Assembly (NCBI GenBank): GCA_017478025.1
Contig: JAFVGZ010000003.1
Coordinates: forward strand, 1 to 64,000
Reading direction: 5' to 3'
Length of the DNA: 64,000 bases
DNA from: Prevotella sp.
Lineage (GTDB): Bacteria > Bacteroidota > Bacteroidia > Bacteroidales > Bacteroidaceae
Shown: piece by piece, positions 1 to 64,000 of the stretch
Layout of the letters: each line of letters starts with the position of its first letter
Position numbering within the stretch: the stretch's first letter is position 1
Position numbers and translations under genes: made by a program
The notes under the pieces: model-generated
Database searches by the model: none
Told to the model about the DNA's origin: nothing
The model's input: the letters and a program-made list of their open reading frames with translations, nothing else

Positions 1-408
1 TCTAATTCGAGTTTTTTATTATTATCAAGAATGGATAGAATTATAGAATTATTTCCCTTGCCGTGCGCCAGCCTAATTCTCTAATTCTCTAATTCGAGAT
101 CTTTTTATTATTATCAAGAATGGATAGAATTTTAGAATTATTTCCCTTGCCGTGCGCCAGCCTAATTCTCTAATTCTCTAATTCGAGATCTTTTTATTAT
201 CATCAAGAATGGATAGAATTTTAGAATTATTTCCCTTACCGTGCGCCAGCCTAATTCTCTAATTCTCTAATTCGAGTTTTTATTATTATCAAGAATGGAT
301 AGAATTATAGAATTATTTCCCTTACCGTGCGCCAGCCTAATTCTCTAATTCTCTAATTCGAGATCTTTTTATTATCATCAAGAATGGATAGAATTATAGA
401 ATTCTAGT
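1..408. repeat. Tandem array of 86-89-bp units
   Basis: About 4.6 direct copies. The shared AATTCGAG block begins at 4, 91, 180, 269 and 355, giving steps of 87, 89, 89 and 86 bp. Each unit has an A/T block with AAGAATGGATAGAATT, then TTTCCCTTRCCGTGCGCCAG, and ends in a short octamer run of CTAATTCT. Copies differ by a few substitutions and by an optional ATC after CGAG. No ORF spans it. The array begins at or before the window edge, so its true length is unknown. Confidence 0.9.
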
Positions 409-454
409 TTCTGATGTTAACAAAAAACCATAAAACCCCTCTCCTGATGGCTGC

Positions 455-657
455 GGCTCTTCGAGCCTTTATCGTGCTGATGTCCTGGCATTGTGTTGAG
501 AGCCAGCTCTCGCACAAGCCCTGACCTCATCACTCGTTGCTCCGCAACCAAAGCCATCACTCGAGGCAAAAACACCGTTCGTTTCACTCACTAAAAAACA
601 CCATCCGGAATATGTGTTAGTGTCACTTCGTGACAGAAATCCTTGGCGCTATGCGCC
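455..657. repeat. Cluster of five minimal hairpins
   Basis: Five perfect short inverted repeats with 2-3-nt loops lie within about 200 bp: GGCTC-TTC-GAGCC (455-467), GAGAGC-CA-GCTCTC (498-511), GTTGC-TCC-GCAAC (536-548), TGTCAC-TTC-GTGACA (621-635) and GGCGC-TAT-GCGCC (645-657). No coding frame explains them. Function unknown. Confidence 0.6.
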
Positions 658-956
658 TGAAATCTGTTTCAAAATCTTTCAAAAAAGATTTGTGAGGATT
701 TTGAAAAAAATTCGAAGTGTGAATTTTTGAAAGAAATTCGAATAATTAGAATAATAAGCTGGCGCAATTGGGGTTGGACAGTCCGCATGGTTATTATTCT
801 CATTTTTGCTCATTTCTTTCAATTTCTCCCACGTTCCGCATGGTAATTCTTCACTTTTAAACTTCGTTTGACTTTCCTCACGCTCGGCCATTGATGCGAG
901 CATCATGGCTCTCGCTTAATCGGAAAGTTCATTTTTCACTCTTCACTTTCACATGT

Positions 957-1193
957 GCAAAGGTACTCATTATTTCTTTCCGTTTCTGAAAATCGCGAAA
1001 AAACTGCTCCACTTTAACATCCGTTTACACGGCTTTTTAACATTTAGCCATCCTTCGATGTGCGATATAGCAATGGTAGATGAATAAGCCCCTGAAAGCA
1101 TATAAATAGCAAGGTAATAGCATTGAGATAACCACCTAAAAACAAAGGTTTTATACCGTAAAACGCCCGCTTTGAAAACGACTGAAAATGTGG
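957..1193 (-). repeat. Dispersed ~238-bp repeat, copy A
   Basis: Read on the minus strand, this segment is highly similar to 59565-59802 read on the plus strand. Shared blocks include CCACATTTTCAG at one end, ACCTTTGTTTTTAGG, ATTGCTATATCGCACATCGA, TGTTAAAGTGGAGCAG, and a terminal TAnnTTTGCA that matches a Bacteroidetes -7 element. A 95-codon minus-strand frame overlaps it but is not preserved as a gene. Confidence 0.8.
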
Positions 1194-1297
1194 AGATTAC
1201 ATCAGCATGGCAAGAAATGAAAAATGTATAACATTTTATTACAAGAAAACACGGCATTAACAGTTGAAAGGTTTGTTAACTTTTTTACATGTATCTC

Positions 1298-1495
1298 AAA
1301 AGTGGACAAGTGGACAAGTGGACAAGTGGACATTTTATGATAGAGACAACACATAACAACTCAAAACACATATTATAATGTACGTATGTATATAATAATG
1401 TACGCATAAGAATCTTTTTTTATTATATTATTATCCTCTCTCATATTCCTATTGATTATTTGTCCACTTGTCCACTTGTCCACTTGTCCACTTTT
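1298..1495. repeat. Long inverted repeat with octamer-array arms
   Basis: The left arm (1298-1332) is four GTGGACAA-type octamers in tandem. The right arm (1461-1495) is its exact reverse complement, 35 bp perfect. The 128-bp centre is A/T rich and contains two TAATGTACG motifs. The design matches the inverted repeat at 59018-59187, although the arm sequence differs. Confidence 0.85.
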
Positions 1496-1681
1496 TTGAA
1501 TAATTGTACTAAAAAAGGCTTTTATTATTTTTGGCATATCAAATAAAAATTGTACTTTTGCAAGCGATATTTGAAAACCTGATCAGACTTCTACAGACCG
1601 AAAACATGCATCTAAATAAAAAGTTGCCCCCCCCCAACTCGGAGTAATTCCAGCAGGGATTTCTCATTTAGGCAGGACTAT

Positions 1682-1728
1682 CACAGCCCCGCAGCACTTG
1701 TCATACGTACCAGTGTTGCGGGGCTGTG
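1682..1728. other. 12-bp stem-loop ahead of a gene remnant
   Basis: CACAGCCCCGCA (1682-1693) pairs perfectly with TGCGGGGCTGTG (1717-1728) around a 23-nt loop. No U-run follows, so it is unlike a terminator. It lies about 25 bp upstream of the short frame at 1754 and could be a leader structure or part of a mobile or duplicated segment. Confidence 0.5.
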
Positions 1729-1753
1729 GCGTGTCTGTAGGTGACGTGGCGCA

Positions 1754-1858
1754 ATGGAAAATACGATAACCATACCTATCAGCGAGCATGGCTATGCCGC
1801 CTTCTCTGCCCCGGTGCCTCTTGACTTCGGTTCTGTGCCCGATTGCGAAGAAGGGTGA
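1754..1858 (+). pseudogene. Short frame resembling a surface-protein domain remnant
   Basis: A 34-residue frame reads MENTITIPISEHGYAAFS and continues to a TGA at 1856. The pattern of isoleucine/threonine beta strand, Gly-Tyr-Ala, then PLDF resembles the start of small beta domains seen at the end of Bacteroidales cell-surface proteins. No signal peptide or complete domain is visible, so a decayed fragment is the likeliest reading. It could also be a genuine small ORF with its own leader hairpin. The family resemblance is from memory and weak. Confidence 0.3.
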
Positions 1859-1968
1859 TAAGGAACAGAGACATTGTGATTTTGCCGATATGTTATCGCC
1901 ATGTGCAAACAAAGGTTAAAGTGAGGCAGAAAAATTGTGATTTTCGGAAATGAAAGATTTTTATTTGT

Positions 1969-1976
1969 ATCTTTGC
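1969..1976 (+). promoter_or_regulatory. Predicted -7 element for the WG-repeat gene
   Basis: TATCTTTG matches the Bacteroidetes -7 consensus TAnnTTTG and lies 46-55 bp upstream of the two candidate ATG codons (2023 and 2032). The -33 element is not clear. Confidence 0.55.
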
Positions 1977-2022
1977 AAACAAGAAGAAATCCATTCGGAA
2001 GCCACTACAAAAATAAAACATA

Positions 2023-3468
2023 ATGTTCTCTATGAATAAGACTCCATTGATTACATACAAATCTATTCTAAGGCTGTCGTTCTGCTTTTTACTTGCGTGC
2101 TTTTCATTGCTCGTATATGGACAGGCTCTCACGCCACAGAGTAATGATGCAGGCAAGTGGGGTTTTGTGGACGACCAGGGGATTATGGTGATTCCCTATG
2201 AGTATGACGAGGTTTCTCCCTTTGTGAATGGCAGCGCTGCCGTAGAGAAGAATGATCATTACGGTCTGATAGATGAGTCAGGACGAGAGCTGGGCCGTGG
2301 ACTGGCATATGGTGGCATAGACCTCGTAGGCACTCATAGTGTGTATCGCGTGGAGTTGCGTGGAAAGTTGGGACTGATAGACTCGCAGGGACGTGAACTG
2401 TTGCCTGCCGACTGCGACGCCATTGTGTTGGAAGATGATTTTGTGAGTTTCGGACATCATCTGCATACTCCATCAGCCACAGTAGGCATCATAGACTACA
2501 CGGGCAGGACCATATTGCCCGAAGGGATTATGACACAGACCTACCCTCTGTCAGACGGTGTCGTGCTGGGAAAAGGCGCGAGCAAGACAGAGGGGAAACA
2601 GATATGGAAACTCTATGATACGGTGCGGGGTAACACGATAGAGTTGCCGTCATCCCAGGATATCCAATATGCCCCTTTCCATTGCGGCTATGCGCTTGTA
2701 ACGGAGAATCCGAAGAAGAAGTATTTCATAGACTGCAAAGGAAAGAAATGTTCGCCAGACTATGAGTTCGTCGGAGAGCTGCAGGAGGGCCACTACGTGG
2801 TGAGTATGGACGGCCTCTACGGTGTGATAGATTCTCTTCTCAAGGAGCGTGTGCCGTGTAAATATGAAGCAGGCGGAAAGAAGGTCAGCGAGGGACTGTG
2901 GAACACGATGGTGGACGAAGAGTGGGGTTATCTGGACATGCAGGGAAAGAATGTCATTCCGTTCCATTACGATATGTCGCAGCCATTCTATAAGGGATAT
3001 GCATACGTCAGCCAGATGATGGGCACAGAGATGCGATTCGGCCTCATCAACCGTCAGGGCAACATGGTTGTGCCTGCAAAATGGGAAGACATACTCTACG
3101 ACCCGTTCGGACAGAAGACACTCGGTACGGTATGGGTGGCATCAGGCTCGAAGTACAGTCGTCTTGACCTGGGCAGCAGCCAGCTGTCCCATCAGCCGGG
3201 TTACAGCTCCGTGCTATTTGACGGAGAGGGCAATAGCATCGTTTGCTCTAACGGCAAATGGGGCTGTGTGGATGCCAATGGAGAACTTCTGATACCCGTC
3301 AGTATAGACAGCGAGGGATCTGTAATGAATATGATAAAACGAATCAGGCAAGGTGGTCTAACGCATCTGACACCGATAGCGTTTCGTCGGCTGATGATAT
3401 ACGAGAACAGTAAGCGTAATGCCCACGCACTCTCTGACAGGATAGACGACAGTCTGTGGGATTTCTAA
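2023..3468 (+). CDS. WG-repeat exported protein
   Basis: This 481-residue protein has an N-terminal signal peptide (basic residues, then a hydrophobic run ending VYGQA). The rest is a series of WG/KWG repeats: WGFVDDQG, YGLIDESG, LGLIDSQG, VGIIDYTG, YGVIDSLL, WGYLDMQG, FGLINRQG and WGCVDANG are readable in order. WG-repeat proteins are thought to form beta-propeller-like scaffolds and usually have no known enzymatic role. ATG codons at 2023 and 2032 are both possible; the second gives a more usual signal peptide. Two further exported-protein genes follow on the same strand after gaps of 18 and 36 nt, so the three may form an operon. The partner or ligand cannot be read from sequence. Confidence 0.85.
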   Translation: MFSMNKTPLITYKSILRLSFCFLLACFSLLVYGQALTPQSNDAGKWGFVDDQGIMVIPYEYDEVSPFVNGSAAVEKNDHYGLIDESGRELGRGLAYGGIDLVGTHSVYRVELRGKLGLIDSQGRELLPADCDAIVLEDDFVSFGHHLHTPSATVGIIDYTGRTILPEGIMTQTYPLSDGVVLGKGASKTEGKQIWKLYDTVRGNTIELPSSQDIQYAPFHCGYALVTENPKKKYFIDCKGKKCSPDYEFVGELQEGHYVVSMDGLYGVIDSLLKERVPCKYEAGGKKVSEGLWNTMVDEEWGYLDMQGKNVIPFHYDMSQPFYKGYAYVSQMMGTEMRFGLINRQGNMVVPAKWEDILYDPFGQKTLGTVWVASGSKYSRLDLGSSQLSHQPGYSSVLFDGEGNSIVCSNGKWGCVDANGELLIPVSIDSEGSVMNMIKRIRQGGLTHLTPIAFRRLMIYENSKRNAHALSDRIDDSLWDF

Positions 3469-3486
3469 CGATTAAAGACATTGACT

Positions 3487-4743
3487 ATGAGAAAGACTAT
3501 GATCCTATTCATCGCCGTCTTTATATCGTGGCAGGCGGCACCGGCTCAGGACGATATGAAATATCGCCGCAGTTCCATCTACAGCATGATGGTGAAGCAC
3601 GACAAACAGAAGTTTGCCGAAGATATAGGCAAGGTGTTTCTTGAGATGCCTGTGCCGGACAAGTATAATGACCACGATCTGAGTGTCAAGATTGTTTCGG
3701 TCAGCGACAAGAAACTGGAAGACAATGCCGGTATAACGGAGTTCCTGGATCGAAATATGATAGCCAGCCGCCTGGTGGGAAAATGGTTCAACCGCAATGT
3801 GCTGACGGGGCAGTGTGACATGCAGTTGGTAAAAGATCGGGGACTATACAACGCATCGGAGTTTGACAAGGAGTTGGCCAGCCGCTCGCAGCGAGGAACA
3901 GCATTGCTGGAGGATGCCGGCGAAGATCTCATAGGCAACACTTTTGTCCTGGTCAACGATATCAGATATATTGACCGTTCCAAGGGCTCGGCGACCATCG
4001 GTCTGATTCTCAAGATTGTGGGAGCAGGCTTGCAGGCTATGCAGGATGCACAGGCCATGAAGTCTTCTGGCAACAACCGGTATAACAGATACACGCCTCA
4101 GAGACCTTCTATAAAGGAAGGATTCGACGGATTGGCGGAGATGGCAGAGTCGTATAAGGGCTTCAAGGTAAAGATACACAGCTATCTCTATCGGTTGGTG
4201 TGGGATGATGAGACGGCATCGCGATTTTATAAGGATGCATACACCGACCGTGATAATGGTGCGAAGCGTGACAACTTCGAACGTCAACGCGGTTCCTACA
4301 GGCTGGAGTATGTGGGAGAGCAGGAAAGCAGCGGCAGTAAAATTTCGTTTATGGGTATCAAGGAAGAGGAGCCTCTGCTCATGGTGCGTAAGGCCTGCCA
4401 GCGGGCACTCGATGAGAACGTGGCCAACCTGCAGAAGAACTTCGATGTCTTCAAGGTGAAAGTTCCGTTGTCACAGACGGAGCCCATCAAGGCATCAATA
4501 GGTCGCAAGGAAGGGATGACAGACAATTCCAAGTATGAAGTGCTGCAGCCGGTAGAAGACGACAAGGGCCACACGACCTATAAGCGTGTCGGAACCATCG
4601 TGCCGGAGAAAGGAAAGATATGGGACAACCGCTTTATGGCTGCCGAAGAGAAGGCACAGGGATGCGACCTCGGAGCGACAACATTCCGCAAGGTCAGCGG
4701 CGGAACATTCTATCCGGGCATGCTGATACGCGAAATAAGATAA
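3487..4743 (+). CDS. Exported protein of unknown function
   Basis: I do not recognise this family. The protein has 418 residues when started at the ATG at 3487; an in-frame TTG six bases earlier is a less likely start. Residues 1 to about 20 (MRKTMILFIAVFISWQAAPA) form a signal peptide. The remainder is soluble-looking, with charged helical stretches and a polar Asn/Arg/Pro-rich segment near residues 195-210. There are no Cys clusters and no later membrane segments. It lies 18 nt after the WG-repeat gene and 36 nt before the Sel1-repeat gene, which suggests cotranscription and a shared periplasmic or surface role. The function is inferred only from this context. Confidence 0.8.
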   Translation: MRKTMILFIAVFISWQAAPAQDDMKYRRSSIYSMMVKHDKQKFAEDIGKVFLEMPVPDKYNDHDLSVKIVSVSDKKLEDNAGITEFLDRNMIASRLVGKWFNRNVLTGQCDMQLVKDRGLYNASEFDKELASRSQRGTALLEDAGEDLIGNTFVLVNDIRYIDRSKGSATIGLILKIVGAGLQAMQDAQAMKSSGNNRYNRYTPQRPSIKEGFDGLAEMAESYKGFKVKIHSYLYRLVWDDETASRFYKDAYTDRDNGAKRDNFERQRGSYRLEYVGEQESSGSKISFMGIKEEEPLLMVRKACQRALDENVANLQKNFDVFKVKVPLSQTEPIKASIGRKEGMTDNSKYEVLQPVEDDKGHTTYKRVGTIVPEKGKIWDNRFMAAEEKAQGCDLGATTFRKVSGGTFYPGMLIREIR

Positions 4744-4779
4744 TACTATTATATATATTCACCTAAACTAAAATACATT

Positions 4780-6336
4780 ATGAAAACAAACCGTATTATT
4801 ATCACACTGATGTGTCTGTTCTTCGTTTTGGGCATACGGGCAGAGGACAGCAAGGAGATGAAGAAACTCGTCAAGGTGGCGGTAAAGGCATTGAAGGAAA
4901 AAAGCGATGCCAAGGAGTTGCAGGCTGTTGAGAAGGAGGTTCAGAATGTCATTGCCAAACACCCGGAGGAGACAGGCAAGGCTCACAGCTATTTGGCAGA
5001 AGTGTATGGGCAATCCAAAAGCACAGAAATTAGGGACGACACAAAGGCATATAAGTGGTATCGTCAGGCATTGACAGAACTGCCAGAGGGAGACAGACAA
5101 CTCGGATATGTATATCACAACATCGGATTATACTTCGAAAAAGGAAAAGTGGTTACACAGAATTTCGATTCCGCCTACGTGTATTTTGAAAAGGCACAGG
5201 AGATAGACAAAATCCACATTGGGGGATATGCCCAATTGATACAGACAGGACTTGGAACAAATCAGGACCCCGTCTATGCTCTGACATGCTATATGGAAGG
5301 CATAGCAGCGGGTATTGACTGCTATGCCAATGCCACGACTCTGTGTCACGTCTTTGAGCAGGAACTCAACGGCACTCTCGACAGGGAGGCCAAAGAGTTG
5401 CACGATATGTTTTTTACAAAACGAATGGAAGAAGACAATCCTGCAGCACTGAAATACCTTAAGGAGGCAGCAGCCCGAAATTACCTTCCTGCCCTATATG
5501 ACCTTGGAACCACGCTGTACAAAGGCGATATGGGCGAGCAGGATAAGGCTGTGGGGCTTGACTACCTGAAAAAGGCAGCCGACGCAGGATACGAGATAGC
5601 ATGCCACAATTATGGCAGTTTCAGTTATGACTATAAGCACAATGATGGCAATGGGCACAGCATAGATGAGGCAATGCAATTCTACAGAGAGTCTATGCCG
5701 TACTACGAGAAGGGAGCAGAATTAGGCTTCGCCCCTTCGCAAATGGCATTTGCAAACATGTATTTCATAGGGCTTGGAGTCGATAAAGATATGGACAAGG
5801 CCTACATCTATGCTAAGGCAGCAACCAATCAAGGAAATGACAAAATGGATAAGGATCAATGGAATTTGTGGGATTTATTCCATCCTATCCTAATCCACGC
5901 CTCTGCAAAGACTATCCTTGAAAAGGTTATCGGTCCCGATACAAAGAAAACGGAGCTACTCGATCGCAAACTCAGCGCAGATAAGAGACAGGAGCTGGAT
6001 GCTGCGGCAGCAAAGTTGCCAACGCTGAATCAGTATGTCACCAAACTGCTGAACCAGTATGCCGCCAGCGCTTCTATCTCCCTCGGAACGAAAGCCTCCA
6101 CCTCTGCCGAGAAGGAGCAGCAGCTGGGTAAGGCAATGGTTGGAAGCGCAGCAGCCAATGCTGAATTCTATCAGGGCCAGTACGATAAACTGGGCCGTCA
6201 AGTGCGCAAGGCTCTGAAGGCAGAGACTCCAGACCATGAACTCATCGCTTCCATGCAGGCTACGATGAAGCGTTATGCCAAAGAAGCAACCGACAAAGGT
6301 TTCACAATCGAACGTAGCGAATGGGAAACAAAATAG
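4780..6336 (+). CDS. Sel1/TPR-like repeat exported protein
   Basis: This 518-residue protein begins with a signal peptide (MKTNRIIITLMCLFFVLGIRA). It contains several Sel1-type helical repeats, recognised by alternating small residues and an A-x-x-x-Y-K/G-G pattern: ALYDLGTTLYKGD followed by YLKKAADAGYEIACHNYG, and MAFANMYFIGLGVDKD followed by AYIYAKAATNQG. The earlier part (about 60-150) resembles TPR hairpins. Such solenoids usually scaffold protein complexes. The C-terminal 130 residues are Ala/Lys rich and probably helical. It is the last of three exported-protein genes on this strand and is followed by a strong terminator at 6418. Confidence 0.8.
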   Translation: MKTNRIIITLMCLFFVLGIRAEDSKEMKKLVKVAVKALKEKSDAKELQAVEKEVQNVIAKHPEETGKAHSYLAEVYGQSKSTEIRDDTKAYKWYRQALTELPEGDRQLGYVYHNIGLYFEKGKVVTQNFDSAYVYFEKAQEIDKIHIGGYAQLIQTGLGTNQDPVYALTCYMEGIAAGIDCYANATTLCHVFEQELNGTLDREAKELHDMFFTKRMEEDNPAALKYLKEAAARNYLPALYDLGTTLYKGDMGEQDKAVGLDYLKKAADAGYEIACHNYGSFSYDYKHNDGNGHSIDEAMQFYRESMPYYEKGAELGFAPSQMAFANMYFIGLGVDKDMDKAYIYAKAATNQGNDKMDKDQWNLWDLFHPILIHASAKTILEKVIGPDTKKTELLDRKLSADKRQELDAAAAKLPTLNQYVTKLLNQYAASASISLGTKASTSAEKEQQLGKAMVGSAAANAEFYQGQYDKLGRQVRKALKAETPDHELIASMQATMKRYAKEATDKGFTIERSEWETK

Positions 6337-6417
6337 CATAGAGATTTTGTCACAAAAATACCTCGCGCGACTGTAAGTTTTCGAGAGGCACAAAAAAGAG
6401 CACCGACATAATGGTAT

Positions 6418-6450
6418 GAACCCCGGAAGTTAAAAAAACTTTCGGGGTTC
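6418..6450. terminator. Bidirectional terminator between converging genes
   Basis: GAACCCCGGAAGTT pairs with AACTTTCGGGGTTC (one mismatch) around a short A-rich loop. It lies between the Sel1-repeat gene (+) and murF-alr (-), which converge here. Confidence 0.7.
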
Positions 6451-6492
6451 ATCATGTCACTCGTTGCTCCAGGAGTGGCGCAGATAGAGTCT

Positions 6493-9042
6493 TTAGTCTT
6501 TGTAGTATATGCGGCGTACACGGGGACTGATGGAGGTGAGGATTTCGTAGGGGATGGTGCCGAGTTTGTCGGAGAGGATTGTGACGGGGAGGTTGTCACC
6601 GAAGATTTCTACGCTGTCGCCTTCCTGACAGTCGATATCCGTGACGTCTATCATGGCGACGTCCATGCAGATGTTGCCAACGTATTGCGCCTGTTGCCCG
6701 TTGACGAGGCAGTAGGCGTTTCTGTTGCCTAAGCGTCTGTCCAGTCCGTCGGCATAGCCTATGGGGATAGCGGCGATGCGGCTGTCGCGCTCCAGGGTGG
6801 TGCGACGCGAGTAGCCGATAGTGTCGCCTGCGGGGATGGAGTGGATCTGGAGGATGGTGGTGCGTAGGGTAGAGACGTTGTGGATGATACGTGAGGTGCG
6901 GGGGTTGATGCCGTAGAGCCCCAGGCCGAGACGCACCATGTCGTGGTGGCGCTCAGGGAAGTGCTCTATGCCTGCGGTGTTGCAGATGTGGCGCAGGATG
7001 TGGTGGGGGAAGGCCTGCTGCAATGCATCGGCACCCTGGCAGAAGAGGTCGTACTGCTGCTGGGAGAAGTCGTTGAAACGGTCTTCGTCGCTGCCCACGA
7101 AGTGTGAGAAGACGGAGCGCGGCGTTACGGCGTTCTGCTGTGTGAGTTCAGCGGTGAGCTGCTCCATGTCTGAGATGGGGTCGAAGCCGAGACGGTGCAT
7201 GCCTGTGTCAAGCTTGATGTGGATGGGCCATCCTGTGATGCCCTCGCGCTGAGCGGCCTGAATCATGGCACGCAGAAGGCGGAAGGAATAGACCTCGGGC
7301 TGCAGGTTGTTGTCGAAGATGGTGCGGAAAGCGGTCATCTCGGGGTTCATCACGATGATGTCTGCCGTGATGCCGGCCTTGCGTAACTCTGCTCCCTCGT
7401 CGGCAACGGCAACGGCGAGGTAATCCACATTGTTCTCCTGCAGCGTCTTGGCCACCTCTATGGCTCCGGCACCGTATGCCTCTGCCTTGATCATACAGCA
7501 TGTCTTGGTGTGGGGCTTGAGGAAGCTTCGATAGAAATTGAGGTTGCCGATGAGGGCGCTGAGGTTTATCTCCATCGTGGTCTCGTGGACCTGGGAGATG
7601 AGCAGGGAGGTGATGTCATCAAAATGGAAGCTGCGTGCTCCCTTGATGAGGATATTCTCGTTGCGCAGGGTGCCGAAGGTGCTTGAGGCAAGAAACTGTG
7701 GGGTATCGCGGTAGTTGACGAAGAGCATCCCCGTGGTCGCGATGCCGGCCTGCAGCAGCGTGGCAGGCGTTATCTGTGTGCCGATGGTGATGAGTTTCTT
7801 GATGCCTCGCTTGATGATGAGCGGCATCACCTGTCGGCAGATCTCCTCGTCGGTCAGTCCTGTCTGCTCGATGTCGCTCAGGATGAGGGTGTTGGACCGC
7901 AGCAGGGTGGTGTGACGGTTGAAGCGTCGCCATGCGAAGTCGAGGGCGATGTCGAGCGAGGGGATGTCGGAGTTGTAGGAGTCGTTGATGAGGATGCAGT
8001 TGTTGCGTGCTTGTATGACCTCAAGACGCATCTCCACGGGTTGCAGCAGCTGCATGCGCTTGTCGAGCTCTGTGGGGGTGAGCCCCATGTGGAGCGCTGC
8101 AGCGGCGCAGAGCAGGGAGTTGTGGACTGCGGCCTTGCTGATGAAGGGGAGGGTGTATTGAGAGGTGAGGGGTGAGGGATGAGGGGTGAAGGTGTAGTGG
8201 ATGGTGGTTTTGCCATCGGGGGTCTCGTCGATGCTGCTGACATAGAAGGTGGCAGCGGGGTTGGTTTGAGAGACGGAGATAAAGGAGGCACAGCCCTCCT
8301 CCGACTCCCCCTTAGGGGGGAGGGACGTTGACTCTGACGATGACGTTGACCTTAACAAAGAAGGGATATCGTTTTCGTCATTATAGATTATGGTGTCGCA
8401 GGAGTTGAAGAGTTGTAGTTTCTCTCGGCATTTCTCTTCGGTTGAGGAGAAATTCTCCTGATGTGCCTGTCCGATGTTGGTGAATATGCCTATGGTGGGG
8501 CTTATGACTGGTGCTATGCGCTGCATCTCACCGGGCCGGCTGATGCCTGCCTCGAAGATGGCTGCCTGTGTGTGGCTGCTGAGGTTCCATACGCTTAGTG
8601 GCACGCCTGTCTGTGAATTGTATGAGCGCGGTGAGCGTGTTACGTTCATGGAAGGTGTGAGGAGTTGGCTGAGCCATTCCTTCACCATTGTCTTGCCGTT
8701 GCTGCCCGTGATGCCTATGACGGGGATTTCGGGGAACTGGCTGCGATGGTGGGCTGCCAGCTGCTGAAGGGCTGCGACGACATCGGTCACGAGCAGGTAG
8801 TTGGCATCGGGCTTGATGTCTTCAGGCAGGTTTGTGACGACAAAGTTGCGCGTGCCTTTGGCGTAGAGCTCGTCGATGTATCGATGTCCGTCGTTGCGCG
8901 ATGTACTGATGGCGAAGAACAGGGTTTCCTCGGGGAAGGTGAGCGAGCGGCTGTCCGTGAGCAGAATGGAGATACTGTAGGGCTTGTCGCCTGTGCGCTG
9001 TGCCCCGATGATGTTAGATATTTCGGCAATGGAGTAGATCAT
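6493..9042 (-). CDS. murF-alr: Bifunctional MurF ligase / alanine racemase
   Basis: This 849-residue fusion supplies D-Ala and adds D-Ala-D-Ala to the UDP-MurNAc-tripeptide in peptidoglycan synthesis. The N-terminal part is a Mur ligase with the ATP loop GSNGKT at 113-118. The alanine racemase part starts near residue 490; the PLP lysine is in MIKAEAYGAG (about K519), and the catalytic Tyr is in the GYSRR stretch. MurF-Alr fusions are usual in Bacteroidetes. Oddly, about residues 234-254 are a low-complexity Ser/Glu/Pro insert. It is encoded by a G/C palindrome of the kind also found between genes (8305-8322), with a GTGAGGG-type purine run at 8163-8190. The start is an ATG. The gene may share a transcript with the glycosidases upstream, although the 65-bp gap carries an octamer repeat. 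Confidence 0.97.
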   Translation of the reverse strand: MIYSIAEISNIIGAQRTGDKPYSISILLTDSRSLTFPEETLFFAISTSRNDGHRYIDELYAKGTRNFVVTNLPEDIKPDANYLLVTDVVAALQQLAAHHRSQFPEIPVIGITGSNGKTMVKEWLSQLLTPSMNVTRSPRSYNSQTGVPLSVWNLSSHTQAAIFEAGISRPGEMQRIAPVISPTIGIFTNIGQAHQENFSSTEEKCREKLQLFNSCDTIIYNDENDIPSLLRSTSSSESTSLPPKGESEEGCASFISVSQTNPAATFYVSSIDETPDGKTTIHYTFTPHPSPLTSQYTLPFISKAAVHNSLLCAAAALHMGLTPTELDKRMQLLQPVEMRLEVIQARNNCILINDSYNSDIPSLDIALDFAWRRFNRHTTLLRSNTLILSDIEQTGLTDEEICRQVMPLIIKRGIKKLITIGTQITPATLLQAGIATTGMLFVNYRDTPQFLASSTFGTLRNENILIKGARSFHFDDITSLLISQVHETTMEINLSALIGNLNFYRSFLKPHTKTCCMIKAEAYGAGAIEVAKTLQENNVDYLAVAVADEGAELRKAGITADIIVMNPEMTAFRTIFDNNLQPEVYSFRLLRAMIQAAQREGITGWPIHIKLDTGMHRLGFDPISDMEQLTAELTQQNAVTPRSVFSHFVGSDEDRFNDFSQQQYDLFCQGADALQQAFPHHILRHICNTAGIEHFPERHHDMVRLGLGLYGINPRTSRIIHNVSTLRTTILQIHSIPAGDTIGYSRRTTLERDSRIAAIPIGYADGLDRRLGNRNAYCLVNGQQAQYVGNICMDVAMIDVTDIDCQEGDSVEIFGDNLPVTILSDKLGTIPYEILTSISPRVRRIYYKD
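8305..8322. repeat. G/C palindrome inside murF-alr
   Basis: CTCCCCC-TTAG-GGGGGAG lies in the coding sequence. With its flanking AGCCCTCC it has the same order of blocks as the copies at 11623-11640, 15612-15646 and 26893-26932. Confidence 0.65.
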
Positions 9043-9077
9043 AATTCAGAATGCATAAATCAGAATGCATGTTTTTT

Positions 9078-9104
9078 TTCGATATGTCGATATGTCGATT
9101 TGTT
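9078..9104. repeat. CGATATGT octamer run
   Basis: Three tandem CGATATGT/CGATTTGT octamers sit between murF-alr and the GH2 gene. Related runs lie at 11562-11613 and 19853-19915. Confidence 0.65.
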
Positions 9105-9107
9105 TTT

Positions 9108-11519
9108 TTATTTTTGAAGTGTCTTGAGCTTTACCGTGGCGCTCTTCAGGCCGGGACATGTTGCTGTGACGGTGATGTTGCCCGGGGTGAGTCCTGCACG
9201 AAGGATGGCAAGGATTGAGCCGTTGAAGAGCTGTCGGCTATTGACCATGTTGAGCTCGTCAGAGGCGTGGTTGCCGCTGCTGACTGCAGCGAGGGTCGCT
9301 ACAGGGGCATTGGCATCGCCTACCTGTGCGGGCTTGCCGTTGATGAGAATGGTGACAAGGCCTCTGGCGGTCTGTACGCGATGACCTTTACTATCTACGG
9401 CATAGATGCGCAGGTGCTGCAGGTCCATACCGTCAGCCTGCCATGCATTGTTGTCGCTCTCTATTTTGAGTGCTGTGGGGGCGCCTGTGGTCTCTATCTT
9501 ATGGCGTGCCACAATCTTACCTCCAGTACGTGCTATGGCTTCGCAGTAGCCGACATGATAGATCACGTTCTTCCAACGTATCTGGTTGCGCATCTTGGCT
9601 GACGAGATGTCATTCTTCTGGGTGCCGTAACTCTTGCCGTTGACGATGAGCTCCACCTCTTCGGCGTTGGTATAGGTGGTGATGTCAATATTGGCGAAGG
9701 GCTCTCTGTTCCAATGGTCGCTCTGTCCGTCGTTGCCTGTCTGCACGCCGTTCCACATGGCGTCGCCCTTGGTGTCGGTCACGGCGATATGTACTATGGG
9801 CTCATCGGGCTTGAAGAAGGAACGCATGTAATAGGCCTTGGGTTTTGCCTCAAGAGAGATGTCGAATACACCCTGTGCCCATCCTTTCACGGGCCATCCC
9901 TGGCTCTCGCCGAGATAGTCGATGGCTCCCCAGTAAGCAAGGCCGATGGTCCTGTCGCGATCCATAGCGAAGAAATTCTCGCCCATAGCCGATACGCTTG
10001 CCTCACTCTGATAGAACGTCATCCAAGGGAAGCGTGCCTCGTCGCCTGGGAAGTACATGTAGCGGTAGTTGTAGGACTGGAAATCGGTAACCATAGCCAA
10101 ATCGCAGGGCAGGGAGTCAGTCTCCCAGTTGCGGTATCGTGGGTGCATGGCTACTGTCACCTTGCGCGTGGTGTCATAGCGTTGTACGAGGGTACGCATG
10201 AGCTTGAACTGGGTCACACCGAAGTCGTTGAACGGCATATCATTGTAGGACTGCAGCTCGTTGCCCATAGACCACGCTACGACACACGGGTGGTTGCGGT
10301 CACGGGTGATGAATTCTGGCACATGCTGCTGCCAGAGATCCATGAAGTGCTTTCTGCCTGCGCCCACATACTGGTCATTCCACTTGTCGTAGAGTTCGTC
10401 AACAACGAGAATGCCGTACTTGTCGCAGATGTCGAGGAAGCTGGTGGAGTAGGGGTTATGGGAGGTGCGTATATGGTTCATGCCAAATTCCTTCATCAGC
10501 TTTATACGCTTCTCTATGGCCTTAGGATAGGCCGCAGCGCCGAGTGCTCCGAGGGTGTGGTGGTTGGCATATCCCTTGAGCAGCACTTTCTTGCCGTTGA
10601 GTATGAGTCCCTTACCCGGTACTATCTGAACGGTTCTGATACCGAAGGTGCTCTGCGTCTCGTCTGCCACGCTACCGTCCTCTCTGAGCAGCTGTACCTT
10701 TGCCGTATAGAGGTTGGGGTGCTCGCAGTCCCACAGCTGGGCATTGGCGATGGCGATGGCAGGCAGAGTGAGCTCCTGACCGGCACGATAGTTGCGGTTG
10801 TACTTCAGACTGTGGTTGCCCGAGTATATCTGCGTGCCCTGAGGGTCGAGGATAGTGAGCTGCAGGGTTATTTCCTTCTGCTTAGAGCTGTTTTGCACAT
10901 TGGCAGAGACAGACACGTTGACGGTACCGTTGGTGCTCTTTGTGACGTCATCATTCGTGATGTAGAGTGGATGGCGCTGGAAGTGCATCTGTGCATCTTT
11001 GGCTACGAGGGTGACGTTGCGGTAGAGGCCGCCACCTGTGTACCAGCGTGAGTCTTTGGGGCTGCCCTGTTCGCAGACTACCTTGATGGTGTTCTCCTGT
11101 CCAATCTTGAGTTTCCTTGTCACGTCGATCTCAAAACCCACATAACCGTAGTCCGTGCCTCCGATGAGCTCATCGTTGAGGTAAACGTCGGCAACGTACA
11201 TGATGCCTTCAAAGTCCAGTAGCAGCTGCTTGCCCTTGAGGTCCTCAGAGGGTGTGAAGGTCTTGGTGTATGTGCAGCTGTTGAGCTCTTTGAAACCGCG
11301 TGCAGAGAGGCGGCTCTTGATGTTGGCTCCGGCATCTGAGTTGTCGGCCTTCTCATCGGCAGCAGGTGCTACCCAAGGTTGTTCTATGAGATAGTCATGA
11401 GGTACGTTGACGAGCTGGGTGCCATTAACGAGCCAGCCACGGTTGAGGTCTATGACAGTTGCCGCATTAGCCTGGAGCGATGCAGCAAAGAATAGCGATA
11501 GGAAAAGGGATTTGGTCAT
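9108..11519 (-). CDS. GH2 family beta-glycosidase (beta-galactosidase-like)
   Basis: This 803-residue enzyme has an N-terminal signal peptide (ends SLQANA). The order is GH2 sugar-binding domain (about 20-200), immunoglobulin-like domain (about 200-310), TIM barrel (about 310-600), then extra beta domains. Barrel motifs include NHIRTSHNP and VDELYDKW. The acid/base Glu is in SMGNELQS (near residue 420) and the likely nucleophile Glu is in YQSEASVS (near 505). Family knowledge supports removal of beta-linked Gal, GlcA or similar residues; the exact substrate cannot be read. The neighbouring upstream gene is a GH105 hydrolase, which fits pectin side-chain or glycosaminoglycan-like substrates. 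No SusC/SusD pair is present in the window. Confidence 0.9.
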   Translation of the reverse strand: MTKSLFLSLFFAASLQANAATVIDLNRGWLVNGTQLVNVPHDYLIEQPWVAPAADEKADNSDAGANIKSRLSARGFKELNSCTYTKTFTPSEDLKGKQLLLDFEGIMYVADVYLNDELIGGTDYGYVGFEIDVTRKLKIGQENTIKVVCEQGSPKDSRWYTGGGLYRNVTLVAKDAQMHFQRHPLYITNDDVTKSTNGTVNVSVSANVQNSSKQKEITLQLTILDPQGTQIYSGNHSLKYNRNYRAGQELTLPAIAIANAQLWDCEHPNLYTAKVQLLREDGSVADETQSTFGIRTVQIVPGKGLILNGKKVLLKGYANHHTLGALGAAAYPKAIEKRIKLMKEFGMNHIRTSHNPYSTSFLDICDKYGILVVDELYDKWNDQYVGAGRKHFMDLWQQHVPEFITRDRNHPCVVAWSMGNELQSYNDMPFNDFGVTQFKLMRTLVQRYDTTRKVTVAMHPRYRNWETDSLPCDLAMVTDFQSYNYRYMYFPGDEARFPWMTFYQSEASVSAMGENFFAMDRDRTIGLAYWGAIDYLGESQGWPVKGWAQGVFDISLEAKPKAYYMRSFFKPDEPIVHIAVTDTKGDAMWNGVQTGNDGQSDHWNREPFANIDITTYTNAEEVELIVNGKSYGTQKNDISSAKMRNQIRWKNVIYHVGYCEAIARTGGKIVARHKIETTGAPTALKIESDNNAWQADGMDLQHLRIYAVDSKGHRVQTARGLVTILINGKPAQVGDANAPVATLAAVSSGNHASDELNMVNSRQLFNGSILAILRAGLTPGNITVTATCPGLKSATVKLKTLQK

Positions 11520-11561
11520 GATTGTATTGAGGGGGGATTTATAATGCGTGGTCTGTTATTT

Positions 11562-11640
11562 CGAGATGTCGTTATGTCGTTATGTCGATATGTCGTTATT
11601 TCGTTATTTCGAGGTTTAGTTCTCTCCCCCTTGGGGGGAG
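11562..11640. repeat. CGTTATGT octamer array and G/C palindrome
   Basis: 11562-11613 is a run of CGTTATGT/CGATATGT/CGTTATTT octamers. 11623-11640 is CTCCCCC-TT-GGGGGGAG. Both lie between the GH105 and GH2 genes. Confidence 0.75.
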
Positions 11641-11650
11641 CTGGAGGGGG

Positions 11651-12748
11651 TTACTTCACCTTACTATATTCCGTAGCGGCGAGCAGGAAGCAGCCCAGGC
11701 CGTAGTCGTCAAAGTCCGGCTCGCGGTTGTAGGTGCAGGGCTGGCTTGATGCGGGTCTGTCGCCTGAGCCTTGTACGTAGCCGAGGAAGCCGTCCTCATG
11801 TACGCATGATGCACATGCTTTCCATGCTTTGTCGATGGCGGGGCGTACCTCTTTTGCTTTCAGCAACTTGTTGTTCACTCCCCATGAGAGTCCGTAGAGG
11901 AATAGTGCCGTACCTGTGAGTTCTGGACCGGCATAGTCCTGAGACACGAGGCTGGCATTCCAGAAGCCGTCGCTGCGCTGGCAATTCAGCAGGGCGCGTG
12001 TCATAGTGAGATAGTCGGCCTTGAGCTGTTTGTAGTATGGGTCTTTAGGGGAAAGTGTGCTCATGACGCGCACGAGGGCTGCATAGACCCATCCGTTGCC
12101 GCGGCTCCAGTAGCAGTTCTTGCCGTCGTTCTCCTTGTAGGGCGCAACGAAATTGGCATCTCTCCACCACAGGCCTTCGGCTTCGTTGAACAGCTTGCCG
12201 CCACAGGTGTCGCGTGTCCACACGTAAGAGCGCATAGCATAGTCCAAGTACTTTCTGTCACCCGTAATCTTTGTCATCATGGCAAAGGCGGGCATAGCCA
12301 TCTGAATGGCATCAATCCACGTCCAATGACGGTTGCCCGTGCTGGATATCTCGTGGTCAAAGTTGGCACGTATCTTAGCAATCTTCTCATCGCCGCCCAC
12401 CTGCATGTATCTCATCATGTAGGCTTGTCCGCAGCATTGGTGGTCGGCATCCACGGTCTCGGGCTTACCGGTATATACGTTCCATCCGTGATAATTGCCC
12501 CAGTCGTCAACATATTTCATGTATCGCTCCTGAGGGTCTATGCTATAGAGCGCAAAGAGTCCCTCGTAATATACGGCACGCGTCCAGAGATTGGAGGGGC
12601 GTAGTTTCTTTCCTGTGGTAGGCCATGAGGGGTCGCTCCACTTTGCCATGAAATAATCATTTGCCCTCTGAGCCAGTGCCAGGGGTTCTGCGGCATAGCA
12701 CGCCAGAGAGAGTGTAAGGGTAAGAATTGTCAGGATAGTTTTTCTCAT
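11651..12748 (-). CDS. GH105 unsaturated uronyl hydrolase
   Basis: This 365-residue protein has a signal peptide (MRKTILTILTLTLSLACYA) and an alpha/alpha-barrel fold. GH105 features are the ADHQCCGQAY block near residue 101, the HWTWIDAIQMAMPAF block whose Asp (about D146) corresponds to the catalytic Asp of YteR-type enzymes, and the aromatic YWSRGNGWVYAAL block. GH105 enzymes hydrate the double bond left by polysaccharide lyases on 4,5-unsaturated galacturonyl or glucuronyl ends. The length is normal for the family. It lies about 130 bp upstream of the GH2 gene on the same strand, so the two probably act in sequence on oligosaccharides in the periplasm. Substrate (rhamnogalacturonan, arabinogalactan or another) is inference. 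Confidence 0.88.
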   Translation of the reverse strand: MRKTILTILTLTLSLACYAAEPLALAQRANDYFMAKWSDPSWPTTGKKLRPSNLWTRAVYYEGLFALYSIDPQERYMKYVDDWGNYHGWNVYTGKPETVDADHQCCGQAYMMRYMQVGGDEKIAKIRANFDHEISSTGNRHWTWIDAIQMAMPAFAMMTKITGDRKYLDYAMRSYVWTRDTCGGKLFNEAEGLWWRDANFVAPYKENDGKNCYWSRGNGWVYAALVRVMSTLSPKDPYYKQLKADYLTMTRALLNCQRSDGFWNASLVSQDYAGPELTGTALFLYGLSWGVNNKLLKAKEVRPAIDKAWKACASCVHEDGFLGYVQGSGDRPASSQPCTYNREPDFDDYGLGCFLLAATEYSKVK

Positions 12749-12776
12749 AGTCAGTATGTTGTATATTCTTTGAAAA

Positions 12777-13547
12777 TTAATAGCTTGCCGTGCACGGTAT
12801 GCCTAATGCCGTTACACGGTCACGAATGGTGTCGAGAGTGGTTTTGTCAGCCTTTTCCAGTCCGCTCACGGGGGTGTCGCGGTCTATGGTGTAGATCATC
12901 ACCTGCTGCGGAGCAATCTCCTTCACGGCCTCAATCCAAGGGGCTACGTAGAATTCGCCGGTATTATCGACGTTGTTGCTGCCCTTCATAAACATGGTCT
13001 GGATGATCACATGTCCGTGAAATTCCTTTAGGTTGGATATTATATCCTTCACATCGTATGAGGCGGAGACGGGTCTATCTACCTTATTAATATATGTAGC
13101 ATCAACGGTATCCAGCTTCTGAATGTTGTTATCCACGAGCATCAGCGCCTCGCGTATGGCGGGCTTGTGTATCATCGTGGCGTTGCTGAGCACGGATACC
13201 TTTGCCTCAGGGAAGTATTGGTCCCTCAGCGCTATCGTGTCGCGTATGATATCGGGGAATTCAGGATGGGCTGTGGGTTCGCCGTTTCCCGCAAAGGTGA
13301 TGACATCGAGGGGCAGACCCTTAGTGTGCCTGTCGTGCAGCACCTCTCGCAGCGCATTGCTTACCTCATCCCTGGTGGGACGATGCTCAGAGGGTCGGTG
13401 CTCGGCATTGAGCCCACACTCACAATAGATGCAGTCAAATGTGCACACTTTTCCATCGGCAGGCATAAGGTTTATGCCCAGCGATACCCCCAGCCTGCGT
13501 GAATGCACAGGGCCGAAGATTGGTGATTGGTATAGGATAGTTGACAT
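12777..13547 (-). CDS. Radical SAM domain protein
   Basis: This 256-residue protein carries the 4Fe-4S/SAM cysteine motif in VCTFDCIYCECG (CxxxCxxC). Later come a GNGEPTAHPEF block and an NATM segment typical of radical SAM barrels of the COG0731 kind. There is no signal peptide, so it is cytoplasmic. The family is poorly characterised; members resemble tRNA wybutosine-type or Fe-S oxidoreductases, but no substrate can be assigned. The ATG at 13547 is preferred; a TTG four codons upstream is the only alternative. It diverges from the histidine kinase gene across a 91-bp gap. Confidence 0.85.
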   Translation of the reverse strand: MSTILYQSPIFGPVHSRRLGVSLGINLMPADGKVCTFDCIYCECGLNAEHRPSEHRPTRDEVSNALREVLHDRHTKGLPLDVITFAGNGEPTAHPEFPDIIRDTIALRDQYFPEAKVSVLSNATMIHKPAIREALMLVDNNIQKLDTVDATYINKVDRPVSASYDVKDIISNLKEFHGHVIIQTMFMKGSNNVDNTGEFYVAPWIEAVKEIAPQQVMIYTIDRDTPVSGLEKADKTTLDTIRDRVTALGIPCTASY

Positions 13548-13608
13548 AATTTTCGGCAAAAGTAATAATTTTTTTGTAACAATGGTATAAAATATCGCAA
13601 AAAAATGC

Positions 13609-13616
13609 TACTTTTG
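13609..13616 (+). promoter_or_regulatory. Predicted -7 element for the histidine kinase gene
   Basis: TACTTTTG lies 22 bp before the ATG at 13639, which implies a leader of under 20 nt. Confidence 0.55.
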
Positions 13617-13638
13617 CCCCGAAAAAGCCGAAAACGCA

Positions 13639-14814
13639 ATGACCTCACGTCTTAAAATATCGTTTATCCTTGCTGCGGTTATCATAGCCGCCGCCTCTCT
13701 CATCGTCAGTCATCGCATGGTGACAGAGCTGGCAAACGAGGAGCGTTCACGCATGGAGATATGGGCAGAGGCGATGCACAATCTTGCCAGCGCGGATGAG
13801 AATACGGACCTGGGTCTGGTGGTGAAGGTGCTGGAGCAAAACCACACAATACCGGTCATCGTGGTGGATAAGAAAGGCAACGTGCAGATGTGGCGAAACA
13901 TAGAGATGGGAAACACGCCGGACAGTCTTTCCGTAGCAGCCGGTATGGCAAGGAAAATGCAGAAGAAGGGAATGGCGATACGTGTGGATTTGCAGCCGGA
14001 CAGTCCTAAGTCTGACTATCTGCTTGTGTGTTATGATGACTCCGTATTACTCACTCGTCTGGCGTACTATCCCTACATACAGCTTGCCGTAGTGATGCTG
14101 TTTGTGGCTTTGGCCATACTGGCCCTGCTGTCCTCAAAGCGTGCAGAGCAGAACAAGGTGTGGGTGGGACTGTCAAAGGAAACGGCCCATCAGCTCGGTA
14201 CGCCCATCTCGTCGCTCATGGCGTGGATGGAGATACTCAAGGAGAACTATCCCAATGACGACTTGCTACCCGAGATGGACAAGGATGTGAGCCGCCTCAG
14301 GCTCATAGCGGACAGGTTCTCCAAGATCGGCTCGACACCGGAGAAGAGTACCGTGTCGCTTGAGGAGGTACTGGGCCACGTGGTGCAGTACATGAGCCGT
14401 CGCACCTCGGGCAAGGTGCATATCAGCTATACTGTTGACGAGGGAATACTCGTAACGGTCAATCCGCTCCTCTTTGAATGGGTGTTTGAGAACCTGTGCA
14501 AGAATGCCGTAGATGCTATGGAGGGTAGGGGAGACATACACATGAGAGCAAGCATATCTACTGAGGAGCGGCTTGTGATAATAGATGTGTCGGACAATGG
14601 CAAGGGCATAGAGCCCAGTAAGCTCAAGGAGGTGTTCAATCCGGGCTATACGACGAAGAAGCGCGGGTGGGGACTTGGGCTGTCTCTGTCAAGACGCATC
14701 ATAGAAGAGTATCACGACGGAAAGATTTACGTACTCTATTCAGAAAAGAATAAAGGAACGACGTTCCGTATAGAACTGAAGAAACAACCCCTGCCACAAT
14801 CTGTAGGTAACTGA
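13639..14814 (+). CDS. Membrane sensor histidine kinase
   Basis: This 391-residue protein has transmembrane helices at about 7-24 and 147-165 enclosing a roughly 120-residue periplasmic sensor. The cytoplasmic kinase has the phospho-acceptor His184 in SKETAHQLGTPISSL, the N box ENLCKNAVDAM (about 284-294), the G1 box DNGKGI and the G2 box WGLGLSLSRRI. No HAMP domain is obvious, and no response regulator gene is adjacent, so its partner lies elsewhere. Its TGA overlaps the ATG of the next gene (TGATG), so the kinase and the outer-membrane protein are translationally coupled and possibly linked in function. Confidence 0.93.
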   Translation: MTSRLKISFILAAVIIAAASLIVSHRMVTELANEERSRMEIWAEAMHNLASADENTDLGLVVKVLEQNHTIPVIVVDKKGNVQMWRNIEMGNTPDSLSVAAGMARKMQKKGMAIRVDLQPDSPKSDYLLVCYDDSVLLTRLAYYPYIQLAVVMLFVALAILALLSSKRAEQNKVWVGLSKETAHQLGTPISSLMAWMEILKENYPNDDLLPEMDKDVSRLRLIADRFSKIGSTPEKSTVSLEEVLGHVVQYMSRRTSGKVHISYTVDEGILVTVNPLLFEWVFENLCKNAVDAMEGRGDIHMRASISTEERLVIIDVSDNGKGIEPSKLKEVFNPGYTTKKRGWGLGLSLSRRIIEEYHDGKIYVLYSEKNKGTTFRIELKKQPLPQSVGN

Positions 14815-17222
14815 TGCTGCTGCACATTCTGACATACATTATACTGTTATTGCTGTGTCCTATGACTTCATCAGGCAAGGTGAAGATGAAGAGTACGGAC
14901 ACCAATTTCCCCGTGTTCTTTTCTGTGGCAGACTCCTTCAGGACCAAGCAATGGAACTATGAGTGCCTGTACTATTTTCGTGGGAGTTCCAAGCTGCGCC
15001 GCCGTAACTTCCTTTACTTCACACTTCCTAACCGCAGTTACTACCGTCGCGGGGGAAGGGAACTGCTGACCGAGCAGGTAGGTGTGCAGCAGTATAACCG
15101 TGTGACGAAGTTTACGAGGAAGATAAGATATGAATACGGCTCCGTGGATAACTATGATATGGCAAACCAGGAGGTGATGGACCTCTTTCTGCAAACGCCA
15201 TACAACTCCTATCTTCTCGGAGGGGACCATATCCTTTCACCTTTCGTAAAGGAGAATGCCAAACACTATAACTATAGGATAGACTCCGTCTCGCCTGGAA
15301 AGGTGCACTACTCTTATCGCGCCAAGAGAAACAAGACTCAGCTGTCGCTCAGGGGTACATTCACTTATGACAGTAACTCACATTGCATCACGCGCTATAG
15401 CTTCAGATGCTACTGGGGATTCATCCTGTTCCAAGTAGATGTGAAGATGGGCGAGAAGGGTGACGAGCGCTATTGGCCTGTAGAGTCTGAGGCAGAATTC
15501 CATTATTACTATTACGGCAACATCGTTGATGGACATGCTACCTTTAGTCAAGACTACTATACGATGGAAAGTGACTATGACCCATCAAGGTTGCTGAGAC
15601 GGAAAAGGAGGAGCCCCACCCCTAACCCTCCCCTAAGGGAAGGAGAGCTTGACCGCACCCAAAACAAGAGCGACCACGAATCACACGAAAAGGATAATGG
15701 AGCCCAAAACCTTAACAATAACCTTAACAATAACGATAGTCTTGGCCAAAAACAAAACGAAGGCGATAGCCTGAAGCAGAGCCAGAACGGCAACCATAAG
15801 CATCCCTTCAACCTGGGGCTTAGGGGTGTTGACCTTACGCCTTTGTATTCGTTGAGCCTCGATACCGTAAAGACAAGGCATGACTCGCTGGCTATTGCAC
15901 ACTATCGCTCGGAACCATTGGACAGTACGGCAGAAAGACTGTATGACGAAGCAACGCCAAGATGGAGAAAGTCAAACGTGGCGTTGGCGCAGGATGAGGT
16001 AATAGTCAAGGATACAATACGACGCAAACATACGCAGCCCTGGATCAAGACTTTGGGCACTATAGGACAGAGTATGTTTCACAGCTATAACTTTACAACG
16101 TCGCAGTATAGCACGATACGCCTCACAAACCCTGATATTTCCTATTCTGACTGGCGAGGCATCACGTATCAACAGGATGCTCGCTTGAGGCTCAACCACA
16201 CCTCAGGACGCAGCCTGCAGATGGACCTGAGGCTGGGTTATAACTTCAGACCCAAACTGATTGTAGGGCGATTTATCACAAACTTTGTCTATGCCCCTAT
16301 CCGCAATGCTTCGGTATCGCTGACGGTACAGCATAGAGGACAGAGAAGTTCTACGGACCAGTTGAGGCTGGAACCCAAAAACATCATAGACATTGGGGGC
16401 AATCCGTATGAGTTGCCTGAAGGAGGAGCGGGAGTCTTTAAGCCTGTTCCGGATTACTATATACTCTTTCGAGACTTTATGGTAAGACTGGAGCATAATA
16501 TAGAGGTAATAAACGGACTGCGTGTTCAGGCTGGTTTGATATATCATAACAGGACGCCGCATCGCGTGAGCAGCGATGTGTTGGAACATTACGAGTTGAA
16601 AGATCACTATACCTCTTTTTCTCCCCATATCAACATTACCTACACCCCAGGACAGCATTATTTCTATGATGATGAGAAGAAAGTGATAGTGGGCAGCAAG
16701 TGGCCCACCTTCATGCTGGACTATGAGCGCGGCACATCAGGCGTGCTGAATACCGAAGCGCACTTTGAGCGTTGGGAGGCAACAGTAACGAAACGGCAGT
16801 ATCTGTCCCCACTATACCTGCTGTTGTGGAAGATAGGTGGAGGACTGTTCACTAACCGCCATAATATTGACTTCGTATTCTACGAGTACTTTAATGAGGG
16901 CATAACAGACCCTACGTGGAATGACGCAAAGTCGGGATGCTTTCATATCCTCAACGGGCGTTACTATGACAACTGCTACCGCTATCTGCGGGCACATGCC
17001 GTGCTGGAAAGCCCCAACCTCTTGCTGGGTCGCATATCGACATACCTCATCCGCGGCGAGAGACTGTATCTGGGACTGCTCGCCACAGACCGCCTCTTCC
17101 CATACGTGGAATTGGGTTATGGCATCTCGACACATATCTTAGACATCTCTTTCTTTACCGCTATCGCCAAAAAAGAGGCCGTTCGCTCAGGCGTGAAATT
17201 TACTATCCACCTGTTCGACTGA
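14814..17222 (+). CDS. DUF5686-like outer-membrane protein
   Basis: This 802-residue protein has an N-terminal signal peptide. The first half contains blocks typical of DUF5686 proteins (SPFVKENAKHYNYRIDSV and a GTFTYDSNSHCITRYSF-like strand). The second half is rich in alternating aromatic beta strands and ends in a Phe-Asp tail, as expected for an outer-membrane barrel. The usual N-terminal carboxypeptidase-like domain is not evident. Residues about 267-330 are a low-complexity Asn/Asp/Lys/Gln stretch. Its first part, PTPNPPLREGELD, is encoded by a G/C palindrome known from intergenic sites in this window. The start overlaps the histidine kinase stop by one base. Function unknown. Confidence 0.75.
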   Translation: MLLHILTYIILLLLCPMTSSGKVKMKSTDTNFPVFFSVADSFRTKQWNYECLYYFRGSSKLRRRNFLYFTLPNRSYYRRGGRELLTEQVGVQQYNRVTKFTRKIRYEYGSVDNYDMANQEVMDLFLQTPYNSYLLGGDHILSPFVKENAKHYNYRIDSVSPGKVHYSYRAKRNKTQLSLRGTFTYDSNSHCITRYSFRCYWGFILFQVDVKMGEKGDERYWPVESEAEFHYYYYGNIVDGHATFSQDYYTMESDYDPSRLLRRKRRSPTPNPPLREGELDRTQNKSDHESHEKDNGAQNLNNNLNNNDSLGQKQNEGDSLKQSQNGNHKHPFNLGLRGVDLTPLYSLSLDTVKTRHDSLAIAHYRSEPLDSTAERLYDEATPRWRKSNVALAQDEVIVKDTIRRKHTQPWIKTLGTIGQSMFHSYNFTTSQYSTIRLTNPDISYSDWRGITYQQDARLRLNHTSGRSLQMDLRLGYNFRPKLIVGRFITNFVYAPIRNASVSLTVQHRGQRSSTDQLRLEPKNIIDIGGNPYELPEGGAGVFKPVPDYYILFRDFMVRLEHNIEVINGLRVQAGLIYHNRTPHRVSSDVLEHYELKDHYTSFSPHINITYTPGQHYFYDDEKKVIVGSKWPTFMLDYERGTSGVLNTEAHFERWEATVTKRQYLSPLYLLLWKIGGGLFTNRHNIDFVFYEYFNEGITDPTWNDAKSGCFHILNGRYYDNCYRYLRAHAVLESPNLLLGRISTYLIRGERLYLGLLATDRLFPYVELGYGISTHILDISFFTAIAKKEAVRSGVKFTIHLFD
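15612..15646 (+). repeat. G/C palindrome inside the DUF5686 gene
   Basis: The block order AGCCCCACCCC, then CCCTCCCCTAAGGGAAGG, mirrors the intergenic copy at 26893-26932 (minus strand). It lies in frame within the coding sequence. Confidence 0.65.
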
Positions 17223-17240
17223 TTGAGCGCAATGAGGGAA

Positions 17241-17394
17241 GTTACTCACATCGGGTAGTTAAGTTACTCAGCTCGGGTAGTTAAGTTACTCAGCTCAAGG
17301 AGAAAAGTAGGCTAACGCAAGGAGTTAAGTAGGCCAACGCAAGGAGTTAAGTAGGCCATCGCAAGGAGAAAAGTAGGCCAACGTGGGGGAATTT
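17241..17394. repeat. Seven-unit array with exact 22-bp period
   Basis: Unit starts fall at 17241, 17263, 17285, 17307, 17329, 17351 and 17373, exactly 22 bp apart. The first three units begin GTTACTCA and the last four begin GTAGGCYA, so the period is kept while the sequence changes. The array lies between the DUF5686 gene and the infC promoter. There are no unique spacers, so it is not CRISPR. Confidence 0.85.
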
Positions 17395-17481
17395 TGACCT
17401 TTGGGAAATGATTTATGTTAAAAAAACGTAAACATACAGCATATGGTTGAGGGTAAAATATGTGCTATCAATAAAAATTAG

Positions 17482-17489
17482 TACCTTTG
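17482..17489 (+). promoter_or_regulatory. Predicted -7 element for infC-rpmI-rplT
   Basis: TACCTTTG matches the Bacteroidetes -7 consensus. It implies a leader of about 85 nt before infC, containing the hairpin at 17546-17568. Confidence 0.7.
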
Positions 17490-17545
17490 CACCGCTTTTT
17501 GCGCAAACACAATATCAGCAGGAAGTTCATAAAAACAAGTATCAC

Positions 17546-17568
17546 GGCGGGAATAAACAGAAACCGCC
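17546..17568 (+). promoter_or_regulatory. Leader hairpin just upstream of infC
   Basis: GGCGG pairs with CCGCC around the 13-nt loop GAATAAACAGAAA, ending 11 nt before the infC ATG. The same loop with a covarying stem (GGTGG/CCACC) recurs upstream of rpmI. A shared protein-binding site for autogenous control, for example by L20 or IF-3, is inferred. Confidence 0.6.
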
Positions 17569-17579
17569 ATAAATAGTTA

Positions 17580-18278
17580 ATGAGAACAGACAACAGAAAA
17601 CAAAATCCAAAGAACCAGTATCGCATCAACGACCAAATCAGGGTGCGTGAGGTTCGTGTAGTGGATGACAACGGCTCAACCGTGATGCCGACAAAGGATG
17701 CCCTTGACTTAGCACGTCAGCGTGAGGAAGATCTCGTAGAGATCAGCCCTAATGCCAATCCGCCAGTTTGTCGTATCATTGACTATTCCAAGTTCCTCTA
17801 CCAGCAGAAGAAGAAGGCGAAAGAGCTGAAGTCAAAGCAGGTTAAGGTGGAAGTAAAGGAAATCCGCTTCGGACCGCAGACGGATGATCATGACTACAAC
17901 TTCAAGCTGAAGCATGCGAAGGAGTTTCTCGAGGAAGGCAACAAGGTGCGTGCCTATGTGTTCTTCCGTGGTCGCTCCATATTGTTTAAGGAGCAAGGTG
18001 AGGTATTGCTGCTGAGATTTGCCAATGATTTGGAAGAATATGGCAAGGTGGAGCAGATGCCACGCTTGGAAGGTAAGAAGATGTTCCTTTTCCTGGCTCC
18101 GAAACATGCAGGACAGGCTAAGAAGTCGCAGCAGAAGATGGACCGTGAGCGCAGGGAGCAGGAGGCAGCAGACCAGTTGCAGCAGGAAGAGGTCAGCCTG
18201 AATGACGGGCTGGCAGGAAGTGCCAAGGGTCTGGATGCTCTCGTGAAGCTCAAGGAAGAAATGGGCGGCGAAGAGTAA
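17580..18278 (+). CDS. infC: Translation initiation factor IF-3
   Basis: This 232-residue protein binds the 30S subunit and enforces start-codon selection. The N-terminal domain begins near [15 protein letters not shown], the Lys-rich linker is around residues 75-90 ([13 protein letters not shown]), and the C-terminal domain contains [20 protein letters not shown] and [11 protein letters not shown]. It is about 50 residues longer than E. coli IF-3 because of a charged Gln/Glu/Lys tail, as seen in other Bacteroidetes. The start is an ordinary ATG at 17580, preceded two codons upstream by an in-frame TAG. The operon order infC-rpmI-rplT is the conserved one. Leader hairpins suggest post-transcriptional control. 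Confidence 0.98.
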
Positions 18279-18284
18279 AGTTGT

Positions 18285-18307
18285 GGTGGGAAGAAACAGA
18301 AACCACC
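18285..18307 (+). promoter_or_regulatory. Second copy of the infC-type hairpin, upstream of rpmI
   Basis: GGTGG pairs with CCACC around the 13-nt loop GAAGAAACAGAAA. It differs from the infC copy by one loop base and by a compensatory C-G to T-A stem change. It begins 7 nt after the infC stop and ends 85 nt before rpmI. Confidence 0.6.
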
Positions 18308-18392
18308 TAAAAAGAATGCTAAGAGAGTGCGTAACGCCCGGTATATGCGTTGCCACCTCATTTATTAATAACAATTTATAAATAACAAAAAA

Positions 18393-18590
18393 ATGCCAAA
18401 AGTAAAGACAAATTCCGGTGCTAAGAAGCGCTTTGCTTTCACCGGTTCAGGTAAGGTGAAAAGACGTCACGCTTTCCACAGTCACATCCTGACAAAGAAG
18501 ACAAAGAAGCAGAAGAGAAATCTTCTGGGTTATTCAATCGTTGATTCTTCTAACATGAAGCAGGTTCGCGACTTGCTGTGTATGCGTTAA
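18393..18590 (+). CDS. rpmI: 50S ribosomal protein L35
   Basis: This 65-residue basic protein has the L35 signature: [20 protein letters not shown] at the start, then [20 protein letters not shown]. It is a structural component of the large ribosomal subunit. The length is normal. A 114-nt gap separates it from infC and contains the repeated hairpin, and rplT follows 37 nt downstream. Confidence 0.98.
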
Positions 18591-18627
18591 TTAACCCTAC
18601 CGTCTAACTTTTTAAAGTAAGAAAATT

Positions 18628-18972
18628 ATGCCAAGATCAGTAAATCACGTTGCCTCTAAGGCAAAGAGAACACGCATCCTGAAGCTCACAAAGGGTTACT
18701 TTGGCGCACGCAAGAATGTGTGGACCGTAGCGAAGAATACATGGGAGAAAGGTCTTACCTATGCATATCGCGACCGTAAGAATAAGAAGCGCACATTCCG
18801 TGCTCTGTGGATACAGCGTATCAACGCTGCTGCACGCATGGAGGGCCTGTCATACTCTGCACTTATGGGTCTGCTGCACAAGGAAGGCATCGAAATCAAC
18901 CGTAAGGTCCTTGCTGACCTCGCAGTTAACAATCCCGAGGCATTCAAGGCTATCGTAGATAAGGTAAAGTAA
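18628..18972 (+). CDS. rplT: 50S ribosomal protein L20
   Basis: This 114-residue protein binds 23S rRNA early in large-subunit assembly. It shows the L20 signature: [47 protein letters not shown] and the C-terminal [20 protein letters not shown]. In other bacteria L20 also represses its own operon by binding leader RNA, which makes the two matching hairpins upstream notable. It is the last gene of the operon, followed by a strong terminator. Confidence 0.98.
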
Positions 18973-19003
18973 GAGTTGATATAACTGCACTTGCCTGAAA
19001 ATG

Positions 19004-19044
19004 AAGTCGCAGACATTTCTTCATGGGTGTCTGCGACTTTTTCT
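19004..19044 (+). terminator. Rho-independent terminator after rplT
   Basis: AAGTCGCAGACA pairs perfectly with TGTCTGCGACTT around a 12-nt loop and is followed by TTTTCTTT. Confidence 0.9.
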
Positions 19045-19110
19045 TTACTTCTCTGCAATAAATTCATATAGGCGGCGTTATCTAATCAAAGTAACAAAAA
19101 AATCCCGCCT

Positions 19111-19239
19111 ATGAACCAAATCTACTCTAACTACTCATTTACGCCATCAGACGAAGTGCTTAATTATATAAGACTTTTTGCGTACAATTATGATAGTATC
19201 TCCCTCGCTATTGGCAGCAGACTTCCTGCATCTCGATAA
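19111..19239 (+). CDS. Possible small protein overlapping the rpe start
   Basis: A 42-codon ATG frame begins MNQIYSNYSFTPSDEVLNYI and continues RLFAYNYDS. The first 28 residues look like real protein: an amphipathic segment with a FTPS-x-E-V-x-NYI-x-x-FA pattern, like short Bacteroidales proteins I have seen but cannot name. The last residues overlap the beginning of rpe in another frame. It may be a genuine small protein translationally coupled to rpe, or a chance frame. No function is proposed. Confidence 0.35.
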   Translation: MNQIYSNYSFTPSDEVLNYIRLFAYNYDSISLAIGSRLPASR

Positions 19240-19837
19240 GGATATTGAGATGATTAACTCCAGCGAAGCCGATTGGCTGCACCTGGATGTAATGGACGGT
19301 CTGTTTGTCCCCAATATCTCTTTTGGATTCCCCGTACTTGAGGCAGTCGCAAAGGCATGTCGCAAGCCCTTGGACGTGCATTACATGGTAAAGAGCCCTG
19401 AGCGCTTCATTCGTCAGACTGTAGCATTCGGAGCTATGATGATGAATGTGCACTATGAGGCCTGCACGCATCTCCATCGTACCATACACGAAATTCACGA
19501 AGCCGGCATGAAGGCCGGAGTGACGCTCAATCCTTCAACACCGATATGGGTGCTTGAGGATGTAATACGAGACATAGACCTTGTCCTCGTGATGAGCGTG
19601 AACCCGGGTTTCGGTGGGCAGGCTTTTATAGAGAACACTATAGACAAAGTGAAACGCCTGAAAGAAATGATAGGGCGAACAGGCTCAAAGGCCCTCATTG
19701 AAGTGGATGGCGGAGTGAACGGCAAAACCGCGCCACGACTGGCAGAAGCCGGAGTGGATGTGCTGGTGTCTGGCTCATATATCTTCGCTTCAGACAATCC
19801 CAAGCAGGTAATATCCAGCCTGAAAGGGTTGAGCTAA
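19190..19837 (+). CDS. rpe: Ribulose-phosphate 3-epimerase
   Basis: This 215-residue cytoplasmic enzyme interconverts ribulose-5-phosphate and xylulose-5-phosphate in the pentose phosphate pathway. Family motifs are present: the metal and catalytic segments LHLDVMDGLFVPNISFG and DVHYMV, the VMSVNPGFGGQAF block, and the phosphate-binding EVDGGV...VLVSGSYIF end. The ATG at 19190 is chosen. A TTG four codons upstream also keeps the frame but lacks support. It lies 146 nt after the rplT terminator. A possible small ORF overlaps its first 50 bases. Confidence 0.96.
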   Translation: MIVSPSLLAADFLHLDKDIEMINSSEADWLHLDVMDGLFVPNISFGFPVLEAVAKACRKPLDVHYMVKSPERFIRQTVAFGAMMMNVHYEACTHLHRTIHEIHEAGMKAGVTLNPSTPIWVLEDVIRDIDLVLVMSVNPGFGGQAFIENTIDKVKRLKEMIGRTGSKALIEVDGGVNGKTAPRLAEAGVDVLVSGSYIFASDNPKQVISSLKGLS

Positions 19838-19852
19838 GATTAGCGAAATGCC

Positions 19853-19915
19853 GGGATGTCGATTTGTCTATATAACGATATGTCGATATGTCTATATGTC
19901 GAAATAAACATATAA
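19853..19915. repeat. CGATATGT-type octamer run
   Basis: A run of CGATTTGT, CGATATGT, CTATATGT and related octamers lies between rpe and purL. It is the same family as at 9078-9104 and 11562-11613. Confidence 0.65.
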
Positions 19916-19992
19916 CGAGTTATTGCTCTGAGTATAGTCCGGAATGTTTTTACCAATAGTTAGTCACAATACTTAAATCCTGAATACATTAT

Positions 19993-22900
19993 ATGATTCT
20001 ATTCTTCAAAACTCCATCACAGCATGTCATAGCAACAGAGATTAATCATCAGCCTGATACTGATGAGGTAAAGAAGTTATGCTGGCTCTATGACAACGCA
20101 GAACTATTGACAAACGAAAAAGGTGAGCCCGAGACATCGTTGAGCGGATACTTTGTTGGTCCGCGACGCGAGATGATTACGCCTTGGTCAACGAATGCCG
20201 TAGAGATAACGCAGAACATGTCGCTCTGCGGGATTACCCGTATAGAGGAGTATTTCCCGGCAGAGACTGAGGACGCAGAGCACGACGAGATGCTGCAGCG
20301 CATGTATAAAGGCCTGAACCAGGAAATCTTTACGGTCAACAAAAGCCCGGAACCCATTAAGTATATCGAGAACATCGAGGAGCATAATGAGCAGGAAGGC
20401 CTGGCGTTGTCTAAGGAGGAGATTGAATACCTGTATAAGGTGGCTGAGCAGTTAGGACGCCCATTGACAGACTCTGAGCTCTTCGGCTTTGCACAGATTA
20501 ATTCGGAGCATTGCCGCCACAAGATTTTCGGAGGAACATTTGTCATAGACGGCAAGGAGATGGAATCGTCGTTGTTCCAGATGATTAAGCGAACAACCCA
20601 GGAGAATCCTAATAAGATACTGTCAGCCTATAAGGATAATGTGGCTTTTGCCGCAGGACCAGAGATAGAGCAGTTCTCACCTGCCAACCATGCAGAGCCT
20701 GATACATACAAAATAAAAAAGGTGGAGAGCGTTATTTCCCTCAAGGCTGAGACTCATAACTTCCCTACTACCGTAGAGCCGTTCAATGGTGCCGCCACAG
20801 GTACCGGCGGTGAGATACGCGACCGTATGGGAGGTGGCGTTGGCTCATGGCCAATTGCCGGAACAGCAGTCTATATGACCTCTTATCCGCGTAAGGATAA
20901 GGGTGACGAGCATACTGACGGATTGCTGCATTGGAGCAAGGACAAGGACTGTCATGAGTGGGAGAAGATAATGCCGATACGTAAGTGGCTGTATCAGACA
21001 CCTGAGCAGATACTTATCAAGGCTTCAAACGGAGCATCGGATTTTGGTAATAAGTTCGGTCAGCCACTCATCTGCGGTTCTGTCCTCACCTTTGAGCATC
21101 AGGAGCCGAACTCCGAAGAGCAGTACGCTTACGACAAGGTTATCATGCTTGCAGGAGGTGTGGGCTATGGTATCAAGCGTGATTGTATAAAGGGTGAGCC
21201 GCAGCCAGGCAACAAAATCGTTGTCATGGGCGGTGAGAATTACCGTATCGGACTGGGTGGCGGTTCTGTTTCAAGTGTGGAGACAGGCAGATACTCCAGC
21301 GGTATTGAGCTGAATGCGGTTCAGCGAGCCAACCCTGAGATGCAGAAACGTGCATATAATGTTATCCGTGCATTAGGTGAGGAAGATAAGAACCCAATCG
21401 TTTCCATTCACGATCACGGCTCAGCCGGACACGTAAACTGTCTTTCAGAGCTTGTGGAAGAATGTGGCGGACTCATACACATGGACAAGTTGCCTGTGGG
21501 CGATAAGACCTTGTCGGCAAAGGAGATTATAGCCAACGAGTCTCAGGAGCGCATGGGACTGCTCATCGACGAGAGTTCAATAGAGCATGTACAGAAGATT
21601 GCTGACCGCGAGAGAGCTCCGATGTACACCGTAGGAGAGACTACAGGTGACCATCGCTTTGCTTTTGAGCAGGCTGACGGAGAGAGACCTTTCGACCTTG
21701 CCGTAGAGCAGATGTTCGGTTCATCGCCAAAGACAGTCATGGACGACAAGACTGTTGAGCGTAAATATGATGTTGTGACGTATGACGCTTCTGGTCTGTC
21801 ATCCAACACCACGCTCAATGAGCAGCTGACATCTTATCTTAAAGACGTGCTGCAACTGGAGGCTGTAGCATGTAAGGATTGGCTGACAAACAAGGTTGAC
21901 CGTAGCGTCACAGGCCGTGTAGCCCGCCAGCAATGCCAAGGAGAGTTGCAGTTGCCGCTTTCTGACTGTGGCGTAGTAGCTCTTGACTATACGGGCACCA
22001 AGGGAATAGCGACCTCTTTGGGACATGCTCCACAGGCAGCTCTGGCAAACCCAGAGGCCGGTTCGGTTCTTTCCGTTGCCGAAGCTCTGACCAACCTCGT
22101 GTGGGCACCATTGGATATTCCAGAGGGTAAGGGCGCTACATGTATGGACAGTATCTCGCTGAGCGCCAACTGGATGTGGCCATGTCGTGCACAACAAGGT
22201 GAGGATGCAAGACTCTATAGCGCCGTTAAGGCTTTGAGTGACTTCTGTCTCGCCTTGCAGGTCAACGTTCCTACAGGTAAGGACTCACTCTCAATGACTC
22301 AGAAATATCCTGACGGCAAGAAGATTATCGCCCCGGGTACGGTCATCGTGAGTGCAGGCGGTGAGGTCAGCGATGTGAAGAAGACCGTTTCGCCGGTTAT
22401 CAATACGGCAGAAAAGGATTCACGTCTGTACTACATAGACTTCTCGTTTGACAAACTTCAGCTCGGTGGTTCCGCTTTTGCTCAGAGCAGAGGAAAAGTA
22501 GGCAGCGACGTACCGACTGTGGCGAACCCAGAGTATTTCCGTGATGCCTTTATCGCAGTTCAGCAGCTGGTGTCTGAAGGCTTGGTTCTTGCAGGCCATG
22601 ATATATCTGCAGGTGGTATTATCACCTGTCTGCTTGAGATGTGTTTTGCCAACACCAAGGGCGGACTGGATATCAATTTCAATAAACTCGTAGAGGGTGA
22701 CATCGTGAAGATACTCTTTGCAGAGAATCCAGGTGTTGTTATTCAGGTAAAGGATAGCGATGCAACCCGCGTGAAGAAGATCCTTGACGATGCCGGCGTT
22801 GGTTATGCTAAGATAGGTAAGCCGACTTCAGGTGAGGGCAAGCGACTCATCACTATCGCTAAGACTATAAGCAATGCCAATGTGCCGAACACTCAGTTGG

Positions 22901-23919
22901 CGGCTCGCGATATGCTGTTCACATTTGATATCGAGGAACTCCGTGATGTTTGGTACAAAACATCTTTCCTCCTTGATCGCAGACAGAGCTTCCACGGCAA
23001 GGCTGCGGAGCGTTTTGCTAACTACAGCAACATACCTGTGGAATGGACGTTGAGCGGAGCACCGCTTAAGGCAGAGTCACGTGACAACATAAAAGGAAAG
23101 CGACCACTTGTGGCTGTTATTCGAGAGAAGGGCTCTAACTCTGAGCGCGAGATGGCGTGGTCATTCTATCAGGCTGGCTTTGATGTGAAGGATGTCACTA
23201 TGACAGACCTTATCACAGGACGCGAGACATTAGAGGAAGTGAATGTCATAGCCTTCTGCGGCGGCTTCTCAAACTCTGACGTACTTGGCTCTGCAAAGGG
23301 TTGGGCCGGTGCTTTCCTCTACAATCCTAAGGCTAAGGAGGCTCTTGACAAATTCTATTCACGTCAGGACACCTTGTCATTCGGTGTATGTAACGGTTGT
23401 CAGCTGATGATTGAGCTGGGACTAATAGACAACAATTTCCCTCTGCAGTCCAATGGGGCTGAGGACAGACTCAGCGCTGAGAGGTTGTTACAGTACAAGC
23501 AGCAGTATGCCCAGATGCAGCATAATGACTCGCACAAGTTTGAGTCAACATTCGTGACGTTGCAGATACCTCAGAATGATTCAGTCATGTTTGGTTCGCT
23601 GAGCGGAAAGAAAATAGGTTGCTGGGTGGCTCATGGAGAAGGTAAGTTCCACCTGCCACAGACAGAGGACAAGTATAATATCGTAGCGAAGTATAATCGT
23701 CACGGTTATCCAGCAAATCCTAACGGTTCCGATTACGACGTAGCAGCCCTTGCAAGTGCTGATGGTCGTCACTTAGCCATCATGCCTCACCCAGAACGCA
23801 CACAGCATCCTTGGCAATGCGGATACTATCCCGTAGAGCGCAGGCTGACAGATACAGTCACACCTTGGCACGAGGCCTTCGTAAATGCCCGTAAATGGGT
23901 AGAAGAAAGAATGAAGTAA
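19993..23919 (+). CDS. purL: Phosphoribosylformylglycinamidine synthase
   Basis: This 1308-residue single-chain FGAM synthase catalyses the ATP- and glutamine-dependent fourth step of purine synthesis. The N-terminal PurS-like region covers about 1-160. FGAR/ATP-binding repeats follow, with the FAQINSEHCRHKIFGG and KAETHNFPTTVEPFNGAATG blocks. The C-terminal class I glutaminase shows AFCGGFSNSDVLGSAKGWAG, the nucleophile Cys in FGVCNGCQL, HGEGKF and the MPHPERTQHP His/Glu. It matches the large gamma-proteobacterial/eukaryotic type rather than the PurSLQ complex. The gene is monocistronic, with a clear terminator downstream. Confidence 0.98.
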   Translation: MILFFKTPSQHVIATEINHQPDTDEVKKLCWLYDNAELLTNEKGEPETSLSGYFVGPRREMITPWSTNAVEITQNMSLCGITRIEEYFPAETEDAEHDEMLQRMYKGLNQEIFTVNKSPEPIKYIENIEEHNEQEGLALSKEEIEYLYKVAEQLGRPLTDSELFGFAQINSEHCRHKIFGGTFVIDGKEMESSLFQMIKRTTQENPNKILSAYKDNVAFAAGPEIEQFSPANHAEPDTYKIKKVESVISLKAETHNFPTTVEPFNGAATGTGGEIRDRMGGGVGSWPIAGTAVYMTSYPRKDKGDEHTDGLLHWSKDKDCHEWEKIMPIRKWLYQTPEQILIKASNGASDFGNKFGQPLICGSVLTFEHQEPNSEEQYAYDKVIMLAGGVGYGIKRDCIKGEPQPGNKIVVMGGENYRIGLGGGSVSSVETGRYSSGIELNAVQRANPEMQKRAYNVIRALGEEDKNPIVSIHDHGSAGHVNCLSELVEECGGLIHMDKLPVGDKTLSAKEIIANESQERMGLLIDESSIEHVQKIADRERAPMYTVGETTGDHRFAFEQADGERPFDLAVEQMFGSSPKTVMDDKTVERKYDVVTYDASGLSSNTTLNEQLTSYLKDVLQLEAVACKDWLTNKVDRSVTGRVARQQCQGELQLPLSDCGVVALDYTGTKGIATSLGHAPQAALANPEAGSVLSVAEALTNLVWAPLDIPEGKGATCMDSISLSANWMWPCRAQQGEDARLYSAVKALSDFCLALQVNVPTGKDSLSMTQKYPDGKKIIAPGTVIVSAGGEVSDVKKTVSPVINTAEKDSRLYYIDFSFDKLQLGGSAFAQSRGKVGSDVPTVANPEYFRDAFIAVQQLVSEGLVLAGHDISAGGIITCLLEMCFANTKGGLDINFNKLVEGDIVKILFAENPGVVIQVKDSDATRVKKILDDAGVGYAKIGKPTSGEGKRLITIAKTISNANVPNTQLAARDMLFTFDIEELRDVWYKTSFLLDRRQSFHGKAAERFANYSNIPVEWTLSGAPLKAESRDNIKGKRPLVAVIREKGSNSEREMAWSFYQAGFDVKDVTMTDLITGRETLEEVNVIAFCGGFSNSDVLGSAKGWAGAFLYNPKAKEALDKFYSRQDTLSFGVCNGCQLMIELGLIDNNFPLQSNGAEDRLSAERLLQYKQQYAQMQHNDSHKFESTFVTLQIPQNDSVMFGSLSGKKIGCWVAHGEGKFHLPQTEDKYNIVAKYNRHGYPANPNGSDYDVAALASADGRHLAIMPHPERTQHPWQCGYYPVERRLTDTVTPWHEAFVNARKWVEERMK

Positions 23920-23944
23920 AACAGATATATACTGTAAGTGAAAT

Positions 23945-23979
23945 AGAAAAGGAGTTGCGTTTGGCAACTCCTTTTCTAT
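23945..23979. terminator. Terminator after purL
   Basis: AGAAAAGGAGTTGC pairs with GCAACTCCTTTTCT around a short loop. The A/T-flanked stem could serve both purL (+) and the converging GtrA gene (-). Confidence 0.85.
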
Positions 23980-24050
23980 TATAGACCTTAGGGTATTTAT
24001 ATTATGTCCCCTTAGGATTTTCCGTTATATTTCCTTATGGGATAGTTTTT

Positions 24051-24488
24051 TTATTTCTTGAATACCATGCGCAGGATAGTGAACTGTACTAGCATTGCTA
24101 TTCCCATAACTATGAATGGTGCCAAGAAGCGGTTTACTCCAAGTTGCATCATGCACCAGAATAGCGATGTGTGGAGAAGTATGTTTACTCCGTGTGACCC
24201 GCAGAAGCCTATAAAGTGCTTCCAGCTTGGACGTTTGCGGAAGGTAAAGTATGTGGTAGTGAAATAATTTACCACAAAACTGACTACATATCCAATAGCG
24301 TATGATACGTTTACCTCAAGAAAGAATTGGCAGCAGCAATACACCGCATAATGTATCGCTGCTGCTAAACATCCGTTCAGAACGAAACGCATGAACTGCG
24401 CTTGCTTACTATCTGATGTTAAACTATTAAGCAATGTTCCGATTTCCCTGTTATTATACCAAGTGTGAGATAAGGTTCTCACGATCAC
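24051..24488 (-). CDS. GtrA-family membrane protein
   Basis: This small protein of up to 145 residues has four predicted transmembrane helices. It has GtrA features: a RFVLNGCLAAAIHYAVY first helix, then YVVSFVVNYFTTTYFTFR. GtrA proteins are thought to help move polyprenyl-linked sugars across the membrane for cell-surface glycosylation. The longest frame begins with GTG at 24488 and overlaps ddh by 35 bases. The first ATG (24392) would remove the SKQAQF segment that normally precedes helix 1, so an upstream start is more likely. A GT2 of the DPM/GtrB type is encoded far away at 61240. Confidence 0.8.
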   Translation of the reverse strand: MIVRTLSHTWYNNREIGTLLNSLTSDSKQAQFMRFVLNGCLAAAIHYAVYCCCQFFLEVNVSYAIGYVVSFVVNYFTTTYFTFRKRPSWKHFIGFCGSHGVNILLHTSLFWCMMQLGVNRFLAPFIVMGIAMLVQFTILRMVFKK

Positions 24489-25353
24489 CTGGCAGGTAAT
24501 CTATTACAGGAATCTCAATCATTGTGTAGCATCCTGGCTGCTGACGCATAGAGGCACGAGCTACATTAACCAGTACCTGGGCGGTCAGAGCAGGATTGTT
24601 TATCTTCATATTGAACTCAAACATCTGGTTGTGAGTCTTACCGCTTACGCCCTTTCGGACAAGGTTTACTCCGTGACCGACATCGTTGAGCGCATCTACG
24701 CTTTCAACAGCAAAGACGTGTGTCTCATCGTTTGCAAAGTATGGGTCAGCCTTTATTGACTTCGTTACCTCAGCGAGATCGGCTCCCTCTTCCAACTCCA
24801 CATATACCATACGACGGTGAATGCCTTCGCCTACAGGGATAGTCATAGAGAGTGCATCCTTAACACCTGCCTTTGAGCGTACACATACAGAGTGACCCAT
24901 AGAGCGTCCAGGACCGAAGTTCGTGTATGACAGTCCCTTTGGTGCAAGGCTCTGCATAAGTGTGCGTACGATAGAGTCGGAGCCTGGATCCCATCCTGCA
25001 GCTATGACTGCCACGGTACCGTTCTTCTGACAAATAGGTGTCAGAGCGCGACGATAGTCAACAATAGAAGTGTGAATATCAAAAGAGTCCACAGTATTTA
25101 TACCCATAGCGAGTATCTTCTCTGCATACTCCTGGCAGGAGCGGGTAGGGGTAGCAAGAATAGCTACATCAACATCTTTCAGCTCGGCAATGTCTTTCAC
25201 AACATTGTAGGGAGTCAGCTCCAAAGGCTTGTTGTCGCTTCCGTTACGACGTACAACACCTGCAATCTCAAAATCTTCACTGGCTTCCAATGCTTCAATA
25301 GCAAATTTACCAATGTTTCCGTAGCCTACTACGGCTGCACGAATCTTTTTCAT
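24454..25353 (-). CDS. ddh: meso-Diaminopimelate D-dehydrogenase
   Basis: This 299-residue NADPH enzyme makes meso-diaminopimelate directly from tetrahydrodipicolinate for lysine and peptidoglycan synthesis. It opens with a Rossmann motif (RAAVVGYGNIGKFA). It continues with the family blocks ILATPTRSCQEYAE, TVDSFDIH, AGWDPGSDSIVR and FGPGRSMGHSVCVRSKAGVKDA. The length is close to other Ddh proteins. The ATG start is clear. The downstream GtrA frame overlaps its 3' end, suggesting cotranscription. Its upstream neighbour is the UPF0210 gene, 75 nt away. Confidence 0.96.
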   Translation of the reverse strand: MKKIRAAVVGYGNIGKFAIEALEASEDFEIAGVVRRNGSDNKPLELTPYNVVKDIAELKDVDVAILATPTRSCQEYAEKILAMGINTVDSFDIHTSIVDYRRALTPICQKNGTVAVIAAGWDPGSDSIVRTLMQSLAPKGLSYTNFGPGRSMGHSVCVRSKAGVKDALSMTIPVGEGIHRRMVYVELEEGADLAEVTKSIKADPYFANDETHVFAVESVDALNDVGHGVNLVRKGVSGKTHNQMFEFNMKINNPALTAQVLVNVARASMRQQPGCYTMIEIPVIDYLPGDRENLISHLV

Positions 25354-25428
25354 AGTTTGTTGTTGTTTTTTTTGAATTTATATGGGTTTGTGTTATATCT
25401 TCTATTATCAAAGATACTTACCAATATT

Positions 25429-26808
25429 TTAATTCTTAAAGCTGTGTATAGGAGCCGGGATGCGTCCTGTTCGGTTTACAAACCGTCCGCAGTCATAAGT
25501 GTTGACCGGCATGATTGGTGCATAGCCCAATAAGCCGCCAAATTCCACGGTGTCACCAACTTTCTTTCCTATTACCGGGATAATTCTTACCGCTGTGGTT
25601 TTTTGGTTCACCATACCAATAGCGCTTTCATCGGCTATGATGCCTGCAATTGTCGTTGCCTTGGTATCTCCGGGGATAGCAATCATGTCAAGACCAACGG
25701 AGCATACGCAGGTCATAGCTTCAAGCTTCTCTATTGTCAAGGCACCAGCTTTTACGGCATCTATCATTCCCTGATCTTCTGACACTGGGATGAAAGCACC
25801 GCTTAGTCCACCAACATAAGATGATGCCATTACGCCACCTTTCTTCACCTGGTCGTTAAGAAGAGCCAAAGCAGCTGTGGTGCCCGGGGCTCCTGCATGC
25901 TCCACGCCGATACATTGCAGAATGTCCGCCACAGAGTCACCTATGGCAGGAGTAGGAGCAAGTGACAAGTCTATGATGCCGAACGGGATGCCCAGTCTCT
26001 TCGATGCTTCCTGAGCCACCAACTGTCCTACACGCGTAATCTTGAAAGCCGTCTTCTTTATTGTCTCGCAGAGAACCTCAAAGTTGGCAGGTTTTTCCTT
26101 ACCCTTATCCATCTGTTCCAATGCATACTTTACGACTCCCGGGCCTGATACACCTACGTTTATAATAGCATCGGCCTCGCTTACTCCGTGGAATGCTCCA
26201 GCCATAAAGGGATTGTCATCTGGAGCGTTGCACAGAACGACAAGTTTTGCACATCCAAGCGAATCCTGTTCCTTTGTATTATATGCTGTCTGCAGTATTA
26301 TGTCTCCCATAAGGCGAACAGCATCCATATTTATTCCCGTCTTTGTAGAACCGACATTTACAGATGAACAGATGCGTTCTGTTTCTGCCAAAGCCTGTGG
26401 TATGGAGCGTATGAGCAGCTCATCGCTCTTCGTCATGCCTTTTGATACAACAGCAGAGTATCCTCCCAAGAAGTTTACGCCAACTTCTTTTGCCGCCTTG
26501 TCGAGGGTTTTTGCTATCTGGACATAATCTGCCGGTATCTTGCAGCATGCTGCTCCTACAAGTGATATCGGGGTAATAGAGATGCGTTTGTTTACAATAG
26601 GTATTGCAAACTCTCGCGAAATCTGCTCACCTGTTGACACCAGGTTTTGAGCCAGCATAGTTATTTTGCGATATATCTTTTCGCAGGTTGTGTTTAAATC
26701 CTTGTCAGCACAATCCAGCAGGCTTATACCCAACGTAATAGTACGTACGTCAAGGTTCTCCTGCTCGATCATCTTATTGGTTTCAAGGACTTCGCTGATG
26801 TTTATCAT
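25429..26808 (-). CDS. UPF0210 (PFL/DUF711) family protein
   Basis: This 459-residue protein matches the UPF0210 family: [16 protein letters not shown] near the start, then [11 protein letters not shown], the [16 protein letters not shown] block and [16 protein letters not shown]. The fold is related to glycyl-radical (PFL-like) enzymes, but no reaction is established. It is cytoplasmic with no signal peptide. The small ACT-domain protein encoded upstream (UPF0237) is its usual genomic partner, which suggests ligand-responsive control of this protein. The ATG start is clear. Confidence 0.92.
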
Positions 26809-26892
26809 TAGATAATGTTTGAGTTTTTTTTGTGGGGGTATTCACTCTTAATTCTTCACTCTTCCCTCATCTCTCATCCCTCCCTGTAATTT

Positions 26893-26932
26893 CCCTCCCT
26901 CCCCCAGGGGAGGGCCGGGGTGGGGCTTTCTT
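26893..26932 (-). repeat. Intergenic G/C palindrome element
   Basis: CCTCCCC-CA-GGGGAGG, with a flanking GGCCGGGGTGGGGCT, lies between the UPF0210 and ACT genes. It is preceded by a TTCACTCT-type octamer run (26846-26880). Related copies lie inside coding sequences at 8305 and 15612. Confidence 0.65.
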
Positions 26933-26934
26933 TC

Positions 26935-27207
26935 TTATATCCTATGCATCTTATCAAAGATGTCTTCCAACTGGCACTTCACCTGTACTCCCATATCTTT
27001 TCCGATATTTGACAGTTCGGAAGATACCTGATCAAAGGATGTGTTGCACTTAGACATATCCACAATCATCATCATGTTAAAGAACTCCTGCACGATGGTC
27101 TGAGAAATGTCGAGAATGTTTATCTGGCTGTCAGCCAAATAAGAACACACTTTGGCGATAATGCCTACGGTGTCTTTACCTACTACGGTTATAATTGCTC
27201 TTGTCAC
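26935..27207 (-). CDS. ACT-domain protein (UPF0237)
   Basis: This 90-residue protein consists of a single ACT domain. It opens RAIITVVGKDTVGIIAKV and contains NILDISQTIVQEFFNMMMIV, the usual beta-alpha-beta-beta-alpha-beta pattern for amino-acid-sensing regulatory domains. It starts with GTG; no ATG is available near the family start. It is immediately upstream of the UPF0210 gene, its common partner across many bacteria, so it probably regulates that protein. The intervening 126 bp hold repeat DNA. Confidence 0.92.
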   Translation of the reverse strand: MTRAIITVVGKDTVGIIAKVCSYLADSQINILDISQTIVQEFFNMMMIVDMSKCNTSFDQVSSELSNIGKDMGVQVKCQLEDIFDKMHRI

Positions 27208-27260
27208 TTTATTTTTCCTTTTTATGTAAATGTGAATTATGCTATCGACGCCTTACGTTC

Positions 27261-28733
27261 TTATTTCAGAGTGTATGATGAACTGCCGTCAAAACAATGT
27301 GTACATACCTTGCACTTCGGCAAGCCTATAGCCTCTATGATGGTCTCTATCTTCGAGAACTTCAGCGTGTCTATGTTCAGACGTTTTGCTATCTCGTTGA
27401 CCATTCGCTTATACTCCGGCGAGTCGGTCTTAGCATATTTCTTAAGTGTCTCATCACTTATCTCTATGCTTTGTGCCGTATGTGCCTCGTCAAGTGAGGT
27501 CCTGTGTTCCGAACCCGTTTCAAAGTCCATGATTACGCGCCGTGCTATCAGTTCCAGTTCACTCTTGGATGCTGAGAAATTGATAAAGGGACAGCCCCAT
27601 ATCAGCGGCGGACATGCTATGCGCATGTGCACCTCTTTGGCTCCCAGCTCCTTCAGCACCTTCGTGTTGTCCTTCAGCTGTGTGCCTCTTACGATGGAAT
27701 CATCACAGAACAGGCAGCGCTTTCCCTCCAACATAGCCTTGTTAGGTATGAGTTTCATCTTGGCCACAAGGTTACGTGTCTCCTGATTGGTGGGCATAAA
27801 CGAGCGTGGCCATGTGGGAGTATATTTTGATATGCATCTCTGATAGGGCACATTATGTCCTGCTGCATATCCTGTTGCCATACCGAGTCCTGAGTCTGGT
27901 ATCCCTCCCGCGTTATCCACTTCCGTATCGTCTGTCTGTCCCATCACGTAGCCTGTGCGGTATCTCATCCGCTCCACGTTTCGTCCTTCATAGAAAGAGG
28001 TGGGGAAACCATAATAAATCCACAAGAAGGAGCATACCTGCATATTCTCCTCAGCCTTGCGCATCACCTCCATACCATCGGCGGTGAGCTTCACTATCTC
28101 GCCTGGTCCCACATAGTGCTCTATGTCGAAACCCAGATTAGGGAATGCCGTAGATTCTGAGGTGGCGGCCATTGCGCCGTCTTTCTTTCCTATGATAATA
28201 GGTGTGCGGCCCCAGAAGTCACGCGCAGCTATGATGCAGTCCTGTGTCAGTATGAGCATCGAGCACGAACCCTTCACGGTTTTATAGACATTCTCTATAC
28301 CGTCAATGAAGTCCTTACCCTTTATGATGAGCAGGCCTATGAGCTCTGTCGGGTTTATCCTGCCTGACGAGAACTCCGATAGCACCATGTTCTCTGACAA
28401 TAGCTGTTCTGCTATCTCCTCTTGATTGTTCACCTTGCCCACCGTGACGAGTGCAAAGCGTCCCAGGTGCGAGTTCATCAGGAGCGGCTGCGCATCGGTG
28501 TCAGATATCACTCCGATACCTTGTTCACCAAAGAATTTTGGCAACTCTTCCTCAAACTTCGTTCGGAAATATGTGCTCTGCAGGTTGTGTATGGAGCGTT
28601 TGAAGCCACCTGTGTCCTTGCTGTATGTGGCCATACCCCCACGTTTTGTACCAAGGTGCGACTGATAATCTATTCCGTAGAACAGTTCCTCTACGCAACG
28701 TTTGTTCTGTATTGTGCCAAAAAAGCCACCCAT
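27261..28733 (-). CDS. PurF-like phosphoribosyltransferase lacking the N-terminal Cys
   Basis: This 490-residue protein has the layout of amidophosphoribosyltransferase: an N-terminal Ntn glutaminase-like domain (1 to about 230), then a phosphoribosyltransferase domain with the PRPP motif LFCDDSIVRGTQ. It begins MGGFFG where PurF has the catalytic Cys (CGIFG), so glutamine hydrolysis by the usual nucleophile should be impossible. Two cysteines at the C-terminus (CKVCTHC) could bind metal. I recall similar MGGFFG paralogues in other Bacteroidetes beside a canonical PurF. Possible roles are ammonia-dependent amidotransfer or a different phosphoribosyl transfer. It lies between the ACT gene and fabI on the same strand. 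Confidence 0.8.
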   Translation of the reverse strand: MGGFFGTIQNKRCVEELFYGIDYQSHLGTKRGGMATYSKDTGGFKRSIHNLQSTYFRTKFEEELPKFFGEQGIGVISDTDAQPLLMNSHLGRFALVTVGKVNNQEEIAEQLLSENMVLSEFSSGRINPTELIGLLIIKGKDFIDGIENVYKTVKGSCSMLILTQDCIIAARDFWGRTPIIIGKKDGAMAATSESTAFPNLGFDIEHYVGPGEIVKLTADGMEVMRKAEENMQVCSFLWIYYGFPTSFYEGRNVERMRYRTGYVMGQTDDTEVDNAGGIPDSGLGMATGYAAGHNVPYQRCISKYTPTWPRSFMPTNQETRNLVAKMKLIPNKAMLEGKRCLFCDDSIVRGTQLKDNTKVLKELGAKEVHMRIACPPLIWGCPFINFSASKSELELIARRVIMDFETGSEHRTSLDEAHTAQSIEISDETLKKYAKTDSPEYKRMVNEIAKRLNIDTLKFSKIETIIEAIGLPKCKVCTHCFDGSSSYTLK

Positions 28734-28775
28734 GTGTTATGCTGAAAAAAATAACTGTTTTACTTGCCTTGTGTG

Positions 28776-29642
28776 TTATCCGTATATGATCTTGCCGGTC
28801 TTCTCATCCGTATTCTCAGGGATGAACGACTTGTTATACTGAGTCATACCCCTCAGAGACATACCCATGTTGCTGAATCCGCCATCGTGGAAGAGCGTCT
28901 GCATCGTCACCTTCTTTGTCAGGTCTGAGAATAGAGTCATGCAATAATCTGCGCAGTCATCGGCAGAAGCATTTCCCAGAGGTGACATACGGTCAGCAAA
29001 GTCCAGCATACCGTCAAATCCCTTGATGCCGCCACCAGCTGTTGTGAGGGTAGGGGACTGAGAGATACAGTTCACTCTCACGTGCTTCTCTCTACCATAG
29101 ATATATCCGAATGAGCGTGTGATAGACTCCAGGAGTGCTTTCGCATCAGCCATATCATTATAACCAAAGAACGTGCGATGACTTGCAACATAGGTCAGAG
29201 CCACTATGCTGCCGTACTCCTCGATAGCGTCAAGCTTCTTTGCCACCTGTATCATCTTGTGGAAAGAGATTGCCGAGATGTCCAGCGTCTTGTCCAGGAA
29301 ATTATAATCCAAATCGTCGTATGTACGCTTCTTGCGCATGTTCATAGACATTGCACATGAATGGAGCACAAAATCTATCTTGCCGCCGAGAGCTTTCTGA
29401 GCCTCCGTGAAGAGGTTTTCCAAATCTTCCACGCTTGTGGCATCTGCTGGGATAACGGCTGCTGCATTTGTCTTCTTTGCCAGCTCGTCAAGTGTGCCCA
29501 TGCGAATTGCTACGGCAGTATTTGTCAACACAATCTCTGCACCTTCCTCTACTGCGCGCTCTGCCACCTTCCATGCTATTGACTGATCATTCAACGCACC
29601 AAAGATGATGCCACGCTTTCCTTTCAATAAATTGTAAGCCAT
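28776..29642 (-). CDS. fabI: Enoyl-ACP reductase
   Basis: This 288-residue short-chain dehydrogenase reduces enoyl-ACP in the last step of each fatty-acid elongation cycle. It begins LLKGKRGIIFGALNDQSIAW, the FabI-type cofactor loop, and has catalytic Tyr151 and the Y161-x6-K168 pair in YNDMADAKA. The PTLTTAGGGIKGF loop and C-terminal MTQYNKSF segment fit a Bacteroidetes FabI, which is slightly longer than that of E. coli. The ATG start is clear. It is divergent from the M64 peptidase gene across 163 bp. Confidence 0.95.
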   Translation of the reverse strand: MAYNLLKGKRGIIFGALNDQSIAWKVAERAVEEGAEIVLTNTAVAIRMGTLDELAKKTNAAAVIPADATSVEDLENLFTEAQKALGGKIDFVLHSCAMSMNMRKKRTYDDLDYNFLDKTLDISAISFHKMIQVAKKLDAIEEYGSIVALTYVASHRTFFGYNDMADAKALLESITRSFGYIYGREKHVRVNCISQSPTLTTAGGGIKGFDGMLDFADRMSPLGNASADDCADYCMTLFSDLTKKVTMQTLFHDGGFSNMGMSLRGMTQYNKSFIPENTDEKTGKIIYG

Positions 29643-29788
29643 ATACCTTTCTATATATTATATAATGTGCTAAAAAATCGATGCAAAATTACAAAAACCA
29701 CATGAGATACACAACAATAGCAAGAAAAAAATACTTAAAAAGTGGTTAATACACATTAATGGGTATGTTCTATATCAAAAAAACTTAC

Positions 29789-29796
29789 TACCTTTG
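29789..29796 (+). promoter_or_regulatory. Predicted -7 element giving a nearly leaderless transcript
   Basis: TACCTTTG ends nine bases before the ATG at 29806. With a start site about 5-7 bp beyond the element, the mRNA leader would be only a few nucleotides. Confidence 0.55.
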
Positions 29797-29805
29797 GCAT
29801 TCGAA

Positions 29806-31044
29806 ATGAAAATATACAAACTTCTTATATTCTTATTTGCAGTCCTCCTGGCTTCATGCAGCAAGGAGGAGGACTTCCATGTTGACGTTGATGAATCAGC
29901 GTTACTGACGCATACTGATAGCGTCGTTGCCTTATCTTCCTATGATCATATAGTGACCCATACCGCTCAGGGTAAGGGATATCCTATTGTCATCATGGCT
30001 GATGGTTACGATGCCACAGAGGTAAACAACGGCACTTACGACAAAGCCATACAGAAGGCCGTTGACGCCTTGTTTGACCGTGAACCGATGGTGTCACTCA
30101 GACCCTACCTCGACATCTATACCGTCAAGGCCGTCTCAGCTCGCAGCGGCATCGGCTCTGTTAAATCCAATACCGCTTTCTCTTCCTATTTCCCCGATAT
30201 AGAGAATAGTTCTGAGGTCAAGGGAGACTCGCTGACCATTATGGCGTGTGCAGAGAAAGCCCTGCAGAATTATGGCTACTCCAAGCAAGAGGCAAGAAGT
30301 CTTGTTCTTGAACATTGTCTTATGATTGTCCTGCTCAACTCTTCAAGATACGCAGGCGTTACGTATTTCTGCAAAATAGGCAAGAGCTCCGATGGCTATC
30401 CCGTTGGCAACGCCATCTCCTACATCCCCATCAGTCCCGTTATCAATGTCAAGGGACAGTATGGCTTCAAGGGCGATGTGTTCAACGAACTGATACAGCA
30501 CGAGGCTGTGGGGCACGGCATAGGCAAGCTGGGTGATGAGTACTGGTACGATGATGTTAAAGAATACCCCCAATACCAAACACCAACGGAATATGTCATT
30601 CGTCAGTACAACAGCATATTTGCCAACGGCTACATGCAAAACATACACTATGACGCAGAAGTCGAAGGCATACACGATGTAGAGAGTAGCAGCTGGATCT
30701 ATGCCTTTGCCCAAGACGAAAGATACATCACGGAGTACATTCGCTGGTACCCAGGGGCATACGTCTATACCTACAAATTCTTCCGTCCCACCTACTTCAG
30801 CGTCATGAACAGCACCATAGACACCCGCAACAACACCTTCAACGCTCCCTCGCGTGCCACGATTTATCGAAACGTCAGACGAGTGGCAGACCCCTCATGG
30901 CAATGGGACTATGAAGAATTTGTGGACTTCGATCAATACAACTCATCAACCTCAGCAGCAAAGGGTGCGGGGGTAGATATGGACACGCCAATCGTCATGC
31001 CTACCCAGATGCATGTGTCCCCATTTAGCAGAATGCAATACTGA
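29806..31044 (+). CDS. M64-type metallopeptidase lipoprotein
   Basis: This 412-residue lipoprotein has a signal peptide with lipobox LLASC, so the lipidated Cys is about residue 18. The zinc site is HEAVGHGIGKLGDEYW: two His and the Glu of HExxH plus the later Asp/Glu of the M64 (IgA peptidase-like) family. The region before it resembles the usual M64 segment that begins IVIMADGYDA. Members cleave proteins at the cell surface; IgA specificity should not be assumed. The ATG at 29806 is chosen because the upstream TTG lies inside the predicted -7 element. It is transcribed alone, with a repeat-rich gap after it. Confidence 0.87.
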   Translation: MKIYKLLIFLFAVLLASCSKEEDFHVDVDESALLTHTDSVVALSSYDHIVTHTAQGKGYPIVIMADGYDATEVNNGTYDKAIQKAVDALFDREPMVSLRPYLDIYTVKAVSARSGIGSVKSNTAFSSYFPDIENSSEVKGDSLTIMACAEKALQNYGYSKQEARSLVLEHCLMIVLLNSSRYAGVTYFCKIGKSSDGYPVGNAISYIPISPVINVKGQYGFKGDVFNELIQHEAVGHGIGKLGDEYWYDDVKEYPQYQTPTEYVIRQYNSIFANGYMQNIHYDAEVEGIHDVESSSWIYAFAQDERYITEYIRWYPGAYVYTYKFFRPTYFSVMNSTIDTRNNTFNAPSRATIYRNVRRVADPSWQWDYEEFVDFDQYNSSTSAAKGAGVDMDTPIVMPTQMHVSPFSRMQY

Positions 31045-31215
31045 TAACAGGAGTTCTTGCTCACGCAAGCGTCACAGAGTGCCGAGCAAAGGAGTTAAGA
31101 AGTTAGAAGAAGTTAAGGAGTTAAGACATTACTGTTAGCAGTCAAATAGCCTAAGACACTCTTCCCTCTTCTCTCTTCTCTCTTCCCTCTTCCCTCTTCA
31201 CTTTTTACTTTTAAT

Positions 31216-31725
31216 ATGATTGTAAAGAAAATATACAACAAGTCTCCCCGCTGGGGAAAAGGATGCTACTTTAGCGAGACAGCCGCTATCGTAGGCGATG
31301 TTACCATGGGTGACGAATGTTCCGTATGGTTTAGTGCTGTTGTCAGAGGCGATGTCGCCCCCATCACAATGGGCAATCGTTGCAACGTGCAGGATTGTGC
31401 CTGTGTACATGTCACCAACACCACCGGCCCCACCATCATGGAGGATGATGTCACCATAGGCCACAACGCCACCGTGCATGCCTGCACCCTGCGTAAGGGT
31501 TGTCTGATAGGCATGGGAGCCACCGTGCTTGACGGAGCAGACGTTGGCGAGGGAGCCATCGTGGCTGCGGGAGCGCTCGTCTTAGGAGGCACCAAAATAG
31601 GCCCTCATGAAATATGGGGCGGCGTGCCGGCAAAGTTCATCAAGAAGACAGCCCCCGACCAGGCAGAAAGCTTCGCCGCACACTACGCGCAGTATGCTAA
31701 AGACTATTTAGACTCGGCTGAGTGA
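31216..31725 (+). CDS. Gamma-carbonic-anhydrase-like hexapeptide protein
   Basis: This 169-residue left-handed beta-helix protein consists mostly of hexapeptide repeats. The three metal-binding His positions of the gamma-CA/YrdA/PaaY family are present in CVHVTN and IGHNATVH. The C-terminal helix begins after GGVPAKFIKK. The length is normal. Family members bind zinc or another metal and may act as carbonic anhydrases or acyl-CoA thioesterases; the sequence does not decide. It is preceded by a pyrimidine-rich CTCTTCCC run (31157-31200) and followed by a strong bidirectional terminator. Confidence 0.93.
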   Translation: MIVKKIYNKSPRWGKGCYFSETAAIVGDVTMGDECSVWFSAVVRGDVAPITMGNRCNVQDCACVHVTNTTGPTIMEDDVTIGHNATVHACTLRKGCLIGMGATVLDGADVGEGAIVAAGALVLGGTKIGPHEIWGGVPAKFIKKTAPDQAESFAAHYAQYAKDYLDSAE

Positions 31726-31833
31726 TGTGTTTCTCAGGTAGAGGTTGTTTGTTTTGTAGAGTAACTTGACTTTTACAAGCGCCCCCTGGGTATAAAGGAA
31801 ATTAGCAACGACTTTTGCTCAAGTAGTTCGTTT

Positions 31834-31872
31834 ACAAAAGATGCAGGATCACAAAAATCCTGCATCTTTTGT
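31834..31872. terminator. Perfect bidirectional terminator
   Basis: A 16-bp perfect stem (ACAAAAGATGCAGGAT with ATCCTGCATCTTTTGT) and a 7-nt loop separate the converging gamma-CA and DUF262 genes. It touches the DUF262 stop codon. Confidence 0.92.
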
Positions 31873-33695
31873 TACAAGCTATAGTAATATGATTTTATGA
31901 GCTCCGTCATCTTTATTCTGCGAGTCTCAAGGAAAGCCTGATAGTCTGTATAATCCATCTCCATTATCTCAACGGGAATACAATTGTCTTCGAGGTTCTT
32001 TAGAAACTCCGTTTCGGTCTTGATTGACTTGAAAGACGTCTCTTCTGCATTTTTGATAGCATCCAAGGCCTCATTCAGATAGTCTTTCGGAGCCTTCTTG
32101 CCTATTTTGATATTCAGAGGAGTATCCAGATAGGCATAATTGGCCACCTGATTGTAATCGTGTTTGTCAAAGCCATGATCTACAAGATATTGCTTGGGAA
32201 ATATGTGATGTATATCGCCACCAAGATTTACAAGTTCGCCAACAGGAATGTGTGACAAAAGGGAATCTTTCTTAAAGAAGTTTTGTGCGGCAAGGAAAAC
32301 CTGATAGGTAGGATTGATAGAGGAAACGTAAGTCAGATTTTGGTTCAACTGAACATTCCAGAAAGCATCAGACAACGTTGCATCCTCGATGGATTTCAGC
32401 GTAGCCTTTACTCCGTTTTCCCCTATTGCGCGGATATCCTTGGCAAAAGAACTCTCTGGCGAGGCGCTATATCGTCCCGTCAGGACAGAAAGCACATACC
32501 AACGCTGTACCAAGCTCTTTATCTCATCTACGGGTATTTCCTTTGACTCCTGCAACAGCAGATAGACAGCATAGGCAAAATCAATGGCCATTACGGAGTT
32601 TACCAATTTCTTTGAAGTAAAGCCCGCTGAGCGAATGGCTAACATAAACTGCGTAAAGTTATATCCATTGATGACATTGTTTATACCTGCTTCCAAATCA
32701 TGATAGGTACTTTCCACAATCTCCTCTTTGAACTCACGCGTCTCGAAATCACGCCCTGATAGCATAGCAACAAGGTCTGCCAGCTTTGCCCTCTTACAAC
32801 GATGCATAAAGGCAACACGCAGCACATCATCACATTCAGGATCATAGACCGTCTCCTTATCATCTTTGAGCCATCCCAGTTTGCTGAAATAGCTTGAAGA
32901 AGCGAATGCCACATCTTTTTCCTTTATCTTATTATAGAATGTTCCGTCTTTGCAGAGATGTGCAAAGTAGTCAACAACCTTGCGAAGCGTATTGCCTCCA
33001 TGTATCTCGTCTGCAGCAATCTTTGACATCACAAAGTCGCCTTGACTTAAAGCGGTACCTTTGGAGTTGATGCGAATGAAGATATCTGTCACAATGTCTA
33101 TGTCAAGAGATGCGTCCAACTCTATCACGCCGATGTTGCAATGTTGAAGATTTCTCAAACTCTCAAGTATGGAGTTTAATTGTTCCTCATCCATTTCAGG
33201 GTTATCGGAAACATATTGACGTATAAACTTAAAACTCCCAAAGTCTGGCTTAAACAGCTCCGCAATATCAGGAATCCAGCGCTTACTTTTCAGATGCGCA
33301 GGTGTCTGAACAGCAAACAATTCTGCATCGGGGTTTTCTGAAATGGCCGCAAACGGGTCGAAGGCAATCTTTACTCGCCCTTCGCTATAGTCGTCAAATA
33401 CTATAGATTTGCCAGCAATGGCAGTCATTAATGCCGTGATGCGTTGCTGACCATCAATAAGAACCTTCTTCCCCTCTGACAGAGAACCGTTCTTAAGCTT
33501 TACCGAGGGATTCTTCCATATAATAATGTAGCCCGTGGGGTACCCTTTATATAGCGAGTCCATCAAGTCTCTCACCTGAGACTTGCGCCATACAAATGGT
33601 CGCTGAATCTCTGGGATAGCAATATCGTTTGCCTCTATCAAGCCAAGTATTTGGCTGATAGCCAATGGATAGTTGTTGTATTTTTGCTTGTCCAT
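31872..33695 (-). CDS. DUF262/DUF1524 (GmrSD-like) defence protein
   Basis: This 607-residue protein begins with a DUF262 domain: IPEIQRPFVW at 27-36 and DGQQR near 81. It ends with a His-rich nuclease-like DUF1524 region (DIHHIFPKQYLVDHG, near residue 495). The same pairing occurs in GmrS/GmrD, type IV systems that use nucleotide hydrolysis to cleave modified phage DNA. Single-chain versions are common in defence islands. It starts 26 nt after the stop of the MmeI-like gene, so the two are almost certainly one operon. It may broaden protection to phages whose modified DNA escapes the first enzyme; that is inference. Confidence 0.85.
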   Translation of the reverse strand: MDKQKYNNYPLAISQILGLIEANDIAIPEIQRPFVWRKSQVRDLMDSLYKGYPTGYIIIWKNPSVKLKNGSLSEGKKVLIDGQQRITALMTAIAGKSIVFDDYSEGRVKIAFDPFAAISENPDAELFAVQTPAHLKSKRWIPDIAELFKPDFGSFKFIRQYVSDNPEMDEEQLNSILESLRNLQHCNIGVIELDASLDIDIVTDIFIRINSKGTALSQGDFVMSKIAADEIHGGNTLRKVVDYFAHLCKDGTFYNKIKEKDVAFASSSYFSKLGWLKDDKETVYDPECDDVLRVAFMHRCKRAKLADLVAMLSGRDFETREFKEEIVESTYHDLEAGINNVINGYNFTQFMLAIRSAGFTSKKLVNSVMAIDFAYAVYLLLQESKEIPVDEIKSLVQRWYVLSVLTGRYSASPESSFAKDIRAIGENGVKATLKSIEDATLSDAFWNVQLNQNLTYVSSINPTYQVFLAAQNFFKKDSLLSHIPVGELVNLGGDIHHIFPKQYLVDHGFDKHDYNQVANYAYLDTPLNIKIGKKAPKDYLNEALDAIKNAEETSFKSIKTETEFLKNLEDNCIPVEIMEMDYTDYQAFLETRRIKMTELIKSYYYSL

Positions 33696-33721
33696 ATTCT
33701 ATTTCTGTCTGTTGGCTATTA

Positions 33722-36721
33722 CTACTTCGCAATTTCCTTGTACAACTTAAACAACTCTGCTACGCATTGGCTTTCCGTAAAGTTTGACTTCACAGGGAAG
33801 CCATAGGCCTGCATCACGGCCCGGTCGTTAGCTTGATGGGCTTTGCGAAGTTCTACAGGCATAGTCAGTTCGTCATACAGGTCTGCCAAAGATGAATCTG
33901 GATATAATGCACGGGCATCGAGAATAGCTTGGGCCGTCTGCTCTATCTTGGCTTTCTGTTCTTCTGTGGGAGTAGGCCAAGGGAAGTTGTTATAGACGAT
34001 ATTTGCAGAGTAGCGGTAACGCATTTCTAACCGACCACATACTGCTCGCATCCATCCCATGTGAACATTACTGGTCAAAACTCCAAAATGATATAGAGTC
34101 GCATCAGGCACAAACTGTACCGCATTGTTGGGAATTACACTTTTGTCAACATATCCAATTGGAATATATCTACGTTGTTCTGAGGATGTTGCGGGTATAA
34201 GTAAATAGTTGCTCTTAGGTTCTTTTATTTCCATGAAAAGAGTTGGAGTTTCTGCATATCTTCGAGTTGCCTCTTTTACGCTAGCAAGACGGAACTTACG
34301 AACATTCTCAACTCTTGACAGCAGTTCTGAGGAGTGTTTCAATTCAGAAGGATTAACCTGTACTAACCATAGACAATATCGTTTCTTATTGTTTATGAAA
34401 TCATCTCCACTTGTAAAGGGTCTGATATATTTTTCGAGATGAGGCTCTTTTGAAATGATATTTTCCCTTTCTATAGGTGAAAGGATTAAGAATCCTCCTT
34501 CTACAGGTTTTCCCCCGCTACTCATTTGCGGAACATCACAAATAGGATTTGATTTGTTTTCTAAAAATATATTTGGTCCATCTATAAGATAAGCGTTAAT
34601 ACTCTCAACATTCTTCTGTTTGTCATTATCATATATGACTTTGGATACATTAACATTGCTAAACCCAATAATGACACAATGTACATGGGCTTTCATAGAG
34701 GCCTCACTATCCCAACGGAATGTACGATAAGCAAAGTCAATATGAATACCAAACAAGTCAATTATTGGTTTCCAAATAGCTGTTACTTGTTCTCCTTGGG
34801 TAATACTATTCGTAGATACCAAAGCAGCACGAGTTCCAACCGAGTCTTTCATTAACAGAGCAGCTTTATAATACCAACCAGCAACGTAGTCAACCTTCCC
34901 TGCCGTTTTTATTGTTTTTCCTTTTCTATCAACAAATAGTCTGAGTATATCCTCTTTTTGCTCTTTGCTTTGTAGGGAGTATCCTACGAACGGTGGATTT
35001 CCTATTATGTAGTCAAAATTAACCTGATAGCGTTGTACGTGTGGCTTCACATTGCCATCGAATTGGTGGGTTACAATATTTACCTCGTCATACTCTACAA
35101 TAGGTTCGCTGGCTACCATCCGTTCTGGCTCTATAATCAAGTGCACATTATTGGCATGAATGGTAGGAACGTCTGATGGTATTTCAATAACATCCCAATC
35201 CATTCTCAAAGCGTTACCCTCCCTGATATTGTGATATGATTTCAAGGGCAGAAAGTTTATGTCGCGCTTGATTATCTTCTCTGTCTCGCGAAGCATCTGC
35301 GCCTCTGAAATCCAAAGGGCAGTTGTGGCAACGGTTACGGCAAAGTCGTTAATCTCTATGCCATAGAACTGCTGAATGCTGACCTTTACGGGGTTAACCT
35401 CATCAAAGCCGAGGAAGGCCTGCCCGTGATAGCGTTCACGTATAACCTCGTTCTCCAAACGGCGGAGCGAAAGATAAGTCTCTGTGAGGAAATTGCCTGA
35501 GCCACAAGCAGGGTCAAGAAAAGTAAGAGAAGCCAAACGCTCTTGGTAGGCATCGAGTTTCTTAATGCGTTGACGCTCTACCTTTTCTTCTAAAATATCA
35601 TCCAACTCGCGGCGAAGGTCATTCAGGAAGAGAGGGTCTATAACCTTATGGATGTTCTCTATGCTTGTGTAATGCATACCGCCGCTGCGACGAGTCTCAG
35701 GGTTGAGCGTACTCTCAAACAGGGCACCAAAGATAGTGGGCGAGATCTCGCTCCAGTTGAAGTCAAGGCTTGCATTCTGCAACAGAGTATGCTTTAGCTC
35801 TTCGGTAAATTGAGGTATTTCTATTTCCTCTTCAAAAAGCCCTCCATTAGTATAAGGAAAGGCCTGTAAGTCTTTTTGCAGATATTTGCTGCGCTTTTCC
35901 GTTGGTGTGTTGAGCACGTCAAACAAGTCGCGCAATGCACGCCGTAAGTCTTTGGCCTCGTATGTCACCAGGAAGTCATGGAACTGGTCATGAGTGAAAA
36001 TCTCTGCATCCTCGGCATAGAGACAGAACACTATGCGCACACAAAGGATGTTCAACCATCGCAGGGCTTCTGGCGAGTTGTCATCGTATTGCTTCAGCAG
36101 AGCCTCATAGATATCACCTACTATCTCGCCAGCCTGTTTTGAAACCTCCATTTCCTTGCTCAGATGCTCGCTTTTGCTGTCAACAAGGAATAGCAGACGG
36201 TAATACTCTTTGCCCAGGTCTTTAAGCAATATCTGCTCCGGCTCACCATTGGGCTGCTCCATATCATATACCAAGAACTCTGAGAAGTTGCATGTGACAA
36301 TCCAACGTGGATGCTCCGACACAGGGAGGCTGACCACATAGCGGCGTGCCTGCTGGAAGGGATTGAGCAGCGAACCGTCACTTTGGCGAATGCCTGCACG
36401 CAAATCCTTGCCCAGAGATTTCTGCTCTATCAGAACCTTGGTGGAACGGATGCGTCCGTCGATAAAGTTGGAGGCATCCACCATTCGATGGTCTTCAAAG
36501 GAGATGAAGCCATCAGTAGGTGTTGCAATACCAAAGACATTTGACAGCAAGTCAATCCAAAAAGGCTGCGACTCGCCCCGTTCATATCCTCTGTCTTTCC
36601 ATCGCTCTGCAAATTCTGCAGCAGCTACAGCCATTTGCTTTTGGCTTCGTCCGTCACGAATGATTCTTTCGTGCAAGCCAGATGGCTCTTGCTGCTCGGT
36701 CTGTTGTTTTTCTATATTCAT
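33722..36721 (-). CDS. Type IIL (MmeI-like) restriction-modification enzyme
   Basis: This 999-residue protein looks like a fused nuclease, methyltransferase and target-recognition enzyme. The N-terminal PD-ExK site is readable as D88 and E99-Q-K101 in VLIEQKS. A helical linker follows. The methyltransferase has the GGMHYTSIENIHKVIDPLF block, SAM motif FLDPACGSGNFL (about 400-411) and amino-methyltransferase motif GNPPFVGY (about 573-580). The region after about 620 should be the recognition domain. MmeI-type enzymes methylate one strand and cut about 20 bases away. The length is slightly above MmeI. The ATG is clear. It is cotranscribed with the DUF262 gene. All readable motifs are intact; activity is not proven. 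Confidence 0.88.
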   Translation of the reverse strand: MNIEKQQTEQQEPSGLHERIIRDGRSQKQMAVAAAEFAERWKDRGYERGESQPFWIDLLSNVFGIATPTDGFISFEDHRMVDASNFIDGRIRSTKVLIEQKSLGKDLRAGIRQSDGSLLNPFQQARRYVVSLPVSEHPRWIVTCNFSEFLVYDMEQPNGEPEQILLKDLGKEYYRLLFLVDSKSEHLSKEMEVSKQAGEIVGDIYEALLKQYDDNSPEALRWLNILCVRIVFCLYAEDAEIFTHDQFHDFLVTYEAKDLRRALRDLFDVLNTPTEKRSKYLQKDLQAFPYTNGGLFEEEIEIPQFTEELKHTLLQNASLDFNWSEISPTIFGALFESTLNPETRRSGGMHYTSIENIHKVIDPLFLNDLRRELDDILEEKVERQRIKKLDAYQERLASLTFLDPACGSGNFLTETYLSLRRLENEVIRERYHGQAFLGFDEVNPVKVSIQQFYGIEINDFAVTVATTALWISEAQMLRETEKIIKRDINFLPLKSYHNIREGNALRMDWDVIEIPSDVPTIHANNVHLIIEPERMVASEPIVEYDEVNIVTHQFDGNVKPHVQRYQVNFDYIIGNPPFVGYSLQSKEQKEDILRLFVDRKGKTIKTAGKVDYVAGWYYKAALLMKDSVGTRAALVSTNSITQGEQVTAIWKPIIDLFGIHIDFAYRTFRWDSEASMKAHVHCVIIGFSNVNVSKVIYDNDKQKNVESINAYLIDGPNIFLENKSNPICDVPQMSSGGKPVEGGFLILSPIERENIISKEPHLEKYIRPFTSGDDFINNKKRYCLWLVQVNPSELKHSSELLSRVENVRKFRLASVKEATRRYAETPTLFMEIKEPKSNYLLIPATSSEQRRYIPIGYVDKSVIPNNAVQFVPDATLYHFGVLTSNVHMGWMRAVCGRLEMRYRYSANIVYNNFPWPTPTEEQKAKIEQTAQAILDARALYPDSSLADLYDELTMPVELRKAHQANDRAVMQAYGFPVKSNFTESQCVAELFKLYKEIAK

Positions 36722-37419
36722 CTTGCTTTTCTTAGGTTTTAATTAATTATGAGTACAAAGTTACTCAAATTTCTTGAATATGATGCGTTGTTTGGACAAA
36801 AAAGGTATATTTTAGGGCAATTTAATGAAAAAGTGTAAGTGTTTTTATACAGGCTTTGGATGTTGGTTGGTTAAGATTTAGTCATTTTCACTCTCTGCTT
36901 TTCTCTTTCTCCAATGGGAGGAGTGGAGTGGGGAATGTTGCATAAGTCCTATGCATGATTTACGAAAAACTTCCTATGGAAAAACCTCTAAAAAATCGCG
37001 AAAACTGCATCAGAGGAGCGAAAATGATGCTTCATCGGGTCCGCGAGTAACTTTGAGGGGGTTAAAGTTACTCGGGAACACCCTTAAAGTTACTCGCGGA
37101 CACCCTCAAAGTTACTCGCGGATAGGGCCAAAATTCGCCTATCATGCCGCTTTGTTGTTCCGTTTTTACCCTCTTGGAAAGACGGATTTTAACACATAAA
37201 AAAGCAACTGTCTATGTGACAGAGGATTACGTGTTTTTTAATTTTTTGCGATTATACGCGAGCAGAATATTTTTTGTGGAAAATATGCGACTGTAGAGCA
37301 CGAATAATTATGCAAAATCTGCATAAATGTTGTTTTTGTCCTATTTGCATAACTCAGGCAAGCATGACTCGGGGCTTCACACGTTCCTTTCTTTTTAACG
37401 GAACTTTGAGGGGTGTTGC
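36722..37419. other. Repeat-bearing gap inside the defence island
   Basis: No convincing gene. It contains a three-unit 22-bp-period array with an inverted flank (37041-37133), a small palindrome TTATGCA-AAATC-TGCATAA (37308-37326), and A/T-rich DNA next to the MmeI-like gene where its promoter must lie. Confidence 0.6.
37041..37133. repeat. 22-bp-period array with an inverted copy
   Basis: GTTACTCG recurs at 37067, 37089 and 37111, exactly 22 bp apart. The 19-bp block at 37103-37121 is the exact reverse complement of 37041-37059, so the array could form a large stem. Confidence 0.8.
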
Positions 37420-38490
37420 TCAGGGGTGAGGCGTTGTGTTATTTGCTGAGCAAGGGGGCTCAGGATTTTTGTTCTGACGGTTTAGGACCTCTTCTACGTC
37501 GTGGCGCATCCGCTTGTAGGGCTCGGAGTGTATGTAGCCTTGGTTTTTCTTTAGCATTGAGACGATGTCGCTCTGGCTTTTGTTGTAGGAGGATAACTCG
37601 TTTTGCAGTTGTACAGAGTGCATCGCTTTGCTGCGTATTTCTCGCTCACGCTCACGTCTGAGAGTGTCGCAGACGCGTTGCATGGTGGGCGATACGACGT
37701 TGTCGAACAGATGATGCCCCTGAATGTAGAGGTATGTCGTTTCGGGAGTTACACCCATACTTAGGAGGCTGTCGCGCGTACTTATATATAAGTCTTTCAT
37801 CCCGGGATGCTTGCGCCTGAGGTCGTCAATCTTCACATGCACTTTGTGGCTCAGTTTCCTAAGTACGTTGTTGATTTCCGGCAGGCCAGCGTGGCTTATG
37901 GAGGCCGTGTTGTTGAAGTCGGTAATGGTGAACCAACTGAATTTACGGAGTCGATAGATCATGATGTTCCACACAAAGAGCGGAAAGACTATTCGGCTGT
38001 ATTGGGTCAGAAAGTCATAGAAATCGAAGATGATGTGGTCATTGAGGGTTGCCATCACACACACGTTGTGGAGCGAGGGAGCATAGCACTGGTAGTTCTC
38101 GATGGCATAGACGTAGGTGTGTATGACGTAGGGATTACTGAGCAAGAACTCCGACTGGTTGGTCTTACCTTGCAGGAGGTAGTCGTAGTCGGCATCCACA
38201 CAGGCTATCATGTTTTGTCCTCCTCCCTGTTGCATGAGGTTGATGAGAGCCTGTTTCTTGCCCTTGTTCAGGTTGGTCTTTGACGGCAGCATGACCTCAA
38301 AGTAACGTGTCTCGTCTTCGAAGTCGCTTAGCACAAGCCGCCAAAAGGGTATGTCCTCATAACTCTCCACGTAGGCAACGATGCGTTTGCGGGCATTTCG
38401 CCCCTTCAGCACGTTGGCAGCATGGAAATAGTCAGAGGATACGGACTGTACGAGTCCGCCACCTTGCCTCCTATCGTACTTCGATGTCAT
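37420..38490 (-). CDS. DUF4435 (TOPRIM-like) protein, PARIS AriB-like
   Basis: This 356-residue protein has the DUF4435 layout. An acidic YVESYEDIPFW block (Glu near 42) and a CVDADYDYL block (Asp99, Asp101, Asp103) form a TOPRIM-like metal site. A helical region with a conserved YAIENY motif follows. Its start overlaps the end of the ATPase gene by 20 bases, so the two are translated as a pair. ATPase + DUF4435 is the composition of PARIS, in which AriB is a toxic nuclease released by AriA when a phage anti-restriction protein is sensed. Its position beside a restriction enzyme fits that role. Other ATPase-linked DUF4435 systems are possible. Confidence 0.75.
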   Translation of the reverse strand: MTSKYDRRQGGGLVQSVSSDYFHAANVLKGRNARKRIVAYVESYEDIPFWRLVLSDFEDETRYFEVMLPSKTNLNKGKKQALINLMQQGGGQNMIACVDADYDYLLQGKTNQSEFLLSNPYVIHTYVYAIENYQCYAPSLHNVCVMATLNDHIIFDFYDFLTQYSRIVFPLFVWNIMIYRLRKFSWFTITDFNNTASISHAGLPEINNVLRKLSHKVHVKIDDLRRKHPGMKDLYISTRDSLLSMGVTPETTYLYIQGHHLFDNVVSPTMQRVCDTLRREREREIRSKAMHSVQLQNELSSYNKSQSDIVSMLKKNQGYIHSEPYKRMRHDVEEVLNRQNKNPEPPCSANNTTPHP

Positions 38491-39142
38491 TGACTTCTGT
38501 TACTTTATCCACCCATCCGTTCATGATGATGGCAGGAGAGTGGGTGGTGAGGATTATTTGAATGTTTGGATTCAGGCGCAGGATATTGTCTATGAGACTC
38601 TTCTGCCACTCCATGTGCAGGCTCACCTCGGGCTCGTCCATAAAGAGGACGTAAGGTAGGGAGTCTTGAAGCAGGACGGTCAGCAGTATGAGGAGCATCT
38701 GCTTCTCGCCGCTGGAGAGCTGGCGGAATGTGAGGATGTCACCCTCCTGCATGAGGCGAATGCCTCTCTCGGAACGCAGGATGACCTTGTCTGTTGCGCC
38801 GAACAGATTATCTACGATGTCGTAGAATGCTACCTTCTTTTCTTCGGGAAGGGCCATGTACTTCTGCTCCAGGCCCTCGAGAATCTCGTCGGGCTCAACG
38901 GTAAATTTCTGTATTACGGCATAACGGATGGCTGTAGCGTCCTCTGGAGAGAAGTCGAGCTTCACTCCGGGCAGTTTTTTCTCGCTAAGCACTCCCGTTA
39001 CCTTTTTCAGGATGGTAGTCTTGCCAACTCCGTTGACGCCGCTAAGGATGTTGACACTCCGGTCAAGTGTCCACATGATGTGTTTCCGTCCATTCCACAG
39101 GCCGTCAATCTCTACCTGTTGTATGTAATCAGCATATTTCAT
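38471..39142 (-). CDS. ABC-type ATPase paired with DUF4435, AriA-like
   Basis: This 223-residue ATPase has Walker A GVNGVGKTT (about 35-43), the ABC signature QLSSGEKQML, Walker B VLFMDEPEVSLH and a C-terminal switch TTHSPAI. It resembles the AAA_15/AAA_21 ATPases of OLD and PARIS systems. It is much shorter than typical PARIS AriA proteins and lacks a long coiled-coil insertion, so it may be a compact variant or a distinct ATPase/DUF4435 family. It precedes and overlaps the DUF4435 gene and follows the HD-protein gene by 33 nt on the same strand. Confidence 0.8.
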   Translation of the reverse strand: MKYADYIQQVEIDGLWNGRKHIMWTLDRSVNILSGVNGVGKTTILKKVTGVLSEKKLPGVKLDFSPEDATAIRYAVIQKFTVEPDEILEGLEQKYMALPEEKKVAFYDIVDNLFGATDKVILRSERGIRLMQEGDILTFRQLSSGEKQMLLILLTVLLQDSLPYVLFMDEPEVSLHMEWQKSLIDNILRLNPNIQIILTTHSPAIIMNGWVDKVTEVNDIEVR

Positions 39143-39175
39143 TTAGGTTCTGTTGTTATCGTTCTGGATTATAGG

Positions 39176-39703
39176 TTATTTGAATTTCTCATGCCATTTA
39201 CTGAAAATCACGAGTCCCTTCTCTCCGAATTTCTCAAGGGAATGCATGGCTTCCTCGAAGGTTTTCTGCCTCTCAGGATGTGTTTTCGAGAAGAATTTGT
39301 CTGCATAGCATACTATTATCTCTTCCGTTGTCTCTGGTTCCAGCCCCGGTAGTCCTGTGCCTGTATGGCGTGCACAGATGCGTTTTACTTTCTCTGCCAG
39401 AGGGGGCACGTCTGTCTGGGCTTCGTAGAACAGAGAAATCATCTCTGCCCCCATGAGGCCGTGTCTGATATATGGCTCCGTTCCGTGGCAATAGATGCTT
39501 GGAGCGTTACAGCGAATGATGCCTATGTCATGAAGCATGGCTCCGGCTTCTATGAGCTCCTTGTCGGCATTCAGCTCGGGATGACGGTTGCAGACGTCCA
39601 ATGCCAGCTCGCACACTTGCCTGCTGTGAAGCAGGAGCAGGTCCTTCAGCTGGCGGTCCTCTTCTGCGCTATAGTAATGGTCTATGATAACATTATAATT
39701 CAT
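39176..39703 (-). CDS. HD-domain phosphohydrolase
   Basis: This 175-residue cytoplasmic protein has an HD domain: LLLHSRQV supplies the first His, AMLHDIGI the HD pair, and later His and Asp residues occur in RHGLMGAE and YADKFF. HD proteins are metal-dependent phosphohydrolases of nucleotides or related phosphates. The substrate is not evident. The ATG at 39703 gives MNYNVIIDHYYS, the natural start; another ATG four codons upstream overlaps the end of lptD. The lptD stop is only 2 nt from the chosen start, so the genes are coupled. The ATPase/DUF4435 pair follows in the same direction. Confidence 0.85.
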   Translation of the reverse strand: MNYNVIIDHYYSAEEDRQLKDLLLLHSRQVCELALDVCNRHPELNADKELIEAGAMLHDIGIIRCNAPSIYCHGTEPYIRHGLMGAEMISLFYEAQTDVPPLAEKVKRICARHTGTGLPGLEPETTEEIIVCYADKFFSKTHPERQKTFEEAMHSLEKFGEKGLVIFSKWHEKFK

Positions 39704-39705
39704 GC

Positions 39706-42582
39706 TTAATACCATTTTACGGAGTTACTGTATGCAGAACGCTTGTCATACTTGAGAGCATCGGTCAGGGTCGCTGCATTACACCTGAATGTGAAGTTAT
39801 AAGATGTATGTGGTGTCAGAACGACTGATGCCGACATGGAGAAGCAATGCAGGTCGCGTGCCAGGGATGCCGTGGTCATAGACAGCTTCTTGTATTCAAA
39901 GTCATAGCCGGAGGCGAATGAGATGTTCCAACCGTCAGAGATACGTATGTTGCCAGAGAAATTGAGGTTGTGCGTAAACTTATACGGGTATCTCATCGTC
40001 TCGGTGTTGAAGGTACCGCTGGTGTTCTCGCTCATTATGATGCCATAGCTGAAGGTGAGGCTCCAGGGCATAGAGAACTTCAGGTAGCCGTCTTCGTCAG
40101 TCTCTGCCATGCCGGCATTCTCTTTGCGTGCACCGTTCTGTCCGGCCATCATCTTGTCATCGACATTCGTGTCCAAGCCGCTGTCATACTCATCATCGTC
40201 GTCGCTGTCCTTTTTCTCCTCCTTACGTTTCTTCTTAGAGAAGAGCTTCTTCAGCTTGTCTGGCGTCAGAGTGTAGTTGATATTCTGTGATATACCCTTG
40301 TATCGTCCGAAGCGTCCCCGGCTATACTCCGTGTGAGTGCCGATGTATGGCTTGCCGTTGTCGTCCAGGTCGTATGCGTAGGTAGCAAAGACGGCTGTGG
40401 TAGAGAATGTATAGCTCTTCCACCACTTCAGTCTCAGTCGTACGGTCAGGTCACTCCACGGTCTTACCTTGGCTGCAATGTTGTATGACATATTGACTCC
40501 GAGCTGGTCGATGATGCTGATTTTCTTGAATCCGGTAGAATCCTTGTCGCTGCGCACCTTCATCTCGATATTGTTGTCAAGATCCATCGACACGGTTCCG
40601 CTCATGCTGTTTGGCGCTGTGCCGAAGACGTTGCCAGAGAATGGGGAATAGGTCACGGTAGTATATTCGCCACTGCTGGTGGGACGCTCGTACGTGGAGT
40701 AGAATCCATAGTGAGAAGCGGAGAAGTCAGGGGCATAGCTTACGCTTACCGAGGGGGTGAACGTATGGCGTACCGCCTGTATCTTGTCACCAAACAGCTT
40801 CCTGTTCGGGGTGAAGAAGCCATAGACCTTCGTGGAGGTCTGAAGGGTGGTGGACCAGTTATAGACGTTGTAGAAACCTCTGACCGTATCGTTGCGTACA
40901 TCATTCTTCTCTTCATCCCATGACTGGTTGACCTTATTCATATACATACGGTCGGTGAAATTGAGAGTCGGCGAAACGGTGATGTATTTAGCCATAGTGA
41001 AGGATGCTCCTGCCTGTATGTTGTGCTGCATACCGTTGCGCCAGTCCTTGGCCAGGTTTGACTTCAGGATCTTATCCTCCTTGGTGTTGATAGAGTTGGT
41101 GAGACGTCCCGTGTATTGCATGTAGATTTTCTCATACCACCTCTGGTTGCCCACGGCGCGTTTGCGCTTGAGGGGGTAGAAGCGCGAGATGCTGACGTTC
41201 AGCTCGGGGAAGGAGAGTGATATGGAGGAGTCTCTCATGTTCTGGGCAATGTTTGCTGTGGCCGAGAGGCTCATGCCGATGCTTGAGAAATTGGTGCTCC
41301 AAGAGACGGATGATGTCCTCGTGGACTGGGTCAGGGTCGTGGGGTTATACATCGACGAGAGGTTGTTGCGCTCGTATGCCGTGGTAGCATAGTTGACGCT
41401 GGCAGAAAACGTGTTATATGGGTTCGCCTTCGTGTCCTGCTTGTGGCTCCAGAGTATCTTGAAACTCGTAGTCCTCGTGTAATCGGGGAAACCGGCCTCT
41501 CCGGAACGGCTGTCCTGGAATGAGAAGTAGAACGAGCCGCCGAACTTATACCTTATCTTGTAGTTAGACGCAGCCGAAACGCCCCATGAGCCTTTTGTGT
41601 ATATCTCGCCCAGCAGCTTGAGGTCTATCTTGTCGCTAATGGCAAAATAATATCCTCCGTCGCGCAGGTAAAAGCCCTTGTCCGTCTCATCGCCGTATGT
41701 AGGCATGATGAAACCGCTGGAATAACTCTTGGAGAACGGGAAGAAACCGTATGGTATGGCCAAAGGCAGGGGCACATCCTGTACTACAAGGTATGCAGGT
41801 CCGAACACCACATCCTTTCCGGGGCGCACCTTGGCGCGTGAGAGAGCCAGATAGAAATCAGGATTGGGGTCATCGCAGGTGGTGTATCGTCCGTGCTGAA
41901 GGTAGAAATTTCCCTCGCCGTCACGCTTCGAACGCTCTGACACAAGGAAACCATCTTCCTGCTCGGTATAAGCATTAAGGATGAGACCCTTCTTTGTCTT
42001 GAAGTTGAACGACATTGTATCTGTCTCATACTTGTCGCCTCCCTGAACAAAGACCGGCAGTCCGAACTTCTCCTTCTTCACGGTATCCATGCCGCCCGTG
42101 GCCCTGACAAGGCTGCTGTCCAGCTGCATGTTTATCTTCTCCGCGGTCAGGTCCATGTTCTCATACTTCACGTTTGAGTTGCCATAGAGGAAGGCCTTCT
42201 TGCTGCCTGCTATGTAAATCATCGAGTCTTCTGAACTGTATGCCACCGGTGCGTCGATGCCGTTCTTCTTGCTGCGGTTTATGGAGTCTGCTGTAATAGA
42301 GTCATCAATAGCCTTGTTACGCCTGTCGATGGCTTGTCTTATGGAGTCCTGCAGCCATTGCTCTCGGTCTATTGTGTCTCTGCCTGTTGTGTTAAGGGTT
42401 ATAGTATCGAGAAGATGTAGTGAGTCGTGGTGTATCACAGGGCCAACGGTGTCCTGTGACGCAGGAGATGTAATAGAATCTCCGGACTCTGAATCCTCTT
42501 TGTTATCCAGATAATTCCGCCCCCCCGCCATGACAAATATCATAGCGAGCATCAGGAGAAATATCGTTGAAAGTGTCCTCAT
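39706..42582 (-). CDS. lptD: LptD-like LPS-assembly outer-membrane protein
   Basis: This 958-residue protein begins with a signal sequence (MRTLSTIFLLMLAMIFVMAGG). A disordered Asp/Ser region comes next, then an OstA/LptA-like beta-taco domain (about 130-250, with AYSSEDSMIYIAGSKKAFLY), then a long beta barrel with alternating aromatic strands. Bacteroidetes LptD proteins of this form insert lipopolysaccharide in the outer leaflet. An acidic-basic low-complexity loop lies near residues 815-850. A TTG seven codons upstream keeps the frame but lies inside the predicted -7 element (42601-42608), so the ATG at 42582 is chosen. The promoter belongs to a repeat family shared with trpS. Confidence 0.85.
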   Translation of the reverse strand: MRTLSTIFLLMLAMIFVMAGGRNYLDNKEDSESGDSITSPASQDTVGPVIHHDSLHLLDTITLNTTGRDTIDREQWLQDSIRQAIDRRNKAIDDSITADSINRSKKNGIDAPVAYSSEDSMIYIAGSKKAFLYGNSNVKYENMDLTAEKINMQLDSSLVRATGGMDTVKKEKFGLPVFVQGGDKYETDTMSFNFKTKKGLILNAYTEQEDGFLVSERSKRDGEGNFYLQHGRYTTCDDPNPDFYLALSRAKVRPGKDVVFGPAYLVVQDVPLPLAIPYGFFPFSKSYSSGFIMPTYGDETDKGFYLRDGGYYFAISDKIDLKLLGEIYTKGSWGVSAASNYKIRYKFGGSFYFSFQDSRSGEAGFPDYTRTTSFKILWSHKQDTKANPYNTFSASVNYATTAYERNNLSSMYNPTTLTQSTRTSSVSWSTNFSSIGMSLSATANIAQNMRDSSISLSFPELNVSISRFYPLKRKRAVGNQRWYEKIYMQYTGRLTNSINTKEDKILKSNLAKDWRNGMQHNIQAGASFTMAKYITVSPTLNFTDRMYMNKVNQSWDEEKNDVRNDTVRGFYNVYNWSTTLQTSTKVYGFFTPNRKLFGDKIQAVRHTFTPSVSVSYAPDFSASHYGFYSTYERPTSSGEYTTVTYSPFSGNVFGTAPNSMSGTVSMDLDNNIEMKVRSDKDSTGFKKISIIDQLGVNMSYNIAAKVRPWSDLTVRLRLKWWKSYTFSTTAVFATYAYDLDDNGKPYIGTHTEYSRGRFGRYKGISQNINYTLTPDKLKKLFSKKKRKEEKKDSDDDDEYDSGLDTNVDDKMMAGQNGARKENAGMAETDEDGYLKFSMPWSLTFSYGIIMSENTSGTFNTETMRYPYKFTHNLNFSGNIRISDGWNISFASGYDFEYKKLSMTTASLARDLHCFSMSASVVLTPHTSYNFTFRCNAATLTDALKYDKRSAYSNSVKWY

Positions 42583-42600
42583 TTTTTCAAAAATCGCATG

Positions 42601-42636
42601 CAAAGTTACTATTTAGTCTTGAGATACGCAAGGCAT
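42601..42636 (-). promoter_or_regulatory. Repeat-family promoter of lptD
   Basis: On the minus strand the order is CTTGCGTATCTCAAGACT, then TAACTTTG. This matches the promoter repeat upstream of trpS (42719-42845) and the DUF4199 gene (60148-60362). Spacing from TTG to TA is about 20 bp, as expected for -33/-7. Confidence 0.7.
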
Positions 42637-42718
42637 TTATACCTAATTAACAAAAAGTGGCAGGAGGAAAGCAAAAAGCTGATTAATAGAACCCGCCTTA
42701 TGACAAAAACGGGCTTTA

Positions 42719-42845
42719 TCTCTTGCATATCTCAAAACTTAATCATAACTTTGACTTCGTCGAAGTTTCTCCGTCTTGGATATGCAAGCGAAAAAACGAG
42801 CATTTTCTCTTGCATATCTCAAAACTTAATCGTAACTTTGCACGA
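42719..42845 (+). promoter_or_regulatory. Two tandem repeat-family promoters of trpS
   Basis: ATCTCAAAACTTAATC recurs at 42729 and 42815, 86 bp apart. Each copy is preceded by CTTGCAT and followed by TAACTTTG (42746-42753 and 42833-42840), giving two complete -33/-7 promoters. Between them is the palindrome ACTTCG-T-CGAAGT. Confidence 0.75.
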
Positions 42846-42877
42846 AATTTACTGATAAAAATCATTACAATATACGT

Positions 42878-43960
42878 ATGGAGAAAGTTATTTTGACAGG
42901 TGACAGACCTACAGGCCGTCTTCACATAGGGCATTACGTAGGCAGTCTGCGCCGTAGAGTAGAGTTGCAGGACAGCGGCGAGTTTGACAAGATTTTCATT
43001 ATGATTGCCGATGCTCAGGCATTGACAGATAATGCGTCCAACCCCGAGAAGATAAGACAGAACGTCCTGGAGGTGGCACTTGACTATCTTGCTGCCGGCA
43101 TAGACCCTGAAAAGTCTAATATATTCATACAGAGTGCGGTTCCGGAACTCACAGAACTGTCGTTCTACTATATGAACCTTGTTACCGTTCAGCGCCTGCA
43201 GCGTAACCCTACGGTCAAGACCGAGCTGGAGATGCGCAACTTTGAGGGCGGCACGCCTACGGGGTTCTTCTGCTATCCTATCTCTCAGGCAGCAGACATC
43301 ACCCTGTTCAAGGCTACGACCGTTCCTGTGGGCGAGGATCAGAAACCGATGCTGGAGCTTACTAACGAGATAGTAAGGCGTTTCAACCATACGTATGGCG
43401 AAGTGCTCATAGAGCCACAGATTCTGCTGCCTGACAATGAGGCGTGCATGCGTCTGCCCGGTACTGACGGCAAGGCAAAGATGAGTAAGTCTCTTGGCAA
43501 CTGTATATATCTTGCCGATAGCGCCAAGGAGCTGAAGAAGAAGGTCAACTCTATGTTTACCGACCCTCAGCACCTGACTATCGAGTCTCCAGGACATACT
43601 GAGGGTAACACGGTCTTCACATATCTGGATGCGTTCTGCAAGGAAGAGGACTTTGCGCGCTTCCTGCCTGACTATGCCAACCTTGACGAGATGAAAGCTC
43701 ATTACCGTCGCGGAGGCTTGGGAGACGGAACATGCAAGAAGTTCCTGCTCAACGTCCTCAACGACCGCCTGGAACCTATACGTGAGCGCAGGGCACAATG
43801 GGAGAAGCGCATTCCTGATGTGCTGGACATACTGAAGAAAGGTACTGCTGAGGCTCGCGAGCGTGGAGCGCAGACCCTCCAGGAGGTAAGACACGCCATG
43901 CGTATAGACTATTTTGAGGACCCTGACTTCCTGAAGGAACAGATAGCAAGCAGAAGTTGA
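42878..43960 (+). CDS. trpS: Tryptophanyl-tRNA synthetase
   Basis: This 360-residue class Ic synthetase charges tRNA-Trp. It has the class I signature HIGH at 16-19 in [15 protein letters not shown] and KMSKS at 201-205. The [15 protein letters not shown] block lines the active site. The length is a little above E. coli TrpS, with no domain missing. The ATG is clear. Two tandem repeat-derived promoters lie upstream, and a DMT transporter gene follows after 56 nt. Confidence 0.98.
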
Positions 43961-44016
43961 TCCGAGGATAATTCTCTGGGTAATAATCAGGCAATAATAG
44001 AGGATAATACAAGATA

Positions 44017-44940
44017 ATGCTCTGGGTTATACTGGCATTCATAAGTGCGGCGTTATTAGGCTTTTACGATGTCTTTAAGAAAGAATCGCTAAAGTCTAAC
44101 GCTGTTGTGCCGGTCCTCTTTCTCAATACCCTTTTCTCATCCCTTATCTTCATTCCGTTTATCATCATGTCTCATCGGGGGGGCATGATAGATCCTGCTT
44201 CGCCGTTCTACTGTAGTGACTGGAACTGGCACGAGCAGCGCTACATCCTGTTGAAATCATGCATAGTGCTGTCCTCATGGCTCCTGGCCTATTTCGGACT
44301 AAAGCATCTGCCGCTCACTATTGTAGGCCCTATCAACGCCACGCGCCCCGTGATGGTGCTGGTGGGAGCCATGTTGCTTTTCGCTGAGCAGCTCAACTTG
44401 TGGCAATGGGCAGGCGTGCTGCTGGCTTTGCTCGGCATAGAGCTGCTCAAGCACACATCAAAGAAGGAAGGCATAAACTGGTGGCGGGACAAGTGGATAT
44501 ACTTCGTTATTCTCAGCAATATCCTCGGAGCCGTCTCAGGCCTGTATGATAAGTACCTGATGGCGCCAGTGGAGAACGGAGGCGTGGGGCTCAACAAGAT
44601 GGCGGTTCAGGCCTGGTACAACATCTATCAATTCTGGATGATGCTTGCCATGCTCCTCATATTGTGGATGCCTACGAGGTCCAAATACACGCCGTTCCAT
44701 TGGTCTTGGTTCATTCCGCTCATCAGCATCTTCCTCTCTGCTGCTGACTTCGTGTATTTCTATGCCCTGGGAATGGACGGCGCCATGATAAGCGTCGTCT
44801 CTATGGTAAGGCGTGGAAGCGTAATTGTCAGCTTCCTCTGCGGAGCCATGGTATTCAAGGAAAAGAACCTGAAGGCAAAAGCTGTAGAATTAGCCCTTGT
44901 CATACTCTCCATGCTTCTGCTGTTCGTCGGCTCCAGATAG
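44017..44940 (+). CDS. EamA/DMT-family transporter
   Basis: This 307-residue membrane protein has about ten predicted helices in two homologous halves, the EamA arrangement of drug/metabolite transporters. It begins WVILAFISAALLGFYDVFKK. Family blocks include GPINATRPVMVLVGA in the first half and VVSMVRRGSVIVSFLCGA in the second. Substrate cannot be inferred. It follows trpS by 56 nt and may share its promoters. Confidence 0.88.
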   Translation: MLWVILAFISAALLGFYDVFKKESLKSNAVVPVLFLNTLFSSLIFIPFIIMSHRGGMIDPASPFYCSDWNWHEQRYILLKSCIVLSSWLLAYFGLKHLPLTIVGPINATRPVMVLVGAMLLFAEQLNLWQWAGVLLALLGIELLKHTSKKEGINWWRDKWIYFVILSNILGAVSGLYDKYLMAPVENGGVGLNKMAVQAWYNIYQFWMMLAMLLILWMPTRSKYTPFHWSWFIPLISIFLSAADFVYFYALGMDGAMISVVSMVRRGSVIVSFLCGAMVFKEKNLKAKAVELALVILSMLLLFVGSR

Positions 44941-45035
44941 GCAGGCACAACCCCTTCCAGCATGCTGCAGGAAGCCCTTTTAGGGCGCACAAACGAAACC
45001 TATACTGCTAACTACTAACAACCAAGCATAAACCT

Positions 45036-48000
45036 ATGAACTTCAAAGCCTTATCCGTAATCATCTGTATCTTTGCTTCCTCTCATGCGGCCCACTCTCA
45101 GAAAGCCAAAATAGGAGACTACATAGAAAGCTATAGCACCAACGTTCCTACCGGCATGAAGCCCCGCACATTACAGTATAAGCCTGAGGACGGGGACTTT
45201 GTGTGTGTCAACGGAACAAACCGCTACACACGTGCTCTCTACGGCTCCCACTCCGATTATCGCGTGGAGACGAGTGATGTGCCTGTATTTGCACTCTTCA
45301 AAGGCAAGAACTATCGCAACCTGCGTTTCTCGCTGTCTGGTGTGCCGCTTGACAGCGTCGCCTATTGCGAGGCGCGATACGGCAAGGGGCGCAGGACATA
45401 CGTGCTGAAAGATGACCGTTGGGGCAAGGATGCCATTGCCACACTTGAGGTGCTGGCGCGCCATGATAGGGAAGGATGCTACTTCATGCTCCGAACAGAA
45501 GGTTTCGATCATGCCACAAACCTCTCTTACAGGCTTTGCAAGACAACGGCCAATCGTCTGAGCCGCAACGGAGACATAGGCGTTGACAAGAAGGATTGCT
45601 TTGAGCCCTCTGCCACAGAAGAGGGACTTCAGACGGGGTCGATTGCATTTACAGAGACTGCCTGCGTTGTTACGGAACCATACACTTCAGTCTCTCCTCT
45701 TTATAATAACGCAGCAGGCAGCAACAACTCCCCGGGGCATTGGGTCAATCTCTTTGACCTTGACAACTGCAGCTCTGAGATTACTGAGGGCTACAAGGCT
45801 TCGTGTGCCTATTTTGATGACCTGTCACAACGTATCTCGTTCATCACCCCCGATGCCTGGCTCAACACTCTCGGCTCCACACTCTCTATGGCTGCCGATG
45901 GTGTGTGGGACGGCGAGACGTGGCTTCATGGTGCCATAGGGTGGCGAATGCCGTTAGCTGGATGGAGGGCAGGATACCTGGGCGATGTACTGGGATGGAA
46001 CGATAGAGCCGTATCACACTTCAATGCCTATGCCAACAGTCAGGTGACGAGCGTAGAACCCGTCATTCCGTCACCCTCTCAAGACCCCGCACAGAACCTT
46101 GCACGTGCAGAGAAGAAATGGGGTACGCAGATGTACAGCAACGGTTACATCTGCCGCAACCCCAACCGCAACGACCAGATGCATCACTATGACATGAACC
46201 TCAACTATATCGACGAGCTCCTGTGGCACTTCGAATATGATGCAGATACGGCTTATATGCGCAAGATGTGGCCTGTCCTCACCCGCCACCTGGCGTGGGA
46301 GAAGCGTAACTTTGACAAGGACAACAATCACCTCTATGATGCCTACTGCTGCATCTGGGCAAGTGATGCGCTCTATTATAACGGCGGCGAGGTGACACAC
46401 TCCTCTGCCTACAACTATCGCGGCAACCTGCTCGCGGCAAAGATAGCGCGCCTTATCAACGAAGACCCTGAGCCCTATCAGGCCGAAGCAGATGCCATAC
46501 TGCGCGCCATGAACGAAAGGCTGTGGACCGCAGACAACCATTGGGCGGAATATCGCGACGTGATGGGACTGAAACGCCTGCACCCCGATGCTGCCGTGTG
46601 GAGCATATACACCCCGATAGATTGCGGGGTGGGAACGCCTGAGCAGATGTACTCCTCTACGCTCTACGTGGATAACAACATTCCCCACATAAACGTGGAA
46701 GCGACCGGGACTGACGAGGGAGGTCAGATAATATCCACTTCTGACTGGATGCCCTATTCCTGGTCTATCAACAATGTTGCTCCTGCGGAGATAATGCATA
46801 CCGCGTTGGCATACTTTGAGGCAGGCAGGGCTCATGCCGGCATGCACCTGCTCAAGAGCAATATCATGGATCAGATGTACCTCGGTTCCTCTCCTGGCAA
46901 CCTTGGGCAGATAAGCTACTATGACGCGGCACGCGGAGAGTGCTATCGTGACTTCGGTGACAATGTGGGCATCTCTGCCCGCGCCATCGTGCAGGGACTC
47001 TTCGGCATCGTGCCCCATGCCCTGGACAGCATCTGCATCATTCGTCCCGGTTTCCCGTTGGAATGGGACAGCGTAGAAGTGAAACTGCCATACCTGCAGT
47101 ACAAATACAAGCGTATTGGCATTACGGGCACCATCACAGTCAGCCAAAGTTTTTCCCGTCCTCTCAGGATCATCACCCGCATCAACGGTCAGCAAGGCTC
47201 ATACATCGACTACCCTGGCAGCACCGACTCCACCCAGGTCATAACCTTTACTATCCCATCGTATCCAGAGCCCCTTTCCGGTTCCTCTGCCTCAGTTGCT
47301 GCAACCACCATTGTTTCCGGCATCGCAGCCACCGTGCCCTGCGGTTCTTTGCTGAGCAAAGCGTCACAAGTGCCGAGCGCTCCGCAGGGAAAGCCCCGCA
47401 AAGTCAAGAAGACCACTCCTGTCACCATCCCTTTCAATGCTTGCGTTACCGACATCTTCAAGGAGCAGTACCTCTCTCCGCGTCCCAACAGCACATCGCT
47501 TGAATTGCCAATACAGGGCATCGGAGAGTGGTGTCATCCCAAGTTCAACGTGGAGATCAACGACTCCGTCTTCCGTTCCCTTGTCGTCAAGGGCAAGCGC
47601 AACATCCTTGGCATAGATTACCTCACTCCCGCCCAAGGCAACAACATCCTTTTCTGCTCACTTTGGGACAACTATCCCGACTCGGCCAGCATCATCGTCA
47701 GCCCTGTCAAGGCCCGTGCCGCCTCTATCCTCTTGGCTGGCAGCACCAACCACATGCAGACGCGCATCGCCAATGCCGTAATCTATGCGGACTATGAAGA
47801 CGGCACGCGTGACTCCATTCTCCTCGTACCGCCATTTAACTATTACCCCATAGAGCAGGATTATTTCGTAGATGACAAAGCCTTCAACCTCACGTTAGGA
47901 GGCTCTCAGACTTGTGAGCGTCCCGTACGCGTAAGCTTATCCTCAGATGTCGTATCATCCCACATAGGTGATGCGATGGGCGTACCTGTCACCGAAGTCT

Positions 48001-48140
48001 ATGGCAGGCTGCTCGATGGTGGCGCGGCACAGATACTGTCTATGCCACTTAACAACAAGAAGAAAGTCTCCAAACTATCCATGCGTTGCCTCTCCAACGA
48101 CATCGTAGTAGGTATCATGGCTATCACGCTCCTGCGATAA
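45036..48140 (+). CDS. Large exported glycosidase-like protein (DUF4450-like)
   Basis: This 1034-residue protein has a signal peptide (ends HAAHSQ). An N-terminal beta domain (about 25-260) precedes an alpha/alpha barrel (about 290-700) rich in Trp and acidic residues, for example GAIGWRMPLAGWRAGY and HHYDMNLNYIDELLWHFEY. This suggests a carbohydrate-active enzyme related to GH63/GH78-type barrels. C-terminal beta modules follow. The match to DUF4450 is from memory. About residues 755-785, between the barrel and C-terminal modules, are encoded by DNA like the intergenic repeat at 31053-31086. No transporter or SusCD genes flank it, and its substrate is unknown. Confidence 0.6.
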   Translation: MNFKALSVIICIFASSHAAHSQKAKIGDYIESYSTNVPTGMKPRTLQYKPEDGDFVCVNGTNRYTRALYGSHSDYRVETSDVPVFALFKGKNYRNLRFSLSGVPLDSVAYCEARYGKGRRTYVLKDDRWGKDAIATLEVLARHDREGCYFMLRTEGFDHATNLSYRLCKTTANRLSRNGDIGVDKKDCFEPSATEEGLQTGSIAFTETACVVTEPYTSVSPLYNNAAGSNNSPGHWVNLFDLDNCSSEITEGYKASCAYFDDLSQRISFITPDAWLNTLGSTLSMAADGVWDGETWLHGAIGWRMPLAGWRAGYLGDVLGWNDRAVSHFNAYANSQVTSVEPVIPSPSQDPAQNLARAEKKWGTQMYSNGYICRNPNRNDQMHHYDMNLNYIDELLWHFEYDADTAYMRKMWPVLTRHLAWEKRNFDKDNNHLYDAYCCIWASDALYYNGGEVTHSSAYNYRGNLLAAKIARLINEDPEPYQAEADAILRAMNERLWTADNHWAEYRDVMGLKRLHPDAAVWSIYTPIDCGVGTPEQMYSSTLYVDNNIPHINVEATGTDEGGQIISTSDWMPYSWSINNVAPAEIMHTALAYFEAGRAHAGMHLLKSNIMDQMYLGSSPGNLGQISYYDAARGECYRDFGDNVGISARAIVQGLFGIVPHALDSICIIRPGFPLEWDSVEVKLPYLQYKYKRIGITGTITVSQSFSRPLRIITRINGQQGSYIDYPGSTDSTQVITFTIPSYPEPLSGSSASVAATTIVSGIAATVPCGSLLSKASQVPSAPQGKPRKVKKTTPVTIPFNACVTDIFKEQYLSPRPNSTSLELPIQGIGEWCHPKFNVEINDSVFRSLVVKGKRNILGIDYLTPAQGNNILFCSLWDNYPDSASIIVSPVKARAASILLAGSTNHMQTRIANAVIYADYEDGTRDSILLVPPFNYYPIEQDYFVDDKAFNLTLGGSQTCERPVRVSLSSDVVSSHIGDAMGVPVTEVYGRLLDGGAAQILSMPLNNKKKVSKLSMRCLSNDIVVGIMAITLLR

Positions 48141-48764
48141 ATGCCAAGAGGGAGCTGGCGAGTGGCTTTACCTCAGTTCCTGAGTAACTTAATACAAGGT
48201 TCTCTTTAGTCAGAAATTCTTGCTTCACATTGTTACGCAAGCGTCCCAAAGGCCAGAGCGGAGTAGTTCCGACACATTACCAAGCGTTGGTAATTGAGTT
48301 ACCAAGCCTTGGTAATGCGGTTACCAAGCCTTGGTAATCAGTTTACCAGCCTTTGGTAATCGTATTACTCGACTTTGGCCTCTCTTCGCATGTTGCTTAT
48401 CTTTAGCGGTACTCAGGCGATGAAAGCCCAGAGCAGGGCGTTTATCTACTTGAGAAAGTGAGTAACCTAAGACGCACTCCTGAGTAACTTAAGTCACGCT
48501 CCTGAGTAACTTAAGTCACGCTCCTGAGTAACTTGAATTGTCATAATTCAGAATAGATGAGGGAGGGGAGATTAATGCCTAAATCAAGATGTAGAGCGAA
48601 TTTGTTACTCTTTCCTTTACACAAGACCACTCCGTCATCATCACATGCGATGTTTTAGTAAGTTATAAATAAATAGAAAAAAAGGAGAAATGTTTTCATA
48701 TTTGAAATTTTATATTTAACTTAGCGCCCAATAACGTGATTTCTAAAACTAACAAGAAAAATCT
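48141..48764. repeat. Intergenic region with two 22-bp-period arrays
   Basis: 48277-48386 has TTAC-starting units at 48277, 48299, 48321, 48343 and 48365; the first four carry TTACCAAG...TTGGTAA palindromes. 48459-48540 has TGAGTAAC units at 48459, 48481, 48503 and 48525. 48223-48265 carries an ACGCAAGCGTC repeat also seen near 31060 and 60000. The last 150 bp are A/T rich and hold the promoter of the NSS gene, but no clear -7 box. No gene was seen. Confidence 0.8.
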
Positions 48765-50120
48765 ATGAGTTCTTTCTCGTCAAAACTCGGTGTTTTGTTG
48801 GCTGCTGCCGGTAGTGCTGTCGGATTGGGTAGTATATGGAAGTTTCCCTACGTTGTTGGTGAAAATGGCGGTGGTGCTTTCATCATACTTTATTTGGTGT
48901 GTTCATTGATTTTGGGACTGCCATTAGTGACCAATGAGTTTTTGATAGGTAAGTTGTCAGGCAAGACTATCTATGGGTCTTTTCGGGCTTTGACGGGGTC
49001 TAACCGATGGCAATGGCTCTCATGGCTGACAATTTTGACATCGACGCTCATTACGAGTTTCTATTTCGTAGTGACAGGATGGTGCTTCTTCTACATGGTT
49101 CAGGCTGCGATGGGTACCTTTGCAGGAATGGATGCAAATGCGCTGTCAGAATTCTTTTACACATTTGAGGGAGAGCCTGTGCAAATGATTTCTTATGCCG
49201 TCTTAGCCATTTTGCTGACAGCATCGGTATTGTGGTTTGATGTCAACAAGGGTATAGAGCGCCTGAGCAAGATACTCATGCCGATACTGTTCCTGATGCT
49301 GATAGTGATGGCAGGTCACATGATATTTATGGATGGTGGCACAACAGGCTTGCGATTCTTGTTTGAGCCGGATTTCTCTAAGATTACTACCAGGGCGGTC
49401 TTGGAGGCTGTCGGATTGAGCTTCTTTACGCTTTCGATTGGATTGGGAATCCTTGTCACATACGGTAGCTACATGCCCAAGGAACAGGAAACGGCATCTG
49501 ACGGTCAGAAAGAGAATGTATTGACGACGTCGCTACAGATGATACTGCTTGTTCTTGTTGTTTCGTTGTTGGCAGGTATGATAGTCTTTCCTGCGGTATT
49601 TGCATTCGGTCTAAGTCCTGCAGAAGGTCCCGAACTGACGTTTGTAACATTACCAGAGGTATTTCTGCACATGTTCAGCCCCACGTTGACGAGTGTATCA
49701 TTCTTTGCGCTGATGAGTGTAGCAGCCATAACATCGACTATCTCTATGATGGAGGTGATGGTAGCCTTTGTGCGTGAGGCATCTGAGGATACCAAGTGTC
49801 CGCTCAACAGGCATCAGAGCGTAATTATTGTCGCTGTGATACAGGTGATTACCAACACGTTGTGCGTGTTGTCCATGACGGGTGCTGTCAGCGGTCTCAC
49901 GGTGATGGGGCAGAATCTGTTTGATGCAGCCAATAACCTTACCACCGATATATTGATTCCGCTGGGAGCAATGGGAATAGCTGTGTTTGCAGGATGGTTC
50001 CTTCCTAAGAATGACTATAACGGTTCAAATGTGATAGCACAGATACATCAGTTTACCCTGCGTTGGATTGTACCTATCGCAATCATTACCATTTTCCTGA
50101 AAACAATGAAAGTATTTTAG
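48765..50120 (+). CDS. Sodium-dependent NSS (LeuT-type) transporter
   Basis: This 451-residue membrane protein matches the neurotransmitter:sodium symporter family. TM1 has the unwound sodium/substrate loop in GSAVGLGSIWKFPYVVGENG. A second binding region is GLSFFTLSIGLGILVTYGSY (TM6), and SVAAITSTISMMEV marks TM8. About 11 helices are predicted, as in many bacterial members. These carriers import amino acids or related amines with Na+. It precedes the NRPS gene by 48 nt on the same strand and could supply an amino-acid precursor or retrieve a product; that link is inference. Confidence 0.92.
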   Translation: MSSFSSKLGVLLAAAGSAVGLGSIWKFPYVVGENGGGAFIILYLVCSLILGLPLVTNEFLIGKLSGKTIYGSFRALTGSNRWQWLSWLTILTSTLITSFYFVVTGWCFFYMVQAAMGTFAGMDANALSEFFYTFEGEPVQMISYAVLAILLTASVLWFDVNKGIERLSKILMPILFLMLIVMAGHMIFMDGGTTGLRFLFEPDFSKITTRAVLEAVGLSFFTLSIGLGILVTYGSYMPKEQETASDGQKENVLTTSLQMILLVLVVSLLAGMIVFPAVFAFGLSPAEGPELTFVTLPEVFLHMFSPTLTSVSFFALMSVAAITSTISMMEVMVAFVREASEDTKCPLNRHQSVIIVAVIQVITNTLCVLSMTGAVSGLTVMGQNLFDAANNLTTDILIPLGAMGIAVFAGWFLPKNDYNGSNVIAQIHQFTLRWIVPIAIITIFLKTMKVF

Positions 50121-50168
50121 CTATAAAAGAAACCATAATCTTGAAAAAATAAGCAACATAAGACAGAT

Positions 50169-53100
50169 ATGAAAAATACGGAACAATTATCAAATGCACA
50201 GTTGCCTACATACGAAGAGGGCAAGCAATGGTATGCAGAGAACTTTGACTGCAGCGAGACCTTCAGTCAACTCATCCCCGATTTAGAGGAAACAGAACAA
50301 GAGGCAAGCAGTTTTTCACGCGAGATGAGCGTGAGTCCTGACGCTGTCGAAGCTTTCTGCAAGAAGCATTGTGTATTCAAGAGCACCTTCTTTGCTGGTG
50401 TATATAGTTATCTGTTGGCAAAATACAACAACGACCAAGAGGTGCTATTCGGCATTGTTGACCACAATGGTGCTGACGAGCAGTTGAGCATGGAAGGCAG
50501 TCAGCCAGAAGCATTCCCCGTCTATGCGAAGTTCTCCAATGACACCACGGTACTCAACTTCCTGAAGTCCGTAGAGGAGCAGACAAATGGTTGCCGTGAG
50601 CATAAGTCATATTCCATTATGGATGCCTTGAGCGACCTCATGCTGCAGATTGGTTCATACTTTGCATGGAACGGTCGTGTGGAGGACTTTGCAGAATTGA
50701 GTGTTCCGCTATATATCACAACTTCCGTGCAGGAAGGAAACTGCATCGTTACAGCAACATATCATGCTAATCTGTATTCGGAACAACTGATAAGCCAGTT
50801 CCTTGAGAGTTATGAGGCTGTGGTGGAGGGTTTCCTCAAAGAGGAGACGCTGTGCAATGTCAGCATTACGTCAAAAGCACAGGTGGAATTGCTTGACACT
50901 TTCAACCAGAACGATGTGGCTTACGACGATACGCAAACCATAGTATCGCTGTTCTGCCGGCAAGTAAAGGCAACACCTGAGAATATCGCGGTTGTCTTCA
51001 AGGATAAGAAATATACATATAAAGAGGTAGATGAGATAAGTGACCGCATTGCTGGTTATATAAGTGAAAAGTTAAGAGTGAAGAGTGAAGAATCAAACTC
51101 TCAACTCTCAACTCACAACTCTCAACTCTCAATTCAGGAGCCTGTAGTTTCTGTCCTTATCCCTCGTAGTGAGTGGATGGCTATTGCTTCTTTGGGCGTA
51201 CTGAAGGCCGGGTGCGCTTATCAGCCCTTAGACCCAAGCTATCCTAAGGAGCGTCTGAACTTCATGATGCAGGATGCTTCTGCTAATATGCTGATAGCAG
51301 ACGAGGAGTTGCGAGACATCGTGGATGAATATCAGGGCGATGTGCTCCTCACTAAGGATATCAACAACCTGCCTGCCCTTACAGAGGAACAAAATTCTTC
51401 ACTCTTCACTATTCACTCTTCACTCAAACCCTCCAGTCTCTTCATCATGCTCTACACCTCTGGTTCTACAGGCGTGCCTAAGGGTTGTCAGTTAGAGCAC
51501 GGCAACCTCGTCAGCTTCTGCCATTGGTATCAGCGCTATTATGACCTCAAGCCTGAGCACAATGTGGCTGCATACGCCAGCTATGGCTTTGATGCCTGCA
51601 TGATGGATATGTATCCGGCTCTGACCTGTGGTGCCTCAGTATATATTATACCTGAGGAGCTGAGGTTGGATCTCATTGCTCTCAACGAATACTTTGAGCA
51701 AAACAACATCACGCATTCATTTATGACGACGCAGGTGGGTTATCAGTTTGCCACGAGCATAGAAAACCACTCGCTGAAACATCTCTCTGTAGGCGGCGAG
51801 AAACTGGCTACCTTAGTTCCACCAACGAATTATCAGTTGCATAATGGCTACGGACCTACAGAGTGTACGATTTTTACTACCATATATCCCATAGCCCAAA
51901 AAGAAAAGGAGATACCTATCGGCAAACCTACAGACAACACACACTTATATATTGTTGACCCTCAGGGTCGTCGCTTGCCTGTTGGTGCAGCAGGAGAACT
52001 GTGGGTCAGCGGTCCGCAGGTAAGTCGTGGCTACCTTAACCGTCCGGATAAGACAGCTGAGGTATATATCAACAACCCATTCTCCGGAATATCCGGAAAA
52101 TACTCTCGCTGCTATCGCTCTGGCGATATAGTGCGCTATCTCCCTGACGGCAATATCCAGTTTGTGGGGCGTCGTGACGGTCAGGTGAAGATACGCGGCT
52201 TCCGTATAGAGCTGAAAGAAGTGGAGGCTGTCATTCGTGAGTTCCCAGGCATCAAGGATGCTACCGTGCAGGCCTTTGACGAAGAAGGTGGCGGCAAGTT
52301 CATAGCTGCCTACATCGTCAGCGACGAGCAGGTGGATATAGAGGCGATGAACAATTTCATCCTCGACCAGAAACCTCCATACATGGTGCCTGCCGTAACG
52401 ATGCAGATAGAGGCTATTCCGCTGAACCAAAACCAGAAGGTGAACAAGAGAGCTCTGCCTGAGCCTGTGAAGTCTGTTGCCGCATCGCAACAAGGCGAGC
52501 AGGCTCCGATGAACATCCTGGAGCAGGAGATACACAAGATAATTGCCGAGATTGTCAATAACGAGGACTTTGGCATTACTACCATACTGGGTTATGCAGG
52601 CCTGACATCTATCATGGCCATCAAACTCGCTATACAGATAAACAAACGCTTTGGAGTGACTCTGGATTCCAAAGCTTTGGTCAAGACGGGTAGCGTACAG
52701 AGCATCGAGAACGAGATACTGGAAGCTCTTATGAGCGGAAATGGTGTAGCCAAGCAGGAAACGGCTGATGTGAAGCATGCAGACATGAGTAATATCCCAT
52801 TGTCTTACGCGCAGATGGGTGTCTATGTGGATTGCATGAAGCAGCCAGAGTCAACCATTTACAATACTCCTGTCATAGCCAAGTTCCCGAAAGATGTGGA
52901 CATCAAGCTTCTTGTCAAGGCTATGGAGACACTTGTTAAAACCCATCCTATTCTACAGGCACATTTCGGTAGTGCGGGTGCAGAGATAGTACAGACGGTT
53001 GATCTCAACCAGCCTGTTGAGATTGTTCAAAGCAAGCATACGGAAGAGGAATTCCCAAGCTACAAGCTAGAGTTCGTGAAGCCTTTCAACCTGAGGCAAG

Positions 53101-56100
53101 GTCCTCTCTATCGCATAGAGATTGTCACTACCGAAGAGCATGTTTATCTGATGATGGACATTCATCACCTCGTTGTGGATGGTGGTTCGTTTGACGTTCT
53201 GCTGTCGCAACTGTTTGATTTGCTTAACGGTAAGGAGATTGAACCCGAGACATTCACCTATGCGGACTTTGTGGCTGCACAGAAAGATGCAGAGAATAGT
53301 GAAGAATATGCAGAAGCACGCAACTTCTTCCAGGAACAACTGGGCAAGGTGGAGGGCGTTACGGAAGTACCGGCAGACCTTACCAATCCTAAGGAGCAGG
53401 GAATAGTAGGAACCATATACACACCTCTGAGCTTTGATGAAATAGATGGTTTCTGCCGCACTCGAAACATCTCTCCAGCACATCATATCCTTGCTGCAAC
53501 ATTCTATGCGCTGTCACGTTTCACCAACAACAAGCAGCTTTGCATCACCACTATCAGCAATGGTCGCTCAGACCTGCGCATCAGCAATACTGTGGGTATG
53601 TTTGTCAATACCTTGGCGCTTAGTGCAGAGATTGGTGAGCAAAGCGTGATAGAGTTCATCAACGAGACAAGCAAGAACTTTGATGAGACGTTGCGCCACG
53701 AGAGCTATCCCTTTGCACGCATCGCCTCTGAATATGATCTCTCGGCAGAGATTATGTTTGCCTACCAGATGGGTGTCTTAGATGATTTGCAGTACAAGGG
53801 GCAGACAGTAACTATGGAGACTTTCGAGAGTGATACGCCAAAGTTCCGTATTGCCTTCTTTATCCAGAACGATCCAGAGGGCAAGCCGAGCATTTGCCTG
53901 CAATACGACAATGGGCGCTACAGTAAGGAACTGATGCAGAGCCTGGCACAGTCAATCAGCAATGCTGCTAATACCTTCATGAGCAATCCTGATGCTAAGC
54001 TCAAGAGCGTTTCGCTGCTTGATGACAAGCAGACAGCTTTGCTCGACAGTTTCAACAATACGGAAGTACCTTATGACAACACGCAGACCATCATCTCGTT
54101 GTTCCGCAAACAGGTAGAGAGCGTTCCTGACAACATAGCCGTGATTTATCACGATGTGCGCCTGACTTATAGGCAGGTGGACGAGATGTCGGATCGTATC
54201 GCTGCGTACCTTATCAGAAAAGGACTTAAGAGCGAAGATGTTGTTTCTATCATAATTCCTCGTGGCGAGTGGATGGTTGTTGCTTCTTTAGGCGTACTGA
54301 AGGCCGGTTGTGCCTACCAGCCGCTTGACCCAAGCTATCCTAAGGAGCGACTGAACTTCATGATGCAGGATGCTTCTGCCAAGTTGCTGATTGCTGATGA
54401 GGAACTGCGAGACATCGTTGATGAATTCCAGGGTGAGGTGCTCCTTACTAAGGATATAGAAAAACTTCCTGCTCTTACTGAGGAAGAGAATTCTTCACTC
54501 TTCACTCTTCACTCATCACTTAAGCCCAACAGCCTCTTCATCCTGCTCTACACCTCAGGCTCTACGGGCGTGCCAAAGGGCTGTCAGCTGGAGCACGGCA
54601 ACCTTGTATGCTTCTGCCATTGGTACCAGCGTTACTATGACCTGCATCCTGGTGACAAGGTGGCTGCATACGCCAGCTACGGCTTTGATGCAAACATGAT
54701 GGATATGTATCCGGCACTTACCGCGGGTGCTACAGTCGTGATTGTGGGTGATGATATACGTCTGAACCTGCCTGACCTGAATGCTTATTTCAATGAGGAG
54801 GGTGTAACCCATTCGTTCATGACAACACAGGTGGGATGCCAGTTTGCAATGAACTGCGATAACCATTCGCTTCATCACCTCTCTGTAGGAGGAGAGAAGA
54901 TTCTGCCGCTTACCCCGCCTGCGGGTTATAAACTCCATAATGCATACGGACCTACAGAGTGTACCATCTTCACTACTACCTATCAACAGACAGAGTTCGA
55001 GCAGAATGCTCCTATTGGCAAGCCGCTGGACAACCTGCAGCTGTTCATTGTTGATAAGGATCTGAACCGCCTTCCATTAGGTGCTGCCGGCGAAATGCTG
55101 GTATCAGGTCCGCAGGTGAGCCGAGGCTACCTGAACCTGCCCGAGAAGACCGCCCAAACCTACATACAATGGAATGGCAAGCGCTGCTACCGCACAGGTG
55201 ACGTGGTGCGCTATCTGGCTGACGGCAATATCCAGTTCGTGGGACGTAGTGACGGTCAGGTGAAGATACGTGGTTTCCGCATCGAGCTGAAAGAGGTGGA
55301 ATCGGTAATCCGTGAGTTCCCTGGCATCAAGGACGCTACCGTTCAGGCTTTTGACTATGATAACGGAGGCAAATACATTGCCGCCTATATCGTTAGCGAC
55401 GAACAGGTAGATATCAAGGAGCTGAACGATTATATCGGCAAGCAGAAACCACCTTATATGATACCTGCTGCCACGATGCAGATTGACAGCATACCGCTGA
55501 ACCAAAACCAGAAGGTGAACAAGAAAGCTCTGCCTGCCCCTGTCATCCAGGCTTCTGAACATGAGTATGTGGAGCCGGTCAACAATACGGAGAGACTCTT
55601 CAGTAACATCTTCTGCGAGGTGTTGTCTATGGACAAGGTGGGTGCTACCGATAATTTCTTTGAACTTGGCGGAACATCACTCATGGTGACCAAGGTTATC
55701 ATCGAGGCAGACAAGGCTGGGCACCATGTGGCATACGGCGATGTGTTCTCACATCCTACGCCACGACAGCTGGCACAGTTCGTAACGGGAGAGACAACGG
55801 CAGATAATGGCGACGATGAGGTAACGAACTTCGATTACTCAGGCATCGATACCCTCCTGCAGCAGAATAGGGTAGAGACATTCGTCAAAGGTGAGCGCCA
55901 GCAGCTGGGCAATGTGCTCCTTACCGGAGCTACTGGCTATCTGGGCATCCACGTCTTGCGCGAGCTTATCGACTCTGACGCACCGACAATCACATGTCTC
56001 GTGCGCGGACAAGACCAGAAAGCTGCTGAGAGAAGACTGAAGAACCTCCTCTTCTATTATTTCGAGAAATCATGCAAGGAGCTCTTCGGTACCCGTCTCT

Positions 56101-57017
56101 TCGTTGTCAACGGAGACGTGACGCAAGACATGACAGCCCTCATCCCTCAGCTCTCTTCTCACGTTGACACCGTCTTCAACTGTGCCGCCAATGTGAAGCA
56201 CTTCTCTAAGACCTCAGACATTGAGGACGTGAACATAGGCGGAGCACAGCGATGCGTGGACTTCTGTCTGAAGACTGGAGCAAAACTGGTGCACATCTCT
56301 ACGACCTCCGTTGGAGAGTTGTGGATAATACGCAACGATGGCGAGGACGTGCCTAAGCTCGATGAGCGCAAGTTTTGGTTCGGACAGTTCCTCGACAATC
56401 GCTACATCCACTCTAAGTTCCTTGCTGAGCGAATCGTTCTTGACGCTATTGCCCACCAAGGTCTTAGCGCTAAGGTGATGCGTGTGGGCAATCTTGCACC
56501 GCGTAGCTACGATGGTGAGTTCCAGGTCAACTTCAATAGCAATAGCTACATGGGACGTCTCAAGGTGTTCTACACGCTTGGGTGCTGCTCGTATGACGAT
56601 TATGACGAGCTGACCGAGATGTCGCCTATTGACCAGACGGCAAAGGCTGTGGTGCTCCTTGCTACCACACCAAAGGAGTGCAACGTCTTCCAGCCGTTCA
56701 ACAATCACACCGAGCTTCTGGGCGACATATTGCAACGCATGGAGAAGGTAGGAAGAGACATACGTTTCGTAGAGGCAGATGACTTCGATAAAGCCCTTAC
56801 CGAAGCAGGACAAGATCCAGAAAAGGCTAAGTTGCTCTCCGCTATGATGGCTTATCAGGACATGGCTCACGGTCAGAAGACGGGCATCATAGAGCGCGAC
56901 AACCGCTACACCTGTGCTGTACTCCATCGCCTCGGCTTCCATTGGAGCGACACAGCCTGGGACTATGCAGAGCGACTGCTCACAGCCATTAGCGGTTTCG
57001 GTTACTTCGATAAATAA
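50169..57017 (+). CDS. Two-module NRPS with terminal reductase
   Basis: This 2282-residue synthetase reads as follows. About 15-245 is the C-terminal half of a condensation domain with no HHxxxDG. A1 is about 265-760 (LYTSGSTGVPKG at 428, GYGPTE at 560, Lys757). T1 has its phosphopantetheine Ser814 in AGLTSIMA. C2 is about 875-1290, with HHLVVDG at 999-1005. A2 is about 1300-1785 (LYTSGSTGVPKG at 1460, Lys1782). T2 has Ser1837 in LGGTSLMV. R is about 1915-2282, with GATGYLG at 1920 and Tyr2079-x3-Lys2083. Reductive release of a dipeptide aldehyde is expected, perhaps cyclising to a pyrazinone as for AusA. Hand-aligned A-domain codes are DAMFSGGIFK and DAMFSGAIFK, suggesting the same or similar residues. 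No phosphopantetheinyl transferase gene is in the window. Heptamer and octamer arrays lie in frame. Confidence 0.93.
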   Translation: MKNTEQLSNAQLPTYEEGKQWYAENFDCSETFSQLIPDLEETEQEASSFSREMSVSPDAVEAFCKKHCVFKSTFFAGVYSYLLAKYNNDQEVLFGIVDHNGADEQLSMEGSQPEAFPVYAKFSNDTTVLNFLKSVEEQTNGCREHKSYSIMDALSDLMLQIGSYFAWNGRVEDFAELSVPLYITTSVQEGNCIVTATYHANLYSEQLISQFLESYEAVVEGFLKEETLCNVSITSKAQVELLDTFNQNDVAYDDTQTIVSLFCRQVKATPENIAVVFKDKKYTYKEVDEISDRIAGYISEKLRVKSEESNSQLSTHNSQLSIQEPVVSVLIPRSEWMAIASLGVLKAGCAYQPLDPSYPKERLNFMMQDASANMLIADEELRDIVDEYQGDVLLTKDINNLPALTEEQNSSLFTIHSSLKPSSLFIMLYTSGSTGVPKGCQLEHGNLVSFCHWYQRYYDLKPEHNVAAYASYGFDACMMDMYPALTCGASVYIIPEELRLDLIALNEYFEQNNITHSFMTTQVGYQFATSIENHSLKHLSVGGEKLATLVPPTNYQLHNGYGPTECTIFTTIYPIAQKEKEIPIGKPTDNTHLYIVDPQGRRLPVGAAGELWVSGPQVSRGYLNRPDKTAEVYINNPFSGISGKYSRCYRSGDIVRYLPDGNIQFVGRRDGQVKIRGFRIELKEVEAVIREFPGIKDATVQAFDEEGGGKFIAAYIVSDEQVDIEAMNNFILDQKPPYMVPAVTMQIEAIPLNQNQKVNKRALPEPVKSVAASQQGEQAPMNILEQEIHKIIAEIVNNEDFGITTILGYAGLTSIMAIKLAIQINKRFGVTLDSKALVKTGSVQSIENEILEALMSGNGVAKQETADVKHADMSNIPLSYAQMGVYVDCMKQPESTIYNTPVIAKFPKDVDIKLLVKAMETLVKTHPILQAHFGSAGAEIVQTVDLNQPVEIVQSKHTEEEFPSYKLEFVKPFNLRQGPLYRIEIVTTEEHVYLMMDIHHLVVDGGSFDVLLSQLFDLLNGKEIEPETFTYADFVAAQKDAENSEEYAEARNFFQEQLGKVEGVTEVPADLTNPKEQGIVGTIYTPLSFDEIDGFCRTRNISPAHHILAATFYALSRFTNNKQLCITTISNGRSDLRISNTVGMFVNTLALSAEIGEQSVIEFINETSKNFDETLRHESYPFARIASEYDLSAEIMFAYQMGVLDDLQYKGQTVTMETFESDTPKFRIAFFIQNDPEGKPSICLQYDNGRYSKELMQSLAQSISNAANTFMSNPDAKLKSVSLLDDKQTALLDSFNNTEVPYDNTQTIISLFRKQVESVPDNIAVIYHDVRLTYRQVDEMSDRIAAYLIRKGLKSEDVVSIIIPRGEWMVVASLGVLKAGCAYQPLDPSYPKERLNFMMQDASAKLLIADEELRDIVDEFQGEVLLTKDIEKLPALTEEENSSLFTLHSSLKPNSLFILLYTSGSTGVPKGCQLEHGNLVCFCHWYQRYYDLHPGDKVAAYASYGFDANMMDMYPALTAGATVVIVGDDIRLNLPDLNAYFNEEGVTHSFMTTQVGCQFAMNCDNHSLHHLSVGGEKILPLTPPAGYKLHNAYGPTECTIFTTTYQQTEFEQNAPIGKPLDNLQLFIVDKDLNRLPLGAAGEMLVSGPQVSRGYLNLPEKTAQTYIQWNGKRCYRTGDVVRYLADGNIQFVGRSDGQVKIRGFRIELKEVESVIREFPGIKDATVQAFDYDNGGKYIAAYIVSDEQVDIKELNDYIGKQKPPYMIPAATMQIDSIPLNQNQKVNKKALPAPVIQASEHEYVEPVNNTERLFSNIFCEVLSMDKVGATDNFFELGGTSLMVTKVIIEADKAGHHVAYGDVFSHPTPRQLAQFVTGETTADNGDDEVTNFDYSGIDTLLQQNRVETFVKGERQQLGNVLLTGATGYLGIHVLRELIDSDAPTITCLVRGQDQKAAERRLKNLLFYYFEKSCKELFGTRLFVVNGDVTQDMTALIPQLSSHVDTVFNCAANVKHFSKTSDIEDVNIGGAQRCVDFCLKTGAKLVHISTTSVGELWIIRNDGEDVPKLDERKFWFGQFLDNRYIHSKFLAERIVLDAIAHQGLSAKVMRVGNLAPRSYDGEFQVNFNSNSYMGRLKVFYTLGCCSYDDYDELTEMSPIDQTAKAVVLLATTPKECNVFQPFNNHTELLGDILQRMEKVGRDIRFVEADDFDKALTEAGQDPEKAKLLSAMMAYQDMAHGQKTGIIERDNRYTCAVLHRLGFHWSDTAWDYAERLLTAISGFGYFDK
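51064..51137 (+). repeat. In-frame octamer and heptamer run in NRPS A1
   Basis: GAGTGAAGAGTGAAGA is followed by about six AACTCTC-type heptamers. It encodes roughly residues 299-323, which have no counterpart in A2. Similar runs lie between genes elsewhere in the window. Confidence 0.75.
51391..51426 (+). repeat. TTCACTCT octamer run in NRPS A1
   Basis: Four or so octamers of TTCACTCT type encode NSSLFTIHSSLK, just before the A3 core motif. Confidence 0.75.
54490..54523 (+). repeat. TTCACTCT octamer run in NRPS A2
   Basis: An equivalent octamer run encodes NSSLFTLHSSLK at the same structural position in A2 as in A1. Confidence 0.75.
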
Positions 57018-57129
57018 CGTCCCTATGTAACCCGAGTGTCCTGCGGTTTACCCGCATTATCTCGAGTGTCCCCAGTGTCCTGCGGTTCCCCAGCAGGATC
57101 CGCGCTTCAAATAACCCAAAAAGAAATCG

Positions 57130-57942
57130 ATGAAAAAAATTATAACGTCCATACTGGTAGCATTAGGGGTGACCTGTGCGTGTGGCCAGAGCAATAACGG
57201 GAAAAAGAATACGCCTTCTCCTGTCCAAACGCAAGAAAAGACTGAGTCAAACCCCGCCATAACAGACACTTACGAGGTGGATGAGTTCAAGACCAAGAGC
57301 GGAAAGACCGTCAGGTTCCATGCCTTGATGCATGCCAGCATCCGAATGGAATATGACGGCAGGGAGATAGAGATTGACCCCGTGCAGAAGTTGCGTGACA
57401 GGATTGTTGACTATTCCGTTATGCCAAAGGCTGACTATATCTTCGTCACCCACGAGCACATGGACCACTTTGACCGCAATGCCATAAAGCAGCTCTCCTC
57501 TGAGAATACAAAGCTGATTACCAACAAGCGTTGTGGCGATCAGCTGGGGTATGGTACCGTAATGTCAAATGGTGACCGCCTCAAGATAGCAGATGATATC
57601 ACCGTAGAGGCCGTACCTGCTTATAACACTACAGAGGCCAACCTGAAATTCCATCCCAAGGGTAGGGACAACGGCTTCATCCTGACCATAGACGGATTGC
57701 GCATCTACATAGCAGGAGATACCGAGGACATCCCCGAGATGGCTGACATCAAAAATATCGACATCGCATTCATGCCTTGCAATCAGCCATACACCATGAC
57801 CCCCGAGCAGCTTGTCAGGGCTGCAAAGATGGTAAAGCCAAAAGTCCTGTTCCCTTATCATTACGGCAATACTGACCTGACAACAGTACCTGGAATGCTG
57901 AAAGCAGATGACATAGAAGTAAGAATACGTCACTACGAATAG
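57130..57942 (+). CDS. Lipoprotein metallo-beta-lactamase-fold hydrolase
   Basis: This 270-residue protein has a lipoprotein signal peptide (lipobox near VTCAC), so it is anchored to a membrane facing the periplasm. A metallo-beta-lactamase fold follows, with THEHMDHFD (HxHxDH) as the metal site, the Asp in YIAGDTED and a C-terminal His in PYHYGNTD. This is the UlaG-like/'L-ascorbate-6-phosphate lactonase' branch, whose members hydrolyse varied substrates. It lies 112 nt after the NRPS, a gap holding short hairpin repeats, and 17 nt before the NUDIX gene. It might process or detoxify the NRPS product, but that is conjecture. Confidence 0.88.
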   Translation: MKKIITSILVALGVTCACGQSNNGKKNTPSPVQTQEKTESNPAITDTYEVDEFKTKSGKTVRFHALMHASIRMEYDGREIEIDPVQKLRDRIVDYSVMPKADYIFVTHEHMDHFDRNAIKQLSSENTKLITNKRCGDQLGYGTVMSNGDRLKIADDITVEAVPAYNTTEANLKFHPKGRDNGFILTIDGLRIYIAGDTEDIPEMADIKNIDIAFMPCNQPYTMTPEQLVRAAKMVKPKVLFPYHYGNTDLTTVPGMLKADDIEVRIRHYE

Positions 57943-57959
57943 AAGCAACCCCAACAACG

Positions 57960-58457
57960 ATGCACTATAACTATTGCCCTCATTGCGGCACCATGCTCAT
58001 AGCTCGCCAAGCTGGTGATGACGGCTCCGTACCCTATTGCACGTCGTGTGAGCGCTTCTGGTTCGATTCCTTCGACAGTTGTGTCATCATCATGGTTGTC
58101 AACGAGCAGCATGAGATAGCGATGTTACGCCAGTCATACCTTTCGGATGAGCATGAGACCTTCGTGGCAGGCTATATGGTGCCAGGCGAGAATGCCGAAG
58201 AGACAGCCATCCGTGAGGTCAAAGAAGAACTGGGACTCACAGTCAATCGCTTAGAGTATGCCGGCACCCATTGGTTTGCTACTCGCGAACAGTTGATGCA
58301 CGCCTTCATCGGATATGTCAGCAAGGCTCCATTCCACCTTTCACAAGAAGTGGATAGCGCCTCTTGGATACCCGCAGAAGAAGCCCCTCTGCACATGTTT
58401 CCGGACCGCCCCGGAAACACCCAGCACATCCTATGGCGACAGTATATGAATAGATAA
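57960..58457 (+). CDS. NUDIX hydrolase with N-terminal zinc ribbon
   Basis: This 165-residue protein starts with a zinc ribbon (C6PHC9 and C27TSC30) and then a NUDIX domain with the box PGENAEETAIREVKEELGL. This layout resembles NudC-type enzymes that hydrolyse NAD(H) or nucleoside diphosphate derivatives. It is shorter than E. coli NudC and lacks that enzyme's N-terminal domain. It is cytoplasmic. It lies 17 nt after the MBL gene and 21 nt before luxS, so the three form a probable operon. Confidence 0.93.
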   Translation: MHYNYCPHCGTMLIARQAGDDGSVPYCTSCERFWFDSFDSCVIIMVVNEQHEIAMLRQSYLSDEHETFVAGYMVPGENAEETAIREVKEELGLTVNRLEYAGTHWFATREQLMHAFIGYVSKAPFHLSQEVDSASWIPAEEAPLHMFPDRPGNTQHILWRQYMNR

Positions 58458-58478
58458 AACTATCAATCCCCAACCAAC

Positions 58479-58973
58479 ATGGAAGTAATACAAAGTTTTA
58501 CAATCAATCACACAAAGCTGAAGCCCGGCATTTACGTCTCAAGGCAGGACAAAGGCTTCACCACTTTCGACCTTCGCATCACCGAACCCAACAAAGAGCC
58601 GGCTGTAGCTCCCTCAGCCATGCATACCTTGGAACATCTGATGGCCACATGGTTCCGCAACTCAAGGGTCAAGGACGATGTCGTTTATGTCGGACCGATG
58701 GGATGCCTCACAGGAATGTACATCATCATGACCGGCGATTATACCGTGCAGGATATGCGGGAACTCACGATGGAGTGCCTTGAGTGGATACAAACCCAGG
58801 ACTGTGTCCCTGCCACCACACCCGAGACCTGCGGCAACTACCTTCTCCACGACCTGCCAATGTGCAAATGGGAGTGCAAACGATACTTCGAAAGGCTGCG
58901 TGACGATTTCCACAGCGAATACGAAATGCTGGAAGTAATCCTCGAAGACGGACGCAGATTTGCTGATGCATAA
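58479..58973 (+). CDS. luxS: S-ribosylhomocysteine lyase
   Basis: This 164-residue enzyme cleaves S-ribosylhomocysteine to homocysteine and the precursor of autoinducer-2. Metal ligands are H49 and H53 in HTLEH and Cys118 in ETCGNY. The catalytic Cys76 lies in GPMGCLTGMY. The length is normal. It recycles the product of SAM-dependent methylation and may also signal. It is the last gene of the MBL-NUDIX-luxS run, followed by 1.4 kb of repeats. Confidence 0.97.
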   Translation: MEVIQSFTINHTKLKPGIYVSRQDKGFTTFDLRITEPNKEPAVAPSAMHTLEHLMATWFRNSRVKDDVVYVGPMGCLTGMYIIMTGDYTVQDMRELTMECLEWIQTQDCVPATTPETCGNYLLHDLPMCKWECKRYFERLRDDFHSEYEMLEVILEDGRRFADA

Positions 58974-59017
58974 TTCAGAATTATTGCTGTCCGCTAAAAG
59001 TTGAAAAAGCTATCATT

Positions 59018-59187
59018 GGTACAGATGGCAGATGGCAGTTTTCTCATGAGCACAAACATTGACAACTGGAAACCAACTGTTAAAATATGTTTACTATATA
59101 TAATATATAATATATTATATATAGTAAAATTCTTTTACCACATTTTTACACCTGCACACAAGAAAACTGCCATCTGCCATCTGTACC
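59018..59187. repeat. Long inverted repeat with tandem arms and A/T palindrome
   Basis: The left arm 59018-59044 (with ATGGCAG twice) is the exact reverse complement of 59161-59187, 27 bp perfect. Near the middle, 59090-59128 is an almost perfect 39-bp A/T palindrome. The structure follows luxS and may also act as a terminator. Confidence 0.85.
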
Positions 59188-59564
59188 AGCATATTGCTTT
59201 TCTTGACCAGCAATAAAACTTGTATAATACTAACAATCAGAGCATTGGCTACGCTCCCCCTTTCGTGCAGGAAGTGGCAGTTCAGCTGAGTCAGCGACTT
59301 TTTCATGTAAAAGCATAAGCTCTAAAGAGCCAAAGACCTGCATTTCAACCATGAAAATGTTATCCTTCGACTTAAAAAACGCCATATCAGAACATAATCC
59401 TCCCTCTCTTTGACACATTTATGACACATTTATGACACACAAAAAACAATGCAAATCCAAGTTGCTTCCTCAAATTTGTTAACAAACCTTTTATTCGTTA
59501 ACATCGTACATATTTCACAATTAATATAGAATTTATCTCATTCCTTGCCGAGCTGATGTAACTA

Positions 59565-59802
59565 CCACATTTTCAGCAGCTTTCAGAGTAAGTGTTTTGA
59601 TACCTAAAACCTTTGTTTTTAGGCGGTTATTTCAATGCGATTACCTTGCTATCTACCTGCTTTCAGGGGCATATTGACCTACCATTGCTATATCGCACAT
59701 CGAAGGATAGAGAAATGTTAAAATAGCGCGTAAACAGATGTTAAAGTGGAGCAGTTTTTTCGCGATTTTCGGAAACGGACAGAAATTATTAGTAACTTTG
59801 CA
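59565..59802 (+). repeat. Dispersed ~238-bp repeat, copy B
   Basis: Highly similar to the reverse complement of 957-1193. It contains the hairpin CCTAAAA-CCTTTGT-TTTTAGG and ends in AGTAACTTTGCA, a -7-like box. No gene starts soon after it. Confidence 0.8.
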
Positions 59803-60147
59803 AACAGAAATGAAGGACGGAAAAGGACAGAAAGGGACAGAAATTAATAGACTCCGAGCTTTGCTCGCCTGAGCACCTATGAAAAGAAAGAAATGAGCGA
59901 AGAATTAAGATAATTTAGCTCGCGCAGTTGGGCTATCTGACAACGAAGAATTAAGATAATCCAAGTTTCGGAAGTGCGCCCTTTCTTGCTCCACGTTGTT
60001 ACGCAAGCGTCTCCTACGTCGCCGAGCGTCGCGGGGCGAGGACGCCCACGTCCCCTGTGGATGCTCGTAGTATGCGTAAAAGCAGGGTACATCATATTGA
60101 ACAACCTACCTCCGAAACTTGAATCAATAAAAACAAAAATGCTAGCA
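59803..60147. other. Gene-free stretch with short dispersed repeats
   Basis: It contains TTAGCTCGCGCAGTTGGGCT (from 59915; also near 61087), an ACGCAAGCGTC repeat (near 60001) and a GC-rich block near 60020-60055. No real gene was seen; the frames present are short and repeat-derived. Confidence 0.5.
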
Positions 60148-60362
60148 TTTTTTCTCGCACATCTCAAAACTTAATCGTACCTCTGGCTTTGCCGAAGGTG
60201 CTTCGTCTTGGATATGCAATAAAAATTGCAGGCACTTTTTCTTGCACATCTCAAAACTTAATCGTACCTCTGGCTTTGCCGAAGGTACTTCGTCTTGGAT
60301 GTGCGATAAAAATTGCAGGCACTTTTTCTTGCACATCTCAAAACTTAATCGTACCTTTGCAC
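60148..60362 (+). promoter_or_regulatory. Three 87-bp repeat units ending in the DUF4199 promoter
   Basis: ATCTCAAAACTTAATCGTA recurs at 60161, 60248 and 60335, exactly 87 bp apart. Units 1 and 2 end TACCTCTG, one base off consensus. Unit 3 ends TACCTTTGCACG (-7 at 60352-60359), 25 bp before the gene. TTG-N20-TA spacing is kept in all three. Each full unit has small palindromes, including CGAAGGTGCTTCG. Confidence 0.8.
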
Positions 60363-60384
60363 GCGATTTATAATAATAAGGTAT

Positions 60385-60930
60385 ATGATTTCTGCAGTAG
60401 AGTATATACAACTAAAGGCTTTTGCACGACAGGACGGATTCTTTTTGGGTCTGTTCTGGTGTCTTTTGTTTTTCTGTTTCGTATATTCCATGCGTTTGCC
60501 GATGCTGCAAATGTTCTATCTGAGCGGTGTTGTGGCCACTCCGTTTGTGGTGTTGTGGCGAATGCGCTTTTACCGCGACAAGGTGCTGACTGGGGTTATA
60601 TCATATCGCAGAGCCTTTGCCTATGGCGCTATGGTTATGGCATACGCCTCTGTATTGCTGACTGCAGCAACGCTGGTGTATTTCTATTTCCTTGACGGGG
60701 GTACGTTCCTCTCTGCGCTGAAGGAAAGCTTCGCGTCTGAGGAGTTACGTAAGTCGCTCGCCGGCGCCGGGTTTAATCTGAAAGATTTGGACGAGCAGGT
60801 GTCGCTACTGTCTCAGGCTCGCCCTGTAGATATAGCAATCTCCACATTCTCCAATAGCGTCATAATATCGCTACTGCTCAGCGTAATCCTGGCGCTCATC
60901 GTGAAAAGAAAAGAAATTAGAGGGGTTTGA
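60385..60930 (+). CDS. DUF4199-family membrane protein
   Basis: This 181-residue protein has about four membrane helices: near 20-35, 43-60, 80-105 and 150-172. The N-terminal half and the loop SFASEELRKSLAGAGFNLKDL between helices 3 and 4 fit DUF4199, a Bacteroidetes family of unknown function often placed next to a GT2 glycosyltransferase, as here. The ATG at 60385 is 25 bp after the last repeat-borne promoter. Confidence 0.85.
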   Translation: MISAVEYIQLKAFARQDGFFLGLFWCLLFFCFVYSMRLPMLQMFYLSGVVATPFVVLWRMRFYRDKVLTGVISYRRAFAYGAMVMAYASVLLTAATLVYFYFLDGGTFLSALKESFASEELRKSLAGAGFNLKDLDEQVSLLSQARPVDIAISTFSNSVIISLLLSVILALIVKRKEIRGV

Positions 60931-61000
60931 AAGAAATTGGAGGAGGATTGAAAGAAATTGGAGGAGGATTGAAAGAAAATTGAAAGAAATTAGAATAATA
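60929..61000. repeat. 21-bp direct repeats after the DUF4199 gene
   Basis: Two exact 21-bp copies beginning GAAAGAAATTGGAGG occur at 60929 and 60950, with partial copies after. Farther on, 61087-61111 holds the TTAGCTCGCGCAG repeat also seen at 59915. The rest of the gap up to 61239 shows no gene. Confidence 0.7.
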
Positions 61001-61239
61001 AGAATAATGGCCCTGCGGACGAAAGAAAAGGACAGAAATTAAGTAGAGGATGTTTTTGGGACAGGAATTATTATAATTACTATAAATTAGCTCGCGCAGG
61101 TGGGCTATTCTGTTACGAAAATCATTATTGTTCTTATTCAAAATTCACGATATAAGCAGATGTCCCTTTCATGGTGCACTTTGAATAAATGATTAAATAA
61201 AAATAGTAAATTGTACATGGTAAATTGTACATGTTAGTT

Positions 61240-62199
61240 ATGGATATATCAGTAGTTATTCCACTATACAACGAAGAGGAGTCAATCCCTGAGCTCTACG
61301 CCTGGATTAGCCGGGTGATGAAAGAGCATGATTTCACCTATGAGGTGGTGTTTGTCAACGATGGTTCTACGGACGGTTCGTGGAATGTCATAGAGAGTCT
61401 GGCTAAGGAGGACTCTCACGTTCACGGCATCAAGTTCCGTCGCAACTATGGCAAGTCACCCGCGCTGTATTGTGGCTTTGAGATAGTGCAGGGTGACGTT
61501 ATCATCACTATGGATGCTGACTTGCAGGATTCGCCAGACGAGATACCTGAGCTGTATCGCATGATAAAAGAGGATGGCTATGATCTGGTGAGCGGATATA
61601 AGCAGAATCGCTCGCAGGGTGACCCATTGTCAAAGACGATACCTACGAAGCTCTTCAATGCTACGGCGCGAAAGGTGAGCGGCATACACAACCTGCATGA
61701 CTTCAACTGCGGCCTGAAAGCGTATCGCCATGATGTGGTGAAAAACATAGAGGTCTATGGAGAGATGCACCGCTATATGCCCTATCTGGCAAAGAATGCC
61801 GGCTTTGAGAAGATTGGCGAAAAGCCCGTGCATCATCAGGCGCGCAAGTTCGGTAAGTCAAAGTTCATGGGATGGAACAGGTTTGTGAACGGTTATCTGG
61901 ATCTCATCACGCTGTGGTTCCTCTCCACGTTCGGTCGCAAGCCAATGCATGTCTTCGGTTTCCTGGGCAGCGTGATGTTCTTCATCGGCTTTGTGGCTTC
62001 GATGATTATCGGAATAGACAAACTCTGGGCGCTGAGCAACGGAATACCCCAGAGACTCGTGACAGACTCCCCGTACTTCTACATCTCGTTGACAATGATG
62101 ATTATCGGTACCCAGCTCTTCTTGGCAGGATTTATTGCCGACCTCGTCAGCCGTACCTCAAACGAGAGAAACAAATATCAGATAGAAAAGTGGGTATAG
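61240..62199 (+). CDS. GT2 glycosyltransferase (DPM1/GtrB-like)
   Basis: This 319-residue enzyme starts MDISVVIPLYNEEESIPELY. It has the GT2 motifs FVNDGSTDGS and MDADLQDSPDEIPE, then a GFEKIGEKPVHH segment and two C-terminal membrane helices (about 225-255 and 275-300). Proteins of this form transfer a sugar from a nucleotide donor to a polyprenyl phosphate at the cytoplasmic membrane. An ATG nine bases upstream (61231) is an alternative start. It is followed by the DUF6452 gene after 4 nt, so it heads an operon-like run. Confidence 0.94.
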   Translation: MDISVVIPLYNEEESIPELYAWISRVMKEHDFTYEVVFVNDGSTDGSWNVIESLAKEDSHVHGIKFRRNYGKSPALYCGFEIVQGDVIITMDADLQDSPDEIPELYRMIKEDGYDLVSGYKQNRSQGDPLSKTIPTKLFNATARKVSGIHNLHDFNCGLKAYRHDVVKNIEVYGEMHRYMPYLAKNAGFEKIGEKPVHHQARKFGKSKFMGWNRFVNGYLDLITLWFLSTFGRKPMHVFGFLGSVMFFIGFVASMIIGIDKLWALSNGIPQRLVTDSPYFYISLTMMIIGTQLFLAGFIADLVSRTSNERNKYQIEKWV

Positions 62200-62203
62200 A
62201 GGG

Positions 62204-62800
62204 ATGAGGGAATTGAATAATCTGCATAGTTGTTTCGTTCGTTTTATAGCTGTTCTCATAGCGGGAATAGCAATAGCCGGTTGCTCGTCAATAGACTGCA
62301 ACCTGGAGAACCGCGTGCAATGTCACATGCGTTTTGTGGACATGGACGGTGATTCCGTAGCGCTGATATATCCGCTCACGGTGGTACTGGTGCGTGAAGC
62401 GGGAGACACCATACATTACTACAACAAGAAGACCAACGTCTCAACAATAGACGTTCCGCTCAGCTACGTGGGCGAGGTGGACTTGCTACAGATGGTGCTG
62501 GATATTACAGACACTATAGAGGTCGAGACATACAACACATATACCGACCCCGACACGCAGAAGGAGGTTACAGATACCTTGAGGAATGACTCCGTGGTGA
62601 CCGTGTCGCTGACGGATAATGTGCGCATTCGCAAGACTAATGAGCCGTGGTTTGAGTCTGTTGACTGCAGCCCACACTATAACCACACCATTGAGGCCGT
62701 CGATGTTGATACACATAATTTCATTGACCACATAATAGTGAACGATGCTTATGTGAACAATGATTCCAGAAAGAAGAACCTGTACATACAGGTGAAATGA
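62204..62800 (+). CDS. DUF6452-like lipoprotein
   Basis: This 198-residue lipoprotein has lipobox IAGCS (Cys near 27) and opens its mature part with DCNLENRVQCHMRF, the DUF6452 pattern as I recall it. The rest is beta-rich with many Thr/Asp residues. It has no known activity. In Bacteroidetes it is commonly followed by a DUF6048 gene, as here after 14 nt, suggesting a shared envelope function. Confidence 0.75.
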   Translation: MRELNNLHSCFVRFIAVLIAGIAIAGCSSIDCNLENRVQCHMRFVDMDGDSVALIYPLTVVLVREAGDTIHYYNKKTNVSTIDVPLSYVGEVDLLQMVLDITDTIEVETYNTYTDPDTQKEVTDTLRNDSVVTVSLTDNVRIRKTNEPWFESVDCSPHYNHTIEAVDVDTHNFIDHIIVNDAYVNNDSRKKNLYIQVK

Positions 62801-62814
62801 TGATGTGAGGCAAC

Positions 62815-63489
62815 ATGAAATATCGTAATACATACATATTCCTCTTGACTCTCTGCATGCTGGCGATGTCTCTGTCGTTGTCAGCACAGAATAAGCGTAT
62901 GGCAGAGACGGAGAAGGATAGCGTGAAGCTCTTTCAGGGAATAGACATCTCCTATGACTTAGCCGGTACGGTAATGAGAATGGTGAGTGACTACGGACAG
63001 TATGAGGCAGCCGTGAGATGTAATCTGCGCAACCGTTTCTTTCCTACGATAGAGTTTGGCATAGGTGATGCTAATCACAAGGAAGACCTGGTGACAGGCA
63101 TAGCCGGCAAGGTGAGAGCCCCATACGGGCGTATCGGTATGGACTTCAATATGGCTAAGAGAAAGAATGACAACTACAGGATACTGGTTGGTGCGCGTTA
63201 TGGCTTTACCTCGTTCAAGACAGAGATAGACGGTGTTGTGGAAGACCCGTACTGGGGAGGTAAAGACAGGTTTCAGTTTGACATCGACCGATGCAAGTTC
63301 CATTGGATAGAGCTGCTCTTTGCTGTTGACGGCAGGCTCTGGGGACCGGTAAGGCTGGGATGGAGTGTGCGCTATCGCAGGAAAGTAAGCGTTAGTGATA
63401 CTGGGCTCAATAACCTGTGGTATGTACCCGGCTTCGGTAAGAACGGTAACAAGATAGGTGCTACGTTTAATGTTATGGTAAGTCTATGA
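62815..63489 (+). CDS. DUF6048-like exported protein
   Basis: This 224-residue protein has a signal peptide (ends LSLSAQ) and a beta-barrel-like pattern with aromatic strand ends. FQGIDISYDLAGTVMRM and GRIGMDFNM are family-like blocks. It ends in a hydrophobic beta strand (NVMVSL), consistent with an outer-membrane barrel. It is the usual partner of DUF6452. The stop overlaps the apbE start by four bases (ATGA). Confidence 0.78.
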   Translation: MKYRNTYIFLLTLCMLAMSLSLSAQNKRMAETEKDSVKLFQGIDISYDLAGTVMRMVSDYGQYEAAVRCNLRNRFFPTIEFGIGDANHKEDLVTGIAGKVRAPYGRIGMDFNMAKRKNDNYRILVGARYGFTSFKTEIDGVVEDPYWGGKDRFQFDIDRCKFHWIELLFAVDGRLWGPVRLGWSVRYRRKVSVSDTGLNNLWYVPGFGKNGNKIGATFNVMVSL

Positions 63490-64000
63490 AAGAAAGGATG
63501 AACTATATTCTCCCAATCCTGTTTGTGGCATGTGCTGTCTTTGCCGCATTTACCACTATGGGACAGACTGTGGAGTACAGGAGAATGTCGGGAATGGTGT
63601 TTGGCACCACATACAACATCACGTATCAGGGCGGCGAAGAGCTGCGCAGCGAGGTAGAGGCTGTGCTTGACAGCGTCAACAATTCGTTGTCACCATTTAA
63701 CGAGAACTCTGTCATCACCGCTGTCAACGAGAATCGAGAGGTAAAGCTTGACAGCATGTTCACCGAGGTATTCCGCCTGGCACGCCAGGTGAACGAAGAC
63801 ACAGAAGGTGCCTTTGACATCACGGTGGCCCCATTGGTAAATGCTTGGGGATTTGGATTTAAGAATGGCTATATGCCGACAGACAGCCAGGTGGACAGCC
63901 TGTTGGACATAGTGGGGATGCAGAAGGTAAAGCTGGAGGGAGGCAAGATACGCAAGACTGATCCGCGAGTGATGCTTGACTGTTCTGCCATAGCCAAGGG
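63486..64000 (+). CDS. apbE: FAD:protein FMN transferase, 5' part
   Basis: The frame begins with an ATG overlapping the DUF6048 stop and is open to the window end (171 codons). It has a signal/anchor segment (ILPILFVACAVFAAF), then ApbE motifs: GMVFGTTYNITY, SPFNENSVI, EGAFDITVAPLVNAWGFG and LDCSAIAKG. ApbE attaches FMN to exported flavoproteins such as NQR and RNF subunits. It is truncated only by the window edge. Confidence 0.92.
   Translation, partial: MKERMNYILPILFVACAVFAAFTTMGQTVEYRRMSGMVFGTTYNITYQGGEELRSEVEAVLDSVNNSLSPFNENSVITAVNENREVKLDSMFTEVFRLARQVNEDTEGAFDITVAPLVNAWGFGFKNGYMPTDSQVDSLLDIVGMQKVKLEGGKIRKTDPRVMLDCSAIAK

Follow-up and report, generated by a model that had tools for sequence, protein, structure and literature searches.

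What does a two-module NRPS of Prevotella make when the condensation (C) domain at its front is only half present, and is that half domain peculiar to a single gene? Prevotella is abundant in the rumen of livestock, and the NRPS family described below offers a defined, testable product class. A large rumen survey counts 934 NRPS clusters in Bacteroidaceae, none of which is given a named product in the part of that survey drawn upon here (PMC8241843). The gene of interest occupies 50169..57017 (+ strand) of the window, by which we mean the whole 64,000-nucleotide stretch of Prevotella sp. DNA that was analysed. The original prediction described it as a complete two-module assembly line of the form (partial C)-A-T-C-A-T-R encoded by one gene, and this was borne out by an intact ORF of 2282 aa, with an ATG start and no internal stops, and by its order of Pfam domains (AMP-binding twice, AMP-binding_C twice, PP-binding twice, a single Condensation domain at residues 875-1292, and NAD_binding_4 at 1918-2160). 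Behind the half C domain and A1 lies T1, whose phosphopantetheine-attachment serine is Ser814 (52608..52610, +), followed by the C domain that couples the two residues (52791..54044, +; Pfam PF00668), with HHLVVDG at residues 999-1005. A2 is followed by the T2 carrier domain (55605..55784, +; Pfam PP-binding at 1813-1872), which carries Ser1837, and by the R thioester reductase domain (55920..57014, +), which has GATGYLG and YxxxK motifs.

The gene was compared with its relatives in a set of 90 near-full proteins, the window's included, obtained from 99 rows after six were dropped for low coverage and three because they were identical to others over the last 1500 aa. Both carrier serines and the lysines of both A domains are kept in 90/90 aligned rows, as are the four checked residues (H, H, D, and G) of the HHxxxDG motif of the second C domain (C2). 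The three glycines, Tyr, and Lys of the R domain are kept in 89 of the 90, and the position chosen for its catalytic Ser/Thr varies among these rows. A scan of 84,980 species genomes returned 471 relatives of the NRPS. Among the best 80 of these 471, 57 are titled Prevotella, Prevotellaceae, or Bacteroidales, 22 bear other Bacteroidota names, and one is titled 'bacterium', with many of the 80 titles naming rumen, omasum, or reticulum samples or RUG bins, which we take to be rumen genomes. Whole genomes were also screened with the N-terminal 255 aa: of 398 from the window's genus, 73 gave a match, and of 393 spread over the order, 3 did, the window genome included. The BLASTP check suggested for the gene found relatives that cover most of the protein at 48-86% identity in their best segments, and we assign the enzyme to their family. 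What had been proposed as a possibly undescribed product of a Bacteroidales species is not the work of a lone new cluster; the enzyme has a large family of relatives, and the accessible part of PMC2812497 describes a related NRPS cassette in Methanobrevibacter. Among the paper listings and excerpts that it covered, a literature search found no earlier account of this NRPS family.

Extent and history of the starter C domain

The claim of a partial C domain stood and could be refined. The first 255 residues of the protein score 30.5 bits against the Condensation profile, for which the cut-off is 30.6, and they match only profile positions 190-339 of 456; HHxxxD is absent from this N-terminal part. 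Together with the alignment of relatives, the profile places a remnant, the C-terminal lobe of a starter C domain, at residues 14-255 (50208..50933, +). The catalytic N-terminal lobe with HHxxxDG is gone, while most relatives examined (79 of 90) have the domain whole. Among these 79 complete domains, 77 carry HHxxxD and two have LHxxxDG instead. The starter C was scored as partial in six of the 90 proteins and as missing in five, but two of the six (L021 and the second copy of L030) and one of the five (L048) are cut by a contig end, and these three remain in the set without being counted as losses. This leaves four true partial forms (the window, L029, L049, and L031) and four that truly lack the domain and start at A1 (L070, L073, L077, and L082). 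L017, which is outside the 90 and cut at its other end, also starts at A1, and a genus-level genome scan added a 2287-aa frame (G193) resembling that of L029, with which it may share an organism.

The domain layout is present in many separate assemblies, so it is neither chance nor an assembly error, and like trimming in the separate assemblies of L029, L049, and L031 rules out an assembly artefact behind the trimmed domain. A 5' frameshift or annotation error is ruled out as well, since only 48 bp separate the stop of the upstream symporter gene from the ATG of the NRPS. A tblastn search with a complete starter C detected no N-terminal lobe in the window stretch (L002) or at the L029, L049, and L031 loci, the last of which offers ~490 bases upstream before the contig end. 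A MKNTxxLSxxQ motif hints that the window protein may begin at the old family start and have then suffered an internal deletion, but the alignments do not place the start there.

The alignment shows the same N-terminal lobe to be missing from the window, L029, and L049; these three also have in common a 15-residue internal deletion in the C-terminal lobe, the only one of two proposed shared deletions that the alignment contains. None of the four partial forms retains a GMxVKT-like stretch, in place of which L029, L049, and L031 have a gap of seven residues and the window has unlike residues plus one gap. When a tree is built from the remnant region, the same three proteins cluster at a node given without a support value beside L039, with which the support is 100, and L031 falls among complete relatives with a support of 84. 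Forcing the four trimmed forms into one clade costs 62 log-likelihood units in a quick tree (p-AU 0.005), which rejects a single origin and indicates that the catalytic lobe was lost at least two times independently, separately in L031. The whole starter C appears to have been lost once more in the L070 clade, as judged from the nesting of this clade among complete relatives in one FastTree tree of a recombining family, a tree in which the trimmed L029 also has the complete L053 as its neighbour. The window lies outside this pair in the core tree, which speaks against a simple history, and we attribute the adjacency of L029 and L053 to recombination. Synonymous divergence between L029 and L049 is 0.41 in the remnant and >1 in the other regions, and between L029 and L053 it is 0.39 in C2 and beyond saturation in the remnant and A1. 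From this unevenness it follows that exchange of modules or domains is frequent and that the core tree is a blend. The new element at this locus is the partial starter C, that is, an unusual and recurrent trimming of the first domain in a widespread family of known logic.

Selection has continued to act upon what is left. The dN/dS of the remnant is 0.10 between the window and L029 (dS 1.5) and 0.11 between the window and L049, both of which are rough ratios at a dS of 1.5-1.6, and 0.19 between L029 and L049 (dS 0.41). The dN between the window and L029 is 0.16 in the remnant, about twice that of A1, C2, and R (0.07-0.08), making the remnant the fastest of the four regions measured. In complete relatives, the median dN/dS is 0.25 for the region equivalent to the remnant (318 pairs), 0.20 for the N-terminal lobe (166 pairs), 0.15 for A1 (281 pairs), 0.15 for C2 (247 pairs), and 0.21 for R (441 pairs), taken over pairs with dS of 0.15-1.5 that are not independent of one another. 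The remnant is under purifying selection and, relative to the rest of the protein, is held under about the same constraint as inside a whole C domain. Given this constraint, it most likely serves as a structural platform for A1. A constrained remnant would also suit acylation in trans, in which it would dock a separate acyltransferase or a stand-alone C domain, and the available part of PMC10548850 describes such a partner for a C-less NRPS in a Streptomyces aldehyde pathway. However, the nine window proteins scanned with Pfam include neither an acyltransferase nor a C domain of this kind, the window's own genome (84.7% complete) has a single NRPS match at E <= 1e-30 (two of eight first-look candidates were scored), and the trimmed clade also lacks the 15-residue piece of the C-terminal lobe, all of which makes this arrangement improbable.

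The starter C may never have acylated, or may already have been dispensable, such that full and trimmed enzymes both make free dipeptide aldehydes or pyrazinones. Repeated loss of the lobe or of the domain is what one would expect of a dispensable part, HHxxxDG has given way to LHxxxDG in the two complete rows noted above, and plain pyrazinones have been credited to enzymes with the C-A-T-C-A-T-R layout in the part of PMC10979478 at hand, so the presence of a complete starter C does not by itself establish acylation, nor does losing it establish a changed product. Nevertheless, a useless domain would not show purifying selection, and the median of 0.20 for the N-terminal lobe together with the 77 of 79 domains that retain HHxxxD argue that the complete starter C is kept for use; we consider the reading in which its loss leaves the product unchanged possible, but rather unlikely. 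The starter C of L023 has the C domains of the tyrocidine and bacitracin synthetases as its nearest structures, and we know of no description of these as starter C domains.

Adenylation codes and exchange between A1 and A2

The hand-read codes of the original prediction, DAMFSGGIFK for A1 (50952..52493, +, ends approximate) and DAMFSGAIFK for A2 (54102..55514, +, the final Lys being K1782), both proved right when anchored on the core motifs; in A1 the code residues are 475, 476, 479, 518, 540, 542, 560, 568, 569, and 757. To our knowledge neither code matches that of a characterised substrate; the codes closest to these are of the Val/Ile types, agreeing at 6 of 10 positions, and aliphatic substrates for both A domains would be our weak guess. 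Over the 99 rows, duplicates included, A1 has 36 code forms and A2 has 12 when nine positions are read, and thus substrates probably vary within the family. The near identity of the two codes had been taken as a sign of a homodipeptide or of two similar residues. In the window, A1 and A2 share 82-88% DNA identity over a tract that includes code positions 235, 236, and 239, and 64-76% over the stretches that hold the remaining pocket positions. The tract is one that gene conversion homogenises in relatives; part of the likeness is consequently due to gene conversion between the A domains, although the pocket positions beyond the homogenised tract still agree except for one. In L029, A1 and A2 are identical over 180 aligned bases, where the A1 domains of L029 and L023 differ by 12-19%. 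In four genes (L029, L023, L039, and the window), A1/A2 identity drops right after the FDAxMMDM motif, to 50-64% over the next 90 bases, and the pattern in these sequences is that of A1/A2 gene conversion within one gene, apparently ending just past the first pocket residues.

Loops of both A domains also contain in-frame heptanucleotide repeats, which were detected with TRF. In A1, (AGTGAAG)4 and (AACTCTC)5, also read from the sequence, lie at 51063..51136 (+), and (TCTTCAC)4 lies at 51396..51425 (+), ahead of the YTSGSTG motif; the TCTTCAC repeat recurs at the equivalent place in A2 (54492..54520, +). Across the 2.9 Mb genome, (TCTTCAC)3 with at most two mismatches has 201 partly overlapping matches versus one for the reversed pattern. 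The counts for AACTCTC are 19 versus 19 in the control, which is uninformative because that control is the same repeat in another register. For arrays of at least four units among the 90 family genes, the raw counts are 15 within this part of A1 and 13 within the corresponding part of A2, and the unit sequences vary. Phase variation through these 7-base repeats was considered and has no evidence in its favour, as L003 changes frame at another place, near residue 1700.

Release, known relatives, and the proposed product

The analysis supports reductive release by AusA-type logic in a Bacteroidales enzyme whose A domains both fall in a single code class. The nearest solved structures to the T-R part are 6vtj (307 bits) and the AusA R domain 4f6l (155 bits), with MxaA at 67 bits. 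R domains may reduce twice, to an alcohol. Reduction could accordingly continue to a dipeptide alcohol, or another enzyme could trap the aldehyde; R domains of this superfamily do both and MxaA is among the structural matches, but the AusA R domain scores far above MxaA and we regard either fate as quite unlikely. The 6vtj entry is a Methanobrevibacter ruminantium M1 protein according to the part of PMC8097023 used here, and these R-domain relatives, along with the AusA precedent as far as it is laid out in the available text of PMC12153313 and PMC8210680, point to a dipeptide aldehyde.

AusA, the aureusimine synthetase of Staphylococcus aureus, which loads Val and then Phe/Tyr to yield a pyrazinone, has the A-T-C-A-T-R order and reductive release in common with the window NRPS and is given as a six-domain enzyme in the part of PMC12153313 consulted. 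Its equivalog, NF047350, is the best NCBIfam match of the window NRPS, aligned over residues 197-2265 with 1073.1 bits versus a curated cut-off of 2500 bits, and an identification of the window NRPS as AusA was rejected on that score. Profile position 352 aligns to window residue 197 (window 50757 onward), and hence AusA seems to be ~155 residues longer at its N-terminus, where it too may have a degenerate C domain. The two systems, likened here by profile and R-domain structure, also differ in that AusA has a partner PPTase gene, ausB, beside it, whereas the scanned neighbours of the window NRPS include no PPTase.

The mru0068 gene of M. ruminantium M1 is described as an NRPS cassette of two C-A-T modules, for which the available portion of PMC2812497 gives a thioesterase ending in its text and a thioester reductase in its Figure S8 legend. 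Its neighbours in that genome are serine phosphatases, an anti-sigma-factor antagonist, and a MatE exporter (PMC2812497), a set akin by description to the SpoIIE, STAS, and MATE neighbours of many window relatives. In contrast, the window NRPS has a half starter C, and an SNF symporter in place of SpoIIE, STAS, and MATE. Gut synthetases of the C-A-T-C-A-T-R layout (ruminopeptin; BGC0001686) are reported from Clostridium and Ruminococcus, and their products, in the parts of these sources that were available, are N-acyl or free dipeptide aldehydes that act as protease inhibitors (PMC8518294, PMC12327764, PMC10979478). The window NRPS likewise couples two A-T modules through a C domain that carries its active-site motif, and it ends in a reductase. 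Compared by description only, these gut enzymes have a complete starter C, whereas the window NRPS is from Bacteroidales and has lost the catalytic half of its own.

We give a probability of roughly 55% to the reading that the window NRPS would make a hydrophobic dipeptide without N-acylation, released as a putative aldehyde and cyclised to a pyrazinone. A1 would load the first amino acid onto T1 and A2 the second onto T2, the C domain would join both, and R would reduce the T2-bound thioester with NAD(P)H to yield a dipeptide aldehyde. An ancestral starter C ahead of A1 probably acylated the first residue; in this lineage, the loss of its catalytic half, as well as of a 15-residue piece of the other half, would leave the amine free. 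Lacking a catalytic starter C, the enzyme would be expected to leave the amine unblocked, and the amine could then attack the aldehyde and close the ring, first to a dihydropyrazinone and from that to a pyrazinone. The half C that is left would be kept as a platform for A1, and the upstream SNF symporter may import a building block. As far as the available parts of PMC12153313, PMC8210680, and PMC8518294 extend, these papers set out how AusA arrives at pyrazinones and describe dipeptide aldehydes with an acyl group from gut bacteria. A far broader and more doubtful extension is that gut and rumen Prevotella might switch product class by halving a domain, such that recurrent, independent loss of the lobe would turn N-acylated dipeptide-aldehyde protease inhibitors into free-amine aldehydes that form pyrazinone signals, the dead C-terminal lobe being kept under selection as a scaffold for A1 and recombination spreading the halved form between lineages. 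Natural pairs of full and trimmed enzymes offer a direct test of the effect of the starter C upon the product and of whether the half C suffices to keep the assembly line intact. A product that acts as a protease inhibitor or as a pyrazinone signal, should it prove to be either, could have a bearing upon gut protein breakdown or signalling.

Gene neighbourhood

An SNF-family sodium:amino-acid symporter of 451 aa (48765..50120, +; Pfam PF00209) ends 48 bp upstream of the NRPS, and its best full-length structural match is chain 4us3 (265 bits), presumably MhsT, which is a carrier of hydrophobic amino acids. In 76 loci examined over up to 10 kb per side, the window included, the recurring neighbours are a SpoIIE phosphatase (58 loci), a STAS protein (48), a porin-like protein (32), a MATE exporter (22), SNF (17), and a PPTase (9), with all group names apart from SNF assigned by reading the sequences rather than by a family search. 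Between 40168 and 64000, the SpoIIE, STAS, and MATE groups are absent and the symporter is the only flanking group represented; four SpoIIE domains are encoded elsewhere in the window's genome. The lack of these neighbours would fit an NRPS gene that is an inactive leftover with zero product, but its 2282 open codons, its intact checked motifs, and a dN/dS against L029 of 0.05-0.10 in each of the four regions measured render this very unlikely. The one PPTase match of the genome is on contig C41, the NRPS being on C1, and this PPTase gene comes after an ORF (L001 242-1788) that by eye resembles another SNF symporter.

We also considered whether the lactamase-fold, NUDIX, and luxS genes downstream form a conserved cluster with the NRPS and found this unsupported, as none of them belongs to a neighbour group of at least four loci; the group that contains the lactamase-fold gene is smaller. 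The luxS gene (S-ribosylhomocysteinase) lies at 58479-58973, two genes past the lactamase-fold gene that follows the NRPS. Repeats also occur elsewhere in the window, where positions 1-403 consist of an 89-base unit repeated 4.6 times (95% matches, TRF) and 60145-60356 of an 87-base unit repeated 2.4 times (96% matches). Finally, 22-base repeats are found between or near genes at 17239-17383, 37064-37122, and 48277-48534, some units of which look mutually reverse-complementary.
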